A stretch of 64,000 nucleotides of DNA from Haloarcula vallismortis ATCC 29715 (GTDB lineage Archaea; Halobacteriota; Halobacteria; Halobacteriales; Haloarculaceae). Below, one piece after another: positions 1 to 64,000 of the stretch (its first letter is position 1; each line of letters opens with the position of its first letter). The notes under the pieces are model-generated. The model saw only the letters and a list, made by a program, of their open reading frames with translations. It ran no database searches and was not told the origin of the DNA. The stretch is taken from the NCBI RefSeq assembly GCF_000337775.1, contig NZ_AOLQ01000038.1:124001-188000 (forward strand), written 5' to 3'. The position numbers and the translations under genes were made by a program.

Positions 1-1
1 G

Positions 2-1726
2 ATGAACACGACGGGCATCGCCCAGGCCTGGTCGCTTACCGAACCCCACGGCTGGCCCGAGCAACTGACTTTTTATGACGACACTGTGAGCTTCGTCGAT
101 TACTCGCCCGAACGACAGGAGCTCGTCTTCGGTATGGACGAAGGCGGCAACGAGCGGGCGCAACTGTATCGCCTCGACGCGGACGGGCACGTCCACGAAC
201 TCACCGGAATGCCCGACGCGAAACACCGCTGGGGCGGCTGGTCGCCCGACGGCGAACGCTTCGCGTTCGCGTCGAACCGCCGCGATGAGGCCGTCTTCGA
301 CATCTACGTGCAGGATCGCGAGGCGACCGGCGACGACGCAGAACTGGTCTGGGAGGGCGACGGCTGGCTCTCGGTGGGTGGCTTCTCTCCCGACGGCGAG
401 CGCCTGCTGGTCAGCGAAGCCCACTCCAGTTTCGATCAGGACATCTACGTGCTGGACATCGACAGCGGGACCCTCAGCCATCTGACGCCACACGAGGGGA
501 AGGTCCGCTACACAAGCGCCTCGTGGGGGCCGGACGGCGAGGCGGTGTATCTCGTCACAGACGCCGAGAGCGACACGCTCGAACTGGCCCGCCTTTCGCT
601 CGACAGCGACCTCGACATCGTACGCTCGGACGACCAGTGGAACATCGACGGCGTCGCACTGGACAAAGACAGCGGCCGCCTCGTGTACTCGCGCAACGTC
701 GACGGCTACAACGAACTCACCGTCGGCGAACTGGCGGGGCCGACGACCATCGAGACGTTCCCGGCACCGGACCTGCCGGGCGGGCTGGCCGGCGGCGTCT
801 CCTGGGGACCTGACGCCGAACGGTTCGCTGTCAGCGTCACCGGGCGGACGGTCAACACCAACGTGTTCGTCGTCGAGGCCGAGACCGGCGAGAGCGAGCA
901 ATGGACGGCCGCCTCGACAGCCGGCATCCCGCGTGAGTCGTTCATCGGGCCCGAAGTCGTTCGGTTCGAATCCTTCGACGGGCGAGAAATTCCGGCGCTG
1001 TTCTCGCTGCCGGCCACCGTTTCCGAGTCGGCAGCTGCCGACGGCGACACGCCCGTCATCGTCGATATCCACGGCGGCCCGGAGAGCCAACGCCGCCCGT
1101 CGTTCTCGGGCCTGACACAGTACTTCCTCTCGCGGGGCTACGCCGTCTTCGAGCCCAACGTCCGCGGGTCGACCGGCTACGGGAAGGCCTACACGCACCT
1201 CGATGACGTGGAAAAGCGGATGGACTCCGTGAAGGACCTGCGGGCCGGTGTTGACTGGCTCCACGGCCACCCGGCCGTTGACCCGGACCGCATCGTGGCG
1301 ATGGGTGGCTCCTACGGCGGGTTCATGGTGCTCGCAGCGCTGACGGAGTACCCCGACCTCTGGGCGGCCGGCGTCGACGTGGTCGGCATCGCCAACTTCG
1401 TGACATTCCTCGAAAACACTGGCGACTGGCGGCGCGAACTCCGCGAAGCCGAGTACGGCTCCCTTGACGAGGATCGGGAGTTCCTCGAATCTATCTCGCC
1501 AATCAACACTGTCGACCGTATCGACGCGCCGCTGTTCGTCCTCCACGGAGCTAACGACCCGCGTGTCCCCGTCGGCGAGGCCGAACAGATCGCCGAACAG
1601 GCGGCCAAGCAGGGCGTTCCCGTGGAGAAACTCGTCTTCGACGATGAGGGCCACGGCATCAGCAAGCGGGCGAACCGCATCGAGGCCTACACCGCTGTCG
1701 TCGAGTTTCTCAACGAGCACGTCTGA
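2..1726 (+). CDS. S9 family (prolyl oligopeptidase-like) serine peptidase
   Basis: Intracellular serine peptidase or acyl-peptide hydrolase; no signal peptide is visible. Roughly residues 1-330 carry repeated SPDGE/GPDGE strands typical of a beta-propeller, and about 330-574 form the alpha/beta-hydrolase domain. The catalytic triad can be read directly: Ser437 in GGSYGG, Asp519 in GANDPRVP and His551 in DEGHG. At 574 residues it is somewhat shorter than many S9 members but complete at the C-terminus. The ATG lies at the second base of the window, so an upstream start outside the window cannot be excluded. The natural substrate cannot be told from sequence. Confidence 0.93.
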   Translation: MNTTGIAQAWSLTEPHGWPEQLTFYDDTVSFVDYSPERQELVFGMDEGGNERAQLYRLDADGHVHELTGMPDAKHRWGGWSPDGERFAFASNRRDEAVFDIYVQDREATGDDAELVWEGDGWLSVGGFSPDGERLLVSEAHSSFDQDIYVLDIDSGTLSHLTPHEGKVRYTSASWGPDGEAVYLVTDAESDTLELARLSLDSDLDIVRSDDQWNIDGVALDKDSGRLVYSRNVDGYNELTVGELAGPTTIETFPAPDLPGGLAGGVSWGPDAERFAVSVTGRTVNTNVFVVEAETGESEQWTAASTAGIPRESFIGPEVVRFESFDGREIPALFSLPATVSESAAADGDTPVIVDIHGGPESQRRPSFSGLTQYFLSRGYAVFEPNVRGSTGYGKAYTHLDDVEKRMDSVKDLRAGVDWLHGHPAVDPDRIVAMGGSYGGFMVLAALTEYPDLWAAGVDVVGIANFVTFLENTGDWRRELREAEYGSLDEDREFLESISPINTVDRIDAPLFVLHGANDPRVPVGEAEQIAEQAAKQGVPVEKLVFDDEGHGISKRANRIEAYTAVVEFLNEHV

Positions 1727-1811
1727 TCTGTCCGGCCGAATACTGTAGCGGGTATTACGGGGAATCACAGCCGGCTACAGGGTAGTTTCAAACCGTGAGA
1801 GCGTTCAGGCG

Positions 1812-1820
1812 GATTTATTA
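1812..1820 (+). promoter_or_regulatory. TATA box of the Nudix-domain gene
   Basis: A TTTATTA element centred about 26 bases before the ATG at 1843. This spacing puts the transcription start at or next to the ATG, so the mRNA is probably leaderless. It also argues against an in-frame start further upstream at 1795. Confidence 0.55.
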
Positions 1821-1842
1821 CGCTGCCGAAGCACCGTTTCGT

Positions 1843-2361
1843 ATGGAGATAGCCGAGCGCTCGCGGGCGCGGGTGCAGGAGCGCCTCGCCCGGCTCGAAC
1901 AGGAGTTCGGCTCGACGCCGGTGGACCAGACCACTTTTTCGGTGGGTACGGAGGCGTACCAGCGCGCTGTCGAGCGCTCACGAGAGGGACAGGTGGATGT
2001 CCACGCGTTCGTCCACAATGAGTCGGGCGACGTGTTGCTGAGCAACGCTGACGGGTCTTGGGAGGTCCCCACGGGCCAGACGCAGGGGGCCGAACGACCG
2101 GCGGGAGCGGTCAAACGGGTCGTCGCCGAAACCGCCGGCGTCGCGTGTACGGTTCGGGACGCGGTTCGGGCGACCATCTGTGGCGTGCGAAACGAGGGTG
2201 ACCCGGACGCCGAGACGGTGTACCGGCTCAGTATCGTGTTCGACGCCGAAATCAACAGTACGGCGCTCGACGACAGCGATAGCACCGAGATAGCCGAGGA
2301 AGACGGGGCGTCGATTCGATGGGACGACGCCGGTGACGTCGCGGTCGCAGAACTGGTTTAG
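1843..2361 (+). CDS. Nudix-domain protein with a degenerate Nudix box
   Basis: A 172-residue protein with an N-terminal charged helix and a Nudix fold. A Nudix-box-like segment is seen around residues 79-102: a GQTQGAE match to Gx5E, then RVVAETAGV where REUxEExGU is expected. The first Glu of RE is Val and the EE pair is ET, so only part of the usual metal site remains. It may be a weak or non-hydrolytic Nudix protein. The start is ATG 1843, supported by a TATA box 26 bases upstream. Its stop (TAG) overlaps the end of convergent egsA by four bases. Confidence 0.75.
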   Translation: MEIAERSRARVQERLARLEQEFGSTPVDQTTFSVGTEAYQRAVERSREGQVDVHAFVHNESGDVLLSNADGSWEVPTGQTQGAERPAGAVKRVVAETAGVACTVRDAVRATICGVRNEGDPDAETVYRLSIVFDAEINSTALDDSDSTEIAEEDGASIRWDDAGDVAVAELV

Positions 2362-3416
2362 ATAACGCCGGTGACTGTCGCTGCCTCTATCGCCGCTTCT
2401 TCGCTCATTCCGTCCCCGAGTACGGTGTAGCGGTCGCGAATCTGGTGGGCCGTCGTCAACGCCTCGATCACCGTCTCGTCGTCGATGCCGAGTCCATCTG
2501 CCGTCGTTGGCGCGCCGATGGCCGCCAGCGCGTCTCTGGCGTCTTTCCACTTGCCTTTCTGGCCGCTGTGGAGGTACTCCGTCATGATAGAGCCGACGCC
2601 GACCTGGTGGCCGTGGAGCGCGCCGTCGGGGACGAGACGGTCCAACTGATGAGAAAACAGGTGTTCCGCCCCGCTTGCCGGCCGAGAGGAGTCGGCGATG
2701 GACATCGCAACGCCGGAGGAGACGAGCGCTTTCACGACGATCCATGACGACTCCTCCAGCCCCTGTTTTATCGAGTCGGCGCTTTCGACGAGCATCTCGG
2801 CGGTCATCTGGGAGAGCGCGCCAGCGTACTCGGAGTAGTGGACGTTCTTCAGCCGGTGGGCCAGTTGCCAGTCCCGAACCGCAGTGTAGTTCGATATGAT
2901 GTCGGCACAGCCGGCGGTGGTCAGCCGCCAGGGGGCCTCCGCCAGCACCTCGGTGTCGGCGATGACGGCCAGCGGCGGTTCGGCGGCGACGCTGTGACGC
3001 GTATCGCCTTCGGGGACCGAGCCCCGGCCGGAGACAATGCCGTCGTGGCTTGCGGCCGTCGGGACCGAGACGAACCCCAGCCCAAGGTCGTCGGCGGCCA
3101 TCTTCGTAATGTCGATGGCCTTCCCGCCGCCGACCCCCAGTAGGAAGCCAGCGTCGATGTCGCTCGCGTGGTCGATGACCTGCTGCACAGCGTCGAAACT
3201 GGCCTCCTCGATGACGATTTCAGAGGGGTCGTACCCCGCGTCCTCGAACTGTTCGACGACCCGCTTGCCGGCGACGTCGTGTGGCGTCGGACTGGAGACG
3301 ATGAGCGGCCGGCCGGTCAGGTGGAGTTCGCTGACGGCCTCGATTGTCTGCCCGAGGACCCCGTGCCCGACCACGACGTTGCGGGGCAAGCGGATCCAGG
3401 TGCGTTTCTCGAACAT
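2358..3416 (-). CDS. egsA: sn-glycerol-1-phosphate dehydrogenase
   Basis: Makes sn-glycerol-1-phosphate from dihydroxyacetone phosphate with NAD(P)H, the step that sets the archaeal stereochemistry of membrane lipids; cytoplasmic. The 352-residue protein has the iron-alcohol-dehydrogenase/glycerol dehydrogenase fold: a nucleotide-binding GVGGGKAIDITK segment near residue 94, and the metal-binding region with HDG, SGAEHLFSH and HGHQVGVG in the second half. Length and motifs fit the archaeal EgsA family. The ATG at 3416 follows a divergent intergenic region shared with the GH3 gene. The 3' end overlaps the convergent Nudix gene by four bases. Confidence 0.95.
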   Translation of the reverse strand: MFEKRTWIRLPRNVVVGHGVLGQTIEAVSELHLTGRPLIVSSPTPHDVAGKRVVEQFEDAGYDPSEIVIEEASFDAVQQVIDHASDIDAGFLLGVGGGKAIDITKMAADDLGLGFVSVPTAASHDGIVSGRGSVPEGDTRHSVAAEPPLAVIADTEVLAEAPWRLTTAGCADIISNYTAVRDWQLAHRLKNVHYSEYAGALSQMTAEMLVESADSIKQGLEESSWIVVKALVSSGVAMSIADSSRPASGAEHLFSHQLDRLVPDGALHGHQVGVGSIMTEYLHSGQKGKWKDARDALAAIGAPTTADGLGIDDETVIEALTTAHQIRDRYTVLGDGMSEEAAIEAATVTGVI

Positions 3417-3526
3417 GGTAGCCTGTCCCCGGGCACGCGTGAAAACAGTTTAGGTGTAACTGGGGCTTCGACTGCGGCGGCAACTGAAATCCTTTGACAA
3501 CTATCACACAGCAGTTTTCCAAAAAC

Positions 3527-3536
3527 AATTATTAAC
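3527..3536 (+). promoter_or_regulatory. TATA box of the GH3 gene
   Basis: AATTATTAAC centred about 27 bases before the ATG at 3560, in AT-rich DNA between the divergent egsA and GH3 reading frames. It supports ATG 3560 as a leaderless start rather than the in-frame TTG at 3545. Confidence 0.5.
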
Positions 3537-3559
3537 ATCACCGTTTGGGTGCGCCTGTC

Positions 3560-6133
3560 ATGGCACATGACACGACTGACGACGGCATGCGAGCGTCTCG
3601 GCGGGCATTTCTGAAAGCGACCGGGGTGGCCACGGCGGCGGCCACGACCGGCGCAGGTGTTGGGACCGCCACAGCGCAACCGGACGTCGATTCACTCATC
3701 GGAAACCTCACACTGGAGCAGAAAGCGGCCCAGATGACGCAGGTCGCAATCAGCTCATTCGAGGCAGAGCCCGCGGAATCAAACGTTCCCGACAGTTTTG
3801 GGGTCGACACAGTCGGCGAGTACTTCAGCGAACTCGGTATCGGGTCGATACTCTCCGGCGGAGCTGAGCCACCGAGCTTCGACGCCAACGAGGTGGCTCA
3901 GGGTATCAACGCCCTGCAGGAGTATAACCTGAACAACGCAGACCACGACATCCCGTTCCTCTACGGCGTCGACGCGACACACGGGAACGGCCTGCTGGAG
4001 GGAGCGACGGTGTTCCCCCAGCGGCTGAACATGGGTGCGACGCGAGACCTAGATCTGATTGCGGAGGCCGAGCGCCACACGAGCGATGCGGCGGCGTCGA
4101 TGGGCGCTCACTGGACGTTTGCGCCGACGACGGACCTTCAACGGGACCCCCGCTGGGGGCGCTTCTTCGAGGGTATCAGCGAAGACCCGAAACTCGAAGC
4201 GGATGTCTCACGGGTCCGAGCGCAAGCACTGGAGGACGACGACCGGCTGACGGCGTGTGTCAAGCACTTCGCGGCCTACTCCATCCCGAACAACGGCAAC
4301 GACCGCGCCCCGGCCTCGACGTCCATGCGCGACCTCCGGACGAACATCCTCCCGCCGTACCGGGAGGCACTGGAGTCCGAACCCGGGACGGTGATGGTCA
4401 ACAGCGGCGCGATAAACGGGATTCCGGCCCACGCCTCCCACTGGCTGTTGACGACGCTGCTCCGAGACACCTACGGCTACGAGGGGATGGTTGTCTCGGA
4501 CTGGGACGATCTCAACCGGATGATCACGAACCACGATTACGCGCCCGATTTCGAGACGGCGACCGAGATGGCGATCAACGCCGGCATCGACATGTACATG
4601 ATCGGCAACGGTGGCGACGCGCCGGGACCGGTCCAGTTCATCGACACCGTGGTGGGCCTCGTCGAGGACGGGGCGATTCCGATGGCGCGCATCGACGAAG
4701 CGGTCCGCCGGATTCTCGAACTGAAGATCGATCTCGGTCTGTTCGAACAGCCGACGGTCGACGAGTCCCGCATCGGAAACGTGCTCGGCGGCGCACAGGA
4801 GGCATCGGAGACGATGGCCAAGGAGTCGCTGGTCCTTCTGAAAAACGACGCGGACACGCTCCCACTTTCGGGCGACGAGAGCGTCCTGCTGACCGGACCC
4901 GGCGTCGACGGCGACGGCAACAACACCCGCGCGCTGATGCAACACGGCGGCTGGACGCTCGGCTGGCAGGGGGCAAGCGCCGGCGGCCCGTATCCGCGTC
5001 AGAACCTTCTCGAAGACGAGCTCCGCGCTCGGGTCGGCAGTCTCACCCATGTCCCCACGTCGTACGAGAACACCACCTAGTGGGCTGGCGAGGGCGACGG
5101 CGAGAACCAGCAGAGCGACGAGAACGGGAACTTCGATTTCACCGACGAACAGCGCTCTCAGGTCGAGTCAGCGGCTCCCGGAGCCGACGCTGTCGTCGTG
5201 GTGCTCGGCGAGGGGACCCACAACGAGGGCTTTGGCGACCGGGACGAACTGGCCCTCGACGAGTCCCAGCAAACCCTCCTCGACACCGTCGTCGACGCCA
5301 CCGACGATTCGACGCCGATCCTCGGCGTCATGCTCGCCGGCGCGCCGCGGGGGTCCCCGGACACATTCAGCCACCTCGACGCCCTCCTGTTTGCCGGCCA
5401 GCCCGGCAGCGACGGCGGGGTCGCCATCGCCGAGACGCTGGTCGGCGAGTCCAATCCGTCCGGCAAACTCCCGTTCAGTTGGCCCGAGAACGTCGGCACC
5501 GCGCCCGTACAGTACGACCGCTACGACCCGACCTCGACGGGCGGGACGGACAACACAGCCGTCTTCGAGTACGGCCATGGACTCTCCTACACCGACTTCG
5601 AGTACGGCAGCGTCTCGGTCACACAGCCCACCGTCGGCAACCCGGCCAATCAATCCGAGGTGACCGTCAGCGTCGATGTGACAAACACCGGTGACATGGC
5701 CGGCGAACACATCGTTGAGGTGTTCAACACCCAGTCCTACGGTTCGGTACTCCAGCCGATGCGCCGGCTGCTGGGCTACGAGCGTGTCTCACTGGATTCT
5801 GGCGAATCCACCACGGTGGATGTGACTGCTGACCTGACGGCGCTGGAAGTCGTGCCGGGTGACGTGCTCGGACTCGCCCCGAAGGTCGTCGAAGCGGGAG
5901 AGTACGAACTCACGGTGGGCCAGAACGGCCCAACGACAACGCTGACTGTCCAGAACACGGCGAGCATCACTGACCCGGACCCCGTTCCGGGCCTCCCTGA
6001 CGGGTCTGGCGGCAACCCCGGTCGGGGCAATGGAAACAGTGGGAACGGGAATGAGAACGGGAATAGCAGCAACCGCGATCCGACGATGGAAGACGTCGTC
6101 GACCTCCTCGATGAGGTTCGCCGGCGTTCCTGA
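3560..6133 (+). pseudogene. GH3 beta-glucosidase, Tat-exported, interrupted by in-frame TAG
   Basis: Glycoside hydrolase family 3, expected to release glucose from beta-glucosides outside the cell. An RRAFLKATG Tat signal begins the protein. The N-terminal (alpha/beta)8 domain carries the nucleophile region MVVSDWDD, and a second alpha/beta domain and a fibronectin-like C-terminal domain follow. The protein ends in a Gly/Asn-rich linker and a short acidic/basic helix. One in-frame TAG at 5078-5080 (codon 507 of 858) splits the frame in the second domain. No frameshift exists: the same frame reads cleanly through to 6133 with typical codon use and domain content. It is therefore a recent nonsense mutation, a sequencing error, or a read-through site. 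Each half alone would lack essential parts of the active site or the fold. TrmB downstream suggests sugar control. Confidence 0.85.
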
Positions 6134-6143
6134 GGGGGCCGTC

Positions 6144-6163
6144 GCGGTCTAATACCGCCTGTT
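6144..6163 (+). terminator. possible hairpin terminator after the GH3 gene
   Basis: GCGGT and ACCGC (6144-6148, 6154-6158) flank a 5-base loop and are followed by CCTGTTT. The hairpin lies 11 bases after the GH3 stop. The T tract is short, so the call is weak. Confidence 0.3.
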
Positions 6164-6315
6164 TCGGGGACAGCTCTGTCCCGTAGACCACTACCCAGCG
6201 TCGACACATGTCGGCCCGCTCCAGCTCCCACTAGTTGTTATATACTCTCGGAGACACGACCTGACACGGCAACCCTGTAAGATGGAACCAATCGACATGC
6301 TCTGACCCGTTCACT

Positions 6316-7386
6316 ATGCCTGACTCCACACGCCAGCCGAACGCGACAGTTCGGGACCGACTCCAGCAGTACGGACTCTCCGAGACAGAGGCCGACACGT
6401 ATCTCGCCGTCGTCGAAAGGGGACCGGCAACGGCCCGGACAGTGGCCGAAACTGCAGGAATCTCTACGAGCTACGTGTACGACATCTGTGATTCACTGGC
6501 CGCGACCGGCTTCGTCACCGTCGACGACCACCGAACGCCGACAGTCATCCGTGCGACGCCCCCGTCGGAGGCCTTCGGCGCGCTGAAACGGGAACTCGAC
6601 ACGCTGGAAACGGCGGTCCAATCCCGGTACGAGGATCCCTCGACAGACGACAACTCTTTCGAGGTGGTCAAGTCCAGACCGACCATCGTCAAGCGACTGG
6701 AACAACACATCGACGCCGCCGACTGCGAGGTCGTACTCCAGCTCCCGGCTCGCCGACTGCCCGATCTTCGCGAGCCGCTGTGTCGCGCCCGTGAGCGAGG
6801 TGTTCTCGTACTTCTGACACTTTCCGGCTACGACGCCGAGTCGATGACGCTGGAACTGGACGGCGTCGCCAACGCGGTTCGGCTCGGCCTCGGTGGTTCG
6901 CCCTCATTGCTCGCGACGGACCAGCAACGCGGGTTCGTCTCCCCGTCGACGATGCTCAGCTGGGACCACGACGAAACGAACGCAATCACGTTCACACAGG
7001 ATGCCGTCGCGGCGGTGTTGGTCGGTTCCTATCTAGGCAATTACTGGCCTATCGGCGAGGAAGTTCTCGTCTCGCGGCCGCCGTCGCTCCCGGCCCGGTA
7101 CGACATGTTCCGTCCTGTCGTGTTCACGACAACGCTCGCACTCCGGGCCGGCGAGTCGGTCGTCGCCGATCTGTACGCCCGGCCGACAGGCTCAGACAAC
7201 GAGTTCGAGGTGCTGACCGGCGACGTGGTCGATGTCCGGCAGAACCTCCTCGACCCAAGCAGCAGCGACTTCGGATTCGAGAACTCGCTGGTCATCGACA
7301 CGGGACAGGAGCGGATCACTGTCGGTGGGTACGGCGCGTTCCTCGAAGACTACGAGGTCAAGCATACAACATTGCACCGAGCGTAG
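6316..7386 (+). CDS. TrmB-family sugar-responsive transcriptional regulator
   Basis: A 356-residue DNA-binding regulator. Residues about 15-75 form a winged helix of TrmB type (GLSETEADTYLAVVERGPATARTVA region), followed by a helical linker and a C-terminal sugar-binding TrmB domain. The length equals that of the characterised halobacterial TrmB regulator of glycolysis and gluconeogenesis. A TATA-like TTATATAC at 6238-6245 would give a leader of about 50 bases. The gene sits 182 bases after the GH3 glucosidase on the same strand, which suggests control of glucoside use or of central sugar metabolism. I found no clear copy of the published TrmB operator upstream of either gene. Confidence 0.88.
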   Translation: MPDSTRQPNATVRDRLQQYGLSETEADTYLAVVERGPATARTVAETAGISTSYVYDICDSLAATGFVTVDDHRTPTVIRATPPSEAFGALKRELDTLETAVQSRYEDPSTDDNSFEVVKSRPTIVKRLEQHIDAADCEVVLQLPARRLPDLREPLCRARERGVLVLLTLSGYDAESMTLELDGVANAVRLGLGGSPSLLATDQQRGFVSPSTMLSWDHDETNAITFTQDAVAAVLVGSYLGNYWPIGEEVLVSRPPSLPARYDMFRPVVFTTTLALRAGESVVADLYARPTGSDNEFEVLTGDVVDVRQNLLDPSSSDFGFENSLVIDTGQERITVGGYGAFLEDYEVKHTTLHRA

Positions 7387-7389
7387 GAG

Positions 7390-8373
7390 TCACTCGGTCA
7401 GGCGGTCGATGAGCGCCGCTTCCACCTCGCGGTCGGGCCCGTACTCCCGGCCGGTCCGGTCGTTCTCCCGGTGTTCGGCGACGGTCACGGCCAGCGCCGT
7501 CTCATGGGGCGTCGACGACCAGCCCAGGTCGCGGAGTCTCGCCGTCGATAGCAGATGGGGTGAGTCGCGGTAGATAGGGAAGTCATCAGGAGCGAGCCCC
7601 GCCGCCGCGAGTTCGCGTTCGCCGACGCCGATGGCCTCGACGGACGTGTCGTGCACTCTGGCGAGCAGGTCGACCCACTCCCGGAGCGTCGGCGCGTGCT
7701 CGTCACCAACGTTGTACGCCTCGCCGGCCGTCCCGCGTTCCGCAACGAGGCGGAGCGCACTCGCCACGTCCTCGACGTAGGCCATCTGCCAGAGGCTGAG
7801 GCCGTCGCTGGGGACAACTACTTGCTCGTGCTCGACCACACGGTCCACCCAGTAGGCAAAGCGCTCGGTGTAGTCGTGGGGCCCGTACACGACGGTCGGC
7901 CGGACGCTCATCGCCCGCACACCGTCCTCGGCGGCGGCGAACACCTCGCGGTCGCCTTCAGCCTTCCGTGGCCCGTAGGTCTCTGCGCTATCGGTTGTGG
8001 CCTGTTCAGCAGTGCAGCCTGCAAGCGGCGTCTCTGCCTCTCGTTTGGGCGTCCGTTCGGCACCGTAGGCCGCGCCGCTTGAGATGTACACGTACGCGTC
8101 GACATCGGCAAACACGTCGGTCGCCACCCGGACGTCGTCCGGAAAGTACGCCACACAGTCGACGACGACATCCGGTTCGACCTGGTCGCGAGCAGTTTCG
8201 AGTGTGACCCGCTCGCGCCGGTCGCCTTCGACGTGGGCGACATCGGTGTCCGCGAACGGGTTTGAACGCTGTCCGCGGGTGAGAATCGTCACGTCGTACC
8301 CTGCGTCGCGAAACTCTGTGACTGTGTGTCGACCGATGAACCGACCGCCGCCGATGACGAGGACACTCTCCAT
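7390..8373 (-). CDS. NAD-dependent epimerase/dehydratase (extended SDR)
   Basis: A 327-residue extended short-chain dehydrogenase. The N-terminal Rossmann motif reads GGGRFIGRHT (near residue 8). A serine-rich YISSGAAYGAE strand and TYGPRKAEGD follow, placing the catalytic Tyr and Lys in a YGxxK-like arrangement that differs slightly from the classical YxxxK. It resembles nucleotide-sugar epimerases and chloroplast-stem-loop-binding-like reductases. The substrate is unknown. It is convergent with the TrmB gene with only three bases between the stops. Confidence 0.85.
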   Translation of the reverse strand: MESVLVIGGGRFIGRHTVTEFRDAGYDVTILTRGQRSNPFADTDVAHVEGDRRERVTLETARDQVEPDVVVDCVAYFPDDVRVATDVFADVDAYVYISSGAAYGAERTPKREAETPLAGCTAEQATTDSAETYGPRKAEGDREVFAAAEDGVRAMSVRPTVVYGPHDYTERFAYWVDRVVEHEQVVVPSDGLSLWQMAYVEDVASALRLVAERGTAGEAYNVGDEHAPTLREWVDLLARVHDTSVEAIGVGERELAAAGLAPDDFPIYRDSPHLLSTARLRDLGWSSTPHETALAVTVAEHRENDRTGREYGPDREVEAALIDRLTE

Positions 8374-8554
8374 ACACCGTGCTCGGACGGGACCAGCAAA
8401 ACAGTGTGGCTCACCGTCAGCGTCTGCCGCGGGTCCATCGATTGACGACGATTAGTATCAGGGCGACGAGCAGCCGGTTTTCTCCGCAGAACGGGACACT
8501 GTGGCCCGAGGTCTCCATTCAGGTCGGTATCTCACCCCGCTTCCGTCGTGGAGA

Positions 8555-8560
8555 TTTTTA
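8555..8560 (+). promoter_or_regulatory. TATA box of the pilin gene
   Basis: TTTTTA, centred 27 bases before the GTG at 8585. It fixes that GTG as the probable leaderless start and excludes the upstream in-frame codons, which would lie before the transcript. Confidence 0.6.
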
Positions 8561-8584
8561 CGTACCCAGCGCGTAATACGCCCA

Positions 8585-9145
8585 GTGGCAGGTAACTCGC
8601 GTGCTGTGTCCTCGGTCATTTCAGTTATCCTCCTCGTGGCGGTCACTGTCGTTCTTGCGGCAGTGCTGTCAGTGGCGACGCTTGGCCTCGCGGAGAAACT
8701 GGATGATACAGCGCCTGTAATCGGCCAATCGAAGGGCGAGTTCGCCACACAGGATGGGTTCGACGGGGGCATCGTCCGCATCACGCACGTCGCGGGAGAT
8801 GTCGTCCGTGTCTCGGAAATCGAAGTGGCAGTCAGTGCCGAATGTAGCGGCGACGGGACTGAAAAACACGGGCGGTTAGTCAATCTCCCGGCAAAATCCG
8901 GTGACCGGCCACAGGGGGACAACATCGAGGGCGACGATATCTTCGACGAGAGTTCTGGCTCGCTCACGGAGCGCGGTTCCGATGATACCGGGGCGCTGGT
9001 TACAGACGAGTTCCGCCCCGGAGACGTGATTGTCTTCCGGATAGCAGGCGGAGACTGTGACTTACTGTCGGGCGATACGGTGACCGTTCGAGTGGTGCAC
9101 ACCCCGTCGAACGCGGTTATTATCCGACAGGGATTAACTGTATGA
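8585..9145 (+). CDS. archaeal type IV pilin-like protein
   Basis: An extracellular fibre subunit of class III signal-peptide type. After a very short basic leader (residues about 1-6, VAGNSR) comes AVSSVISVILLVAVTV, a hydrophobic helix typical of haloarchaeal pilins, with PibD cleavage expected after the Arg. The rest (about 150 residues) is an acidic beta-rich globular head. The 186-residue length fits the family. It stands alone, without pilus ATPase or membrane platform genes, so it would depend on a secretion system encoded elsewhere. The GTG start is set by the TATA box. Confidence 0.85.
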   Translation: MAGNSRAVSSVISVILLVAVTVVLAAVLSVATLGLAEKLDDTAPVIGQSKGEFATQDGFDGGIVRITHVAGDVVRVSEIEVAVSAECSGDGTEKHGRLVNLPAKSGDRPQGDNIEGDDIFDESSGSLTERGSDDTGALVTDEFRPGDVIVFRIAGGDCDLLSGDTVTVRVVHTPSNAVIIRQGLTV

Positions 9146-9268
9146 CTCGGTAGGGACGCTGTACGGCCCGTCCCGATATCGATACGCCGCCGTGCACGAA
9201 CCAGTCGTCATCACCGGCGAGCGACACAGCGGAATAAAAGCGACCGAGGCGCTCCCTCGTGCCTGCGA

Positions 9269-10243
9269 TCAGTTCCCGCTCGTCGCGTTTGTCACGTTCG
9301 TCGAGAACCCGGTGTCAGCGCTGGAAGAATTGCCGCCGCCGCTGCTCCGACCGGTCTGCAGGATTATCGGTGTTCCTTCGTCGTCAGTCGCCAGAATGAC
9401 TTTATCCGAGTCATCGATGCTCTGGACGTACTGCTGTTTCAGCACGACCGGGTTGTCCCGAAGCGCTTCACCACGAATCTCGATAACCCGGGCATCGGCC
9501 TCGGCCTGGACCTCTTTCCGTTCCTTGTCAGCTTCGGCCTGTTGAATCTCGAACTGCTTCTCTTCGACGCGTTGCTTTGCGATTTCCTTATCGTTGAGCG
9601 CCTGATCGTACGAGTCCGGGAGGTCGACGTCACGGACCTGCACCTCTTCGAGGACGAGCGCTTCACCCTCGAACGCGGATTCGAGTTTCTGCTGTGCCGC
9701 CTCACCAAGCCGTTCGCGGCCGTTGCTCGTGTATATCTCACTCGTCTGGATACCGGCGGCTTCGTCACGGAGTTGTGACCGCACAGACGGTCGGATAAGT
9801 CGCTCTTCTGCTTGCCTGACGTTCCGCCATTCGGTGACGAACCCTGCTGCGTCCGCTTCCTCGACCTTGTACCGGACGGTAATGTCGATATCGACTGTTG
9901 TCCCGTTGATCGTCTGGACGGTCACCGCGTCAGACTGTACCGCTCTGTTCCCTTCGCCCTGGGTACTTGCCATGGTGTAGGTCCGTGGCCGTATCTCTAC
10001 GTCTTGAACGGAGTCCTTGACTGGCACGATGATGTGTGCGCCCGGCTGGAGTTCGTCGCCAGTCACCGCACCGAACGACTTCTGGACGCCGACGTGGCCT
10101 TCCGGGACCTGATGATAGCCACCGAACAGCGCTGTCGCGACGACAAGGGCGGCCACGACAGTGACAGCGACACGGAGGCCACGACCGAAATCGAGGTCTA
10201 TGTCCGAGCCGGAATCAGGGTCAGGGCCGGGGATGTCACTCAT
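9269..10243 (-). CDS. SPFH/prohibitin-family membrane protein
   Basis: A 324-residue protein with an acidic N-terminus, one membrane helix at about residues 25-43, and a large external or cytoplasmic SPFH (band 7) domain beginning near HVGVQKSFGAVTG. A charged coiled coil rich in Glu, Gln and Lys occupies about residues 215-260, and the tail is Ser/Gly/Asn-rich. Prohibitin and HflK relatives form membrane-anchored rings that organise lipids or restrain membrane proteases. No NfeD or FtsH gene is adjacent. Confidence 0.85.
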   Translation of the reverse strand: MSDIPGPDPDSGSDIDLDFGRGLRVAVTVVAALVVATALFGGYHQVPEGHVGVQKSFGAVTGDELQPGAHIIVPVKDSVQDVEIRPRTYTMASTQGEGNRAVQSDAVTVQTINGTTVDIDITVRYKVEEADAAGFVTEWRNVRQAEERLIRPSVRSQLRDEAAGIQTSEIYTSNGRERLGEAAQQKLESAFEGEALVLEEVQVRDVDLPDSYDQALNDKEIAKQRVEEKQFEIQQAEADKERKEVQAEADARVIEIRGEALRDNPVVLKQQYVQSIDDSDKVILATDDEGTPIILQTGRSSGGGNSSSADTGFSTNVTNATSGN

Positions 10244-10298
10244 GCTGTGCTCCGATTCGATACCACGGTTGGTTTACAGGGACCATATCACGCACTTT

Positions 10299-10318
10299 GG
10301 CCCGACAGCTATAGGGCC
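10299..10318. other. small hairpin in the gap between gltB and the SPFH gene
   Basis: GGCCC and GGGCC are separated by 10 bases in the 183-base gap between the two minus-strand genes. It could be a processing or termination element. Nothing else recognisable was seen in this gap. Confidence 0.25.
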
Positions 10319-10426
10319 AGCGGTTGATTGTCACGGTATCTCATCACGGCATACAGACTACCCCCTCAATTGCGGTCAGAATCGGTCGGTAGCCGACTGC
10401 TGTCCAGAAGAAATGAAAACAGCGCT

Positions 10427-13400
10427 TCAGTCGTCGGTGGAGGCGACGAAATCAGTCTCAGCCGCGCCGGCGCTTGGCGCGGCCTTTGCCGGCGGTTCGT
10501 TGCGAACGTCGTCGCGCTCGCGGTCAGCGATGACCTCGGCGTAGGCGTCGGGCATCACCTTCGTGAAGTTCTCCACTTCGGCGTCCCAGTTCTCCAGTAG
10601 TTCCGCCGCGCGGTCGGAGTCGGTGTAGGCGGCGTGGTTCTCGACGAGGCGGGTGATCATCTGGCGGTCCTTGCCCTCCAGCGTGTCGTCGAGCGACACC
10701 ATGCCGGTGTTTGCCTTCGCCGCGAACTCGCTGTCGGGGTCGTAGACGTAGGCGACGCCGCCGGACATCCCGGCCGCGAAGTTCTTGCCCGTCTCGCCCA
10801 GCACGACGATTGCGCCGCCGGTCATGTACTCACAGCCGTGGTCGCCGACGCCTTCGACGACGCCCTTGACCCCGGAGTTGCGGACGGCGAAGCGCTCGCC
10901 GGCCATGCCGTTGACGTAGGCCTCGCCCTGGGTCGCGCCGTACAGCGCGACGTTGCCGATGACGATGTTCTCCGTCGGATCGAAGGGGGCGTTCTCAGGC
11001 GTGTTCAAGATGAGTTTTCCGCCCGACAAGCCCTTGCCGACGTAGTCGTTGGCCGTCCCGGTCAGCTCCATCGTCACGCCCTGTGCGAGGAACGCCCCGA
11101 AGGACTGGCCGGCCGTGCCGTCGAAGTCAACCCGGATGGTGTCGTCCGCAAGGCCGTCGCTGGCGTGCTCGCGGGAGATGCGGTTCGAGAGCGTCGCCCC
11201 GACCGCACGGTCGACGTTGGTGATGTCGGTGTCGATAGCGACCGGGTCACCGCTGTAGATGGCATCCTCAGCGGCATCGATGAGGTCCCAGTCGAGCTGT
11301 TCGTCGACCTCGTGGGTCTGTTCGCGTTGCTTGTAGCGGCCGTCGTTGTCGGCCGGCTCCGCGATAACAGCGGAGAGGTCGAGCTTCTGGGCCTTCGGCT
11401 GTGACACGTCGTCGCGCTGTGCCAGCACGCTCGGTCGACCGATCATCTCGTCGATGGTCTCGAATCCGAGCTCGGCCATGATTTCGCGGAGCTCCTGGGC
11501 CACGAACGTCATGTAGTTGATGACGTGCTGGGGCTCGCCCGGGAACCGCTCGCGGAGGTTCTCGTTCTGCGTGGCGATGCCGACCGGACAGGTGTTCTCG
11601 TGGCACTGCCGGGCCATCACACAGCCGGAGGTGACCATCGAAGCGGTCCCGAAGGTGTACCCCTCAGCACCGAGCAGGGCGGCGACGGCCACGTCGCGGC
11701 CGGTCTTCATGCCGCCGTCGGTGGTCACCTTGATGCGCGAGCGCAGGCCGGTCGCCCGGAGCATCTGGTTGGCCTCCGAAACACCGAGCTCCCACGGGAG
11801 GCCGGCGTTCTTGATCGAGGTTTTGGGCGACGCCCCGGTCCCGCCGTCGTGGCCCGAGATGTGGACCACGTCAGCGTTGGCCTTGGCGACGCCGGCCGCG
11901 ATGGTCCCGATGCCGTCCTCGGAGACCAGCTTGACGTTGATGTCGGCCTCGGGGTTCGAGGCCTTGAGGTCGTGGATGAGTTGCTTGAGGTCCTCGATGG
12001 AGTAGATGTCGTGCAGCGGCGGCGGCGAGATGAGGCCGACGCCCGGCGTCGCATAGCGGACGTGGGCGATCATCTCGTTGACCTTCTTGCCGGGCAGGTG
12101 GCCACCCTCGCCGGGCTTCGACCCTTGGGCCATCTTAATCTGGAGTTCGTCGGCCGACGCGAGATAATCGGAGGTGACGCCGAAGCGACCGGACGCGACC
12201 TGCTTGGTCGTACACTCCTTCTCGGTGTCGAACCGCTCGGGGGGCTCGCCGCCTTCGCCGGTGTTGGCGTTCGCGCCGAGCCGGTTCATCGCGATGGCGT
12301 TGTTCTCGTGCATCTCGGGTGATAGCGACCCGAGCGACATCGCCGCGGTCTCGAAGCGCTCGACGATGTCATCGACCGGTTCGACATCCTCGATTGGGAT
12401 GGATTCGCGGTCGGAGTCGAACTCAAGCAGGCCACGAAGGGTCTGGAGCTCCTCGTTCTGGTCGTTGACCAGCTCGGCGAACTCTTTGTACGTGTCGTAG
12501 TCGCCCATCCGAACGGCCTGTTGAATCTTACCGACCGTGTTGGGGTTCCACTGATGATGGATGCCGTTCGAGCGGAACTCGTACTCGCCCTGGCGGGGCA
12601 TATCCGGCTCTTCCTCGCTCCAGGCAATCTCGTGGCGCTGGGTGAGGTCGTCCTCGATTTCTTCGATGCCGATACCTTCAGTTCGGCAGGTCGTCCCCTC
12701 GAAGTACTCGGCGATGAAATCAGAGGAGAGGCCGACGGCCTCGAAAATCTGGGCTCCCTGGTATGACTCGACCGTGGAGATACCCATCTTGGCCATCGTC
12801 TTCAGGAGGCCGTCCTCGACGGCAGTGATGTAGGCGTCGATAGCGTCGGCCAGGTCTGCGCCGTCCGGCCCGGCGACGAGGTCCTCGATGGTCTGGTAGG
12901 CCAGGTAGGGGTTGACCGCGCCAGCCCCGTAGCCGATGAGCGTCGCGAAGTGGTGGACTGCCCGCGGGTCGCCGGACTCGACGACGAGTCCGACGTGGTT
13001 GCGGAGGCCGTTGCGGACGAGGTGGTGGTGGATGCCACCGACGGCGAGCAGGCTCGGAATCGGCACGCGGTCCTCGCCGGCGTTCCGGTCCGAGAGGACG
13101 AGGATGTCGTGTTCCTTCGCTGCAGCGTCGGCTTCGGCCCGCACGTCTTCGACGGCCTGGCGGAGGTCGCCGCCCTCCTCGTAGGTGATGTCGAGGACCT
13201 TCGTCGACATGTCGTTCGCGTCGAGGTCCTTGATCGACTGGGTCTCCTCGTCGGTGAGGATCGGCGAGTCCAGAACGAGCTGTCGGGCGTGGCCCTGGCT
13301 CTCGTCGAGGATGTTGCGCTGGTGGCCCAGTCGGGACTCCAGTGAGGTGACGAGTTCCTCGCGGATGTAGTCAAGCGGCGGGTTGGTCACCTGGGCAAAC

Positions 13401-14974
13401 AGCTGTTTGAAGTAGGTGAACAGCGGGCGGTTGAACTGCGAAAGGACCGACAGCGGCGTGTCGTCACCCATGGAGCCGACGGGGTCTTTCCCCTTCTCGG
13501 CCATCGGCTCGATGAGGTGGTCGACCTCATCGTAGGTGTAGCCGTACATCGCCTGGTGGCTCCGGAGCGCGTCCGACGGGTCGCGTGGGGCGTTGTCCTC
13601 GCGGTCGGCGACGTCGCCGAGATCGACCTGTTCCTCGGCCACCCACTCGCCGTACTTGTCGTCGGTGATGTCGTCGAACACTTCGGCGTCAGGGATGACA
13701 CGCCCTTCTTCGGGGTCAGCGAGGAAACACTGGCCGGGCTGGAGCCGGCCGCGCTCCTGAATTTCGCTAGCATCGTGTTCCAGTGCGCCGGCTTCGGACG
13801 ACATCACGAGCGTGTTGTCCTCTAGCACGTCGTAGCGACACGGGCGGAGACCGTTGCGGTCCAGCACTGCGCCGATGCGGTCGCCGTCGGTCGCGGCGAC
13901 GAGCGCCGGGCCGTCCCACGGCTCGACCAGCGAGGCGTGGTAGTCATAGAAGTCACGCCGGTCGCCGGTCACGTCGTTCATCTCACCGCGCCAGGCTTCG
14001 GGGATGAGCATCCGCAGGGCGTGGGGGAGGTCACGACCGCCCTGTAGGAGGAGTTCGAGCGCGTTATCCACGCTCGCAGTGTCTGACTGCTCGGGGTCGT
14101 CGATGATGGGCTTGATTTTCTCCAGATCTCCTTCGAACTCGTCGCTCTGGATGTCCGTCTCCCGAGCGCGCATCCAGTTGATGTTCCCCTGAATCGTGTT
14201 GAACTCGCCGTTGTGGATGACGCGGCGATAGGGGTGCGCGAGGTGCCACGCGCCCAGTGTGTTCGTCGAGAATCGGGCGTGGACCATCGCGAACGTCGAC
14301 TGCATGCGCTCGTCTTCCAGGTCTGGGTAGTAGTCCTCGAGCTGTTCGGCCTTGAGCAGGCCCTTATACACCACCACGTCGGTTGCGAGCGAGACGACGT
14401 AGAAGCGCTCGTGGCCCGGCGGTGTTTTCTCCTCAACAGTGTTTTCGAGCGCCCGGCGACCGATGTACAGCTGATTCTCGAAGGCGTCGCCAGTCTTGCC
14501 CGCCGCAGAGGTGACGAAAAATTGGACGATGTCGGGTTCTGATTCGAGCGCCGTCGCGCCAAGGTCGCTGTTGTCCGTGGGAACGTCGCGCCAGTCGAGG
14601 ATGTCGAGGCCCTCAGCGGCGAGTTCTGTCTCGACGAGGTCTTTCAGGCTCTCGGCAACCTCATCGTCCTGCGGGAGAAAGAGCGTGCCGACGGCGTACT
14701 CGCCAGCGGGTGGCAAGTCGGCGTCGACTTCGGCAGCGAAAAACTCGTGTGGAATCTGGAGCATGATGCCTGCTCCGTCGCCCGTGTCTTGCTCGGCTCC
14801 TGTCGTCCCTCGATGTTCGAGGTTGTCGAGGAGTTCGAGTCCGTCCGATACAACCCAGTGGTCGCTGTCGCCGTCGAGGTCCATGACGACCCCGACACCA
14901 CAGTTCGACCGTTCGTCCGTAGGATCTGCAAGCCCGGCGTCGCCTGCAGAGAGACCTGTCTGTCGCTCAACCAT
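10427..14974 (-). CDS. gltB: glutamate synthase large subunit
   Basis: Transfers the amide nitrogen of glutamine to 2-oxoglutarate to make glutamate. All domains of the large subunit are present. A class II glutamine amidotransferase domain has the nucleophile Cys in SNCGVGVV near residue 25, preceded by a short propeptide. A central domain, the FMN-binding synthase barrel (SGHDGGTGASPKTS) with the iron-sulphur cysteines in CHENTCPVG, and the C-terminal beta-helix GXGXG-like domain (GGKLILNTPE, GGAIVVLGETG) follow. The length of about 1515 residues is normal. No small NADPH subunit is adjacent, so it may be ferredoxin-dependent or use a distant partner. ATG 14974 was chosen because a TATA box lies 27 bases upstream; starts at 14983 or 14998 are alternatives. 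Confidence 0.96.
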   Translation of the reverse strand: MVERQTGLSAGDAGLADPTDERSNCGVGVVMDLDGDSDHWVVSDGLELLDNLEHRGTTGAEQDTGDGAGIMLQIPHEFFAAEVDADLPPAGEYAVGTLFLPQDDEVAESLKDLVETELAAEGLDILDWRDVPTDNSDLGATALESEPDIVQFFVTSAAGKTGDAFENQLYIGRRALENTVEEKTPPGHERFYVVSLATDVVVYKGLLKAEQLEDYYPDLEDERMQSTFAMVHARFSTNTLGAWHLAHPYRRVIHNGEFNTIQGNINWMRARETDIQSDEFEGDLEKIKPIIDDPEQSDTASVDNALELLLQGGRDLPHALRMLIPEAWRGEMNDVTGDRRDFYDYHASLVEPWDGPALVAATDGDRIGAVLDRNGLRPCRYDVLEDNTLVMSSEAGALEHDASEIQERGRLQPGQCFLADPEEGRVIPDAEVFDDITDDKYGEWVAEEQVDLGDVADREDNAPRDPSDALRSHQAMYGYTYDEVDHLIEPMAEKGKDPVGSMGDDTPLSVLSQFNRPLFTYFKQLFAQVTNPPLDYIREELVTSLESRLGHQRNILDESQGHARQLVLDSPILTDEETQSIKDLDANDMSTKVLDITYEEGGDLRQAVEDVRAEADAAAKEHDILVLSDRNAGEDRVPIPSLLAVGGIHHHLVRNGLRNHVGLVVESGDPRAVHHFATLIGYGAGAVNPYLAYQTIEDLVAGPDGADLADAIDAYITAVEDGLLKTMAKMGISTVESYQGAQIFEAVGLSSDFIAEYFEGTTCRTEGIGIEEIEDDLTQRHEIAWSEEEPDMPRQGEYEFRSNGIHHQWNPNTVGKIQQAVRMGDYDTYKEFAELVNDQNEELQTLRGLLEFDSDRESIPIEDVEPVDDIVERFETAAMSLGSLSPEMHENNAIAMNRLGANANTGEGGEPPERFDTEKECTTKQVASGRFGVTSDYLASADELQIKMAQGSKPGEGGHLPGKKVNEMIAHVRYATPGVGLISPPPLHDIYSIEDLKQLIHDLKASNPEADINVKLVSEDGIGTIAAGVAKANADVVHISGHDGGTGASPKTSIKNAGLPWELGVSEANQMLRATGLRSRIKVTTDGGMKTGRDVAVAALLGAEGYTFGTASMVTSGCVMARQCHENTCPVGIATQNENLRERFPGEPQHVINYMTFVAQELREIMAELGFETIDEMIGRPSVLAQRDDVSQPKAQKLDLSAVIAEPADNDGRYKQREQTHEVDEQLDWDLIDAAEDAIYSGDPVAIDTDITNVDRAVGATLSNRISREHASDGLADDTIRVDFDGTAGQSFGAFLAQGVTMELTGTANDYVGKGLSGGKLILNTPENAPFDPTENIVIGNVALYGATQGEAYVNGMAGERFAVRNSGVKGVVEGVGDHGCEYMTGGAIVVLGETGKNFAAGMSGGVAYVYDPDSEFAAKANTGMVSLDDTLEGKDRQMITRLVENHAAYTDSDRAAELLENWDAEVENFTKVMPDAYAEVIADRERDDVRNEPPAKAAPSAGAAETDFVASTDD

Positions 14975-14997
14975 GTGTTTCATGACTTGGGATGCCA

Positions 14998-15004
14998 CTA
15001 TAAG
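14998..15004 (-). promoter_or_regulatory. TATA box of gltB
   Basis: CTTATAG on the minus strand, centred about 27 bases before ATG 14974. A second TATA-like GAATATATAC lies further upstream near 15045-15056 in an AT-rich stretch, so two promoters are possible. Confidence 0.5.
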
Positions 15005-15128
15005 AGGGTAATCCTAATGGTATTAGTGTTGTTTAACCCCACATTAGGGTGTATATATTCCTCACGATTGTTTGAACTGTATCATCATTTATAAACCGTT
15101 GTCCGAGGGATGTCGGTTTACACGGTGC

Positions 15129-15542
15129 TCAGCCGAGTACGGGTGCAGGTGACTGCTCGATACCCGAAACGTAGGCCGTCATGTCAGTTGTAGTCAACAT
15201 GCCGACGACACCTTCCGTCTTGTCGACGACCGGAAGGTGATGGACGCCGTGGTCCAGCATCAGACTTGCGGCCGCCTCGACGGGGTCGTTTGCCGTTACT
15301 GTGACCGGGTCCGTCGTCATGAAATCAGACACAGTTAGCCCCGTCGTATCGCCATCCTCGGCGGCGATCTCGACGAAATCCGTGGAGGTGAGAATCCCCC
15401 GCAACTCTCTGTCAGTATCGACGACAACAACAGAGCTGATGTTCTCGTCGAGCATTCGCTTGGCGGCCGCTTTCGCGTTCGCATCTGCGGCAACAGTGGT
15501 GACTGGCGATGACATAATTCGTCCGACAAATACGTCGTCCAT
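15129..15542 (-). CDS. two-CBS-domain protein
   Basis: A 137-residue cytoplasmic protein made of a tandem CBS pair (a Bateman module): MSSPVTTVAADANAK starts the first and MTTDPVTVTANDP the second. The family binds adenosyl nucleotides and usually regulates a partner. There is no fused effector domain. The start MDDVFVGR is typical of this family and lies 29 bases after a TATA-like GGTTATATG (15567-15575). A stronger TTATATATT near 15612-15620 could drive a longer transcript beginning near 15590. Confidence 0.85.
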   Translation of the reverse strand: MDDVFVGRIMSSPVTTVAADANAKAAAKRMLDENISSVVVVDTDRELRGILTSTDFVEIAAEDGDTTGLTVSDFMTTDPVTVTANDPVEAAASLMLDHGVHHLPVVDKTEGVVGMLTTTDMTAYVSGIEQSPAPVLG

Positions 15543-15867
15543 GACATTCGGTAACATAGGACGGCATATAACCGTGTTGGTTCCGGATATCGACACATCT
15601 CACCAACTGAGAAATATATAAGGTGTTAATATTCTGCTCTCGCTGTGATGTATTCATTCGCTCGAACAGTCGCCCGCTATCTCAGGTAATCTACCTCGAC
15701 CAGTCAGAAATCACAAGACTGTTTATGTCTTTTTGCTGATGCGAGCTGCCCGATGAGACATAGTACTCACGAGGGTATCTGTTCGCCGTTTGGCGTTTGT
15801 ATGACCCTAGTCTGACGGCGATTTATATACATAGGGACAGCAGTAGTCATTGGGGGCACGGAGGAAA

Positions 15868-15918
15868 ATGTCACACGCTCCCCGACCCCATCCTTCCTTC
15901 ATACTGCCTGCGTCGTGA
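15868..15918 (+). CDS. possible 16-codon small ORF with TATA box and Shine-Dalgarno
   Basis: ATG at 15868 encodes a 16-residue peptide rich in Pro, His and Ser and ends at TGA 15916-15918. GGAGG at 15860-15864 is at a normal Shine-Dalgarno distance, and TTTATATA at 15822-15829 would start transcription near 15852. A complete expression unit this compact is suggestive but could be chance. No homology can be judged at this length. Confidence 0.25.
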   Translation: MSHAPRPHPSFILPAS

Positions 15919-15927
15919 ATATATGTA

Positions 15928-15941
15928 TCACCTGTAGGTGA
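15928..15941. promoter_or_regulatory. perfect inverted repeat, candidate operator
   Basis: TCACCT-GT-AGGTGA forms a 14-base dyad directly downstream of a TATA-like GAATATATG (15918-15926), in the place where a repressor would block archaeal transcription initiation. It lies 83 bases before the patatin start codon. Confidence 0.4.
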
Positions 15942-16023
15942 CAACATGTTTCATGCGAGCACAGCCGGCAGTAGCAGCGGCCCGGCAGTTATCTGTGCAA
16001 GCCCCTCGTATATGAATTAAATC

Positions 16024-16983
16024 ATGTCTACTCAGGGTCCCAGCGTCGCCATCGCCTGTCAGGGTGGCGGCAGCCACAGTGCGTTTACCGCCGGTGCGCT
16101 GCAGCGACTCCTGCCGGCGGTCGACGCCGAGCACAATCTCGTGGGATTGAGTGGCACCTCCGGTGGCGCTCTGTGTGCGGTCACCGCCTAGTACGGCCTG
16201 CTCAGCGAAGGCCCCGACTATGCCGGGGAGCTACTGGAGGACGTCTGGTATGATGTCGCCGCGACGACGCCGCCCTCATTCCTGCTGAACGAATCTCTCG
16301 TGTGGCACAAGCGACTGCAGAACCGAATGCTCCCCGCGGCCGATATCTCGCCCTACGCGACGCCAAGCGCCGTCAGCCACGACTGGTACCTATCGCTGCT
16401 TGACCGCCACATCGCGTTCGAGGAGTTCGACAGCCTCGCCGACGAGGCACCGCCACACGTGACTGTCGGCACAGTCAACGTCAACAGCGGCGTGTTCGAG
16501 ACGTTCACCGACAACGCCATTACAGCAAACACCGTTCTGGCATCGGCTGCGTTCCCGCTGCTGTACAAGGCCGTCGAACTGAACGGCCACTGGCACTGGG
16601 ACGGCCTGTTCTCACAGAATCCGCCGATTCGGGAGTTCCTGACCAGCGACCGGCCGAAACCAGACGAAATGTGGATTATTCAGATTGAACCACAGACCCG
16701 GGAGGACCGGCCGACATCGTTGGCAGAGATCACCGACCGTCGGCAGGAACTGTCCGGGAATCTCTCGCTGAACCAGGAGCTGTTCTTCGTCCGGAAAGTC
16801 AACGAGTGGGTCGAAAAAGGGTATCTCCCCGATGAGTTCAAGCACGTAGAGATTCGGCGACTGACCCTCGATGAGAAGCTGACAGCAGCCTCGAAACGTG
16901 ACCGCGACCCCCAATTCATCGAGGCCCTTATCGAAACGGGTCGAGCTGAAGCCGACGCGTTTCTGGATCAGTTGCCGGGGTAA
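16024..16983 (+). pseudogene. patatin-like phospholipase, interrupted by in-frame TAG
   Basis: A patatin-family acyl hydrolase (Ser-Asp dyad) expected to cleave lipid acyl chains. The oxyanion-hole glycine run CQGGGSHSAF, the nucleophile elbow GTSGGALC and the Asp-Gly of HWDGLF are all present. A single in-frame TAG at 16189-16191 (codon 56 of 320) falls a few residues after the nucleophile elbow, in a stretch reading ...CAVTA-stop-YGLL. Trp is common here in patatins by my recollection, and TGG to TAG is one transition. The frame is otherwise open to 16983. The remaining downstream ORF lacks the nucleophile and cannot be active alone. The stop lies only eight bases from convergent proS. Confidence 0.82.
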
Positions 16984-16989
16984 CGGCCC

Positions 16990-18444
16990 TCAGTAGCTCT
17001 TTGCGAAGTACGCCGTCTCCTCGGCGTCCTCGCCGCAGATAGCGCAGTCGTCGTGAATCGGCTCCTCGTCGCGGTCCAGCGGGACCATCACAATCTCGGC
17101 CGCGATAGCGTCCTTGATCGGTTCCTCGCAGTCCTCGTCGCCACACCAGCCACACTTCACGTAGCCGCCGTGTTGGCCGATAGTACCTAGAATCTCTTCG
17201 CGGGACTCGGCCTCGCGGATTTCGCCCTCCAGCGTCTCTTCGGCCTCGGCGTACAGCTTGGCGTGGACGGTGTCAAGGTGGTCGGTGACGGTGTCAGCGA
17301 TGCCATCGCGGTCGACCGTCTCGGTCTCGCCGTCGGGCCGGTGGACGAGCGTCGCCTCGCCGTCCTCGACCTCGTGAGGGCCGATTTCGACACGGAGCGG
17401 CACGCCGTGGAGTTCGTGTTCGTTGTACTTGAAGCCGGGATTGCGGTGTTCGCGGTCGTCGAGTTCGACGCGGACGCCGGCCTCGTCGAGTTCGGCGGCA
17501 AGGTCGGCGGCGTAGTCGACAACCTCGTCCTTGTTGTCTTCCTGCCAGATGGGGACGACGACGACCTGGTCTGGTGCGAGTGCAGGCGGGAGCACGAGCC
17601 CCTGGTCGTCGGAGTGAGTCATGATGAGCGCGCCCATCGCACGCCAGGACAGCCCCCAGGAGGTCGTGTGGGCCGTGTTCTCTTCCTCGTCGGCGTCGGC
17701 GTAGGTGATATCGAACGCCTCGCCGAAGGAGGTCCCGAGGTAGTGAGAGGTGGCGGCCTGGACGGTCTTGCCGTCGGGCATCAGCGTCTCGATGGTGGTC
17801 GTGGTGTGTGCGCCGGGGAACTTGTCGTGTTCGGGCTTGCGGCCCTTCAGCGGCGGCATCGCCATGACCTCCTCGTAGAGGCGGGCGTACTGGTCCAGAC
17901 GGGTCATCGTCTCCTCCCACGCGCCGTCCTCGTCGGCGTGGGCGGTGTGGCCCTCCTGCCAGAGGAACTCCTTCGTGCGGAAGAACGGCTTTGTCTCGGT
18001 GGCCTCCCACCGGACGACCGAACACCACTGGTTCAGTCGCATCGGGAGGTCCCGGTGTGAGCGGGTCCACTGGGCCATGAACGGAGCGATAATGGACTCG
18101 CTGGTTGGCCGGACGGCGAGGCGCTCCTCGAGTTCGTTGTGGCCGCCGTGTGTCACCCACGCGACCTCGGGGTCGAACCCCTCGACGACATCTTTCTCCT
18201 TCTCCAGATAGCTCTCGGGAATAAACAGCGGGAAGTAGGCGTTCTGGACGCCGGTGTCCTTGAACCAGCCGTCGAGGTTGTTCTGGATACGCTCCCAGAT
18301 AGCGTAGCCGCGTGGACGCGTGACGATGAACCCGCCCATAGGGGCGTAGTCCGCGAGGCCGGCCTTCTGGACGACCTCGGCGTACCACTCGCCGGGTGAA
18401 TGCTCCTTGCTCTCGGTGATGCCGAGTTCCTGCTCGCTACTCAT
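16990..18444 (-). CDS. proS: prolyl-tRNA synthetase
   Basis: Charges tRNA-Pro with proline; class II synthetase of the archaeal/eukaryotic type with no editing insertion. The 484-residue protein has motif 2 and 3 regions around LNQWCSVVRWE and the anticodon-binding domain after about residue 290. The C-terminal domain carries paired cysteines (KCGWCGDEDCEEP and DDCAICGEDAEE) like the zinc-binding tail of this type, and ends in Tyr (AKSY), as archaeal ProRS do. ATG 18444 was chosen because TTTATTA at 18469-18475 lies 28 bases upstream. Confidence 0.95.
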   Translation of the reverse strand: MSSEQELGITESKEHSPGEWYAEVVQKAGLADYAPMGGFIVTRPRGYAIWERIQNNLDGWFKDTGVQNAYFPLFIPESYLEKEKDVVEGFDPEVAWVTHGGHNELEERLAVRPTSESIIAPFMAQWTRSHRDLPMRLNQWCSVVRWEATETKPFFRTKEFLWQEGHTAHADEDGAWEETMTRLDQYARLYEEVMAMPPLKGRKPEHDKFPGAHTTTTIETLMPDGKTVQAATSHYLGTSFGEAFDITYADADEEENTAHTTSWGLSWRAMGALIMTHSDDQGLVLPPALAPDQVVVVPIWQEDNKDEVVDYAADLAAELDEAGVRVELDDREHRNPGFKYNEHELHGVPLRVEIGPHEVEDGEATLVHRPDGETETVDRDGIADTVTDHLDTVHAKLYAEAEETLEGEIREAESREEILGTIGQHGGYVKCGWCGDEDCEEPIKDAIAAEIVMVPLDRDEEPIHDDCAICGEDAEETAYFAKSY

Positions 18445-18468
18445 TAGGTGTGTCGTGGCCCACGGCGC

Positions 18469-18475
18469 TAATAAA
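18469..18475 (-). promoter_or_regulatory. TATA box of proS
   Basis: TTTATTA on the minus strand, centred 28 bases before ATG 18444, indicating a leaderless transcript. Confidence 0.55.
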
Positions 18476-18501
18476 CTCCCCGAAGGGTGGTGAGTCGCTG
18501 G

Positions 18502-18523
18502 CACGCCGACTGGAGCCGGCGTG
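18502..18523. other. hairpin between the SAM hydrolase-family gene and proS
   Basis: CACGCCG and CGGCGTG form a 7-bp stem around an 8-base loop. It lies just after the stop of the minus-strand gene upstream of proS and overlaps no reading frame. It may mark the 3' end of that transcript. Confidence 0.3.
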
Positions 18524-18530
18524 AGCACTG

Positions 18531-19307
18531 TTATACCCGGACCGTGAGTTCGTTGCCCGGCTCCGGCCGGCCGAAGGCCGCCGCTGCAGAGCCGCCGCGC
18601 AGGAACAGTTCTTGATAGGGGTCCCCGCCGCCTGCGGAGCCGGGCACGATGGCGAGAGAGCCCTCGGGAACGTCCGACACAGCGTTTCTGACAACTACAT
18701 CCCGGGACTCGTCGTTGAGTTCGACGGTCGCCGTCTCCCCCGCCGGATTGAACTCCGAGGTTCGAATCGAGGTCTTGACGTTCCCGTACCCGTCGACGTG
18801 ACAGACGACGGACTCGGGCGGGGTGGGCACGTCGTCAAGCGACCGCTCCGACCCAAGTGCGGCGCGGTTGCCGTTTGCGACCTCGGCAACTCGGCGCGGG
18901 AACACGTCCCGCGAGCGGAACTGGCCGGTGTCGGCCGGCAGTTCGACCTCGCGGAAGGTCGTGGCGTGGTCGGCGATAAACGAGAGGTTGTAGCCGGCGT
19001 CGACAGCGACGACGGGGACGCCGTTGTCCAGTTCGAGATAGCACAAAGGTCCGCCGGTGTCGGCCCGCTCAGGCGTCGACTCCGTGGTTCGTGGCGCGGT
19101 GTTAGAGTAAATCAGCAGGTCGTCGAACGAGGGGTTGTGGATCCCGAGCTGTGCGATCCAAAAGCCCGTGGCGACCGTCGAGAACGGCTTGACCTCGGTC
19201 GACTGGACGGTCATCGTCGGGTCGGCGGCGGTGAGGCGGTGGACGACCTCCGAGAAGGCCGGGTCGGCCGGACCGTAATCCGCGATAAGATGGACGAACG
19301 TGCTCAT
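18531..19307 (-). CDS. SAM hydroxide adenosyltransferase (DUF62) family protein
   Basis: A 258-residue member of the DUF62 family, which hydrolyses S-adenosylmethionine to adenosine and methionine and is related to the fluorinase and chlorinase. Conserved features include an N-terminal HLIADYGPADPAF with the SAM-contacting Asp, a central VDAGYNLSFIADH, and the C-terminal domain with VDGYGNVKTSI. The ordinary hydrolase role is more likely than halogenation, although a halophile makes the second a fair question. The 5' end is an ATG at 19307. Confidence 0.8.
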   Translation of the reverse strand: MSTFVHLIADYGPADPAFSEVVHRLTAADPTMTVQSTEVKPFSTVATGFWIAQLGIHNPSFDDLLIYSNTAPRTTESTPERADTGGPLCYLELDNGVPVVAVDAGYNLSFIADHATTFREVELPADTGQFRSRDVFPRRVAEVANGNRAALGSERSLDDVPTPPESVVCHVDGYGNVKTSIRTSEFNPAGETATVELNDESRDVVVRNAVSDVPEGSLAIVPGSAGGGDPYQELFLRGGSAAAAFGRPEPGNELTVRV

Positions 19308-19403
19308 GTGAAGCTCTGGTCGCTACCACGTCGGTGCGCCTGTATAATCTTGTGCCTCGGTGACAAGGACGCGGTATCGGCCGGATTCAGCGGGGCCGCT
19401 CTC

Positions 19404-20126
19404 TCAGGCCCCAATCGTCGTCAGTGAGGCGATTGAGTCGGCGACGCGGCGTTGCATCCCAGTCCCGGTAAATCCCGGCGCAGGGTCGACGGCCTGTGCG
19501 TAAAACTCCGATTCGTCTTCGACGAACTCGACACAAAGTGCGCGCGCACCGAAGCGGTCCAGTAACTCCCGGACGCGAGCCGCGAGCGTCACCTCGACGG
19601 TCTCCTCGCTGATGACGTGGTCCAGCCCGGTGACCTCCGACCGGACCTGAATCGCTCGCAGATGGGTCTCACGGCCGTCGTTGACGGCGAAGTACTTGTA
19701 TTCCACCGGCTCCTCACGAACCCGAGCCTGATAGAAATCGCCCTCGTCGCTATCCGCTGGCACACCGTCCCACGAGTAGCGAGTCCGGGCAACGTAGTCA
19801 CAGTCCGGCTTCTCGAACCAGACGGTCGGGACCTGACAACCGACCTGCTCCAGCCCGTGTAAGGCGACGAGCCGGCAGGCAAGCGCCGTCGTCGGCAGGA
19901 ATCCGTTCCACGTCTCGATGCCAGCCCTGTCAGCGTACCACAGTGCACTAAACGACTCGGGGCGGAGCGTCGTGTTGACAAGTGCAGCCAGGTCGTCGAT
20001 ATCGGCTTTGGCCACCGGGTTTCCGGGGCGGAGAAACTGGACGTCGAACCCCCGTGCGGAGAGCCGCTCTGCGACGGCACCGAACACCGGGTGTTCAGGC
20101 TCGCAGATGAAGCCGATGCAGTCCAT
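19404..20126 (-). CDS. conserved haloarchaeal protein, ATP-grasp-like architecture suspected
   Basis: A 240-residue cytoplasmic protein of unknown function. The N-terminal part looks like a small alpha/beta domain (CIGFICEPEHPVFGAVAERL), the middle has WYADRAGIETWNG and a VWFEKPDCDYVAR strand, and the C-terminal half has acidic residues in CVEFVEDESEFYAQAVDPAPGF. That order resembles RimK-type ATP-grasp proteins such as peptide or glutathione ligases, but I cannot identify the ATP-binding residues with certainty. ATG 20126 was chosen because the upstream extension has non-haloarchaeal composition. Confidence 0.7.
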   Translation of the reverse strand: MDCIGFICEPEHPVFGAVAERLSARGFDVQFLRPGNPVAKADIDDLAALVNTTLRPESFSALWYADRAGIETWNGFLPTTALACRLVALHGLEQVGCQVPTVWFEKPDCDYVARTRYSWDGVPADSDEGDFYQARVREEPVEYKYFAVNDGRETHLRAIQVRSEVTGLDHVISEETVEVTLAARVRELLDRFGARALCVEFVEDESEFYAQAVDPAPGFTGTGMQRRVADSIASLTTIGA

Positions 20127-20207
20127 ACCGCCACGTCTCAGCGGGCCGATAAAAAAGTCGCGCAAAACCGAACGACTGAGGCATCGTGATTCCGAAGTTG
20201 ATGTCTG

Positions 20208-20543
20208 ATGACACCGCTCAGTATTGGGAGCCACCTCGGCACCGGGGGCTGGGACATCGCCGCCGTTGTTGTCCTCTCTGCTGTGGCCGGAGCAGTTCTG
20301 TGTGGGCTCGCCCTGGCCGCGTACCGACAGCGCGGGACTCGTGCATATCTGCTGATTGCGCTCGCGCTCACCGCGCTGTTTGTCCGTCCACTCGTCGCAG
20401 TGCTGTCGGGCTTTTCCGTAGTCTCGGGACCGACACACCACCTACTCGAACACGCGCTCGATACCCTCTTTGTCGTCCTCGTCCTCGGCGCAGTGTACTA
20501 CGCGCGAACAGTCGAGAAGCGCCTCGACGAGGAGGGAGTATGA
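20208..20543 (+). CDS. three-helix integral membrane protein, coupled to an HTH regulator
   Basis: A 111-residue protein with three hydrophobic helices at about residues 17-37, 46-63 and 85-100 and a charged C-terminus. Function is unknown. Its stop overlaps the start of the downstream winged-helix gene (ATGA at 20540-20543), a sign of translational coupling. This pairing suggests a membrane sensor or accessory component for the regulator. Confidence 0.75.
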   Translation: MTPLSIGSHLGTGGWDIAAVVVLSAVAGAVLCGLALAAYRQRGTRAYLLIALALTALFVRPLVAVLSGFSVVSGPTHHLLEHALDTLFVVLVLGAVYYARTVEKRLDEEGV

Positions 20544-21043
20544 ACGACACCAGAGCGCGGATTTACCGCCATATCGAGTCCAATCCAGGCGTCCACTTCC
20601 GAGAGCTAACGCGGGCGCTGGACCTCGCAACAGGACAGGTCCAGTACCATCTGGCTCGACTCGACCGCGTGCACAGCGAGTCGGTCAACGGGCGCACACA
20701 CTACTATGCGGCGTCGTTCGATTCCTGGGAACGCCGCACCATCGCTTTCCTCCGCCGAGAGACAGCGAGAGATATCCTCGTGACGCTGATAGAGTGCGAG
20801 CCAGCCCGCCCCGACGAGGTGGCCGACCACCTCGACATCGCCCGGAGTACGCTCGAACACCACCTCAGCGGCTTGGTTGAACACGATATCGTCGAGAAGC
20901 GCCGGAGCGAGGGACAGGTGACGCTGGCGCTCTGCCGGCCGGAGTTGACTGTCGAACTGCTCACAGCGGTCGACCCCACGGCCTCCGAGCGCCTGTCGGA
21001 CCGCTTCACCCGGTTGCTCGACCGACTCTTCGAGAGTGGGTAG
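20540..21043 (+). CDS. double winged-helix transcriptional regulator
   Basis: A 167-residue regulator with two HTH units: residues about 1-60 (ARIYRHIESNPGVHFRELTRALDLATGQVQYHL region) and about 75-130 (DEVADHLDIARSTLEHHLSGL). Haloarchaeal regulators of this design are often encoded next to a small membrane protein, as here. The start overlaps the stop of the upstream gene by four bases. The target is not evident. Confidence 0.85.
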   Translation: MNDTRARIYRHIESNPGVHFRELTRALDLATGQVQYHLARLDRVHSESVNGRTHYYAASFDSWERRTIAFLRRETARDILVTLIECEPARPDEVADHLDIARSTLEHHLSGLVEHDIVEKRRSEGQVTLALCRPELTVELLTAVDPTASERLSDRFTRLLDRLFESG

Positions 21044-21124
21044 CCCGATGACTGGCACGGCAGCCCCGCCGATTTCGAGTCCCGTACCACAACCCAATTG
21101 CACGGGCAGTCCATAGAGTAGGTG

Positions 21125-22390
21125 ATGACTGAACGCGGGATTTCCCGACGCGAGTTCGCCAAGAGCGCCGTCGCCATCGGCGGCACCGCGGCGCTGGCCG
21201 CGTGTCTCGACCGCGGGTCGGGAGCAGTACCCGAAGGAACCGACGACCCCGCGTCGCTCCCGGAGCGCCAGCACGCCTGGGACGCGTCGCTGGCGACCGA
21301 CGACGCGGGGAACCACCGACTGTCGCGCCACCACGTCCTCTTGCTACTGGATTACGCCGGCGACGGGACGCCGACGGACGCCGACCGCGAGCAGGTCGAG
21401 ACGGCGCTTCAGGACCTAGAACAGGCATACGAGTGGAGCAACGAAGGGTTGCTGTTCACGCTCGGGTACAGTCCGGCCTACTTCGACCGCTTCGAGGCCG
21501 ACATCGCCGGCGTCGACCTGCCCGAACCAATGGCGCTTGCCCCCTTCGAAGACCCCGAACTCGACACGCCCGACGCCCTGCTTCACCTCGCCAGTGACGA
21601 CGAGCGCGCCGTCATTGAGGCCGAAGAAGCGCTGAAGGGCAATCGGGACACTGCGAACGAGCACGAAATGAGCGCTACTTTCGAGGGCGTCCTACAGGAG
21701 GCAGAGCGCCGGACGGGATTCGTCGGGGCCGGCCTGCCCGCCGAGAATCAAGACGTCGACGGCGTTCCGGACTCCGAGCCGGTTCCAGAGGAGGCCCCGC
21801 TGTTCATGGGGTTCAAGTCCGGTTTCAAGGAGAATCAGGCCTCCGAGGACCGTGTGACGGTCGACTCGGGGCCGTTCGCCGGCGGCGCGACACAGCACCT
21901 GTCGAAGATCCGACTGCAACTCCAGCAGTGGTACGAACAGGATTCACGGGACCAGCGTGTCTCGAAGATGTTCTGTCCGGCCCACGCTGCCGAAGATAAG
22001 GTCGAAGGTGTCGGCGAGAACCTCGGCACGGACAACGGTGCTGGCGAGTGTCCCGAAGACGTGGTTGACAGCGGTCGGCGAGAGGGCGTCGTCGGGCACG
22101 CACAGAAGATGTCTCGCGTCAGGGAAGACGGAACGCCGACCATTCTCCGCCGGGACTTCAGTTCGACCGACGGCGGCGAGGCAGGGCTGCACTTCCTCTC
22201 ATTGCAGCGCTCTATCGCCGACTTCGTCGCGACGAAACAGGCGATGAACGGGACGGACGTCGCCAACGACTCCGCCGTCGGCCAGCGGGTGAACAACGGC
22301 ATCCTCCAGTACATGACGGTCACGCGACGCGGGAACTACCTGCTCCCGCCGCGTTCGCTGCGGGCGCTGCCGCCGGCCGACCCGGCCTGA
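21125..22390 (+). CDS. DyP-type heme peroxidase-like protein, Tat lipoprotein
   Basis: A 421-residue exported protein. SRREFAKSA is a Tat signal and LAAC gives a lipobox Cys near residue 29. The body resembles the dye-decolorising peroxidase superfamily: paired ferredoxin-like folds, a conserved His in VVGHAQKMS suited to proximal heme ligation, and RRDFSSTDGGEAGLHFLSLQRSIADF, matching the C-terminal DyP pattern of Arg, Gly and Phe residues. In bacterial EfeUOB systems a DyP protein works with an iron-binding partner, and here a metal-type lipoprotein follows 600 bases later. Start ATG 21125; GTG 21122 is an alternative. Confidence 0.8.
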   Translation: MTERGISRREFAKSAVAIGGTAALAACLDRGSGAVPEGTDDPASLPERQHAWDASLATDDAGNHRLSRHHVLLLLDYAGDGTPTDADREQVETALQDLEQAYEWSNEGLLFTLGYSPAYFDRFEADIAGVDLPEPMALAPFEDPELDTPDALLHLASDDERAVIEAEEALKGNRDTANEHEMSATFEGVLQEAERRTGFVGAGLPAENQDVDGVPDSEPVPEEAPLFMGFKSGFKENQASEDRVTVDSGPFAGGATQHLSKIRLQLQQWYEQDSRDQRVSKMFCPAHAAEDKVEGVGENLGTDNGAGECPEDVVDSGRREGVVGHAQKMSRVREDGTPTILRRDFSSTDGGEAGLHFLSLQRSIADFVATKQAMNGTDVANDSAVGQRVNNGILQYMTVTRRGNYLLPPRSLRALPPADPA

Positions 22391-22399
22391 CCGGTCTGG

Positions 22400-22882
22400 T
22401 CAGGACACCGGCTCGCGGTTCTCAACTGACTCGCGTTCGAGCGCGTCGGCGCTGACACTGTAGCGGTACGACTGGGTGAAGTAGTCGGCTATCGGGCCTT
22501 CAGTCGCCGTCGAACCGGCCGGCGGGTCAGTCGTTGATGACCCAGTACAGGTGACGATGACGTCGTATCCCCACGACTGGTCTGTGACAGCGTCGATGCG
22601 GCAAGCGAGCGTCATCTGGGTATGCTCGCCCTGCCAGAGACCGTTGTAGACGTGTCGGTATTCGTACTCGTACACGAACTCACTGACCGATGACTCGGTC
22701 AGCGTCGCGGGCTGGTCGGGTCGGTCTTTCGGACCGTCATGAAACTCGATTGTTCCTGTTGGGGGCGAAGCGGTCGTTGCTGTTTCTGACGATGGAGGTG
22801 ACCCCGGCGACGGCGCACCGAAGCAGCCTGCGGTCAGGATTACGAAACCGAGGACTGCAATGCGGGCAGTTCTGGCGGGCAC
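22400..22882 (-). CDS. small secreted lipoprotein of unknown function
   Basis: A 160-residue protein with a hydrophobic signal (VLGFVILTAGC) ending in a lipobox Cys, then a Ser/Thr/Pro-rich linker and a beta-rich domain of about 100 residues with several Tyr. It is convergent with the DyP gene (stop at 22400, ten bases from the DyP stop). Start is uncertain: the GTG at 22882 places seven residues before the hydrophobic core, whereas longer in-frame extensions are Arg/Pro-rich and look untranslated. Its job is unknown. Confidence 0.65.
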   Translation of the reverse strand: MPARTARIAVLGFVILTAGCFGAPSPGSPPSSETATTASPPTGTIEFHDGPKDRPDQPATLTESSVSEFVYEYEYRHVYNGLWQGEHTQMTLACRIDAVTDQSWGYDVIVTCTGSSTTDPPAGSTATEGPIADYFTQSYRYSVSADALERESVENREPVS

Positions 22883-22992
22883 GCCCGTGAATGCACCGAC
22901 CGGTGGCAAGTGTTTTGTGCCGCACAGTTCCCGCCGCGGGATTCGGCTATCGTACCAGAACGGTCTTTCAGACGAGGGCCTAAAGCCGGTCC

Positions 22993-24051
22993 ATGAATCG
23001 CCGACAGTTCCTCGCCGGGGCCGGCCTCGCTGGCGCGACAGTCCTGGCAGGATGTGGCTCTCTGAGCTCCCAGTCGACGCGCGCACCCCCGCTGGTCGAG
23101 GACCGCCCCGACGCCACGTACCGTCCCACCCACGCCGAGGGGATGGGAATGGCCGGGATGGCACAGGCCGGCGAGTACATGGTCGGGCTGAGCTACTCCT
23201 TTCCTCACCGCTTCTGGACGGTCACCGGGACGACGGCCGAGAAGGTCGACATCCGGAGCGAAGACAGCGTCCACCTGATGGCGACTGTCTGGGACCCCGA
23301 GACCGAGATGGTCCTCCCGGTCTCGGCCGGACTCTCGATTACCGTCGAGCGCGACGGCGAGACGGTCGCCGACAAGTCTCCGTGGCCAATGATATCACAA
23401 AACATGGGCTTTCACTACGGCGACAACTACGCGCTCGACGGCGACGGCGTCTACCAGCTCTCGGTCCGCGTCAACGGGATGGGCGAACGCCGACTGGGGG
23501 CTTTCGAGGGGCGGTTCGGCGAGGCCGGGGAGGCCACGGTCGAATTCGACTTCGCACGGAACACCCGCGACCAGCTCTCCTTCGAGGAGTTTCCCGAGAC
23601 ACAGGGCGAACGCGCGGCAGTCGACCTGATGAACATGGACATGGTGCCGACCTCGCAAGTCCCGGAGGTGTCTGCGCTGCCCGGGACAGTCCTTGGGACG
23701 GACAAGGGAAGCGACGGTGTCTACGCCGTCACGTGGCTACAGGACGCCGGGTTCCTCGCCGAGAGCGAGTCGTATCTCGCTGTGTCTGCTCGGACGCCGT
23801 ACAACCGCGTTCCCCTGCCGATGATGTCGCTCGACGGCACCGTAGAGTCCGACGGCGAAACGGTGTTTGATGACGCGCTGACCGCCGCGGTCCACTCTGA
23901 ACTCGGATATCACTACGGGGCCATCGTCGAGACAACAGCGCAGGAGCCGTCTGTCGGTATCGACGTCGTTGCCCCACCACAGGTGTCTCGTCACGAGGGG
24001 TATGAGACGGCGTTCCTGACGACGCCGTCGTTCTCGTTTGGGGGCAACTGA
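22993..24051 (+). CDS. P19/Tp34-like metal-binding lipoprotein
   Basis: A 352-residue Tat lipoprotein (NRRQFLAGAG, then LAGCGS). The first domain has a Met-rich motif MGMAGMAQAGEYMVGLSYSF followed by beta strands, like the iron/copper-binding P19/Tp34 family; HLMATVWDPET and MGFHYGDNY supply further His, Met and Glu. A second similar domain fills the C-terminal half (SELGYHYGAIVE, HEGYETAF). Together with the DyP gene upstream it suggests an iron uptake or handling pair on the cell surface. No permease is adjacent. Confidence 0.75.
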   Translation: MNRRQFLAGAGLAGATVLAGCGSLSSQSTRAPPLVEDRPDATYRPTHAEGMGMAGMAQAGEYMVGLSYSFPHRFWTVTGTTAEKVDIRSEDSVHLMATVWDPETEMVLPVSAGLSITVERDGETVADKSPWPMISQNMGFHYGDNYALDGDGVYQLSVRVNGMGERRLGAFEGRFGEAGEATVEFDFARNTRDQLSFEEFPETQGERAAVDLMNMDMVPTSQVPEVSALPGTVLGTDKGSDGVYAVTWLQDAGFLAESESYLAVSARTPYNRVPLPMMSLDGTVESDGETVFDDALTAAVHSELGYHYGAIVETTAQEPSVGIDVVAPPQVSRHEGYETAFLTTPSFSFGGN

Positions 24052-24105
24052 GCCGCCCAAGGGCACCGGACCCTTAATGTGACTCGCTTGGCCGTCGCTC
24101 CGGAC

Positions 24106-24183
24106 ACTCCCTCGGAGCTCCTCGCCGAGAGCAGTTGGGGCTCCGGAGACTCGGCGTCACCTGTTAGAGATGACGTGACGCCG
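24106..24183. terminator. structured region between convergent genes, possible terminator
   Basis: CGGCGTCAC at 24152-24160 pairs with GTGACGCCG at 24175-24183 around a 14-base loop. Upstream, CGGAGC/GGCTCCG and GCCGAG/CTCGGC give alternative pairings that compete with the first. The region lies between the converging metal lipoprotein gene and the small zinc-ribbon gene, so bidirectional termination is the simplest reading. Confidence 0.4.
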
Positions 24184-24229
24184 ATGGCCTGTGTACCACC
24201 TCTGATCACCTCCCGTACCGCCGCGGTCC

Positions 24230-24385
24230 CTAGTCGAACCACTCGGTGTACTCGTCGCAGCTGCGGCACTCAGCACGGATACTCCATTCGTCTCCGCGCT
24301 CGTGCGAAGAGGGTGCCACCCTATTTATCCGGACGTCCACCGACCCACATTCTGGACACTGGCTCGGAACTTGCTCATCAAACAT
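24230..24385 (-). CDS. small zinc-ribbon protein
   Basis: A 51-residue protein with CPECG near the start and CRSCDEY near the end, the four-Cys pattern of a small zinc ribbon. A TATA-like AATATTATG lies about 45 bases upstream and a second element is further up. Such small CPxCG proteins are frequent in haloarchaea and of mostly unknown role. A longer form starting at 24445 is possible. Confidence 0.7.
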   Translation of the reverse strand: MFDEQVPSQCPECGSVDVRINRVAPSSHERGDEWSIRAECRSCDEYTEWFD

Positions 24386-24526
24386 GTATGAGTGCCATCC
24401 GTGTAGTTGCCAGATTGACCTTCTGCCATAATATTTGTTTCCCAAAGCACATAATATAACGTATTTCCGGGTGAGACGCAGCGGCTGAGCCTGGCAACGA
24501 GTCCGATACTGTACTCCCCAGCGGTG

Positions 24527-25009
24527 TTACTCCACAGCGAACGGACTCGCCGCCTGTTGCCACGGCCAGCCCGGGACCCGGGTCTGAACTCCGGCCGCCA
24601 GCGCGGCGTCGAGATCGTCAGCGCCGGCGGTGTCCGTGTCGTTCCCGTGAGCTCGCACGTCCGCGACGTGAAAGGTGGCTTCTGCGAGCAGACGGAGCGG
24701 TTGCTCGCCAGCGATCATGGCTGCCAGCTCACGGCCCAGCAGTTCGTCAACGACGAAGCCGGGGTAATCGTCCTCGACATCGAGTTCACGCAGGAGTCGA
24801 ACGAGCGCAGCCACGTTGACCGCGCGGTCGCCGTCGGCGAACACCTCGTCGATAGCAGCCGTGTAGGCCTCATCTGTGAGGGTGTCGACATCCACGCCGA
24901 ACTGAGACCCGAGGTGGGCTCGCGTCTCGTTTATTAGCGGGACGACATCGCTCACTCGGTCCTGCACCCACTCGTACTCCTCGTCGACGGTTTCAGGTGT
25001 CAGTCGCAT
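24527..25009 (-). CDS. conserved haloarchaeal protein of unknown function
   Basis: A 160-residue, acidic, mostly helical protein with no membrane segment. It begins with an EYEWVQDRVSDVVPLINE helix and has a conserved-looking EEx/ELDVEDDYPGFVVDELLGREL middle. I recall it as a haloarchaeal DUF5788-type protein but cannot confirm that. It is divergent from the nuclease gene to the right, sharing a 268-base gap. Confidence 0.65.
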   Translation of the reverse strand: MRLTPETVDEEYEWVQDRVSDVVPLINETRAHLGSQFGVDVDTLTDEAYTAAIDEVFADGDRAVNVAALVRLLRELDVEDDYPGFVVDELLGRELAAMIAGEQPLRLLAEATFHVADVRAHGNDTDTAGADDLDAALAAGVQTRVPGWPWQQAASPFAVE

Positions 25010-25096
25010 GCCGTCGTCTCACGTGGAGGCCGCTTACCGCTTGTGGACACACGCAACGGCGACTGCAGGACAGTTCGGACCGCCGTATTGCGAAGG

Positions 25097-25197
25097 CTTT
25101 TATAACACGAGGGGGATACTGAGAAATAGAGGACGGTTTTCCGGACAGTTCTCCACGTCCGGAGGCAACTCACCGATAACTGATGACTTTATTAGAG
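25097..25197 (+). promoter_or_regulatory. two candidate TATA boxes and a long leader upstream of the KH/beta-CASP nuclease gene
   Basis: CTTTTATAAC (25097-25106) would start transcription near 25128, giving a leader of about 150 bases. CTTTATTAG (25188-25196) would start it near 25220. A leader this long is unusual in this window, where most transcripts look leaderless. No riboswitch class was recognised. Confidence 0.35.
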
Positions 25198-25277
25198 AGC
25201 GTACATCCCGCGGCATCAGGCCAGTCCGCACTAGCCGTGGACGGCCCCGCTACTGGGATGACACCCCGTTTTGAGCT

Positions 25278-27194
25278 ATGAGCACTGTAGACAAGCAACT
25301 CGAAGACGTGAAGGCAACGATTGACGAGGAAGTCCCGCGCCGTATCTCCGTCTCGGATGTCACGTACGAGGGACCGGAACTCGTCATATACACGCGAGAC
25401 CCGAAAGAGTTCGCCGCGAACAGCGACCTCGTTCGCCGGCTCGCATCGAAACTCCGTAAACGTATCACGGTTCGCCCGGACCCGGATGTTCTGTCCCCGC
25501 CGGCCGAGGCCGAGGCGGCGATTCGGGAACTCATCCCCGAGGAAGCCGGCGTCATGGACCTGAATTTCCACGCCGACACCGGCGAAGTCGTCGTCCAGGC
25601 ACAGAAGCCCGGCGTCGTCATCGGACGACGCGGCGAGACGCTGCGTGAGATCACGCAAGAGGTCGGCTGGACACCCGAAGTCGTTCGGACGCCCCCCATC
25701 GAGTCCTCGACGGTCGAAAACGTCCGGAACTTCCTCAAACAGGAACGGGAGGACCGTCGTGACATCCTCGAACGCGTCGGCCGACAGATCCACCGCGAGC
25801 CAATGTCCGACGACGAGTACGTCCGCATCACGACCCTGGGGGCCTGTCGGGAGGTCGGCCGCTCCGCGTTTATTCTCTCGACGCCGGACACGCGGATCCT
25901 AATCGACTGTGGCAACAAGCCCGGCGCGAACGGCGAACAGCCGTATCTCGACATCCCGGAGGCGTTCGGAGCCGGGACGAACGGTATCGACGCCGTCGTC
26001 CTGACCCACGCGCATCTGGACCACTCCGCGCTGGTCCCGCTCCTGTTCGAGTACGGCTACGACGGCCCCATCTACTGCACCGAGCCGACGCGGGACCTCA
26101 TGGGTCTGCTGACGCTCGATTACCTCGACACCGCCGCGGACGACGGCCGGACCCCGCCGTACGACTCCGAGATGGTTCGCGAGGCGATCAAACACACCAT
26201 CCCGCTCGAGTACGGCGACGTGACCGACATCGCGCCCGATATCAAGCTCACACTGCACAACGCCGGCCACATTCTGGGCTCGTCGGTGTGTCACTTCCAC
26301 GTCGGCGACGGGCTGTACAACGTCGCCTTCTCCGGGGACATCCACTACGACGACACGCGCCTGTTCGACGGCGCGGTCAATGACTTCCCGCGGGTGGAGA
26401 CGCTCGTGCTGGAGTCGACCTACGGTGGCCGCAACGACTACCAGACCGATCAGGAAGACTCCGAGCGAAAGCTCAAGCAGATCATCCAGAACGCCTACGA
26501 CCGCGACGGGAAGGTGCTCATTCCGACCTTCGCCGCCGGGCGGTCACAGGAGCTCATGCTCGTCCTCGAAGAGGCGATGCGGGAGGGCGACATCCCCGAG
26601 ATGCCGGTCCACCTCGACGGGATGATCTGGGAGGCAACGGCCGTTCACACGACCTATCCCGAGTACCTCCGCGACGGCCTGCAGGACCGCATCTTCGACG
26701 AAGAGGAGAATCCGTTCCTGGCCGACCAGTTCAACCCTATCGACGGCGGCGACGAGGAACGGGAAGCAATCGCTGCCGGCGACTCTGCCATCATCCTCTC
26801 TACGTCCGGGATGCTCACCGGGGGCCCCGTGATGTCCTGGCTCGAAGACCTCGGCCCCGACCCGGACTCGACGCTCACGTTCGTCGGCTATCAGGCGCAG
26901 GGAACGCTCGGGAAGCGAATCCAGCGCGGCATCGACGAGGTGCCCGTCGGCGGCAGCGGGCGTAGCGAGACGGTCCCACTGGAGATGACCGTCGAGACGG
27001 TCGACGGCTTCTCGGGCCACGCCGACCGACAGGGGCTTGAGAACTTCGTGAAGACGATGAACCCCCGACCGGAGAAAATTCTCTGTGTCCACGGCGACGA
27101 ATCCGCGACACAGGACCTCTCCTCGTCGCTGTACCACGACCAGAACATCCGGACCTTCGCGCCGGAGAACCTCGAAACGTTCCGCTTTCGCTGA
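25278..27194 (+). CDS. KH-domain/beta-CASP ribonuclease, archaeal CPSF-like termination factor
   Basis: The aCPSF1/FttA-type metallo-beta-lactamase nuclease that ends archaeal transcription. Order of domains: N-terminal helical part and KH folds (residues about 1-150, VVIGRRGETLREI carries the GxxG loop), then a metallo-beta-lactamase domain (HAHLDHSAL; HNAGHILGS; FSGDIHYDD) split by a beta-CASP cap (PVHLDGMIWEAT; STSGMLTGGP), with the last His in GHADRQGL and VHGDES. The 638-residue length is right. Symbols used for this family include fttA and epf1. Confidence 0.96.
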   Translation: MSTVDKQLEDVKATIDEEVPRRISVSDVTYEGPELVIYTRDPKEFAANSDLVRRLASKLRKRITVRPDPDVLSPPAEAEAAIRELIPEEAGVMDLNFHADTGEVVVQAQKPGVVIGRRGETLREITQEVGWTPEVVRTPPIESSTVENVRNFLKQEREDRRDILERVGRQIHREPMSDDEYVRITTLGACREVGRSAFILSTPDTRILIDCGNKPGANGEQPYLDIPEAFGAGTNGIDAVVLTHAHLDHSALVPLLFEYGYDGPIYCTEPTRDLMGLLTLDYLDTAADDGRTPPYDSEMVREAIKHTIPLEYGDVTDIAPDIKLTLHNAGHILGSSVCHFHVGDGLYNVAFSGDIHYDDTRLFDGAVNDFPRVETLVLESTYGGRNDYQTDQEDSERKLKQIIQNAYDRDGKVLIPTFAAGRSQELMLVLEEAMREGDIPEMPVHLDGMIWEATAVHTTYPEYLRDGLQDRIFDEEENPFLADQFNPIDGGDEEREAIAAGDSAIILSTSGMLTGGPVMSWLEDLGPDPDSTLTFVGYQAQGTLGKRIQRGIDEVPVGGSGRSETVPLEMTVETVDGFSGHADRQGLENFVKTMNPRPEKILCVHGDESATQDLSSSLYHDQNIRTFAPENLETFRFR

Positions 27195-27271
27195 TCCGGT
27201 CGCTGTTCTCGGTCTATTATCCACCGATAGCCGAACAAACCTCTATACGGCAGGCGGGTGAAGGGCCAGAT

Positions 27272-27427
27272 ATGGACATCATCCGGTATCTCGACGAACT
27301 CGAACCGGTTGGGATGGTACTCATTGGACTCGTACTGTTCATCATCCCGGAGCCCGCAACCTCGACGCTCGGAATCGGCTTGATGGTACTGGGCGGGGCG
27401 TGGTGGTTCTACGAGTGGAACCGGTGA
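27272..27427 (+). CDS. small single-helix membrane protein
   Basis: A 51-residue protein too small to be seen in most gene lists. It has an acidic start (MDIIRYLDEL), one long hydrophobic stretch interrupted by PEPATSTLG, giving either one or two short membrane helices, and a WWFYEWNR aromatic end. Coding looks real because GC at third positions matches the neighbours. Function unknown. Tandem with the next gene. Confidence 0.65.
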   Translation: MDIIRYLDELEPVGMVLIGLVLFIIPEPATSTLGIGLMVLGGAWWFYEWNR

Positions 27428-27446
27428 GACACGGACAGCAGTATCT

Positions 27447-27695
27447 ATGAACCACGACCGCATTCACGCACAGGAACCGTCACACCACCGCGACCGCTGG
27501 ACCGTCGGCACAATCACCGGGATAACGGGGCGAGACGGTCACTGTGTCGTCACTGTCGAAGACGAGTCCGGCGAGTCAACTGAACTCGTCGTCACCATGG
27601 CCATTCGCGACCTGTTCATCAGTCGGCTGGACATCGGTGACGATGAAAGTCCGGTCGGCGAGCGCGTCTGGTTCCGCCAACGCGGCGGGCAGTAA
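27447..27695 (+). CDS. small conserved haloarchaeal protein
   Basis: An 82-residue soluble protein with His/Arg-rich start and a compact beta-barrel-like core (WTVGTITGITGRDGHCVVTVEDESGE region, cut short here). It ends in PVGERVWFRQRGGQ. No known domain was recognised. It lies 19 bases after the small membrane protein on the same strand, so the two may be cotranscribed. Confidence 0.7.
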   Translation: MNHDRIHAQEPSHHRDRWTVGTITGITGRDGHCVVTVEDESGESTELVVTMAIRDLFISRLDIGDDESPVGERVWFRQRGGQ

Positions 27696-27732
27696 CGAGC
27701 CGCTAACGCGTTCGGTCCGGGTTTGACTGTCG

Positions 27733-28287
27733 CTACGACAGGTCGACGGTCCGGTCGGCCCAGGCCCGAAGCCGGTCGACGGCGTCCCGCTCGGTCCGAG
27801 ACACGGGGTTATCGAGGCCCAGTTCGTCACTGTCGAAGGCATTGAGGACGGCCACGTCCGCCCCGTCACAGTATTCGGTGAGCCGGCAGACTGCAACGGA
27901 ATCGTACTGGAACGGTATCGTCGCGTCGTTGACGAACACCGCCCGGGGATTCGGCGGAAGGCGGTCCATCTCGCGCTGGGCCAGACGGGCGTTCTCCTGA
28001 GCGAGTGCGACAGCCTGCTCGTCAGTCCCGCTCTCGGCGCGCGGTGCGCTGGCATCGATTCGGCCAGCCCAGACCGTCTCCGGCACAGTGATGAACCGGT
28101 CGAGGCGACCGCCCAGAACGGTTCCGTCCCGTTCGAGTTCGGGCGCGAAATCGAGAACGACGACGCCCGCTGTTCCCTCGCGATCGAGCCAGGCGTCGAT
28201 GGCGGCCGCGGTCGTCCGCGTCTTGCCGGCATTCGAGGGACCGGTGACGAGTGTCGACCCGGACAGCGGGAACTCAACGCCGGTCAC
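27733..28287 (-). CDS. P-loop nucleotide-binding protein, coupled to an NRAMP-like transporter
   Basis: A 184-residue P-loop protein. Walker A is GPSNAGKT (residues about 16-23), and a Walker B-like AVFVND follows in the middle. It is not a GTPase of the usual TRAFAC type, since no NKxD is visible. The start ATG overlaps the TGA of the upstream NRAMP-like gene (ATGA at 28284-28287), so the two are translationally coupled and probably work together. The molecular role is unknown; an ATPase controlling or sensing for the transporter is an inference. Confidence 0.78.
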   Translation of the reverse strand: MTGVEFPLSGSTLVTGPSNAGKTRTTAAAIDAWLDREGTAGVVVLDFAPELERDGTVLGGRLDRFITVPETVWAGRIDASAPRAESGTDEQAVALAQENARLAQREMDRLPPNPRAVFVNDATIPFQYDSVAVCRLTEYCDGADVAVLNAFDSDELGLDNPVSRTERDAVDRLRAWADRTVDLS

Positions 28288-29609
28288 GCGAGGAGTTCCT
28301 CCCGCAAGAACTTCCCGCCGAGGCCGGCCATGGCGAGTCCGAGCGCGACGGCGAAGGCCAGCACGAACCCGGAGAGCGGACCGACACCGCCGCCGAGCTG
28401 TTCGACGACGAAGTTCGCGGCCAGTCCACCCGACACGGCGATGAGGGCTAGGCCGCCGATATTAGCCAGCAGTGAGTTCGACTCCGGCACCGCGTCGGAG
28501 TTCAGGAGGTAGAGGACGAGCGCGATGACGAAAGGCGTGCCGACGGTGCCAAGCGCAAGCACGAGGACGAGCTGGCCGAGCACGTTGCCGCCGATGAACG
28601 CGCCCGGCGCGGACAAAAGCGCGACGGCGACGAGCAGTCCGCGGTAGCGGCTGTCCTCGATGGTGGTGCCCCAGCCGAGCTTGTCGGCGAGCAGGAACGG
28701 CGGGACGATGGTGTTGCCCCCGAGCGTCGACACGGCAGCGCCCCAGAGGCCGAGCAGGAACAGCCAGCGGGCGCTGTCACCGACCAGTGGACCAAGCGCC
28801 TCCGCAGCGCCGACCGTCGTGAGGTCGCCGGAGGTGAGCACGCTCGCCGTCACGAGAAAGATTGCGAGGCTGTAGACCCCGAAAGCCACCAGCATCGACG
28901 CTCCGACGTCGACCGTCGCGAGGTCGTAGTCATCGCGGGTCCAGCCCCGAGCACGCATCGTGTAGGAGTGCATCGTGATGAGCGTGATATGGACCGCACC
29001 GCCGAGGATGCCGGCGGCGACCAGCGCGCTCCCGGACGGAACGGACGGAACCAGTCCGGTCACCGCCGCGCCAGCGTCGATGGGGACGACGAACAGGCTG
29101 GCGACGAACGCGACGACCACGAGCAAGACGAGGACTTTCGCTGCCAGTTCGAGGAACCGGTAGCCGCCGCCGGCCAAGCCCGCCGCGAGGATGAGCGCCC
29201 AAGCGACGCCCCAAATTCGCGCGTCGATGCCCGTCACCGTCGCCGAAACCGTGGCGACAGTTTTCATGATTACCAGCTGTGCCACCCCGGCCGCAAGCAC
29301 GGCGTCGCCGACAAGCAGCCACGCCCACGTGTCGCCGAGGTGGTCTTCGACGACGGCGACGATACCCCGCTCGGTCAGCAGTCCCAGCCGCATCGCGAGA
29401 TACTGGGCCAGCGCTCCCGCTCCCGCGGAGAGGACGACAACCCACAGGAGGCTGTAGCCGAACGCGCCGCCCGCGGTGACGAGGCTGGCAATCGTCGCCG
29501 GGCCGGCGGCGATTGCGCCCGCGATCCAGGACGGCCCCATCGCTTCGACGTAGTCACCGATTGTCCCCTTGCTAACAGCCGAACTGTCGACGGTTTCGGT
29601 TGAACTCAT
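28284..29609 (-). CDS. NRAMP-related transporter without the canonical metal motif
   Basis: A 441-residue polytopic membrane protein with about eleven hydrophobic segments and the NRAMP/APC fold order. In helix 1 the expected DPGN metal site reads AAGPAT (residues about 34-39), so the metal-binding Asp and Asn are missing; the helix 6 region keeps a His in ITMHSYTM. It belongs to the GPAT/GPGT-type NRAMP relatives whose substrate is not manganese or iron by default. The start ATG 29609 was chosen over 29651 because GGAGGT lies just before it. The stop overlaps a P-loop gene. Confidence 0.8.
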   Translation of the reverse strand: MSSTETVDSSAVSKGTIGDYVEAMGPSWIAGAIAAGPATIASLVTAGGAFGYSLLWVVVLSAGAGALAQYLAMRLGLLTERGIVAVVEDHLGDTWAWLLVGDAVLAAGVAQLVIMKTVATVSATVTGIDARIWGVAWALILAAGLAGGGYRFLELAAKVLVLLVVVAFVASLFVVPIDAGAAVTGLVPSVPSGSALVAAGILGGAVHITLITMHSYTMRARGWTRDDYDLATVDVGASMLVAFGVYSLAIFLVTASVLTSGDLTTVGAAEALGPLVGDSARWLFLLGLWGAAVSTLGGNTIVPPFLLADKLGWGTTIEDSRYRGLLVAVALLSAPGAFIGGNVLGQLVLVLALGTVGTPFVIALVLYLLNSDAVPESNSLLANIGGLALIAVSGGLAANFVVEQLGGGVGPLSGFVLAFAVALGLAMAGLGGKFLREELLA

Positions 29610-29783
29610 ACCTCCGGCTTGGGTGAGGCCACCTGAAAACCCTGCCGACATATCTTTCGGTGGTATTCTACAGTAATTCGACTGCTGTACTGCGGTTATC
29701 AAGAAATAGCGCCGCTGCCTTGATTGACAGACTCTCCGCTGACTGAAGGGAAACGCTACCAGAATCGGTACGGACTGCCCAAC

Positions 29784-30506
29784 TCAGAGTTTGACGGTTC
29801 CGAGGTCCGACTCCAGTTCGTCGACGTGGTCGTTGTACGCGTCGACGAAATCCGCGAACTGCGGAGCGTACTCGCGGATGTCGGCCGCGGAGGGCGGTTC
29901 GTACTGCGAGAGGAGATAGAGGCCGTTGCTCCCGCCGACGCGGAGATACGACGCGCCGTCGGTGTCCCACTTCAGTTCCCACCGCGTCCCGCTGATCCGT
30001 TCGGTAAAAGTGCCGTAGTCGCCGCCCTCGTAGCGCTGGAGTTCCCGGGCGATCTGGTCGCAGATCTCTCGGATGCGGCCCAAGACGCGGTCGCGCTCGG
30101 CCACGACGCCGTCAGTCGTCGCAATGTCCGGGAACTCGGTCGATACATCGTCGAGCACGCCGTCAAGCGACCCGACGTAGGCGTTGAACCCTTCGACGAA
30201 GGCGTCGTAGTCGGCCAGCGCGTCGGCCAGCGGTTCGGGCTCCGGCGGCTGTTTGGTCGAGATGACGTACACATCGGAGCCACGCGAGGGCGAGAACCGG
30301 AGGTACTCCAGATCGCCGCCCTCGTATTTTACCGTCCACTCGCCGCGGTCGGTCTCGATGTCCGCCTGTCCGTAGTCGCCGCCCTCCAGCCGGGCGAGCT
30401 GGTAGGCGACCTGTCCGGCGTGGTCCCGGACCGCCGCGACCAGTTCGTCGCGCTGCTGTGCAACGGCCGTTGCGTCGGCGGGGTCGACCGGTGGCCACTC
30501 TGTCAC
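29784..30506 (-). CDS. haloarchaeal protein with an internal duplication
   Basis: A 240-residue acidic soluble protein built from two similar halves of about 105 residues. Each has a helix ending in RLEGGDYG or RYEGGDYG, then strands (WTVKYEGGDLEYLRF versus WELKWDTDGASYLRV), YVIS or YLLS, PPEPEP or PPSAAD, and a helix with DAFVEGFNAYV or ADFVDAYNDHV. Function unknown. GTG start at 30506. The next gene on the same strand begins 43 bases upstream of it (the E1-alpha stop is at 30549). Confidence 0.75.
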   Translation of the reverse strand: MTEWPPVDPADATAVAQQRDELVAAVRDHAGQVAYQLARLEGGDYGQADIETDRGEWTVKYEGGDLEYLRFSPSRGSDVYVISTKQPPEPEPLADALADYDAFVEGFNAYVGSLDGVLDDVSTEFPDIATTDGVVAERDRVLGRIREICDQIARELQRYEGGDYGTFTERISGTRWELKWDTDGASYLRVGGSNGLYLLSQYEPPSAADIREYAPQFADFVDAYNDHVDELESDLGTVKL

Positions 30507-30548
30507 AGTAGACGGAAGCGACGGGACAGCAATAACAGGCTCGGTCGG

Positions 30549-31661
30549 CTACTCGGACTCAAGCAATGCGTCGTCGCCGTGGCGCTCGCGGAGGTCCTCG
30601 AAGTACTCGCGCTGCTCGTCGATGTTCTGGGTCGACTCCGCGTACACGTCAGCAAAGAGGTCCGTCGGCTCGGCGGCGTGACCCTCGGCGTTGTCGATAA
30701 TCTCGCCGAGTCGCTCGTCGATAATGTCATCCATCACCTCGATTTTTCCGTCGTCCAGTAGATTGCAGTTCCGAAGGAACGCCTCCATACGGTCCAGCGG
30801 GTCGCGCTCGCGCCACTGCTCGACCTCTGCGTCGTCCCGGTACACGTCCGGGTCGTCGGCGGTCGTGTGCGCGCCGAAGCGGTACTGGAGGGCCTCGATG
30901 AACATTGGTTGCTGAGCTTCGCCGTTTGCACCCACAGCCCGCTCTCTTGCGGCCTCGGTGACCGTGTAGGTTGCCAGCGGGTCCATGCCGTCGACCTGCA
31001 CACCGTCGAAGCCGTACGCGTTGGCTTTCTGTGCCAGCGTCTGGCTGGCGGTCTGGCGCTCCCGCGGCACAGAGATGGCCCACTGGTTGTTGTTGCAGAA
31101 AAACACTGTCGGCGTCTCGAACACGCCGGCGAAGTTCATCGCCTCGTGGAAGTCCCCTTCGCTGGTGGCCCCGTCGCCGAAGTGGACAACACCCGCCCGT
31201 TGGTCGCCCTTTCGCTTTGCCGCCCACGACCACCCGACGGCGTGGGGCAGGTGCGCGCCGATGGAGATGTTCAGCGGGAACACGTTCACATCGCCGATGG
31301 CAGCGTTGCCCGCTTCGTGGCCCATCCAGTAGAGGACGTACTCCCAGGGGAGCCCGCGAGCGACGAGCGCGCCGTGTTCACGGTACTGATAGAAGACCGT
31401 GTCCTCGTCGGCCAGCGCGTACGTCGACCCGATCTGTGACCCCTCTTGACCGGCGAGCGAGGCGTAGGTACCGAGTCGGCCCTGCCGCTGGAGGCTTATC
31501 ATCCGCTCGTCGAACTTGCGAGCAAAGCGCATATCCCGGTACATCGACACCAGCGCCTCGTCAGAGAGGTCAGGGATAAGATCCGGGTCGACGATCTCAC
31601 CGTCAGAATCGAGCGCCTGTATGCGGTCGTCGGGCGCCCGATTGAGAACGTCCTGAGTCAT
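30549..31661 (-). CDS. 2-oxoacid dehydrogenase E1 component, alpha subunit
   Basis: The alpha subunit of a thiamine-diphosphate E1 (pyruvate or branched-chain 2-oxoacid dehydrogenase type). The TPP/Mg motif is GDGATSEGDFHEAMNF with NNNQWAIS about 30 residues later, and the active-site region RFGAHTTADDPDVYR carries His and the phosphorylation-loop-like sequence. At 370 residues it is normal for an E1-alpha. The beta subunit, E2 and E3 are not beside it, which is unusual because these genes normally form one operon. The substrate is therefore open. Confidence 0.9.
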   Translation of the reverse strand: MTQDVLNRAPDDRIQALDSDGEIVDPDLIPDLSDEALVSMYRDMRFARKFDERMISLQRQGRLGTYASLAGQEGSQIGSTYALADEDTVFYQYREHGALVARGLPWEYVLYWMGHEAGNAAIGDVNVFPLNISIGAHLPHAVGWSWAAKRKGDQRAGVVHFGDGATSEGDFHEAMNFAGVFETPTVFFCNNNQWAISVPRERQTASQTLAQKANAYGFDGVQVDGMDPLATYTVTEAARERAVGANGEAQQPMFIEALQYRFGAHTTADDPDVYRDDAEVEQWRERDPLDRMEAFLRNCNLLDDGKIEVMDDIIDERLGEIIDNAEGHAAEPTDLFADVYAESTQNIDEQREYFEDLRERHGDDALLESE

Positions 31662-31783
31662 TTCCTACCCTACACTCGGAGAGGACCGTCAAAAAGCTGT
31701 GTTCAGCTTGGGTCAGTCGAGCCACTCCAGCACACACCGACATTCTGGCCCGAGTATTCATGCCGTTTCCGCCCAACGTATCC

Positions 31784-32176
31784 ATGATGCTCGGCAAAGA
31801 GAGCCCAGAGGCAGACAGTGAGCGGGTGACGGTCTGGCTGGAACACCACCTGTCGCCCACTCATGCGGTGCTCTGGATTGTCATCCTCGTCGCAACAGTG
31901 GGTGACATCCTCCTGACGATGACCAGGCTCACGGTCGGACTGCAGGAGGGGAACGTCGTCGTCAGCACGATGCTTGCGGAGTTCGGGCTGGCTGGGCTCT
32001 GGCTGGTGAAGTTCGGGGCGATGCTGTGGCTGGTCGCCGGGTGGCGACTGCTCTCCGAGCGCAACGCGACGGTCTTTCTTGCCCTGTTCGCCGTGGTCAC
32101 ACTCGCAGTCGTCGCCTACAACTCAGTCACCATCTTGCAGTACCGTGGAGTAATAACGGCTATTGCGGTGCTTTGA
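31784..32176 (+). CDS. four-helix membrane protein (DUF5658-like)
   Basis: A 130-residue membrane protein with helices at about residues 28-48, 57-77 (less hydrophobic), 78-95 and 104-124. The motif GDILLTMTRLTVGLQEGN in the first helix and GLWLVKFGAML resemble the DUF5658 family of small membrane proteins of unknown function. The start is uncertain between 31760 and 31784. Confidence 0.7.
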   Translation: MMLGKESPEADSERVTVWLEHHLSPTHAVLWIVILVATVGDILLTMTRLTVGLQEGNVVVSTMLAEFGLAGLWLVKFGAMLWLVAGWRLLSERNATVFLALFAVVTLAVVAYNSVTILQYRGVITAIAVL

Positions 32177-32240
32177 GGGGCTGACGCGTTAGGACTCGGG
32201 AACACCGGGGTTAAGTACCACTGGGTGTGACCACGGAGTA

Positions 32241-33365
32241 ATGGATAGACGTTCCTTCCTGACAGCGGCCGGCGCGACGGTGTCCGTCTCCGTTGCCGGC
32301 TGTGCCGGGCTGGGCGGCAACGACGAAGCGAGCACCGGAGCGTCGAGTACGGACGAGTCGACTGCGGACGGAACGAGTACCGGCGACGCCGGCAGTGCCG
32401 ACGAGACGCTGGTCGTTGGGACCTACAGCGCGTTCGTCGACTCGCCGTCGACGAGCCCCGGCGCGTGGGTGAAACAGCGCTTCGAGGAGGAGTTCGACGC
32501 CCGCCTGATCTGGCAGACGCCGAGCAACGAGGTCAACCACTACATCGAACGCCGGAACGCCGGCGTCGACATCGAGGCCGACATGTACCTCGGGCTGAAC
32601 ACGGACCATCTCGTCCGAGTCGACGAGAATCTCGACGACGGTCTGTTCGCCGATGTCGGCGACGTGGCCGGACAGGACGACATCAAGCCGGGTCTGCAGT
32701 TCGACCCCGACGGTCGGGCGATCCCCTACGACACCGGTTACATCAGCCTGGTGTTCGACGGGACGGCGACCACAGCGCCGGAGACCTTCGACGGCCTGTT
32801 GGCCGAGGAGCACGCTGGCGACCTCATCACGCAGAACCCAGCCAGCTCGGCAACCGGGCGGGCGTTCCTGTTGCACACGGTCAAGCAGTTCGGCCCGGAC
32901 GGCTATCTGGACTACTGGAGCGACCTGCAGGACAACGACGTTCGGGTGCTTGGCTCCTGGAGTGACGCCTACGGCGCGTGGTCGGGCGGGGAAGCGCCGA
33001 TGGTCGTCTCCTACTCCACCGACCAGGTGTTCGCCGACCAGAACGACGCGAACATGGCGGAACACCAGATTCGCTTCCTGAACGACCAGGGTTACGCCAA
33101 CCCGGAGGGGATGGCGGTGTTCGAAGGCGCGGACACGCCTGCCCTCGCCCGAGAGTTCATGAGCTTCCTGCTGCGCCCGGAGATTCAGGGAGAAATCGCC
33201 GTCCGAAACGTTCAGTTCCCGGCGACCGAATCCGCCGACCTCCCCGAGGACTACGCCGAACTGGCTCAGGAGCCACCGGAGCCAGTCACCTTCGGCTACG
33301 ACGAACTCAAGGGCTCTGTCTCGGGCTGGATCTCCGACTGGGAACGGCAGTTCGCCTCGAACTGA
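32241..33365 (+). CDS. thiB: ABC transporter substrate-binding lipoprotein, thiamine type
   Basis: A 374-residue extracellular binding protein of family 1 fold. A Tat signal (RRSFLTAAG) and lipobox (VAGCAG) start it, followed by a Ser/Thr/Asp-rich linker to about residue 55. The mature part begins LVVGTYSAFVDSP and includes EVNHYIERRNAGVD, YDTGYISLVFDG and GEAPMVVSYSTDQ, the pattern of thiamine-binding ThiB proteins. The same-strand downstream permease and ATPase complete the transporter. Iron or tungstate binding cannot be ruled out from sequence. No THI-box-like riboswitch was seen in the 65-base leader. Confidence 0.85.
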   Translation: MDRRSFLTAAGATVSVSVAGCAGLGGNDEASTGASSTDESTADGTSTGDAGSADETLVVGTYSAFVDSPSTSPGAWVKQRFEEEFDARLIWQTPSNEVNHYIERRNAGVDIEADMYLGLNTDHLVRVDENLDDGLFADVGDVAGQDDIKPGLQFDPDGRAIPYDTGYISLVFDGTATTAPETFDGLLAEEHAGDLITQNPASSATGRAFLLHTVKQFGPDGYLDYWSDLQDNDVRVLGSWSDAYGAWSGGEAPMVVSYSTDQVFADQNDANMAEHQIRFLNDQGYANPEGMAVFEGADTPALAREFMSFLLRPEIQGEIAVRNVQFPATESADLPEDYAELAQEPPEPVTFGYDELKGSVSGWISDWERQFASN

Positions 33366-33377
33366 CCACGACCGACT

Positions 33378-35234
33378 GTGGCCCGAGATTTCGACGGCGA
33401 CACGGACGGTGCCGACAGCGAAACGGCGACAGAGACAGCGAGTGGTCCGTCCCGCGAACAGGGCCGGACCGTTCGAAACACTATCGAACGCCGGGGGATT
33501 GTCGGACTCGCAGTCGCCACTATCGCGCTGTTGCTCGGCATCTTCTACTACCCGGTGGCGACAGTCTTTATCGACAGCGTGCTCGTCGACGGCCGCTGGA
33601 CTGCCCAGGTGTTCGTCTCGATACTGCAGGACCCGTTCTACTTCGGCGAACTGGCCCGGTTGCTCTCCGGCGAACCAGTGGGAGCTGTCATCGAAAGCAT
33701 CCGCTCGCCGGACCGGCGGCTGGGCGTCATCGGCTTCACGACGTATCAGGCGGCCCTCTCGACCGTCGCCAGCGTTGCGCTCGGCCTGCCAGCGGCGTAT
33801 CTGCTGGCCCGGTTCGAATTCCCGGGACGACGCACACTCCGGTCGCTGACGATTCTCCCCTTCGTCTTGCCGTCAATAATGGTCGGGGTGGGCTTCGTCG
33901 CCACGTTCGGCCGGAACGGAACGTTGAACGCCGTGCTCGGCGCGCTCGGTCTCGGCCAGGTCAATCTGCTGTTCACGCTGGAGGCCGTCGTCATCGCTCA
34001 CGCGTTCTACAACGCCCCGCTCGTTGCCCGGGTGACCACCGCCGCCTGGGAGTCCGTCGACGCCAGCGCTGTCGAGACGGCGCGGAGCCTCGGCGCGAGC
34101 CCGTTCCGGGCGTTCCGTGATGTGGTCGCCCCGCAACTGTACCCGTCGGTGCTGATGGGCGCAGCCCTGACCTTCGTGTTCACCTTCAGCACGTTCCCAA
34201 TTGTCCTCGCTCTGGGCGGGTTCCAGCTAGCGACCGTCGAGGTGTTCGTCTATCGGCTCATCCGCGACCTGGAGTACGCCGAGGCGGCCGCCCTCGCGCT
34301 GATTGAGCTCGGCATCTCGCTGGGGCTGCTGTACGCGTATCTCCGGTACGAAGCGCGCCACACCGTTCAGTCACGGGGGATTCGGCCGCTCCCGCGTAGG
34401 CCGCTGACGCCGCCATCGCTCTCGGTTCGTGAACTGCTCCCCAGAATGGGGCTTGCCGTCTACGCTGTCGTCGCACTGGCGGTGTTCGTTGCCCCGATAG
34501 CGAGCATGGTTCTGGCCAGCCTCAGCGGGCCAGAGGGGCTGACGCTGGCGAACTACCAGTTCCTCATCGACCGACAGACGACCGGCGCGTCGTTTCAGGT
34601 CCAGCCGTGGGACGCGGTCAGGAACTCGCTTTTGTTCGGCGTCGCCTCGCTCGCCGTTGCCCTGCCGATGGGCGTCGTCGTGGCCGTCCTCACCACCAGA
34701 GACTACCGCGGCCGAAAGCTCGTCGACGCCGTCGCGATGGCCCCGCTGGCCGTGTCGGGCATCGTCGTCGGCCTCGGCCTCCTTCGGGGCCTCGTCTTCG
34801 GCGTCGAAATCGGCGGGTCCCGCCTCGCCGTCGGCGGCGGCCTCGCTATCATCGCCGCCCACGCCGTCGCTGGCTACCCGTTCGTCGTCCGCACCGTCGC
34901 GCCCGGCCTCGAAAGTATCGACCACACGCTCGTCGAGTCAGCCCGCGCGCTCGGCGCGCCGCGCGCCAGAGTGCTTCTCGACATTGAACTCCCGCTGGTG
35001 TGGCCGGCCGTCGTCGCCGGGGCCGCCTTCGCGTTCGCCATCTCTATCGGGGAGTTCTCGGCGACGATTGTACTTGCTTCCGGGACGAACCAGTTCACGA
35101 TGCCAATCGCCATCGAGCGGTTCATCGGCCGACGGCTCGGCCCCGCGACAGCGATGGGCGTCGTCTTGCTCGTGGTCACCAGCGCGAGCTTCCTGCTCAT
35201 CGACCGACTGGGAGGTGACGACGTTGGGTTCTAA
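33378..35234 (+). CDS. thiP: fused ABC transporter permease, two permease domains
   Basis: A 618-residue membrane protein with about twelve helices and two copies of the binding-protein-dependent permease domain, each with an EAA-like loop (ESVDASAVETARSLGASPFR and SIDHTLVESARALGAPRAR). Fusion of two permeases in one chain is normal for ThiP-type and iron-type transporters. The GTG start at 33378 is 12 bases after the binding protein gene. Its last 20 bases overlap the ATPase gene, so the three genes form one operon. Confidence 0.9.
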   Translation: MARDFDGDTDGADSETATETASGPSREQGRTVRNTIERRGIVGLAVATIALLLGIFYYPVATVFIDSVLVDGRWTAQVFVSILQDPFYFGELARLLSGEPVGAVIESIRSPDRRLGVIGFTTYQAALSTVASVALGLPAAYLLARFEFPGRRTLRSLTILPFVLPSIMVGVGFVATFGRNGTLNAVLGALGLGQVNLLFTLEAVVIAHAFYNAPLVARVTTAAWESVDASAVETARSLGASPFRAFRDVVAPQLYPSVLMGAALTFVFTFSTFPIVLALGGFQLATVEVFVYRLIRDLEYAEAAALALIELGISLGLLYAYLRYEARHTVQSRGIRPLPRRPLTPPSLSVRELLPRMGLAVYAVVALAVFVAPIASMVLASLSGPEGLTLANYQFLIDRQTTGASFQVQPWDAVRNSLLFGVASLAVALPMGVVVAVLTTRDYRGRKLVDAVAMAPLAVSGIVVGLGLLRGLVFGVEIGGSRLAVGGGLAIIAAHAVAGYPFVVRTVAPGLESIDHTLVESARALGAPRARVLLDIELPLVWPAVVAGAAFAFAISIGEFSATIVLASGTNQFTMPIAIERFIGRRLGPATAMGVVLLVVTSASFLLIDRLGGDDVGF

Positions 35235-36372
35235 GGAACCGCCGTCGGACGGTGCTGCCGTGAACCGGACAGCCCCGCTGGCCGTCGAACTCGACGGCGT
35301 CACCAGACGCTACGGCGAGACGACCGCCGTGGAGGACCTGTCTCTCTCTGTACACGAAGGCGAATTCTTTACGCTGGTCGGTCCCTCCGGCTGTGGGAAG
35401 ACGACGACGCTCCGGCTCATCGCCGGCTTTGAGGACCCCACGCGGGGCGAAGTCCGGTTTGGCGGCGAGTCCGTCACCGGCGTCCCGCCGGAGGACCGCG
35501 ACGTGGGCGTCGTCTTCCAGAACTACGCGCTGTTCCCCCACATGACCGTCGGGGAGAACGTCGCCTACGGGCTCCAGTTCTCCGACCCACCCGACGGCGA
35601 CAGCGACGAGTCGCGGGTCCGTGACCTGCTGGAGCTGGTCGACCTCGGTGGCATGGCGGACCGCGACCCCGACACACTCTCTGGCGGCCAACAGCAGCGG
35701 GTAGCGATGGCCCGTGCGCTGGCTCCCGGTCCCGACGTGCTCTTGCTCGACGAGCCGATGAGCGCGCTGGACGCGAAGCTCCGGGAGCGGTTGCGTGTGC
35801 AGGTCCGCGAGATACAGCAGGAACTGGGCATTACGACGATTTACGTCACCCACGATCAAGAGGAGGCCTTAGCTGTCTCAGACCGCGTGGCTGTCATGCG
35901 CGACGGGACGCCGGAACAGGTCGCGCCGCCGCGAACCATCTACCGCGAGCCGGCGACGGAGTTCGTCGCCACCTTCGTCGGCGACAACAACGTTCTCAGT
36001 GGCGAAGTGACAGCGGTACAGTCGACCGATGATGCCAATGACTCCGGCGACGAGAGTGGCCAGTCCACCGCGAACGTGACCATCGACGACACCACGCTCT
36101 CAGTTGCCTTGGGTGGTGACAGCGACCCGGCCGCTGTCTCGCCCGGGGACCGACTCACGTTCTGTGTGCGGCCGGAGCGACTCTCCGTCGACGGCGACCC
36201 GAACGCGCTGACGGCGGCAGTCACGAGCGCGGAGTTCCTCGGAGAGACTACGCGCGTGCATCTCGACTGGGCGGGCCGAGAACTCCTGTTACGAGCAGAG
36301 GACCCGCCGACTGGCACCGTGACAGTCGGCTTTGCCCCGACGGACGCACACATCGTCGACAGACAGTCGTAA
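35215..36372 (+). CDS. ABC transporter ATP-binding protein, thiamine operon
   Basis: A 385-residue ATPase energising the upstream permease. Walker A is GPSGCGKTT (residues about 56-64), the signature is LSGGQQQR, Walker B is VLLLDEPMSALD, and the H-loop follows in IYVTHDQEE. A C-terminal TOBE-like regulatory domain extends from about residue 240. GTG 35215, preceded by GGAG, was chosen; it overlaps the permease stop. A TOBE tail is shared with PotA/FbpC relatives, so substrate identity rests on the binding protein. Confidence 0.9.
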   Translation: MTTLGSKEPPSDGAAVNRTAPLAVELDGVTRRYGETTAVEDLSLSVHEGEFFTLVGPSGCGKTTTLRLIAGFEDPTRGEVRFGGESVTGVPPEDRDVGVVFQNYALFPHMTVGENVAYGLQFSDPPDGDSDESRVRDLLELVDLGGMADRDPDTLSGGQQQRVAMARALAPGPDVLLLDEPMSALDAKLRERLRVQVREIQQELGITTIYVTHDQEEALAVSDRVAVMRDGTPEQVAPPRTIYREPATEFVATFVGDNNVLSGEVTAVQSTDDANDSGDESGQSTANVTIDDTTLSVALGGDSDPAAVSPGDRLTFCVRPERLSVDGDPNALTAAVTSAEFLGETTRVHLDWAGRELLLRAEDPPTGTVTVGFAPTDAHIVDRQS

Positions 36373-36574
36373 GCTACCAACCCCCACGTCGACGCCGGAA
36401 TGGAGTCTGATTTAAGTCACCTGTGGCTATCGCCGATATCAGTATGACACGCGGGGCCGTCGCAACTGTTCGAAACAGGCGTATCGGAGCGTGTCGACAG
36501 CGCTGGCGGGAACCACTGGGTCCAGACCAGAGCCATGCCGGCGTCCTGCCGGAGAAGCGCGACGGGGTGCGGTG

Positions 36575-38050
36575 ATGGTCGAGTTCGAACCCCGACTGTT
36601 CGACGATATTGACCCATCTGAGCGGCCGTCGCTGGGTGCCGCGCTCGTCCCAATCGCGGGAATGATCGTGTTTCTCAGTGTGGGCCTCATTGCCTTCGAT
36701 CTGGACCCGCAGTTCCCGCTGTTCTGGGGGATTGCGTTCACCGGCCTGTTCGCACGGTATCACCTCGGGCTGTCGTGGGAGGACCTGTACGACGGCATCG
36801 CCAGCAGCCTGCTCATGGGGATGCGGGTGATTCTCATCATGTTCACCGTCTACGCGCTCATCGCGTCGTGGATTCAGGCGGGCACGATTCCCAGCCTGAT
36901 GTACTTCGGTTTAGAGCTGTTCACGCCGATGGTGTTTCTCCCGGTGGCGGCGATTCTCGCTGCCATAATCTCCTTCGCCGTTGGGTCCTCGTGGACGACA
37001 GCCGGGACGCTCGGAGTGGCGCTCATCGGTATCGGTTCCGGACTGGGGATTTCGGAGCCGATGACTGCCGGCGCGATTCTCAGCGGGGCCTACACGGGAG
37101 ACAAACAATCCCCGCTTTCGGATACGACGAACCTCGCCGCCGCGGTGACGGACACGGACCTGTACGAGCACATCAACGCGATGCGGGCCGGCACGCTCGC
37201 CGCGTTCACGATTGCCGTCCTCCTGTACGCCGGCCTCGGGCTACAAGCCGCCGGGACTATTCCTGCTGACCGCGTTGCGTCCATCCAGGCAGCAATCGAG
37301 AGTACGTACGTCGTCTCGCCGCTCGTGTTTCTGCCGGTCGTTGTGACATTCGGACTTGCGCTGCGCGGCATCCCTGCACTGCCGACCCTCGGGACAGGCG
37401 TCTTCGCGGGCGTCGGAACTGCGATGCTCGTACAGGGAACCGGATTCGGCGCTGCCTGGTCTGCGGCACAGTCCGGGACAGCGCCGGAGACGGGCATGGA
37501 GCTCGTGAACGGACTCTTAGAGAGCGGCGGGCTGACCGGCGGCGCGTGGATTGTGACCATCGCGATTGCCGCGCTCGCGCTGGGCGGACTGCTTGAACGT
37601 GCTGGTGTGCTCGCGGTGCTCTCCCACCATCTCGGGCGACTCTGCCACAGCGTCGCGAGCCTGACTGGCGTGACCGCTGTGTCCGCTGTCTCGATGAATA
37701 TTCTCGCGGCGGAACAGTACGTGAGTATTGTCGTGCCGGGGATGACACTCGGGAATCTGTACAACGAACAGGGACTCAAGAGTCAGAATCTCTCCCGGGC
37801 TATCGAAGCGTCGGGAACGACCACGAGTGCGCTTATTCCGTGGAGCAGCGGCGGACTGTTCATGGCCGGAACGCTCGGCGTCCCGACGCTGGAATACGCG
37901 CCGTACTACTTCTTCGGCTTTCTCTCGCCGCTCGTGTTGCTGTTCATGGGCGTCACCGGCTGGCAGATCGTCTATGCGGACCGCGCTGACGCGGAAGATA
38001 CGGCTGCACAGTCCGGTGGTGTCGGGTCAGTGACAGCAGGCGAGGACTGA
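36575..38050 (+). CDS. nhaC: NhaC-family Na+/H+ antiporter
   Basis: A 491-residue polytopic transporter with about eleven helices. The conserved ISEPMTAGAILSGAYTGDKQSPLSDTTNLA stretch (shown here by its GAYTGDKQSPLSDTTN core) is diagnostic of NhaC and related antiporters. It would expel sodium or exchange organic ions, a fitting role in a salt-adapted cell. ATG 36575 starts the first acidic segment; an in-frame GTG lies upstream at 36491. No regulator is adjacent. Confidence 0.9.
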   Translation: MVEFEPRLFDDIDPSERPSLGAALVPIAGMIVFLSVGLIAFDLDPQFPLFWGIAFTGLFARYHLGLSWEDLYDGIASSLLMGMRVILIMFTVYALIASWIQAGTIPSLMYFGLELFTPMVFLPVAAILAAIISFAVGSSWTTAGTLGVALIGIGSGLGISEPMTAGAILSGAYTGDKQSPLSDTTNLAAAVTDTDLYEHINAMRAGTLAAFTIAVLLYAGLGLQAAGTIPADRVASIQAAIESTYVVSPLVFLPVVVTFGLALRGIPALPTLGTGVFAGVGTAMLVQGTGFGAAWSAAQSGTAPETGMELVNGLLESGGLTGGAWIVTIAIAALALGGLLERAGVLAVLSHHLGRLCHSVASLTGVTAVSAVSMNILAAEQYVSIVVPGMTLGNLYNEQGLKSQNLSRAIEASGTTTSALIPWSSGGLFMAGTLGVPTLEYAPYYFFGFLSPLVLLFMGVTGWQIVYADRADAEDTAAQSGGVGSVTAGED

Positions 38051-38100
38051 TTCGCCCAGCACCACTGACCGTGGTGGTTGGCCAGACTTTCGCGAGCGCT

Positions 38101-38122
38101 CGTGTGCGTGCGCGTGCGCGCG
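38101..38122. repeat. 22-bp perfectly alternating pyrimidine/purine tract
   Basis: Bases 38101-38122 alternate pyrimidine-purine without a break (CGTGTGCGTGCGCGTG... ending CGCGCG), the composition that most readily forms left-handed Z-DNA. It ends eight bases before a TATA-like CATAAGT (38130-38136) and lies in a short intergenic gap. Confidence 0.7.
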
Positions 38123-38157
38123 AAGCCCTCATAAGTCCGCAGCGCCTACAGTACATG

Positions 38158-39984
38158 ATGACACCACAGAAGCCATCCGCTGACGGCGAGCAGGCTGTTG
38201 ACGGTCGGGCAGCCGATGCAGGCCCGGCGGTCGACTACGAAACGGTGTCGGTACCCGCGCTGGTCGTCGGCGCTGGCGCTGCCGGGGCGCGAGTCGCTAT
38301 CGGACTTGCCGAGAACGGTGTCGAACCGCTGGTCATCGGCAAGCGCGACCACGGCGACGCCCACACGACGTGGGCGGCGGGCGGCATCAACGCCTCGCTT
38401 GGGTCGCTTGACCCCGAGGACGACTGGACCATCCACGCCGCGGATACACTGGACGAGGGGCACTTCATCAACGACCCGAAAGCGGTCGAGCTAACGGCCA
38501 AGCACATGCCCGACCGCATCCGGGAACTCGACGACTGGGGGATGCCCTTTGACCGCACCGACGACGGGAAAATCAATCAGCGGTACTTCGGCGCGCAGTC
38601 GTTCCGGCGGACCTGCTTCGTCGGCGACCGCACGGGCGAGGCGATGCTGGACACGCTCGTCGACAAGGCCCAGTCGCTCGAAATCCCCTACCGCGACAAC
38701 GTGATGATTACGCGGCTGCTCTCGGACGGCGAGCGCGTCTACGGCGCGGCCGGCTACGACATGGAGAGCGGCGAGTTCATCCTCTTCGAGTCGGACCACG
38801 TCGTCCTCGCGGCCGGGGGGTCCTCCGCGCTGTACAACCGCCATTCCTCGCGCGACGAGGAGAACAACGGCGACGGCCCGGCGCTGGCGCTCGACGCCGG
38901 CGCGTCGCTGATGGACATGGAGTTCGTCCAGTTCCACCCGACGGGGATGGTCGGCGACCGCTACGGCGAGGACTGGGATGGTCGCCTCGTCACCGAAGCG
39001 GTCCGCGGGGAAGGCGGTCGGCTGCTCAATGCCGATGGCGAGCGATTCATGGAAGAGTACTCGCCGGACCAGATGGAACTCGACGCGCGAGACGTGGTGG
39101 CCCGCGCCATCGCACAGGAGCTCCGCGAGGGCCGTGGGACCGAGAACGGCGGCGTCTATCTGGACATCTCCCACCGCGACGATGAGTACATCAAATCGCG
39201 GCTCCCGCGGATGTACGAGCGGTTCATGGACCTCGGCGTCGACATCACGGAGCAGCCGATGGAAGTCGCGCCGACCGCCCACTACTCGATGGGCGGCGTC
39301 GACATCGACTTCGAGACCGGCGAAACCGGCGTCGGTGGACTCTACGCCGTCGGCGAGACGGTCGCAGGGGTTCACGGCGCGAACCGGCTGGGCGGAAACT
39401 CCCTTGCGGAGACAGTCGCCATCGGCGCGCTCGTCGGCGACCACGTCGCGGCGCAGGTGACAGGCGACGACCGCGGCGGCGACAGCCTACCGGACGGCCA
39501 GCGTGCCATCGCCGAGCGTGAGTTCCGGTCGCTGATAGAACTGGAAGCGTCGGACGGCGACGAAACACCCGAAGGGCTCCTTGCGGACCTCGGCGACCTG
39601 CTGTGGGAGCACGCCGGCATCCTCCGCACGGAGGAGTCGATGTCGGACGGGCTGGAAAAGCTCCGGCAACTCCGTGAGCGGACGGGGGACATCGGCGTCG
39701 ACGGTGACCGCACCAGCCTATCGTTCGAACTCGCTGTCGATCTGTTCTTCAGCCTCACGGTCGCCGAGGCACTGCTGCTGAGCGCGCGCAAACGGGACGA
39801 GTCCCGCGGCGCACACTACCGCACCGACGCGCCCGACGTGGACCCGGACTGGCGGCGGAACATCCTTGCCGACCGCGGCGACACCGGACTCGAACTGACG
39901 ACCCGCGGCGTCGCTGAACCGAGCGAGGCCGTCAGCGAGGCAGTCGACGTGGGATACGAACTCGACTACCACCACCTCGAATAA
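38158..39984 (+). CDS. FAD-dependent succinate dehydrogenase/fumarate reductase/aspartate oxidase-type flavoprotein
   Basis: A 608-residue flavoprotein. FAD-binding begins with VVGAGAAGARVAIG near residue 39; HTTWAAGGINASLG, FVQFHPTGM (substrate site), HYSMGGV and GANRLGGNSLAE are the family signatures. It resembles the catalytic subunit of succinate dehydrogenase, fumarate reductase or L-aspartate oxidase. No iron-sulphur or membrane subunit and no nadA or nadC are beside it, so its physiological reaction is open. ATG 38158 was preferred to 38155 because CATAAGT is centred about 25 bases upstream. Confidence 0.85.
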   Translation: MTPQKPSADGEQAVDGRAADAGPAVDYETVSVPALVVGAGAAGARVAIGLAENGVEPLVIGKRDHGDAHTTWAAGGINASLGSLDPEDDWTIHAADTLDEGHFINDPKAVELTAKHMPDRIRELDDWGMPFDRTDDGKINQRYFGAQSFRRTCFVGDRTGEAMLDTLVDKAQSLEIPYRDNVMITRLLSDGERVYGAAGYDMESGEFILFESDHVVLAAGGSSALYNRHSSRDEENNGDGPALALDAGASLMDMEFVQFHPTGMVGDRYGEDWDGRLVTEAVRGEGGRLLNADGERFMEEYSPDQMELDARDVVARAIAQELREGRGTENGGVYLDISHRDDEYIKSRLPRMYERFMDLGVDITEQPMEVAPTAHYSMGGVDIDFETGETGVGGLYAVGETVAGVHGANRLGGNSLAETVAIGALVGDHVAAQVTGDDRGGDSLPDGQRAIAEREFRSLIELEASDGDETPEGLLADLGDLLWEHAGILRTEESMSDGLEKLRQLRERTGDIGVDGDRTSLSFELAVDLFFSLTVAEALLLSARKRDESRGAHYRTDAPDVDPDWRRNILADRGDTGLELTTRGVAEPSEAVSEAVDVGYELDYHHLE

Positions 39985-40020
39985 CGTTTCCTGTGGTGTG
40001 GTCCGGACTCGCCCGGTTTC

Positions 40021-40392
40021 TCAGTCTCGATAGGCGCAATGGAAGCCGGCGACCTGCTGATAGAAGGTCGGAATCACGTCCGTTCGGAGGTCCGCATCGG
40101 GATCGTTCGCGAACTCCCGACGCGTGAACGCCCGCGCGTCTTCGATGGCCGCTTCGACGTGGGGCGGAACGCCGGGCTCGTCGATCGTGCCGATGTAGGC
40201 CCAGATGAACGCCGCCTCCAGCGTGTCGAAGAACGCCGCGGTCGGTTCGAACGTTGGTTCGCCATCCGCCGCGATTCGGTTGTACGTCCGGCTAATGAGG
40301 ACGCTCCCGTCGTCGAGGCCGTGGTCGGCGAACGATTCCGTGGTCGTACACTCTTCATCCGTGTCGTCGTCATTCGTGGTATCACTTGACAT
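40021..40392 (-). CDS. conserved haloarchaeal protein of unknown function
   Basis: A 123-residue acidic soluble protein with a low-complexity Asp/Glu/Thr N-terminus (first 20 residues) and a helical domain holding FEPTAAFFDTLEAAFIWAY and a C-terminal TFYQQVAGFHCAYRD. I recall it as DUF5809-type but cannot verify. ATG at 40392. It is convergent with the flavoprotein gene. Confidence 0.65.
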   Translation of the reverse strand: MSSDTTNDDDTDEECTTTESFADHGLDDGSVLISRTYNRIAADGEPTFEPTAAFFDTLEAAFIWAYIGTIDEPGVPPHVEAAIEDARAFTRREFANDPDADLRTDVIPTFYQQVAGFHCAYRD

Positions 40393-40512
40393 GTCTGGAC
40401 AGACGGTAGGTAACTAAAAGTAACCATCCGGAGTGTGTCTCGATACAACACACCCCAGATACTTTTTTGAGTCACCGAGATTCAACACGGCCCCAGCCGA
40501 CAGTGTACTATT

Positions 40513-41640
40513 GTGGCACCAACTCGTCGAACCGTCCTCGCCAGCGGCGGCCCCGCACTTGGGAGCCTCACCGCCGTTTCGGGGTGTCTGGGTACCGCTG
40601 GCGACGCAGACGTGTCGTGCCCGCCGTCAGTCCCGACCGACGAGGCGCTCGGAATCGGCTTCGTCGGCGACGTGATGCTGGGTCGGAGCGTCGACGAGCG
40701 CTGGCGCGACGACCCAAACGGGCCGACGGCCGTCTGGGGGTCGATGCTCGACCGACTCCAGCCACTCGACGGGCTGGTCGTGAACCTCGAATGCTGCCTC
40801 TCGGACCGCGGCGAGCCACGACCCGGCCGTACGTTCCACTTCCGTGCGAGTCCCGGATGGGCCGTCCCCGCACTGAACCGCGCTGGCGTCTCCTGTGTGG
40901 GGCTGGCGAACAACCACCTGCTCGATTTTGGACCGGCGGCGCTTACGGACACGCCGGCGCATCTCGCCGACAGCGGCATCGCCGCAGCCGGGGCCGGCGT
41001 CGATAGAGCGACAGCATTCGAGCCAGCGTTGGTCGACATCGCGGGGCTCTCGGTCGCCGTCGTTTCGGTGACCGACCAGTCGCCGAGCTACGCGGCTGAC
41101 GATGATAACCCCGGCACGGCCTACGCCCCACTGGACCCGAACCATCCGCTGACCCGTCGCCGCGTCGGGGGCGCGCTGGCGGCGGCCCGCGACGCCGACC
41201 CAGACCTGCTCGTCGTCACCGCCCACTGGGGGCCGAACTGGGTGACGGAGCCCGACGAGACACAGCAGGCCTTCGCTCGCTGGCTGGTGGACAACGGGGC
41301 CGACGTAGTTCACGGCCACAGCGCCCACGTCATCCAGGGCATTGAGGTGTATCGCGGTCGCCCTATCATGTACGACACCGGCAACTTCGTCGACGACTAC
41401 GCGATCAAGGACGGCTACCGCAACGACCGGAGCTTCCTGTTCGAACTCCGAGTCGAGAACGGACGGCTGGCCGCGCTCGAACTCACGCCGGTCGAGAACG
41501 CGTACACCGAGGTCAGACGCGCCGACGGAGCGGAGGCGGAGTGGCTCCGAGAAACACTGCGAGCGCGCTCTCGGCCCTTCGGAACGGCTATCGAGCGTGA
41601 CGGACTGGGGCTTCGAGTGCCGCTGACGTGTCAGCAGTAG
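40513..41640 (+). CDS. CapA-family metallophosphatase-like protein
   Basis: A 375-residue exported protein with a Tat-like TRRTVLASGG start and a lipobox (SGCLG). The domain is the CapA/poly-gamma-glutamate capsule type: GDVMLGR, VNLECCLS, GLANNHLLDFG, VTAHWGPNW and HGHSAHVIQG are the conserved metallophosphatase blocks, with Asp, Asn and His metal ligands visible. It ends near residue 375 without a membrane anchor. Whether it helps make a polyglutamate or other surface polymer is an inference, since no capB/capC is nearby. GTG start. Confidence 0.85.
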   Translation: MAPTRRTVLASGGPALGSLTAVSGCLGTAGDADVSCPPSVPTDEALGIGFVGDVMLGRSVDERWRDDPNGPTAVWGSMLDRLQPLDGLVVNLECCLSDRGEPRPGRTFHFRASPGWAVPALNRAGVSCVGLANNHLLDFGPAALTDTPAHLADSGIAAAGAGVDRATAFEPALVDIAGLSVAVVSVTDQSPSYAADDDNPGTAYAPLDPNHPLTRRRVGGALAAARDADPDLLVVTAHWGPNWVTEPDETQQAFARWLVDNGADVVHGHSAHVIQGIEVYRGRPIMYDTGNFVDDYAIKDGYRNDRSFLFELRVENGRLAALELTPVENAYTEVRRADGAEAEWLRETLRARSRPFGTAIERDGLGLRVPLTCQQ

Positions 41641-41681
41641 CAGCCGCCGTGTGTTCTTGCAGACCGCCACGATTTCGGCCG

Positions 41682-42401
41682 CTACTCGTCGACTGCCGCA
41701 ACCGTCGCCATGATTTCGTCTACTAGCCGTGGGTTGTAGGTCCAGAGGCCCCGAAACGGGCCATCTTCCGTTTCCTCGGCGACGAGCGCGCACTTGTTCT
41801 GGTCGTCCCCGGCGGCGTCGAACGCCAGCAGCCACACCTGTTCGAGAGCCTCGTCCGTGAGCGGATGGAACGTGATTCCGGATATCGTCGGCGGCTCCCA
41901 GTCGGCCCGTCCGTACACATGGATGTCGAGGGCCGTGTCGCGGGCAAGCGTCTCGTACCGATTGCGCTGAGAGCGGAAAATCGACAGCGACTGGAAGCTC
42001 ACTCGAAGGGTCCCCTCTCCGACTCGGTAGGCTCTATCCTCGAACTCGTGGGACGTTGCGAGCAGCTGTGCCGGCGTGAGCGATGACAGAAGCGTGTTCG
42101 CAAGCGCCGAGGAGAGAAGCTGCCTGCTCGGATCACTGTCAGGCGGTCCGCTGTCTGTGGAGCCCACTGTCGGTTTGCACAGGAACGCCTGCAGCGCGGT
42201 GAGCGGGATGGTCCCGGCGAACACACCGTCTCGACGGACGACCACAAACGCATCTTGCTCGCCGGTCGGGAGCTTTCGCCACGTGGCATCGATGCCCTGG
42301 TTTGCCAGACGCTCAACCACAGCCGTCGCTTCGGACGGGCCGTACACAGTCATCGCTACCTCCGCGCTCTCGAAGCGTCGGAGAAGCGTGCTGACTGTCA
42401 T
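41682..42401 (-). CDS. DICT-domain sensory protein
   Basis: A 239-residue protein with a DICT-type sensory domain, known in haloarchaea and cyanobacteria and proposed to bind a light or small-molecule signal. An N-terminal module (VVERLANQGIDATWRKLPTGEQ, then VVVRRDGVFAGTIPL) precedes the DICT core (ALANTLLSSL, LATSHEFEDRAYRVG, YGRADWEPP) and ends FRGLWTYNPRLVDEIM. It follows the HTH gene upstream by ten bases on the same strand, so the two probably form a sensor-regulator operon. Confidence 0.8.
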   Translation of the reverse strand: MTVSTLLRRFESAEVAMTVYGPSEATAVVERLANQGIDATWRKLPTGEQDAFVVVRRDGVFAGTIPLTALQAFLCKPTVGSTDSGPPDSDPSRQLLSSALANTLLSSLTPAQLLATSHEFEDRAYRVGEGTLRVSFQSLSIFRSQRNRYETLARDTALDIHVYGRADWEPPTISGITFHPLTDEALEQVWLLAFDAAGDDQNKCALVAEETEDGPFRGLWTYNPRLVDEIMATVAAVDE

Positions 42402-42411
42402 CGGCCGCTCG

Positions 42412-42783
42412 TCAGTCCCCGTAATCTATCTCAAGATCGATTATCGTTGCAAGAACCTGGGTCGTTGACGGCGGCAGCGGTGCCAGCGTCGCAGTCTGCT
42501 GAGCAACATCGTAGCGAACAATGCCAGCGTCGTCGAGAACGGGAAGGTGCCGGTGGTGGAGCGCAGTGCGGGTATCGTCCCAGTTGTCGGCATCGGTGGC
42601 GCGCCCACGCGCCCTGGTCCAGCCTTCGACCACATCGGTGAGGTCCGTGAGTGTGGCCGAATCGTGTTCGGCGAGGTAGGTGTATATCATCCGTCGAGGC
42701 TCGGCTGCCAGCGCGCGTAACAGCGTATCGAGTCGCTCGGACGAGAGTTCCGGCGTCTCTGCAGGCTGTTCGTACTGGTTCAT
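42412..42783 (-). CDS. DUF7344-type winged-helix regulator
   Basis: A 123-residue winged-helix protein with RLDTLLRALAAEPRRMIYTYL as the first helices and LTDLTDVVEGWTRARG before a recognition region. The DUF7344-type regulators usually lie next to sensory proteins in haloarchaea, as here. TATTAATA at 42807-42814 is 27 bases before ATG 42783, indicating a leaderless transcript; the upstream TTG extension is therefore unlikely. Confidence 0.85.
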   Translation of the reverse strand: MNQYEQPAETPELSSERLDTLLRALAAEPRRMIYTYLAEHDSATLTDLTDVVEGWTRARGRATDADNWDDTRTALHHRHLPVLDDAGIVRYDVAQQTATLAPLPPSTTQVLATIIDLEIDYGD

Positions 42784-42806
42784 ACTACTCAATTATCCAC
42801 TCTCAG

Positions 42807-42814
42807 TATTAATA
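42807..42814 (-). promoter_or_regulatory. TATA box of the HTH/DICT operon
   Basis: A palindromic TATTAATA whose centre lies about 27 bases upstream of ATG 42783. Confidence 0.6.
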
Positions 42815-42880
42815 TCATTTGTCGAGAACTAGTCACAGATGTGACGGAATCCATTTACGTGTCAGCGCCGTCTAAATCGT

Positions 42881-43492
42881 ATGAACTACGAGTCCGCCCT
42901 ACAGCGTGCGTACGACGTGCTACCAGACCAGCCTCGGGAAGCCGGTGAACGGCTCTCGATTCCGGACCCCGAAGGCCAGACCGACGGGGCATTCACACGC
43001 CTGACAAACTTGGAAGCAATCGCTGACGCCGTCTCGCGGGACGCCCAGCACCTCCACCGGGCCATCCAGCGCGAGTTCGGGACCAACGGCCAGTTTGACG
43101 GCGGCGAAGCCCGCTACAACGGCTCGTTCGACACCGCTGACTTCGGAGCCGCCATCGACGCGTACGTCGCCGAGTACGTCACCTGTTCCGAGTGTGGCCT
43201 GCCCGACACCGTCCTCAAAAACGAGGACGGCGTCGACATGCTGCGCTGTCAGGCCTGTGGTGCGTTCCGCCCGGTCGCCAAGGGCGCGAGTTCGAACACG
43301 CAGCAGGATCGACCGACGCTCGAAGAGGGTGAGACATACGAGGTCAAGATCACCGGCACCGGCCGCGAGGGCGACGGTGTCGCCGAAAAGGGGAAGTACA
43401 CCATCTTCGTCTCCGGCGCACGCGAAGGACAGGTCGTCGAGGCCTACATCGAGAGCATCAGCGGTACGCTGGCGTTCGGTCGCGTCGCCTGA
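42881..43492 (+). CDS. translation initiation factor 2 beta-like protein with C-terminal TRAM domain
   Basis: A 203-residue protein of the aIF2-beta/aIF5 family. Residues about 10-100 hold the N-terminal IF2-beta domain, then a zinc ribbon with CSECG and CQACG, and a C-terminal TRAM domain (EGETYEVKITGTGREGDGVAE region). aIF2-beta is part of the factor that brings initiator tRNA to the ribosome. The fused TRAM domain binds RNA and could give this paralogue a separate role. CATTTACG at 42852-42859 is a weak TATA box about 26 bases upstream. Confidence 0.88.
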   Translation: MNYESALQRAYDVLPDQPREAGERLSIPDPEGQTDGAFTRLTNLEAIADAVSRDAQHLHRAIQREFGTNGQFDGGEARYNGSFDTADFGAAIDAYVAEYVTCSECGLPDTVLKNEDGVDMLRCQACGAFRPVAKGASSNTQQDRPTLEEGETYEVKITGTGREGDGVAEKGKYTIFVSGAREGQVVEAYIESISGTLAFGRVA

Positions 43493-43526
43493 AGGCTGTT
43501 TTCCGCCGTATACCTGCGTTTCTCGT

Positions 43527-44453
43527 TTATTCCCAGAGATCCGTCGAGAGATACCGTTCGCCGGTGTCCGGCAGGACGACGACGACAGTTTCTTCGGGAT
43601 TCTCGGCAGCGTACTCCGTCGCCGCGTGCAGCGCCGCGCCCGATGAGATGCCGACCATAATCCCTTCCTCGCTGGCAAGGCGATGGGACGCCTCCATCGA
43701 TTCCGCCTTGCTCGCGGTCCGCACTTCGTCGACGAGGTCGCGCCGAAGGATGTCCGGAACGAAACCGGGACCGATACCCTGAATGTCGTGACTGTCCGGG
43801 TCATCCGCCGAAAGCAGTTTGGACTGGTCCGGTTCAACGGCGACGGAGGTGAGGTCCGCGCCGACCTCCTCTTCGATGTACTCCGAGATGCCGGTAATCG
43901 TCCCGCCGGTCCCGACACCGGCGACGACGGCGTCTACGTCGCCGTCGGTGTCCGCCCAGATTTCCGGGCCGGTCGTTTCGCGGTGGGCCCGCGGGTTCGC
44001 CTTGTTCTCGAACTGCCGGGCGCGGACGGTGCCGGGTGCGTCCGCGAGTTCGTTCGCGCGCTCGATTGCGCCGCTCATACCGCCGTCGGCCGGCGTGAGT
44101 TCGAGCTCCGCCCCGAGTCCCGACAACAACTGCCGGCGCTCCTCGCTCATCGATTCGGGCATCGTCAGCACGCAGTCGTACCCCCGTGCGGCACAGACAG
44201 CGGCCAGCCCGATGCCGGTGTTGCCGCTGGTCGCTTCCACAACCGTCCCGTTGTCGGGGAGGTCACCGGACTCGGCGGCCGCCTCGACCATGTACAGCGC
44301 GATGCGGTCCTTGACCGAGTAGGGGTTTGCCGCTTCGATCTTGCCGAGTAGATTGTCCGCGAAGCTGTCGAGACAAACCAGCGGCGTGTCACCGATGAGC
44401 TCAGTCACGCTGGCTGCGACAGTGCCGTCGTCTCGCTGTGCGTACGACTGCAT
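43527..44453 (-). CDS. cysK: cysteine synthase
   Basis: Makes cysteine from O-acetylserine and sulphide with pyridoxal phosphate. In the 308-residue fold-type II protein, the Schiff-base Lys lies in NPYSVKDRIAL (near residue 47), TSGNTG binds the substrate carboxylate, and GTGGTITG binds the PLP phosphate. The start MQSYAQ at 44453 was chosen because the upstream 21-codon extension is atypical. Whether it prefers O-acetylserine or O-phosphoserine is not visible. Confidence 0.92.
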   Translation of the reverse strand: MQSYAQRDDGTVAASVTELIGDTPLVCLDSFADNLLGKIEAANPYSVKDRIALYMVEAAAESGDLPDNGTVVEATSGNTGIGLAAVCAARGYDCVLTMPESMSEERRQLLSGLGAELELTPADGGMSGAIERANELADAPGTVRARQFENKANPRAHRETTGPEIWADTDGDVDAVVAGVGTGGTITGISEYIEEEVGADLTSVAVEPDQSKLLSADDPDSHDIQGIGPGFVPDILRRDLVDEVRTASKAESMEASHRLASEEGIMVGISSGAALHAATEYAAENPEETVVVVLPDTGERYLSTDLWE

Positions 44454-44542
44454 ACATCGGGAAAAGACGAGTGGTCCCCCTAACGGAGTACCCAGAATAC
44501 TGCGGGTCGAATACATTCACTCGGTTCCGAGTCTCCAGAAGC

Positions 44543-44548
44543 TTATAT
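44543..44548 (+). promoter_or_regulatory. TATA box of the 41-residue gene
   Basis: TTATAT, centred 28 bases before the ATG at 44573, consistent with a leaderless small mRNA. Confidence 0.55.
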
Positions 44549-44572
44549 TGTCTCCGTACGAGCGTTCCAGTA

Positions 44573-44698
44573 ATGCCCGAGATTACCGTCTCTGAGGGCC
44601 TGTACCGCCAGCTATCCGCCGCCGAAAACCAGGTCGACGAAGATACGCTCTGGAAGATGCTGCACCAGTTCAAGCGACAACACGCCGCCAGCGAGTAA
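44573..44698 (+). CDS. very small conserved-type haloarchaeal protein
   Basis: A 41-residue protein (begins MPEITVSEGLYRQL, ends QHAASE) with a beta strand and two helices, reminiscent of ribbon-helix-helix or antitoxin-like small proteins (SEGLYRQLSAAE). A TATA box at the right distance supports expression. No toxin gene is adjacent. The function is unknown. Confidence 0.6.
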   Translation: MPEITVSEGLYRQLSAAENQVDEDTLWKMLHQFKRQHAASE

Positions 44699-44717
44699 CG
44701 CCGCGGCACAGTCGTCG

Positions 44718-45419
44718 TTATTTGACCGGCTCGACCAACTCCGGCGAGTCGTTGGCAGGGCTGTTGACCGCTGACGAAACCGGATAGGTCTGCATCGGTC
44801 CGTCGTACGGATCGAGCAGTGCAGTCGCGTCATCGGCGTTCCCGCGTAGCCACGTCGACTCCTCCGACGGGTCGAGGATGACGGCCATCCGATGATGGAG
44901 GTCGGCGACGGCGTCGTTCGGTTCGGTCGTCACAATCGTGAATGACTCGATGACCTCGTCCTCTCCGCCCGAATCGCCGCCGCTCCCGCCGAACTCCCCC
45001 AGCCCGGTCTGGCGCTGTGGCGGCTCCCACCGCTCGTACAGCCCTGCCATCGCGAACAGGTCGTCGTCCGGCAGGGCCACGCGGTACGGCTGCTTGCCGT
45101 CGCTCGTTTCGACCCACTCGTAGAACCCGTCAGCCGGGACCAGACAGCGCCGGGACTCGTATGCCTCGGCGAACGAGCGTTTCTCGGTCAGGGTCTCGGC
45201 GCGGGCGTTGATGTGGCCGTGGTCCGTGCGGTTGTCAGCCCAGGACGGGATCAGCCCCCACTCCATCCGCTGGATTGTGCCGGACGACTCGTCGGTGATG
45301 ACCGGCAGGTTCTGACTTGGAGCGGCGTTGTATCGCGATTCGTAGGCGAAGGCGAACTTGGCGTCGAACCGCGCCTCGATGTCTTCGCGGGGTGAAAACA
45401 GACTGTAGCGGCCACACAT
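44718..45419 (-). CDS. SOS-response-associated peptidase, YedK/HMCES family
   Basis: A 233-residue member of the family that crosslinks to abasic sites in single-stranded DNA. It begins MCGRYS; the Cys becomes residue 1 after Met removal and forms a thiazolidine with the abasic sugar. Conserved segments are RYNAAPSQ, WGLIPSW, NARAET, RCLVPADGFYEW and, near the end, LHHRMAVIL with the catalytic His. A Gly/Ser/Asp-rich insertion lies at about residues 139-154. The stop lies close to a small gene on the other strand. Confidence 0.92.
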   Translation of the reverse strand: MCGRYSLFSPREDIEARFDAKFAFAYESRYNAAPSQNLPVITDESSGTIQRMEWGLIPSWADNRTDHGHINARAETLTEKRSFAEAYESRRCLVPADGFYEWVETSDGKQPYRVALPDDDLFAMAGLYERWEPPQRQTGLGEFGGSGGDSGGEDEVIESFTIVTTEPNDAVADLHHRMAVILDPSEESTWLRGNADDATALLDPYDGPMQTYPVSSAVNSPANDSPELVEPVK

Positions 45420-45453
45420 AGCCTCCGTTTGTCGTCGCCGGTGGATAAATCCA

Positions 45454-47103
45454 CTACTCGCGCATCCACTCACTTGCCTGTGGCTCCGTCGGGTCGGTTC
45501 TGACCTCGACGAGTGTCGGCGCGTCGGTCTGAACCGCCTCGCGGACCGCTGTGTGGATTTCAGACGGCGTGTCGGCTTGCACGGCTTCCATCCCCATTCC
45601 GGCGGCGACGGTGCCGAAGTCAATCGGCGTCGTGTCCCATCCGTACGCCTGGTGACCGAGGTCGTAACTCCGGCCGGCCTCCTCGCTGATAATTGCGTAA
45701 TCGTCGTTGTTGAGGACGACGACGGTGATCGGGAGGTCCTCGGCGGCCGCAGTATGGAGCTCGTGCACGCACATCATGAGGCCGCCGTCGCCAGTCAACG
45801 CGACGACAGGCGTGTCCGGGTTCGCCAACTGTGCCCCAATCGCCGACGGCAGTCCGGTTCCCATCGTCGCCCACGACCCGGGATTGACATAGCTGCGTGG
45901 TCCGTATGCCTCGAACGTATTCAGCGCCCAGACGCGGAATCCCCCGGCGTCGACAGCCGTGATAGCATCCGAAGGGACTGCGTCCCGGAGGAGTTGTAAC
46001 ACGTGGACAGAGGTAAGCGGTGGTTCCGAATCGACGAGCGGTTCGATACGACGTGCAGTGGCAGCACGGACAGCCTGTGCGCGTTCGGTGCCGTCCATCT
46101 TCGAGACGGGAGCGGTATCAGCAGCCGCGATTTTGTTCTCGATTGCCGTCATCGCGTCCGCGGCATCTGCGAGGATGCCGACGGTCGGGTCATAGCCCGT
46201 GCCAAGGTCGTCAGCGTCAATCGTGACGTGAACGAGCGTTTCAGGCAGTTCCACGGACCACCCGCGTGTCCCGTGTGCGTCGAGGTCGGAGCCGACAGCG
46301 AGCACAGCATCGGAGTCGGCGAGACAGTCGAGTAGTTCGGGGCTTGCACTCCCACTCAGGACGCCGGCACTGAGGTCGTGGTCCTCCGGGAGCACACCTT
46401 TGCCTTTGTACGTCGTCACGACGGGCGCGTCAAGTCGCTCGGCAAGGCTTCGGAGCGCCGCTGTCCCGTCCGATGCTCGAACACCACCGCCAGCCAAGAT
46501 AAGCGGCCGCTCGGCCGCGAGAAGGTGCTCGGCGGCGGCTGTGACCTCCTGCTCTGGGACCTCGCTGGGAGACGGCGGTGCGGGTGTACTTGCACCGGCG
46601 AGTGAAACATCCATCTGGAGATAATTCTTCGGGAGTCCGACCCGGACTGGCCCCTTCGGAGGTGTCTGGGCGACCTGTACCGCCCGGTCGATTGTCGCCG
46701 CTGTCGTTTCGGGGTTTTTCAGCAGTATATTCTCTTTGACGACGTTGTCGTAGGTGTCCGGCGGGGTTTCGTGAATCGCATCGCCGCCCCGGAGCGCCGG
46801 CTCGGTTTCGATAGCGAAATGCACCAGCGGCGTGCAGTCGTTCAGCGCGTTTTTCAGGCCGTTCATCGCGTTCATATCGCCGGGACCGGGGACGACGACA
46901 GTACTCGCTATCTCTCCGCTCGTCTCTGCATAGCCCCAGGCCTGATGTGAGACCGCAGTTTCGTGTCGTGCCACGACAAAGCGGATATCGTCTCGGTTGC
47001 CGATGGCCTCGTTCAGCGGGAGGGACTGCTTTCCGGGGATTCCAAAGACGGTATCGATACCGTTTGCGACGAGACGGTCTACCACCGCCAGACTAACGCG
47101 CAT
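45454..47103 (-). CDS. thiamine-diphosphate enzyme of the acetolactate synthase family
   Basis: A 549-residue member of the acetolactate synthase/benzoylformate decarboxylase superfamily. N-terminal PYR domain with VFGIPGKQSLPLN and the catalytic Glu of ARHETAVSH; central domain; C-terminal TPP motif GDGGLMMCVHELHTAAAEDLPITVVVLNN. The usual small subunit of acetolactate synthase is not adjacent. It may be a decarboxylase or carboligase rather than IlvB; the substrate is not clear. Confidence 0.85.
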   Translation of the reverse strand: MRVSLAVVDRLVANGIDTVFGIPGKQSLPLNEAIGNRDDIRFVVARHETAVSHQAWGYAETSGEIASTVVVPGPGDMNAMNGLKNALNDCTPLVHFAIETEPALRGGDAIHETPPDTYDNVVKENILLKNPETTAATIDRAVQVAQTPPKGPVRVGLPKNYLQMDVSLAGASTPAPPSPSEVPEQEVTAAAEHLLAAERPLILAGGGVRASDGTAALRSLAERLDAPVVTTYKGKGVLPEDHDLSAGVLSGSASPELLDCLADSDAVLAVGSDLDAHGTRGWSVELPETLVHVTIDADDLGTGYDPTVGILADAADAMTAIENKIAAADTAPVSKMDGTERAQAVRAATARRIEPLVDSEPPLTSVHVLQLLRDAVPSDAITAVDAGGFRVWALNTFEAYGPRSYVNPGSWATMGTGLPSAIGAQLANPDTPVVALTGDGGLMMCVHELHTAAAEDLPITVVVLNNDDYAIISEEAGRSYDLGHQAYGWDTTPIDFGTVAAGMGMEAVQADTPSEIHTAVREAVQTDAPTLVEVRTDPTEPQASEWMRE

Positions 47104-47230
47104 ACTGATTCCTCACGCGTAAGTCAATTCACGCTCGTGACTTTAGTTCGCCGCCGGCCATGCTAGACCGCGTCGGGTTACTGCAGCCACAGGGAGGGCA
47201 GAGACAACTGAGTCCTGCACGGCCCGCGAA

Positions 47231-47237
47231 TTTAAAT
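47231..47237 (+). promoter_or_regulatory. TATA box of the 128-residue gene
   Basis: TTTAAAT, centred 29 bases before ATG 47263. Confidence 0.5.
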
Positions 47238-47262
47238 CCGAAAGCGCCCAACTACGTGACAG

Positions 47263-47649
47263 ATGACCACGGACCCCTCGTTCAGCATCCCAGCCCACCC
47301 ACAGCGGCGCTTTCCCCACGGGAGCGGGGTCGAGTACGAGGGCGGGACGGAGTTCGAACTCATTCCGGAACGGGAGCAGGCGACGCCGGACCTCGTGGAG
47401 ACAGTCGTCGACATTCTCGGGGCTGGGCCGTACCGCTTCGGTGATTTCCACGACCTGCCGATGCCGCTGTGGCTGGTCCGCGACGAGGAGACGACCGACG
47501 TGTTCCGCGTCGCGGTCCGTGACGGGACAGTGCGATTGCACGTCTTGCCGACCACAGAGTCCGACGGGCTACAGCGCTTCTTCGAGCGCCTGTGTGAGAC
47601 CAGCGAGGGGGAATCGTGGGCCGTACAGCGCCACGTTGACGGGCAGTAG
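47263..47649 (+). CDS. conserved haloarchaeal protein of unknown function
   Basis: A 128-residue soluble, acidic protein. It starts with a strand-rich region (PQRRFPHGSGVEYEGGTEF), then LVETVVDILGAGPYRFGDFHDL and a PLWLVRDEETTDVFRVAVRD segment, ending in a helix (LQRFFERLCE). No known motif or signal is visible. A TATA box lies 29 bases upstream. It is 60 bases before the next gene on the same strand. Confidence 0.7.
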   Translation: MTTDPSFSIPAHPQRRFPHGSGVEYEGGTEFELIPEREQATPDLVETVVDILGAGPYRFGDFHDLPMPLWLVRDEETTDVFRVAVRDGTVRLHVLPTTESDGLQRFFERLCETSEGESWAVQRHVDGQ

Positions 47650-47709
47650 CCGGAGCCGGAGTAGTGCGGACCCAAAACCGTCTTACACACCTGCCCCCAT
47701 GTCTCCGCC

Positions 47710-48939
47710 ATGACCGTCTCTCGCGAAGTCGAGCTAGAGGGCCACATCATCGACTCCGGGATGATGCAGTCCTGTTTCGGCATCATCATGGATCTGGGCG
47801 GCTCCTTCTCCGTCCAGGAGTTCGATATCGGCCGCCACAAGGACGAGGAGTCCTATGCCCGGATGCTTGTCGAAGCCGACGACGAGGCCCAGCTGCAGTC
47901 GATTGTCCACGAACTCCACCAGCACGGCGTCAACCCCTCGGACCCGAAAGACGCCACGCTCGTCCCCGCGCCCGACGACCAAGTCGTCCCCCACGGGTTC
48001 TACTCGACGACGAATCACCCGACGTACATCCGCCACAACGGCGAGTGGATCGAGGTCGAGGATATGGAGATGGATTGCGCCGTCGTTGTCGAGGATGGCG
48101 ACCCGCCGCGAGCCTACACCAAGGTTCTCAACGCCATCGACGAAGGCGACATGGTCGTTACCGACGAAACCGGCATCAAGGTCCAGCCGCCGGAACGCCC
48201 CCGTGACTCCGGCGGCGCGTTCGGCTTCATGCAGGGCGGCGTCTCCTCGGAGCGCCCGTCGGAGTCGACCATCCGCAAGATCGCGAACGCAATCAAGGAG
48301 ACAAAAAAGGAGGGCGGCAAGGTAATGGCGGTGTGTGGGCCGGCACTCATCCACTCCGGCGCGCGCGAGGACCTCGCACGCCTGGTCCGCGAGGGGTACG
48401 TCGATATGCTGTCAGCGGGGAACGGCTTCGCAGTCCACGACATCGAGCGAGACATCTACGGCACGTCGCTCGGGATGGACACCGAGAGCTTGGACCATCC
48501 CCGCCACGGCCACAAGCACCACATCTACGCCATCAGCGAGGTCATCCGCGAGGGTGGCATCGAGGAAGCCGTCGAATCGGGGACCATCGAGTCCGGCGTC
48601 ATGTACGAGTGCGTCGACAACGACCGTCCGTTCGTTCTTGCAGGCTCTATCCGCGACGACGGCCCGCTCCCGGACACGGTCACTGACGCCGTCGAGGCCC
48701 AGAACGCCATCCGGGAGCAGGCCCACGAAGCCGACATGGTGTTGATGCTCTCGACGCTGCTGCATTCGGTCGCCGTCGGCAACTGTCTCCCCTCGACGAC
48801 ACGGACCGTCTGCGTCGACATCAACCCCGCGACGGTGACCCAACTGCTCGATCGCGGGTCCGCACAGGCGGTCGGGATGGTCACCGATATCGGCACGTTT
48901 GTTCCGATTCTGGCCGAGCAGTTGTTGGGTGAGGAATAG
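47710..48939 (+). CDS. TIGR00300-type LOR/SDH protein, ornithine cyclodeaminase candidate
   Basis: A 409-residue archaeal protein. The N-terminal 100 or so residues form the LOR/SDH-like domain (EGHIIDSGMMQSCFGIIMDLG region), and a Rossmann-like C-terminal domain follows (KVMAVCGPALIHSG; SAGNGFAVHDIE; VCVDINPATVTQLLD). Members of this family convert ornithine to proline with release of ammonia, with a nickel-pincer cofactor reported for some. Length matches. A hairpin plus T-tract lies directly behind the stop. Confidence 0.82.
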   Translation: MTVSREVELEGHIIDSGMMQSCFGIIMDLGGSFSVQEFDIGRHKDEESYARMLVEADDEAQLQSIVHELHQHGVNPSDPKDATLVPAPDDQVVPHGFYSTTNHPTYIRHNGEWIEVEDMEMDCAVVVEDGDPPRAYTKVLNAIDEGDMVVTDETGIKVQPPERPRDSGGAFGFMQGGVSSERPSESTIRKIANAIKETKKEGGKVMAVCGPALIHSGAREDLARLVREGYVDMLSAGNGFAVHDIERDIYGTSLGMDTESLDHPRHGHKHHIYAISEVIREGGIEEAVESGTIESGVMYECVDNDRPFVLAGSIRDDGPLPDTVTDAVEAQNAIREQAHEADMVLMLSTLLHSVAVGNCLPSTTRTVCVDINPATVTQLLDRGSAQAVGMVTDIGTFVPILAEQLLGEE

Positions 48940-48942
48940 GCC

Positions 48943-48967
48943 GACCACGAGCGAGTGGTCGTTTTTT
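48943..48967 (+). terminator. hairpin with T tract after the ornithine cyclodeaminase-type gene
   Basis: GACCAC and GTGGTC (48943-48948, 48955-48960) form a 6-bp stem around GAGCGA, followed by G and six T, then a second T-run about nine bases later. It begins four bases after the stop codon. In archaea the T run itself is the main terminator signal; the hairpin makes this look like an intrinsic terminator. Confidence 0.6.
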
Positions 48968-49107
48968 CGTTCGCATTTTTTGTACTGATTCTGGACAGCA
49001 GTTGTTTCAGAGAGAGTAACATCGGCCACAGCGCTTTAGACAGCAATGTACCCGCAACTACTGTTTCACGCGTCACCAATTATCACTCGCTGACCGGTCG
49101 CGAGATG

Positions 49108-49114
49108 CTTATTA
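49108..49114 (+). promoter_or_regulatory. TATA box of the KaiC-like gene
   Basis: CTTATTA, centred 26 bases before ATG 49137, indicating a leaderless transcript. Confidence 0.55.
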
Positions 49115-49136
49115 CCCGCCATCCGATACTCCTTCT

Positions 49137-50627
49137 ATGACCGCTCCCGCGCGGCAGTTCACGCAGCTTTCTAGCGGTATCTCTGGCCTTGATTCGCTTC
49201 TCAGAGGTGGACTAGTAGAAGGGCGACTCTATCTCGTTATCGGGCCGCCCGGAACCGGCAAAACACTGCTTGGCACGCAGTTTCTGGAAGCGGGGCTTGA
49301 GGCGGGCGACGACGTGCTGTTCATCCACGCCGAAGAGTCGGCTACCGATTTGCTGGCCAACACCGCCGAACTCGGTATCGATATCGCCGACGCGACGTTT
49401 CTCGACGTCGGCCCCGACTCAGAATTCTTCGAGGAAGCCGAGTCGTACGACGTGGTCAAGCCGCGCGACGTCGAGGACGGCCACCTGATTTCGGATATCC
49501 GCGAGGCCATAGAGCGGGTCGACCCGGACCGCGTTCTCATCGACCCCATCACGCATTTCCAGTATCTCGAACCGACCGAGTACCAGTTCCGCAAGCGCGT
49601 CATCTCATTCGCACGCTTCCTGCAGGACAGGGAGACGACCGTGCTGGCGACCAAGACGCCGAGCAACCAGATGGACAGCCAGCTCAGGTCACTCAGCGAC
49701 GGCATTATCTCGCTCAGTTACGGCGACGAGAGAGCTGGCCGGCGGATTCGACTGCGCAAGCATCGCGGCATCGGCCAACAGGACGGGTCGCATGGGATGG
49801 AAATCCGCCAGTCTGGCGTCGAGGTCTACCCGGCGCTCGAACCGGAACGGCGGACGCGGTCGTTCGACCCGACGCAGTTTTCCGCCGGGGTTCCGGAGCT
49901 GGACTCGCTTCTGGATGGCGGGCTCGAACGCGGGACAGTGACGATTCTCAGCGGCCCCTCTGGCGTTGGCAAATCGACGACGGCAACGGAGTTCCTGGCC
50001 TCCGCAGCGGCAGACGGGTCCCCGGGGCTTGCCTACCTGTTCGACGAATCAATCGACACGTTCACACACCGGTGTGAGACGTTTGGACTGCCACTCTCGC
50101 GATTGCGCGATGAGGGAACGCTTCTCGTCGAGGAGGTCGAATCGCTGGCGCTGTCCCCCGAAGAGTTCGCGAACCGCGTCAAGACCCAGACAGCGGAGCG
50201 TGGGGCCGAACTCGTCGTAATCGACGGCATCGCGGGCTACAAGAACGCAATCAAACACGGGCATGACGGCGTGGAACTGCGGCGGCGGCTCCACGCTCTG
50301 ACGCAGCATCTCACGCGCGGGAACACCGCAGTCATTCTGATAGACCAGCGCAGAGACGTGACGGGCCTGCACGAACCGACGAGCGAGAACGTCAGTTACC
50401 TCGCCGACAACATCGTCTTCGAGAACTACATCGAGGTCGAAGGGGAACTCCAGCGGGTCGTCGGCGCGTTGAAGAAGCGCGTCGGCGGGTTCGAGACAGT
50501 CCCCCGCCGGTTCGAGATAACGGCCGACGGCTTGCAGGTCGGTGACCCCGTCTCAGGGATGCACGGCGTGTTCGAGGGCGTTCCTGAACAGCACGGCGAG
50601 GATACCAATCAGTCGTCCACTCGCTAA
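49137..50627 (+). CDS. KaiC-like ATPase with two RecA-type domains
   Basis: A 496-residue protein with two KaiC-type ATPase domains. Domain 1 (residues about 5-240) has Walker A GPPGTGKTLL and RVLIDPITHF; domain 2 (about 240-470) has GPSGVGKSTT and ELVVIDGIAGYK. A Ser/Thr phosphorylation site as in cyanobacterial KaiC CII cannot be assigned with certainty. The length is like KaiC. A histidine kinase starts only six bases after its stop, so the two are one signalling unit. No kaiA or kaiB is seen. Confidence 0.9.
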   Translation: MTAPARQFTQLSSGISGLDSLLRGGLVEGRLYLVIGPPGTGKTLLGTQFLEAGLEAGDDVLFIHAEESATDLLANTAELGIDIADATFLDVGPDSEFFEEAESYDVVKPRDVEDGHLISDIREAIERVDPDRVLIDPITHFQYLEPTEYQFRKRVISFARFLQDRETTVLATKTPSNQMDSQLRSLSDGIISLSYGDERAGRRIRLRKHRGIGQQDGSHGMEIRQSGVEVYPALEPERRTRSFDPTQFSAGVPELDSLLDGGLERGTVTILSGPSGVGKSTTATEFLASAAADGSPGLAYLFDESIDTFTHRCETFGLPLSRLRDEGTLLVEEVESLALSPEEFANRVKTQTAERGAELVVIDGIAGYKNAIKHGHDGVELRRRLHALTQHLTRGNTAVILIDQRRDVTGLHEPTSENVSYLADNIVFENYIEVEGELQRVVGALKKRVGGFETVPRRFEITADGLQVGDPVSGMHGVFEGVPEQHGEDTNQSSTR

Positions 50628-50633
50628 CCACCG

Positions 50634-52031
50634 ATGGCTGATATCCAGTTACTGCTTGCCGGCGATGGTAATCGGGACGCACTCGCCTCCGTCGTCGCCG
50701 AACACCACACGCCGATCACGGACGACGAGTTCCGGGAGGTGGATCTCCACATCGTCGACGAAGCGTCGTTTCCGAAATACAGGGCGGCGATAGAGCAGTA
50801 CAAACACCGGGCAGATCCGGTGTTCTGTCCCGTGATTCTGGTCCGTCGCGAGGGGCGGCCAGCCAGTGTCGACCTGCCCGATATCGACGACGCCGAGCAG
50901 CCACTCGTCGTGAACGACATCGTGACGGCACCGGTTGACACGCAGGCGCTCTTTCGAACCATCGTGAACCTCCTCGCACGCCGGAGTCAGACTGAAGACC
51001 TCGTCGCGGACCTCCGGGAGCAAAACAGCGAACTCCGGCGGTTCAGAAACGCCGTCGAACACGCGGGCCACGCGATTCTGATAACGAACACTAACGGCGT
51101 CATCGAGTACGTTAACCCGGCGTTCGAGGCGTTGACTGGGTTCAGCGCCGACGAAGCGATTGGCCGAACACCACGGATACTCAAGTCAGGTGAACAGGGC
51201 GAACAGTTCTACGAGCGGCTCTGGGACACGATCTGTCGCGGCGAGGTCTGGACGAGCGAGATCGTAAACGAGCGAAAGTCCGGCGAGCGGTTCATCATCA
51301 ACCAGACCATCGCCCCGATTCAGGACGCGGACGGAGCGATTCAGGGGTTTGTCGGGATGCAGGACGAAATCACCGGTCGTCGGCTGCGCGAGCAACAACT
51401 CACCGTCTTTCATCGGATTCTCCGGCACAATCTCCGAAACAACGGCACGACAATCAGCGGACGCGCAGATATCCTGTCGGAGTTAGTCGAGGACGACGAC
51501 GCGCTCGACCATCTTGAGACGATCAAGGCGAACGTACAGTCCCTGCTCGATATCAGCGAGAAAGCCCACCACGTACAGGAACTGCTCGCGGACTCACTGG
51601 CCGACGATGTCGAGCGCGAACTCGAAGACGCTCTCGGTGACATCACGGACGGGCTGGCCACAGCGTACCCCGACGCCGAGTTCGTCGTCGAAAGCGACTC
51701 CCAGCCGGCGACGATAGATGCAAAGGTCGTCCCGGCGTTGCAGGAACTCATCGAGAACGGGATCAAGCACTCGGACGCATCGGCACCGCGGGTCATCGTC
51801 CGGACAGACCGCCACGACACAACAGCGACAGTGACGATTGCGGACAACGGACCGGGCGTCCCAGATCAGGAGCGGCGAGTCATCGAGGCGGCGGAGGAAA
51901 AACCGCTCGAACACGGGTCCGGGCTGGGGCTGTGGTTCGCCTACTGGCTTATCAGCTACGTCGGTGGCGATATTGACATCCAGACCGATGGTGACGGGAC
52001 GAAAATCTCCGTGACTATCCCCGTGCGGTGA
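50634..52031 (+). CDS. PAS-domain sensor histidine kinase, partner of the KaiC-like ATPase
   Basis: A 465-residue soluble kinase with no membrane helix. Residues about 1-120 form a receiver-like or sensory domain, then PAS (FRNAVEHAGHAILITNTNGV to QDEITGRRL), an H-box with the phosphorylated His in VFHRILRHNLRNN, and an HATPase domain with the N-box ELIENGIKHS, DNGPGVPD and GSGLGLWFA. The N-terminal domain has no clear phosphoacceptor Asp in the receiver position. It is six bases downstream of the KaiC-like gene; no response regulator is next to it. Confidence 0.88.
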   Translation: MADIQLLLAGDGNRDALASVVAEHHTPITDDEFREVDLHIVDEASFPKYRAAIEQYKHRADPVFCPVILVRREGRPASVDLPDIDDAEQPLVVNDIVTAPVDTQALFRTIVNLLARRSQTEDLVADLREQNSELRRFRNAVEHAGHAILITNTNGVIEYVNPAFEALTGFSADEAIGRTPRILKSGEQGEQFYERLWDTICRGEVWTSEIVNERKSGERFIINQTIAPIQDADGAIQGFVGMQDEITGRRLREQQLTVFHRILRHNLRNNGTTISGRADILSELVEDDDALDHLETIKANVQSLLDISEKAHHVQELLADSLADDVERELEDALGDITDGLATAYPDAEFVVESDSQPATIDAKVVPALQELIENGIKHSDASAPRVIVRTDRHDTTATVTIADNGPGVPDQERRVIEAAEEKPLEHGSGLGLWFAYWLISYVGGDIDIQTDGDGTKISVTIPVR

Positions 52032-52040
52032 CCGCGAGCG

Positions 52041-52907
52041 TCAGATAGCGACCCATGCCAGCACAATGACAGCAGCGCCGACCACCGTCGACCCGACGGC
52101 GTGCGTTCGGAGCTCATCGAGCAGGTCGTGGGAGTGGTCGTGTAGTTCACAGACCTCGTCGATTTCGCTGCCAGCCTCACAGTTCGGCAGAAAGTCCATC
52201 GCGACGTGGAGGAAGATGCCGGCGGCGAACCCGAAGATGACCGCGTTGAGAAGCGCCGATTCCGGAACTGGAAGCAGCGCGGACGGAATCGCCGTCAGGC
52301 CGACGCCGGCCGCGGGGAGCAACAGGGCAGTCGCGGACTTGTCGCTACGTCCGAGCCGCCGGGCGGCGGCGTAGCCGGCTGGCCCTTTGTGCGAGACGAT
52401 AGCGAGGCCGAGCAGGATGCCCAGTTCGGGCATCGAGGCGTAGACCAGCCCGATGACCAGGCCCGCCGAGAGCGCGTGGGCGGCGATGGCGAGCGTCGTC
52501 ATGTCGAAGGAGGTCTCGACGTGAGTCAGCCGGTGGCCGATAGTGTGGGTGCCGTAGCCGACGACCAGTCCGGCAGCGATACCGACACCGCCGATGCGTG
52601 CCGCGCCGGCCTGGCCCCCCAGTCCCATCGCCTGCGGGACGAGGAACATGGCCGCCGAGGTGACCATCGCCCCGCTCGCGAGCCCGTAGCCCCAGACCAG
52701 TCTGTACGGGTTTGTCTCGTCGGCCCGCGCACCGAGCCACGCGCCCAATGCCATTGCGATGAACGCAACCCACGAGATAACGAGAACCTTGCTCGCCCCG
52801 CCAGTGACTGCGACAGCAGACAGGACAATGAGGCCGACGACACTCGCAATGCCGGCGGCGGATATCCGGCCTGCATTATTAAAAACTGAGTTTGAGTTAA
52901 TAGACAT
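52041..52907 (-). CDS. ZIP-family metal transporter
   Basis: A 288-residue membrane protein with about eight hydrophobic segments. The metal-transport helices carry AAHALSAGLVIGLVYA and VSHKGPAGYAA, in place of the HNxxEG and HExxHE-like motifs of the best-known ZIPs, so the binding site is altered. An acidic and His-rich loop (CEAGSEIDEVCELHDHSHD) lies near the C-terminal side and could bind zinc. Zinc or another divalent cation is the likely substrate. It is convergent with the histidine kinase gene. Confidence 0.8.
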   Translation of the reverse strand: MSINSNSVFNNAGRISAAGIASVVGLIVLSAVAVTGGASKVLVISWVAFIAMALGAWLGARADETNPYRLVWGYGLASGAMVTSAAMFLVPQAMGLGGQAGAARIGGVGIAAGLVVGYGTHTIGHRLTHVETSFDMTTLAIAAHALSAGLVIGLVYASMPELGILLGLAIVSHKGPAGYAAARRLGRSDKSATALLLPAAGVGLTAIPSALLPVPESALLNAVIFGFAAGIFLHVAMDFLPNCEAGSEIDEVCELHDHSHDLLDELRTHAVGSTVVGAAVIVLAWVAI

Positions 52908-52952
52908 TACCTACACACACTGGGCTGTTACTAATAAACCCATCGGTGGCGG

Positions 52953-53648
52953 TCACCGTGTCGCTGATCGATAGTCGCCCCAGTCGAGGACACTGCCGTC
53001 CAGCGCTGACGGGTCCACGTCGCAGAGCGCCCAGAGGACCATTTTGGCGACGGATTCCGGGTCACGACCGCCGTCACCGGAGAGGTCTGTCGCGACCTGT
53101 CCGGGATCGACTGCACCGACCGGCGTGTCGAGTTCGGCTGCGAACCCGCGCGTGACAGCCTCCGCAGCAGCCTTCGAGACGGCATAAGAGCCGTAGCCGG
53201 GCATCCCTTCACGGGCGACGACGCCCGTCGGGACGACGATGCGGGCGTCCGGATCGAGGTGTGGCAGGGCTTCTCGGATGGTCGAGAACACGCCGCGGGC
53301 GTTCGTCCGGAGGTGGTCGTCGAAGGCGGCGTAGGACTCCTCCGTAAGCGGTGTCTCGCCGGCAGTGCCGTGGTAGACACCAGCGTTGGCGACGACGTAC
53401 TGTATTGCCCCGTTGCCTGCGCGCGTGGCAGTTTCGACCAGCCGTTCTACGTCGTACTCGTCGCGTACGTCCGTCCGAATTGCGGTGACGGAGCCGCCCG
53501 CGTCCCGGATATCGGTTGCGACCGCGTCGAGTGCTTCGGCATCACGAGCACAGATGACCGCATGTGCGCCCGCACCCGCTACCGCATGCGCTATCTGCTC
53601 GCCGATACCTCTGCTCGCACCCGTGACAACAGTGGTTGCGCCGTCCAT
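52953..53648 (-). CDS. short-chain dehydrogenase/reductase
   Basis: A 231-residue classical SDR with a GASRGIGEQIA nucleotide loop near residue 9, NAGVYHG and the catalytic YGSYAVSKAA (Tyr and Lys) about residue 150. The substrate is unknown. ATG 53648 (MDGATT) directly precedes the first strand; an alternative ATG is at 53660. Confidence 0.88.
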   Translation of the reverse strand: MDGATTVVTGASRGIGEQIAHAVAGAGAHAVICARDAEALDAVATDIRDAGGSVTAIRTDVRDEYDVERLVETATRAGNGAIQYVVANAGVYHGTAGETPLTEESYAAFDDHLRTNARGVFSTIREALPHLDPDARIVVPTGVVAREGMPGYGSYAVSKAAAEAVTRGFAAELDTPVGAVDPGQVATDLSGDGGRDPESVAKMVLWALCDVDPSALDGSVLDWGDYRSATR

Positions 53649-53755
53649 CGCTGGGACCATATCGGTGATACCGCTGCCAGCCACAAGGTCGTTGCTCTCG
53701 CCCTCGGTGGGGTGGGAGCGGTAGTCTCTTGTCGAACGCCCGCTACCGACCGGGC

Positions 53756-55045
53756 ATGGACATCACGATTGCCGAGTCGACGGTCGAGGGGACGGCGCAA
53801 GCGCCACCTTCGAAGAGCTACACGCACCGAGCGGTGCTGGCAGCGGGCTATGCGGACGGTGCAGTCGTCCGCGACCCGCTCGTGAGCGCGGACACGAAGG
53901 CCACGATGCGAGCGGTCGAGGCCTACGGCGGCAGCGTCTCACTGGCCGACGACGAATCGACGGTCGAGGTGACGGGCTTCGACGGTCGCCCAGACACGCC
54001 GGACGATATCATCGACTGCGCCAACAGCGGGACGACGATGCGACTGGTCACCGCCACCGCCGCGCTGCAGGACAATCTGACGGTCCTGACTGGTGACGAA
54101 TCCCTCCGGTCGCGCCCGCAGGGGCCGCTGCTCGATGCCCTCGAACAACTCGACGGCGACGCCGAGTCGACCCGGCGAAACGGGCAGGCCCCGCTCGTGG
54201 TCGGCGGCGGCATCGACGGCGGTGCAGTCGAGATTCCCGGCGACGTGTCCTCACAGTACATCACTGCGCTGCTGATGGCTGGGGCCGTCTCGTCGGCGGG
54301 CATCGACATTGACCTGACGACCGAACTGAAGTCCTCACCGTACGTCGACATCACGCTGGAGGTGCTGGCCGACTTCGGCGTCGACGCCGAGCAAACCGAT
54401 GCCGGGTTTGCCGTCGAGGGCGGCCAGTCCTACGCGCCCGACGGCGGCGACTACAACGTTCCCGGGGACTTCTCGTCGATGAGCTATCTACTCGCAGCGG
54501 GCGCACTTGCCGCCGAGGACGGTCTGTGCGTCACGTCGGCGTTCCCAAGCGCACAGGGCGACGCCGCCATCGTCGACATCCTCGACCGGATGGGGGCCGA
54601 CCTCAACTGGGACAAGGAAAACGGTGAAATCACCGTCTCGAAGTCCGAGCTGACCGGTATCGAGGTCGGTGTCGAGGACACGCCGGACCTGCTGCCAACC
54701 ATCGCAACGCTGGGGGCGGTCGCCGACGGCGTGACCCGGATCACCGACGCCGAGCACGTCCGGTACAAGGAGACCGACCGCGTGAGCGCGATGGCCGAGG
54801 AACTCACCGAGATGGGGGCCGAGGTCGAGGAGAAACAGGACGAACTCATCGTGTACGGCGAGGACAGTGACCTCGTCGGCACGACCGTCGGGGGCCGCGC
54901 GGACCACCGAATCATCATGTCACTTTCCGTCGCTGGCCTCGTCGCCGACGGCGAGACGACAGTGACTGGCGCTGAACACGTCGACGTGTCCTTTCCGAAC
55001 TTCTTCGACGTGCTCGATTCGCTCGGTGCTGCTGTCCAGCGATAA
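53756..55045 (+). CDS. aroA: 3-phosphoshikimate 1-carboxyvinyltransferase (EPSP synthase)
   Basis: Adds enolpyruvyl from phosphoenolpyruvate to shikimate-3-phosphate in aromatic amino acid synthesis. The 429-residue protein begins [21 protein letters not shown], with the conserved Lys-Ser shikimate-phosphate region; [10 protein letters not shown] and [15 protein letters not shown] follow, and C-terminal [18 protein letters not shown] is the second substrate region. aroC lies 550 bases downstream on the same strand, consistent with one pathway region. Confidence 0.95.
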
Positions 55046-55148
55046 GCCCCAGCAGGCGTGAGTACACCGTGTTTTGCAATGAAAGAATATTACGTATCTG
55101 ACAGATGAGTGTGCTTATATTGGATGAGAAATATTTACAACACACGTT

Positions 55149-55544
55149 GTGAATCGAACAGGCGTCTCTGAGCAATCTACTTCGGAGGCCACGACAGTCC
55201 TCTACGTCGATGACGACCAGTTGTTGCTCGATTTGCAGGCGGATATCGCCGACGAACGCGAGGCTATCGAACTAGTTACGACATCGAACACCGACCGGGC
55301 GGTGTCACTGCTGGCTGACCGCGGGTTCGACTGCGTGGTGGTCGGAAGCAGGCGAACTGTCTCGACACCGGGCAGGTTCGCTCGTGAAGTCCACACGGAA
55401 TATCCGGAGGTGACGCTGGTCCGGTACACCTGGGAGCCGTGGCAGGGCGACGCGGGCGAGGTGTTCGATGCAGTCTTCAAGAAACAGGTCAAGTCAGCGG
55501 GGACAGTGCAACTTCTCGACCGCGTCAGGTGGCTCGACGACTGA
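55149..55544 (+). CDS. receiver-like (pseudo-CheY) protein
   Basis: A 131-residue receiver-fold protein. TTVLYVDDDQLLLDLQ is the acidic-pocket strand, but the segment that should carry the phosphoacceptor Asp reads FDCVVVGSRR, with Gly/Ser in its place. A conserved Thr in LVRYTWEP and Lys in VFKKQVK remain. It is thus probably not phosphorylated and acts as a pseudo-receiver. GTG start. It sits between aroA and aroC with no kinase beside it. Confidence 0.75.
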   Translation: MNRTGVSEQSTSEATTVLYVDDDQLLLDLQADIADEREAIELVTTSNTDRAVSLLADRGFDCVVVGSRRTVSTPGRFAREVHTEYPEVTLVRYTWEPWQGDAGEVFDAVFKKQVKSAGTVQLLDRVRWLDD

Positions 55545-55592
55545 CAGGCGCATCTACAAGGTTCAAATGCCCGCAACCCCGACACCACTGTA

Positions 55593-56792
55593 ATGAACGG
55601 CAACGAGTTCGGTCGTCTGTTCCGCATGACGACCTACGGCGAGTCTCACGGGGAGGCGATGGGCTGTACTGTCTCCGGCGTTCCGGCGGGCGTCGAACTC
55701 TCCGAAGAGGAGATACAGAAAGACCTCGACCGGCGCAAACCCGGGCAGTCGATGATTACCACCTCCCGCGGCGAACCGGACAAGGTGACGATCAACTCCG
55801 GGATTCAGGACGGCTACACCACCGGGACACCCATCGGGATGGTCATCCAGAACAAGGACGCCCGCTCGGGCAAGTACGAGCCCTTCATCACGGCTCCGCG
55901 ACCCTCCCACGGCGACTACACTTACTCCGCGAAATTCGGGACCCGGAACTGGGGCGGCGGCGGCCGCTCATCCGCTCGCGAAACTGTCAACTGGGTCGCC
56001 GCCGGCGGCGTCGCCAAGCAGGTACTCGAACAGTCCGATTATGATGTCCAGATCAAGGCCCACGTCTGTCAGATCGGCGACGTCGAGGCCGGGCCGGTGA
56101 CTTTCGAGGACATGCTCGAACACAGCGAAGAAAACGAGGTTCGCTGTGCCGACCCCGAGGCCGCCGAGGAGATGCGCGATGTGGCCGACCAGCACCAGAA
56201 GGAAGGGGACTCCATCGGCGGTGCGATTTACTTCGAATGTCGTGGCGTCCCGTCGGGCCTCGGCGCGCCGCGGTTCGATAGCTTCCCGTCACGTCTCGGC
56301 CAGGCAATGTACTCCATCCCGGCCGTCAACGACTTCGAGTACGGCATCGGCCGCGAGGCCCGGACGACCAAGGGCAGCGAATACACCGAGAACTGGGAGT
56401 TCGACGAGGACGGCCACCCGACGCCCGTGGGCAACGACCACGGCGGCATCCAGGGCGGCATCACGACCGGCCAGCCCATCTACGGGGAAGTGTCGTGGCA
56501 CGCACCCGTGTCGATTCCCAAGACCCAGGAGACGGTCGACTGGGAGACAGGTGAGGGCAAGGAAATCACCGTCACCGGCCGCCACGACCCGGTCCTGCCG
56601 CCGCGGGCGGTCCCAGTCGTCGAAGCCATGCTCGCCTGTACAGTCCTCGACTTCATGCTGCTTGGCGGTCGCATCAACCCCGACCGACTCGACGGCCGGC
56701 CCGGCGAGTACGACACCGACTACCACCCGTCCAGTCCACAGAACGACCCCGAGGACGCGGATACCCACGCGAAAACTATCGACGACGACTAA
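55593..56792 (+). CDS. aroC: chorismate synthase
   Basis: Last step of the shikimate pathway: EPSP to chorismate with reduced FMN. The 399-residue protein has the N-terminal FGRLFRMTTYGESHGEAMGC (as GRLFRMTTYGESHG), RRKPGQS-like DRRKPGQSMITT, RSSARETVNWVAAG, and DNHGGIQGGITTGQPI-type DHGGIQGGITTGQ near the C-terminal side. Length and motifs are complete. It is two bases before the UDG gene on the same strand. Confidence 0.96.
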   Translation: MNGNEFGRLFRMTTYGESHGEAMGCTVSGVPAGVELSEEEIQKDLDRRKPGQSMITTSRGEPDKVTINSGIQDGYTTGTPIGMVIQNKDARSGKYEPFITAPRPSHGDYTYSAKFGTRNWGGGGRSSARETVNWVAAGGVAKQVLEQSDYDVQIKAHVCQIGDVEAGPVTFEDMLEHSEENEVRCADPEAAEEMRDVADQHQKEGDSIGGAIYFECRGVPSGLGAPRFDSFPSRLGQAMYSIPAVNDFEYGIGREARTTKGSEYTENWEFDEDGHPTPVGNDHGGIQGGITTGQPIYGEVSWHAPVSIPKTQETVDWETGEGKEITVTGRHDPVLPPRAVPVVEAMLACTVLDFMLLGGRINPDRLDGRPGEYDTDYHPSSPQNDPEDADTHAKTIDDD

Positions 56793-56793
56793 C

Positions 56794-57420
56794 ATGGACG
56801 CACACCAGGAGTCCAAGTCGAACCCGTTCGGAATGGACGAGGAGTGTCAGAACTGCCCCGCGCTCTGTGAGACACGTGAGAACGTCGTCCATGGCTACGG
56901 CGACGTTGGCGCTGAGTTCATCGTCCTCGGTGACTCGCCTGCGGCCGGCACGGACGAGTCAGGCATCCCCTTCACTGGTGAGCGCGAGCGCGAACTGCTC
57001 GACATCCTCGCCGCAGTCGACATGTGCTCGGACCCAGACGCCGACAGACCACAGTTGGAGAACACCTTTCTGACCTACGTGACCCGCTGTCGCCACCCAG
57101 ACAGGGCGGCCACCGACGAGGAGGTCGTCAACTGCGAGCCGTACCTCAACAGCGAGATACGGATGATTAACCCCGAAATCCTGCTCCCAGTCGGGCAGCG
57201 CCCCCTCGAAGAACTGGCCTTCGAGTACACGACGATGAGTGAAGACGAACTCGACATCAAGGACCGGCACGCCACGACGATTCGCGGCCGCGGGTTCGAA
57301 ATCCTCCCGATGATTCCGCCGAGCGAACAGACCGACGAGGAACGGACGGCGTTTCTGGACCACTTCAGCGAGACACTCGGACAGGACTACCGCCAGACGA
57401 AGGGCCGACGCGGGCGGTAG
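56794..57420 (+). CDS. uracil-DNA glycosylase family protein, Fe-S type
   Basis: A 208-residue UDG-superfamily enzyme that removes uracil from DNA. ECQNCPALC carries cysteines like the 4Fe-4S cluster of family 4/5 UDGs, with further cysteines in TRCRHP and NCEPYL. The IVLGDSPAAGTDESGIPF strand-loop is motif 1 and matches GEAPGxxED-like glycosylase loops with changes; the C-terminal motif 2 region is LPMIPPSEQ, where the usual HPS is changed. Activity should be checked. Start ATG 56794; stop TAG abuts the next gene. Confidence 0.85.
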   Translation: MDAHQESKSNPFGMDEECQNCPALCETRENVVHGYGDVGAEFIVLGDSPAAGTDESGIPFTGERERELLDILAAVDMCSDPDADRPQLENTFLTYVTRCRHPDRAATDEEVVNCEPYLNSEIRMINPEILLPVGQRPLEELAFEYTTMSEDELDIKDRHATTIRGRGFEILPMIPPSEQTDEERTAFLDHFSETLGQDYRQTKGRRGR

Positions 57421-57963
57421 TCAGGTCTCAGACCGGATTTCGGTTTCAACGGCCTGAAGCAACTCCTCCGGGCTCGAGACTGTTCCGTACTCTGTCGCTG
57501 CCTGCAACCGGTTTTCGGCGTCGTGGCGGTACTGGTCCGCCTGTGTCGATTCACCCTGTTCGCTGGCGTAGGTCATGCCGCTGAGCCATTCGGCAGCCTG
57601 CCAGAGACAGGTCGCCTTTTTGCGCGCGCGTTCCGACAACTCGGCCAACTCACTGTCGTCTGCTTCACGGACAGCCGTCGTGAACTCCTCGACGCCTTCC
57701 TCGAAGTCCGCTGCGGCACTGTCGAACCCACCCCGAGCGAGCGCCATCTCCCCGTCTTCGACGGTCGCCAGTGCGTCGGATAGCTGTCGGCGTGCTTCAC
57801 GATACCGGATGTAGCCGACATGGTACGCCCGCTGTGCCGCTGCGGTCCCGGACAGCGTGGCTTCTCGTTCACAGTCACGACACACGATCTTCGGTTGCGA
57901 CTCTCCAATAACACGGTACTCCGACCCACATCCGTCACATCTGTAGGTCTGGGATTGCTCCAT
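57421..57963 (-). CDS. zinc-ribbon protein with helical C-terminal domain
   Basis: A 180-residue soluble protein. The first 40 residues have CDGCGSEYRV and CRDCE, a zinc ribbon. The remainder is helical with several Ala/Glu-rich helices, resembling the AAA-associated MIT or TPR-like architecture only loosely. Function unknown. ATG 57963. It is convergent with the UDG gene; the stops abut. Confidence 0.7.
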   Translation of the reverse strand: MEQSQTYRCDGCGSEYRVIGESQPKIVCRDCEREATLSGTAAAQRAYHVGYIRYREARRQLSDALATVEDGEMALARGGFDSAAADFEEGVEEFTTAVREADDSELAELSERARKKATCLWQAAEWLSGMTYASEQGESTQADQYRHDAENRLQAATEYGTVSSPEELLQAVETEIRSET

Positions 57964-58063
57964 ATAGTTTCTCTTAGTTATCAAATACTGCTCACATCTT
58001 ATAATTGTTCTGTAGCTGCGCGGGAACACAAGCGACTAATCACAGTCGGGCCGAGAGGACAGT

Positions 58064-58816
58064 ATGACTACGGTAACTGTGCTGGCTGACCCGCCAGTCG
58101 AAGGGTTCGTGTTACAGGATCTGGCTGGCGGCATCTTAGACGACGCCGAGGCTGCCGAGCTATACGAAGCCATGTTGCTCGACGTCTGTCGTGCGGTGGA
58201 GATCAGCGGTGCCGAGTTGTTGGTGAACTACCGTCCCTCGGAACAGGTCCCGGACGGCGTAGACTCCGAGGCTGCGGTGCGAGAGCCAGTGACGGAGGCC
58301 CTCGAATCACCGGGCAACGCTCGATTCGAGGTACAGGTCGGTTCGACGTACGCGGGTCGGGTCGGCAACACGGTGACTCACCTCCTTGACCGGGAAGACA
58401 TCGCAACTGTCGCCGCCGTTGAACCAACAGCGGCGCTGTTGACCCGCCAGCTCATCGACAGTGCGGCGATGAAACTCCGGTCTAGCGGGGTGGTTCTTGG
58501 CCCCGCTGCGGACGGCCGCGTCTACTACGCCGGCTTCGGCGAACCGATAGATTTCGAGGACAGCTACGCTACCCCGGCAATCGAAACCATCGGCGAGCGG
58601 GCGGCGGATGCTGGTCTCGACGTGGACTTTCTCCCATCCGCAGCCGTCCTCGAGACGCAAGCAGATCTCAAGACCATCGTGCCGCTGCTACGCGCCAGGA
58701 ATCGGGCTGGTCGGGTCGTACCGCAACGAACGATGGCGTATCTCGATGACCTTGGAATACGTGTTGCCGACGACGACGGCGAGCCGAGCGTGGTCCGAGA
58801 GACCGACAGGCCTTAG
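58064..58816 (+). CDS. DUF2064-type glycosyltransferase-fold protein
   Basis: A 250-residue protein with a nucleotide-diphospho-sugar transferase-like fold. TVTVLADPPVEGFVLQDL begins the Rossmann-like half; VLGPAADGRVYYAGFGEP resembles the LGPALDGGYYLIGL-like core of the DUF2064 family. The enzymatic role is not established; related proteins occur with glycosyltransferases. It ends 27 bases before tRNA-Ser. Confidence 0.75.
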   Translation: MTTVTVLADPPVEGFVLQDLAGGILDDAEAAELYEAMLLDVCRAVEISGAELLVNYRPSEQVPDGVDSEAAVREPVTEALESPGNARFEVQVGSTYAGRVGNTVTHLLDREDIATVAAVEPTAALLTRQLIDSAAMKLRSSGVVLGPAADGRVYYAGFGEPIDFEDSYATPAIETIGERAADAGLDVDFLPSAAVLETQADLKTIVPLLRARNRAGRVVPQRTMAYLDDLGIRVADDDGEPSVVRETDRP

Positions 58817-58842
58817 AAGGCCCACCGAATATGCTTGACTGC

Positions 58843-58926
58843 GGTGGGATGGCAGAGCGGCCTATTGCGCCTGCCTTGAAAGCAGGTATCCTCACGGATT
58901 CCTGGGTTCAAATCCCAGTCCCACCG
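58843..58926 (+). tRNA. tRNA-Ser (UGA anticodon)
   Basis: An 84-base tRNA. The acceptor arm is GGTGGGA with TCCCACC and discriminator G; the anticodon stem-loop is CCTGC-CTTGAAA-GCAGG (anticodon TGA); the long variable arm (TATCCTCACGGATTC region) marks a Ser tRNA; the T arm is CTGGG-TTCAAAT-CCCAG. No CCA is encoded and no intron is seen. Directly behind it lies an array of repeated hairpins and tRNA 3'-end copies. Confidence 0.93.
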
Positions 58927-59170
58927 TATTTTGCCACGAACAAACCGTGAGTGGCAAATACATCAACTGGAATCTGAGCCCTGCAAGTCGCAGCGCACGA
59001 ACACAGTGAGTGCAACGTCTTGCTCTGGTTCAAATCCCAGTCCCACCTATTGCTCCGAGCAAATACGTGAGGAGCCACCGGTACGTGCTAGCGCTCTGAA
59101 GCCGACGAGTCCCAGCCCGCACAACGACGTGAGCAGGACCGTCTCGGCTCGGTTCAAATCTCGCCCACAG
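58927..59170. repeat. tandem array of hairpins and tRNA-Ser 3'-end copies
   Basis: The array has two units of about 122 bases directly downstream of tRNA-Ser. Each unit has two hairpins and ends with a tRNA 3'-end-like block. Hairpin stems/loops: (1) 58927-58937/58951-58960, loop 58938-58950; (2) 58995-58998/59010-59013; (3) 59052-59056/59071-59075; (4) 59116-59120/59133-59137 with one mismatch. Loops resemble one another (GAACAAACCGTGA, GAACACAGTGA, GAGCAAATACGTGA, ACAACGACGTGA), whereas stems differ but still pair. The 21-base tRNA segment at 58905-58925 recurs exactly at 59027-59047, and a decayed copy (GGTTCAAATC, then TCGCCCACA) at 59151-59169. The region is too short and irregular to be CRISPR. 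Confidence 0.75.
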
Positions 59171-59269
59171 TAACGTTCTGTCCAATCCAAGCAACCCTAA
59201 AACAGGATCGCAGAATTCACTGCCTTCTGATTCGTAGGGGTTGTTTACCAGATTAAAGCAACCGGGCGG
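59171..59269. other. gene-free stretch before the CARDB protein gene
   Basis: The stretch between the repeat array and the next promoter shows no gene, repeat or RNA signature. It adds to a gene-free zone of about 375 bases between tRNA-Ser and the coding region at 59302. Confidence 0.6.
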
Positions 59270-59275
59270 TTTTAT
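59270..59275 (+). promoter_or_regulatory. TATA box of the CARDB-type gene
   Basis: TTTTAT, centred about 29 bases before ATG 59302. Confidence 0.5.
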
Positions 59276-59301
59276 GTCGATAGTCTGGTTATGTCCGAGT
59301 A

Positions 59302-60687
59302 ATGGTACGTGAAGATAGGTCCCCAAGACAGCATCTTCCGGGTCTGCTAATCATCTGTGCCGTTGCCCTCCTCCTCGCAGCCACGGCAGCAGGCCCCGCT
59401 GTTGCTGATCCGAGTCTGATCGTGTCCGACGCGTCGAAAGACGCCGACACGATATTGGTCGGTGAATCGGTAAACATCACGGCAACGGTTGCAAACATCG
59501 GTAGCTCAGGCGGCGCGGCGACTATCGAGTACAGGGTTAACCGAACGACAAGAGCGAGTGAACGGGTGGTCCTCGACGCCGGTTCGTCAGTCGAGCGGAC
59601 ACGGGCGATAGAGTTCGACACTCCCGGAACATACAGCATAACAGTTAGGAGTGGCCCGGAGAGGTCGGCTGGGAATGTCAGTGTCAAGCCGGCGATTGTC
59701 GAGACGACGCGTCCGGACCCGAATACGCGACAGCTTAGGATACGCGCCGGGACAGTCTCGACGAACGACCCCTACGAACTGAACGTGTCGGGGCCGACGA
59801 ACCAGTCCTTCGCCGTCCAGTCCTGGACCGTCAACCCATCACAGCAAGCGTTCACGCAGGACGTGACCGAGTACACCGATCCCGGAGCGGCAGGTATCCC
59901 GGTTCCGTCCGGGGATGACGCGTCGGTGTTCGGCGTGGTGACTGCTAGCTCATCGGACGGGGTCGAGCCGTCGTCGATGCAGTTCACGGTAGACCGTGCA
60001 ACACTTCAGTCGGCCGGAATTACCGCGTCGGATGTCCGCGTGTATCACCGCGTGAACGAGTCCTGGGAGGCCGCCGAGACAAGCGTCGTGTCGGAGCAAC
60101 CCGACCACGTCGTCTACGAGGTAGATACTAGGGGAGCGTCGGCCTACGCCATCGGTCGAATCGAACCGTCCTTTACCGTCACACGGACGTCAGTCGTTAG
60201 CGAACAGGCGTCAGACGGCCATCGAGTAAGCATCAGGGGAACCGTCAAAAATGACGGCAGTGCCTCAGGTACGTACGACGCGCAGATGCTGGTCGACGGG
60301 GAAGTCGTTAACGAGACGTCCGTGACTGTTCCGCCGGAGACCGAACAGACAGTGACGCTATCGACGGTCATGACGACGCCGGGACAGTACCAGATCGGCT
60401 TCAGCGGTATCGAGGCTGGCGAAGTGCGGGTGACCGAGAGCCAACTCCAGACCAGCGGAGACGGCGGTGCCGAACCAGAAGCGGAGCCGACGGGCACAGA
60501 GTCAGCGGTCCAGACCGAACCCGCGGTCGACGGTGACGGCGGATTCGGGCCGCTCCCGGCAACAGTTATGGGTATCAGTACGGTGCTGATCCTTGGCGGA
60601 CTTCTCGGTGCGTTACTCCTGTTTGGCCTCGTCATCGTGATCCTCCGACGGGGTGGCAGCCGAAACGATAGCGGCTTCGAACTGTAG
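59302..60687 (+). CDS. surface protein with CARDB-like repeats and C-terminal membrane anchor
   Basis: A 461-residue cell-surface protein. A Sec-type signal (residues about 14-35) is followed by a CARDB-like domain (VNITATVANIGSSGG), a PGF-pre-PGF-type domain (VYHRVNESWEA through RGASAYAIGR) and a second CARDB-like domain (RVSIRGTVKNDGSASGTY). A Glu/Thr-rich stalk leads to one membrane helix (about residues 415-445) and a short basic tail. It would display ligand-binding or structural modules outside the cell. Several NxS/T sites suggest N-glycosylation. Confidence 0.8.
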   Translation: MVREDRSPRQHLPGLLIICAVALLLAATAAGPAVADPSLIVSDASKDADTILVGESVNITATVANIGSSGGAATIEYRVNRTTRASERVVLDAGSSVERTRAIEFDTPGTYSITVRSGPERSAGNVSVKPAIVETTRPDPNTRQLRIRAGTVSTNDPYELNVSGPTNQSFAVQSWTVNPSQQAFTQDVTEYTDPGAAGIPVPSGDDASVFGVVTASSSDGVEPSSMQFTVDRATLQSAGITASDVRVYHRVNESWEAAETSVVSEQPDHVVYEVDTRGASAYAIGRIEPSFTVTRTSVVSEQASDGHRVSIRGTVKNDGSASGTYDAQMLVDGEVVNETSVTVPPETEQTVTLSTVMTTPGQYQIGFSGIEAGEVRVTESQLQTSGDGGAEPEAEPTGTESAVQTEPAVDGDGGFGPLPATVMGISTVLILGGLLGALLLFGLVIVILRRGGSRNDSGFEL

Positions 60688-60703
60688 GCGGGGAGAGAAA
60701 CCC

Positions 60704-60710
60704 TTTTTAT
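60704..60710 (+). promoter_or_regulatory. TATA box of the 99-residue gene
   Basis: TTTTTAT, centred 26 bases before ATG 60733, showing that the in-frame ATG at 60709 lies within the promoter and is not used. Confidence 0.6.
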
Positions 60711-60732
60711 GCCAGTGTCCAGAGAACCGCGT

Positions 60733-61032
60733 ATGGATTGGCCACACGATCCGGACGGTGAGGAAGGAAGCGAGGGCCGGCGCAAGTACGGCCACGCTGT
60801 GCTGGCGAAGAAAGTCGACGAAGACGAGGACTTCCCACTGACCGCCGCGGAGTACGTCGAACAGTACGGCGACCACCCGGTTCGGATCGACTACGAGACG
60901 GTCGTTAGCGTGGCAGACATCTTCGAACATGTCGACCAAGAGGAGTTCGAGGACTTCCCTGATTTCCACAAATCGCTCGGGCGCGCGCTGCGCGAGGCAG
61001 ACTGGTGGCCATACAGACTCGAACAGGCCTGA
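60733..61032 (+). CDS. conserved haloarchaeal protein of unknown function
   Basis: A 99-residue very acidic soluble protein (MDWPHDPDGEEG start; many Asp/Glu). The central part has FPLTAAEYVEQYGDHPVRIDYE and the C-terminus ends WWPYRLEQA. I recall it as DUF5785-type. ATG 60733 is set by the TATA box 26 bases upstream. No function is known to me. Confidence 0.7.
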   Translation: MDWPHDPDGEEGSEGRRKYGHAVLAKKVDEDEDFPLTAAEYVEQYGDHPVRIDYETVVSVADIFEHVDQEEFEDFPDFHKSLGRALREADWWPYRLEQA

Positions 61033-61087
61033 TTGTGTAGTGTGTGGGCACGACACATACTTGTGGGTGGACGGTGTAGCGTCGCAT

Positions 61088-61426
61088 ATGGCGACGACAT
61101 CTTCAGGCGGTGACCGCGCCGAACAGGGGCTTCCCGAGAACGTTGTTGCCGACCTGCTGTCGGATGACATTCGCCGTCACGCGCTGGTGATACTGGCTGA
61201 GCGCGATGAGCCGGTAGTCGTGTCGGATCTCGCGGCGGCGGTTCTGGCGGCCGAGCGTGGCATTGAGCCAGCGGCAGTTCCGGACGCTGCGAGAGACGAA
61301 CTCACCGAGGAACTGTTCACCGAGCACCTTCCAAAGCTGACGGCAACAGATATCGTTACGTACGACTCAATGGTTGGGACCGTCGAGATACAGCGGTGTG
61401 ACGTAGTACCGACTGACCGCCGTTGA
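61088..61426 (+). CDS. winged-helix regulator, DUF7344-like
   Basis: A 112-residue DNA-binding protein. LLSDDIRRHALVILAERDEPVVVSDLA starts the winged helix, and a second helix pair (ELTEELFTEHLPKLTATDIVTYD) completes it. The target is not evident. It stands alone between the acidic small protein and gch3. Confidence 0.75.
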   Translation: MATTSSGGDRAEQGLPENVVADLLSDDIRRHALVILAERDEPVVVSDLAAAVLAAERGIEPAAVPDAARDELTEELFTEHLPKLTATDIVTYDSMVGTVEIQRCDVVPTDRR

Positions 61427-61534
61427 ACTGGTCCTGGCGTCCGGAATCCGACACCGGTTGAATCGGATAACAGTGCCCTCTGCCGGAGCATTTCGATAGA
61501 GCAATACCTGTTGCTTCCAAACTGTCGATGGACA

Positions 61535-62308
61535 GTGACTAACACCCAGATAACCCATATACAGATTGACAACTACGGACCGTGGACCGTGACGCCGGAA
61601 CCCCGCCGTGAAGTCGATCTTCAGACACTCCAGTCGAGACTGTACGCTGACCTCGCACAACTGTTCGGGAACCGCGACGGCTACATCTTCTTCTCGCGGT
61701 TCGACAACATGATCGCCGTGACGAATGGACTGGACGAGGAAGCACACGCCCTCATCCAGGAATCCGTCGGCAACCGCTACCCGGTGACGATGAGCCTTTC
61801 TGTCGCGACAGGAACGACGCCCGTCTCGGCGCTGGGGACGGCGACGGAACAACTGCAGGAGGCCGGTAGTGCACAGGACAAGAGTCGACGAGAAGTGCTA
61901 CGCGGTCAGACAATCGACGAGGAGTTCCGAAAGTCCACAGACGTACAACTCGCGCATTTCGATGTCGACGACGCGACCGAGAAGTACACCGACCAGCTCA
62001 ACGAGTTCGACACGTTCATCCAGATCGAGCAGGGGTACGCGGCGCTCATGAAGTATATGCGTGAGGCCCACGACTCGCTGTCGTTTTTCGTCGGCGGGGA
62101 TAACGTCATCGCAGTCTGCCCGGACTTAGACGAGGCGGACTACCACGACGCAATCGACCATGTTCGCGAAGCAGTCGACGTGGATCTGAAAGTCGGTGTC
62201 GGACGCGGACGGACAGCAGCTACGGCCGGGATGGACGCCAAGCACGCGTTAGAGACCTGTCGGGCGACCGGAGAGGCCGTCACCATCGAAACCGAGACAA
62301 TTGAGTAA
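61535..62308 (+). CDS. gch3: GTP cyclohydrolase III
   Basis: Converts GTP to the formamidopyrimidine nucleotide (FAPy) that starts riboflavin or F420-type pathways in archaea. The 257-residue protein has two GGDEF-like ferredoxin folds: MTNTQITHIQIDNYGPWTVT-type N-terminus (here starting with GTG 61535), VQLAHFDVDDATEKYTD and FFVGGDNVIAVCPDL, where GGDN replaces GGDEF, then KVGVGRGRTA. Motifs and length match GCH III of methanogens and haloarchaea. Confidence 0.92.
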   Translation: MTNTQITHIQIDNYGPWTVTPEPRREVDLQTLQSRLYADLAQLFGNRDGYIFFSRFDNMIAVTNGLDEEAHALIQESVGNRYPVTMSLSVATGTTPVSALGTATEQLQEAGSAQDKSRREVLRGQTIDEEFRKSTDVQLAHFDVDDATEKYTDQLNEFDTFIQIEQGYAALMKYMREAHDSLSFFVGGDNVIAVCPDLDEADYHDAIDHVREAVDVDLKVGVGRGRTAATAGMDAKHALETCRATGEAVTIETETIE

Positions 62309-62344
62309 TTTGTGAGTCACGCGATATAAACATAGTGGAGGTAT

Positions 62345-62350
62345 CTTTTA
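62345..62350 (+). promoter_or_regulatory. TATA box of the CBS/zinc-ribbon gene
   Basis: CTTTTA, centred 28 bases before ATG 62376. Confidence 0.5.
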
Positions 62351-62375
62351 GACCGGTCGTGTGGTAACCACACAC

Positions 62376-62951
62376 ATGAACGGTGAGGTCACTGTGCGGG
62401 AGGTTATGAATCGAGAGTACGTCGGTGCGAGCGAGTCCGACGACCTCCTCGAAACGACGGAGTTGCTGATCCGTGAGGACCAGCATCCGATTCTCGTGTT
62501 GCGGGGGAACGAACCGGTCGGCGTCGCGACGGACAGGGACGTGCTGGCATACATCGTCGACGGCGGCAACCCGGACACCGCCACAGTCGGCGACGTGATG
62601 CGCGAGTCCATTCCAACGATTGACCCTGACGCCGGGCTTCCGGAGGCCCGCGACCAAATGGCGACGCGGTCGGCCGAATTCCTCTTGGTCACGGCGGACA
62701 GTGAACCACTCGGAACGCTGACCGAGCACGACATCCTCTCGACCGCGAGACTGGAGAGCGAGTCGACAGACTTCGTAGAGCAGCCCTCGCCGGTTGCAAC
62801 GACCGGTCAGGAAGCCACCACAGACGGGATGCAGTCCGCCGCCGAGGATTCGTTCGATAGTCAGGGCATCTGTTCTGCCTGCAGCACGTTTACACGGGAC
62901 CTGGCGTCGTTCAACGGGCAACTCCTCTGTGCAGACTGTCGTGATGTCTGA
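62376..62951 (+). CDS. two CBS domains fused to a C-terminal zinc ribbon
   Basis: A 191-residue protein. Residues about 7-125 form a CBS pair (VREVMNREYVGASESDDL; VGDVMRESIPTIDPDAGL) and a linker leads to a zinc ribbon (CSACSTFTRD and LLCADCRDV). CBS pairs bind adenosyl nucleotides; the zinc ribbon suggests a protein or nucleic-acid contact. It is the second CBS-pair protein in the window (the other lacks the ribbon). Not obviously linked to its neighbours. Confidence 0.8.
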   Translation: MNGEVTVREVMNREYVGASESDDLLETTELLIREDQHPILVLRGNEPVGVATDRDVLAYIVDGGNPDTATVGDVMRESIPTIDPDAGLPEARDQMATRSAEFLLVTADSEPLGTLTEHDILSTARLESESTDFVEQPSPVATTGQEATTDGMQSAAEDSFDSQGICSACSTFTRDLASFNGQLLCADCRDV

Positions 62952-63037
62952 GCCGCGTCAGTCGGTCTCCGCTCTCGTAGCGGACAGATACGGCGGTGTA
63001 GCCGAACTGTTTTGACCGTACGACACCGAGTACCACC

Positions 63038-63505
63038 GTGGAGATTGCTACCGCCTCGATGGATGACGTGGACACCATCGTCGACCTGTGGGTCCGACTG
63101 GCGGAGAGCCAGCGTGCCCACGGGTCGCACCTGTTCGGAGACCGGAACCGAACCGCGGTTCGAGAGACTGTCGTACAGCGCGTCGTCGCCGAAAACGTCT
63201 GTATCGCCCGCATAGACCGACGCGTCGTCGGGTTCGTTATGGTGACTATCGACAGCGGCCGGTACGAACAGGACGAGACGCGGGGCATCATCGAGAATAT
63301 CTTCGTCGAACCAGTCCACAGGAGCCAGGGAATCGGCGGCGAACTGCTCGAGACGGGAGAAGAACTACTTCGCCAGGCCGGTGCGGATATTCTCGCGCTG
63401 GAGGCGATGGCAGACAACGAGTCTGCCCGACAGTTCTACCGCGCACACGGCTACGCACCACACCGGGTCGAGCTCGAAAAGCCAACCGAAAACGATACTC
63501 TCTAA
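63038..63505 (+). CDS. GNAT-family N-acetyltransferase
   Basis: A 155-residue acetyltransferase. The acetyl-CoA binding motif A reads RSQGIGGELLETGEELLRQAG (residues about 95-114); NIFVEPVHR precedes it and ESARQFYRAHGY follows, all typical GNAT features. The acceptor is not known (amine, ribosomal or antibiotic). GTG start at 63038. It lies 33 bases before tRNA-Thr. Confidence 0.85.
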   Translation: MEIATASMDDVDTIVDLWVRLAESQRAHGSHLFGDRNRTAVRETVVQRVVAENVCIARIDRRVVGFVMVTIDSGRYEQDETRGIIENIFVEPVHRSQGIGGELLETGEELLRQAGADILALEAMADNESARQFYRAHGYAPHRVELEKPTENDTL

Positions 63506-63537
63506 ACGGTCCCCACACAACGCTGGTATGTAACCGC

Positions 63538-63611
63538 GCCAGGGGAGCTTGGGTGGTCCAAGCACTCGACTTGTAATCGAGAGTTCGTGGGTTCAAATCC
63601 CACCCCTGGCT
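63538..63611 (+). tRNA. tRNA-Thr (UGU anticodon)
   Basis: A 74-base tRNA: acceptor GCCAGGG with CCCTGGC, discriminator T; D stem GCTT/AAGC; anticodon stem-loop CTCGA-CTTGTAA-TCGAG (anticodon TGT); T arm GTGGG-TTCAAAT-CCCAC. No intron and no encoded CCA. In contrast with tRNA-Ser, no repeat array follows it. Confidence 0.93.
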
Positions 63612-63616
63612 CTAGG

Positions 63617-63622
63617 TTTTTA
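63617..63622 (+). promoter_or_regulatory. TATA box of msrB
   Basis: TTTTTA, centred about 27 bases before ATG 63647, immediately after tRNA-Thr. Confidence 0.5.
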
Positions 63623-63646
63623 CCGCTGGAAGGCGTACAGTAGCTC

Positions 63647-64000
63647 ATGAGTGAATCCGAAGGAGAACTCCCGGACAACGACGAAGAGTGGCGCGAAATT
63701 CTCTCCGACGAGGAGTACCGAATCCTCCGCGAGTCTGGAACAGAGCCGCGGTTCAGCAGCGACCTCATCGACGTAGAAGACGAGGGCGTGTTCACCTGTG
63801 CTGGCTGCGGGACGGAACTGTTCGATAGTGACCGAAAGTTCGAGTCAGAAACTGGCTGGCCGAGCTTCTGGGACGTGTATCAGGAAGGCAACGTCGAGAC
63901 ACGGGCGGACAACAGTCACGGGATGGAGCGAACGGAAGTCGTCTGTGCCGAGTGTGGCGGTCATCTGGGCCACGTGTTCGACGACGGACCGGAGCCGAGC
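63647..64000 (+). CDS. msrB: peptide methionine-(R)-S-oxide reductase, truncated by the window end
   Basis: Reduces methionine-R-sulphoxide in proteins. The first 118 residues are visible: an acidic start (MSESEGELPDNDEEW), GVFTCAGCGTELFDS with the first zinc Cys pair, a FESETGWPSFWD region, and VVCAECGGHLGHVF with the second zinc Cys pair. The catalytic Cys (RxCxN-type end) lies beyond base 64000, so the protein is incomplete here only because the window stops. A leaderless start at 63647 is set by the TATA box. Confidence 0.92.
   Translation, partial: MSESEGELPDNDEEWREILSDEEYRILRESGTEPRFSSDLIDVEDEGVFTCAGCGTELFDSDRKFESETGWPSFWDVYQEGNVETRADNSHGMERTEVVCAECGGHLGHVFDDGPEPS

Follow-up and report, generated by a model that had tools for sequence, protein, structure and literature searches.

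Behind the tRNA-Ser(TGA) gene of Haloarcula vallismortis ATCC 29715, the 3' end of the gene reappears among a short series of hairpins. This raises the question of what these repeats are and how they came to lie there. The locus belongs to a stretch of 64,000 nucleotides (hereafter, the window), for which the original prediction had described two units, each holding two hairpins and closing with a copy of the tRNA 3' end. The observation was confirmed, and it extends far past the window. The 21-base tRNA segment GGTTCAAATCCCAGTCCCACC recurs exactly at 59027-59047, with a spacing of 122, and a decayed copy starts at 59151. The similar flank noticed ahead of the copies was found at 59016 and 59140, with a spacing of 124. 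In general, a unit opens with a first hairpin (HP1) and a short spacer; these are followed by the T arm copied in inverse (T'), by a core hairpin and, in direct orientation, by a copy of tRNA nt 53-73 (T). The coordinates are given in Table 1.

Table 1. Features of the tRNA-Ser(TGA) locus, in positions of the window
Feature	Position	Strand	Basis or remark
tRNA-Ser(TGA), host gene	58842..58927	+	ARAGORN
T segment of the host gene: tRNA-Ser(TGA) nt 53-73 (21-base 3' end GGTTCAAATCCCAGTCCCACC at 58905-58925)	58906-58926	+	
Unit 1 (HP1 - T' - core - T), 121 nt	58927..59047	+	R1 match 58966-59041, 77.8 bits, E 3.7e-16
HP1 (hairpin 1) of unit 1: TTTGCCAC / tip GAACAAACCGTGA / GTGGCAAA	58930..58958	+	
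T' of unit 1: inverted T-loop and 3' T-stem (CTGGAATCTGAGCC)	58967..58980	+	pairs with 59027-59040
Core hairpin of unit 1	58981..59026	+	stem GCAAG/CTTGC, tip stem GCAC/GTGC, tip GAACACAGTGA
T of unit 1: tRNA 3' end copied exactly	59027..59047	+	
Unit 2, anatomy as unit 1 but decayed	59048..59169	+	R1 match 59088-59165, 50 bits, E 7.5e-9
HP1 of unit 2: GCTCC / tip GAGCAAATACGTGA / GGAGC	59052..59075	+	
Core hairpin of unit 2, GCCGACGAG..CTCGGC type	59101..59150	+	
T of unit 2: tRNA 3' end copy, decayed (GGTTCAAATCTCGCCCACA)	59151..59169	+	

Two hairpins per unit were present in both units, as predicted. Folding was strong in unit 1 (-44.8 kcal/mol, z = -5.1, a value that no shuffled sequence equalled) and weaker in unit 2 (z = -0.9), and the identity of T to the host T was 1.0 and 0.65, respectively. 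The loop pattern said to be shared by the hairpins corresponds to a common tip of the form GA-NN-(3-6 nt)-N'N'-GA, but the inverted T-arm copy present in each unit had been overlooked (at 58967-58980 in unit 1, CTGGAATCTGAGCC versus TTCAAATCCCAG). Since T' pairs with T, the second long hairpin is T'-core-T, and the tRNA copy forms one of its arms. The core of unit 1 contains a conserved internal loop, TCGCAG/AACGT, which takes the form TCGCAG/A(C)CGT across units. Among the Rfam 15 covariance models, only RF00005 (tRNA) scored above its gathering score, and no other family matched the unit. A first idea drawn from the GA..GTGA tips, that of an H/ACA guide RNA, appears less likely on inspection by eye: no K-turn bulge was seen, the tip lacking the 3-nt bulge expected above the pocket, the AAA in the place of an ANA box 3' of the hairpin is paired in T'/T, and the units are many, variable and matched to their hosts.

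To follow the unit beyond the window, positions 58926-59172 were used as a BLAST query, which matched 31 of the 32 genomes of the genus Haloarcula, mostly behind tRNA genes for Ser, Asp, Gly, Arg and Glu. A covariance model of T'-core-T, named R1 and built from 23 sequences, then detected units in 75 of 76 genomes of the family, in 22 of its 22 genera and with up to 40 matches per genome. Across the phylum, R1 matched 31 of 33 genomes of the order and none of 164 outside it; the model includes haloarchaeal T-arm sequence and its filters were strict, so that more distant forms could escape it. Carriers include Haloarcula amylolytica, Haloferax gibbonsii, Natrialba hulunbeirensis and Halovivax asiaticus. 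In the window's genome, all 11 R1 matches at E<=0.02 on the unit strand are located 25-160 nt downstream of a tRNA, and a T copy lies behind 9 of its 38 tRNA genes. In two genomes from one genus of the family (G091 and G102), the distance to a preceding same-strand tRNA was 33-460 nt for 64 of 66 matches, which cover nearly all isotypes. Copies after other tRNA genes, which the prediction had suggested looking for, are thus present behind many of them. HP1 might also occur behind tRNAs that have no unit: a strict search for its tip was positive for 5 of 20 tRNAs with a T copy and 6 of 59 without one, compared with 32 of 2000 controls. The viral contigs, phage and plasmid collections searched held no copy of the unit, and exact core matches in bacteria and viruses were attributed to chance. 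The open-access literature that was searched yielded no account of tRNA-linked hairpin arrays or repeats in haloarchaea. As far as this literature goes, the tRNA-nested hairpin cassettes form a widespread and undescribed family.

Is it the structure or the sequence of the units that has been conserved? Compensatory changes were found in 23 of 28 pairs in an alignment of 133 distinct units, which was fitted to the model; an earlier MAFFT alignment agrees, with 10 pairs. Cells with a change on both sides numbered 564, compared with 200 +- 17 after shuffling and no more than 172 when the controls were slid, so that the covariation expected from the paired stems is significant. The inner loop retains its own paired CG, which changed once, to a compensating pair. 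The frequency of G-U pairs was tried as a way of telling selection on RNA from selection on DNA and did not discriminate: G-U accounts for 1.2% of pairs in core stems and is also rare, at 1.8%, in the tRNA acceptor stems of the genus.

We then compared the unit arms with the tRNAs that they follow. The identity of T is 0.893 to its own host tRNA and 0.618 to the remaining tRNAs, the highest value in 500 permutations being 0.665; for T', the identities are 0.806 and 0.680 (highest permutation, 0.710). The inverted acceptor strand is no more similar to the host (0.616) than to other tRNAs (0.623), and T' therefore spans the T arm only. The copies have sharp edges. In 103 distinct unit ends, selected for a good inner match so that the drop at the edge is the only informative part of the profile, the match rises from 19% at tRNA nt 51 to 85% at nt 52 and 97-100% at nt 53-67, and falls from 89% at nt 73 to 58% at nt 74. 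The direct repeat of the tRNA 3' part (nt 53-73), which restores the gene in tRNA-targeting integrative elements, is present here as well.

Signs of mobility were sought among related genomes. The presence of units differs between related species, a kind of variation that the original prediction had suggested looking for among strains: T copies behind Arg-CCG, Arg-GCG, Lys-CTT and Gln-TTG are present in a relative (G031) and absent from the window's genome (G000), while those behind Ser-GGA and Leu-TAA show the opposite pattern. In arrays, the T copy nearest to the tRNA was better than the farthest in 16 cases, equal in 13 and worse in 1 (p = 1.4e-4), with one of the 16 (L466) to be discounted because it comprises two separate tRNA loci. 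Modules are also reassorted. At Ser-TGA, HP1 type a is combined with cores A, B and D. Of 64 cores, 37 had their nearest relative at a different tRNA within the same genome, and 2 had it at the orthologous tRNA. In G091, a single core of about 50 nt occurs at 8 tRNA genes between flanking arms that differ and yet always pair. In one Ser-TGA array (L010:1541-1613), a single hybrid unit joins a left arm of core type B to an unpaired right arm of type A and is a deletion through recombination within the core. Two full tRNA-Asp copies, 123-124 nt apart, were found in L382 (G031) and L043 (G020); as this equals the unit spacing, whole tRNAs can duplicate inside such arrays.

One insertion was captured with both its empty and its filled site. 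The Thr-GGT array of G031 carries a 152-bp segment that is absent from G000, and the flanks that remain, once joined, are identical to G000 at 121 of 140 positions. The insert is an Asp-type unit (TTCAAATCCCGCTCCGGGCG-HP1-T'-core-CGG) with close relatives directly behind tRNA-Asp in G014, G003 and G018 (91%, 88% and 83% identity). It entered the Thr array at GG^TTCAAATCC, and its borders fall inside 13 bp, GGTTCAAATCCCG, common to both ends, i.e., the T loop. Mobility through T-loop insertion was thus shown once, as a single event with statistical support in addition. None of the 132 R1-detected units ends in a T copy of foreign isotype, and the case of an Asp-type unit in a Thr array must therefore be rare. 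Together with the T-loop and 3'-end edges, the array polarity and the species-variable presence, this empty/filled pair upholds the earlier proposal of a trail of cassette-like insertions at a tRNA gene.

From the observed anatomy, distribution, covariation, host match, copy edges, polarity, reassortment and one insertion bounded by the T loop, we propose a model in which the units are non-autonomous cassettes that recombine in the T loop and restore the tRNA 3' end, a proposal that we consider about as likely as not. A cassette of about 120 bp would, as a circle, consist of tRNA nt 54-73, HP1, T' (the inverted T arm), the core hairpin and GG. It would integrate by recombination within the T loop (GG^TTCRAAT), either in the tRNA gene proper or in the T copy of a cassette that had inserted before it. 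Nt 1-53 would be retained by the host and nt 54-73 supplied by the cassette, so that the displaced old 3' end would turn into the direct repeat (terminal T) that closes the unit on its far side. With each further insertion at the gene, older units would be shifted outward, leaving exact copies near and decayed copies far from it, and crossover at the T and T' loops and within cores would allow modules to be gained, lost and reshuffled. Only 3' ends of the right isotype would keep the tRNA working, which would account for the host specificity of T and for the finding of a foreign-isotype cassette in a downstream copy. The mover would be a site-specific recombinase, probably of the tyrosine type, for which the T'-core-T hairpin with its fixed mismatches may be a single-stranded substrate, by analogy with integron attC sites. 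The cassettes themselves would be selfish.

Several observations weigh against this model. A single clean empty/filled event was found, and the 13 bp shared by the ends of the insert would equally permit microhomology-driven copying or ectopic conversion. T-loop crossover alone does not account for cores that move without their arms, as at the 8 tRNA genes of G091. The host-matched T' stems are also unaccounted for unless many rounds of selection or an added copying step are invoked; matching T' to the host and moving armless cores would need either fold-back copying or gene conversion in combination with palindrome correction. Neither a free circle nor a copy in the viral and plasmid collections was observed. 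No recombinase tied to the units was detected with the PF00589 profile on the window's contig (C38), where the predicted lack of a nearby integrase thus held, and no integrase gene was seen beside L001-L030, except in one island (L023). As units are everywhere, no recombinase gene correlates clearly with them.

An array could also have arisen passively, if the template was switched at short palindromes (a tandem inversion duplication on the micro scale, X - X' - X) with neither a dedicated enzyme nor a function, and have been kept up by homologous recombination, gene conversion and quasi-palindrome correction. T-HP1-T'-core-T does alternate as X X' X with hairpin tips at both turning points, and does so cleanly at the end of a protein gene (L144, see below). 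The joint change of the arms that flank the core, with pairing kept, and the non-pairing hybrid of L010, which speaks for recombination inside cores, fit as well. Palindrome correction should, however, erase the internal loops (TCGCAG/ACCGT), which stay mismatched across the order. A T' without the acceptor complement, the sharp copy edges, and the same core classes at unrelated tRNAs in an order-wide set of genomes also argue against a passive origin, which we consider unlikely. Covariation and fixed internal loops would also fit a functional RNA, transcribed as tRNA trailers or processed small RNAs with a role in tRNA maturation, termination or regulation; under this explanation, T' could switch between pairing with the T arm of the tRNA itself and pairing with the copy. 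The family of small structured RNAs suggested in the original prediction would be compatible with the conserved structure, and the G-U rate weighs neither way. The units have the strand and position of the tRNA transcript, are conserved across the order and change in a compensatory manner in 23 of 28 pairs. Most tRNA genes of the window's genome nevertheless lack a unit (T copy at 9 of 38), presence at the same tRNA varies among species of the genus, and distal units decay; we consider an RNA function improbable.

The remaining explanation is that larger elements, viruses or plasmids, once integrated at the tRNAs and were subsequently deleted, each leaving one end (attP arm and attR) as a unit. 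In its favour, T corresponds to a classical archaeal att core, and islands are located at such arrays (L011, L019 and L023, the last with a tyrosine integrase gene beside the unit). Against this stand the constant size and anatomy of units at dozens of tRNAs, which were never seen joined to a full carrier element, and the lack of units in viral contigs, phages and plasmids. We regard such debris as highly improbable, and an origin from an integrated virus or plasmid was rejected on the empty searches of these collections. The islands in L011, L019 and L023 are inserted beside units in tRNA arrays. In L023, the end of the tyrosine-integrase gene lies just ahead of a tRNA-Ala-type unit; the island's own att copy precedes this normal unit, which therefore belongs to the tRNA side. 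In L028:1290-1500, a tRNA-Gly(TCC)-like 3' half with an odd 5' part stands directly ahead of a unit and may be a tRNA fragment at the end of an island. Elsewhere in the window's genome, about 23 tRNA genes are packed into 3.6 kb (L406, G000:C4:254165-257733), a kind of cluster that large tailed viruses also carry; 15 kb upstream there is a match to a tyrosine recombinase (C4:239208), and the cluster has no clear units.

Units were also found away from tRNAs. In Halobacterium KA-4 (L101:5170-5310), a unit behind a protein gene ends in a 17-nt copy of the gene end that starts with GTTCGAC. In Haladaptatus litoreus (L144:4380-4500), a gene end reading like purH is followed by its inverse, a core and a decayed copy. 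The last codons of the host gene are thus repeated directly and inverted, giving the same anatomy without a tRNA, and these two cases, read by eye from the sequence, suggest that GTTC-type secondary sites may exist; the KA-4 case counts in favour of the cassette model. Separately, the core hairpin AGTCGCAGC..GACCGTCT recurs in a second, tRNA-free intergenic element of Halorubrum/Halorussus/Haloparvum-type genomes. This element has an outer stem AAAGGGGC..GGGGCTTTC and a CTATC..GATATG stem, and was seen near position 1500 of L468, L469, L484 and L487, and in L098, L107, L127, L146, L147, L153, L116, L129 and L131. It is possibly a separate structured repeat or RNA.

If the cassette model is right, almost every haloarchaeal genome contains a mobile repeat that has been overlooked, rewrites tRNA genes at their 3' ends and has kept pace with dozens of different tRNAs, and archaea have an integron-like array system without cassette genes. 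It would also help to account for the way in which integrative elements and islands locate tRNA sites that are crowded, and it makes testable how an inverted repeat can track a host sequence as it changes. Should the RNA reading hold instead, the tRNA transcripts of haloarchaea bear an undescribed structured trailer. More tentatively, and with somewhat less than even confidence, we suggest that the units represent a new class of minimal, gene-free mobile elements, haloarchaea-wide and dependent on a host-encoded recombinase not previously linked to such a role, defined by single-strand folding, attachment at the T loop, restoration of the tRNA, an inverted, host-matched guide arm and integron-like arrays at tRNA genes for all isotypes.

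Integron attC sites fold into long imperfect hairpins whose structure is conserved while the sequence varies, with unpaired bases that are fixed and a tip that is not, and the Vibrio cholerae repeats (VCR) form tandem arrays in steps of about 120 bp. The tRNA units are likewise conserved imperfect hairpins with fixed unpaired bases and a variable tip, in tandem steps of about 120 bp, and their newest member apparently adjoins the primary site. The integron-like architecture put forward in the original prediction fits in this respect, but the units showed neither an integron integrase nor attI nor an open reading frame, and they do not agree with the GTTRRRY core. Unlike integrons, the units come without intI, attI or cassette genes, each restores a tRNA 3' end, and the crossover region of the tRNA-linked units is GTTCRAN at the T loop and not GTTRRRY.

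Archaeal integrases are reported to have a preference for tRNA 3' ends and to use att sites of as little as 13-14 bp (PMC8371274), a point in favour of the cassette model. The elements with SNJ2-, pNOB8- and SSV-type tyrosine integrases (PMC8371274) share with the units a crossover at the tRNA 3' end, a direct tail repeat and the restoration of the split tRNA. The units differ in being about 120 bp long, arrayed, present at most isotypes and equipped with an inverted T arm and a core hairpin; they carry no genes and hence no integrase of their own, unlike tRNA-targeting integrative elements.

SMR-A of Haloquadratum walsbyi are hairpin-forming, palindrome-linked repeats of about 110 bp, with no transposase and up to 54 copies, which insert in PATE/IS605 palindromes without target duplication and whose mobilization is unknown (PMC3119063). 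Together with the archaeal integrases above, they come nearest to the units among described systems. The units are set apart from SMR-A by description, 64 of 66 following tRNA genes with a 21-nt copy. With IS200/IS605, PATE and REP/RAYT elements they share single-strand hairpins with fixed mismatches, a guide-like T' before the hairpin and a target-like T after it; they differ from these elements in their 21-nt, host-matched target copy. IS200/IS605 TnpA was rejected as the mover because it is absent from unit-rich genomes: the Y1 transposase profile (PF01797) had no match in G088, G065 and G053, which contain 32, 29 and 24 units. Finally, tandem inversion duplications resemble the units in their X - X' - X order and palindromic turning points, but the units add to these a conserved, recurring core and an order-wide spread at tRNA genes.
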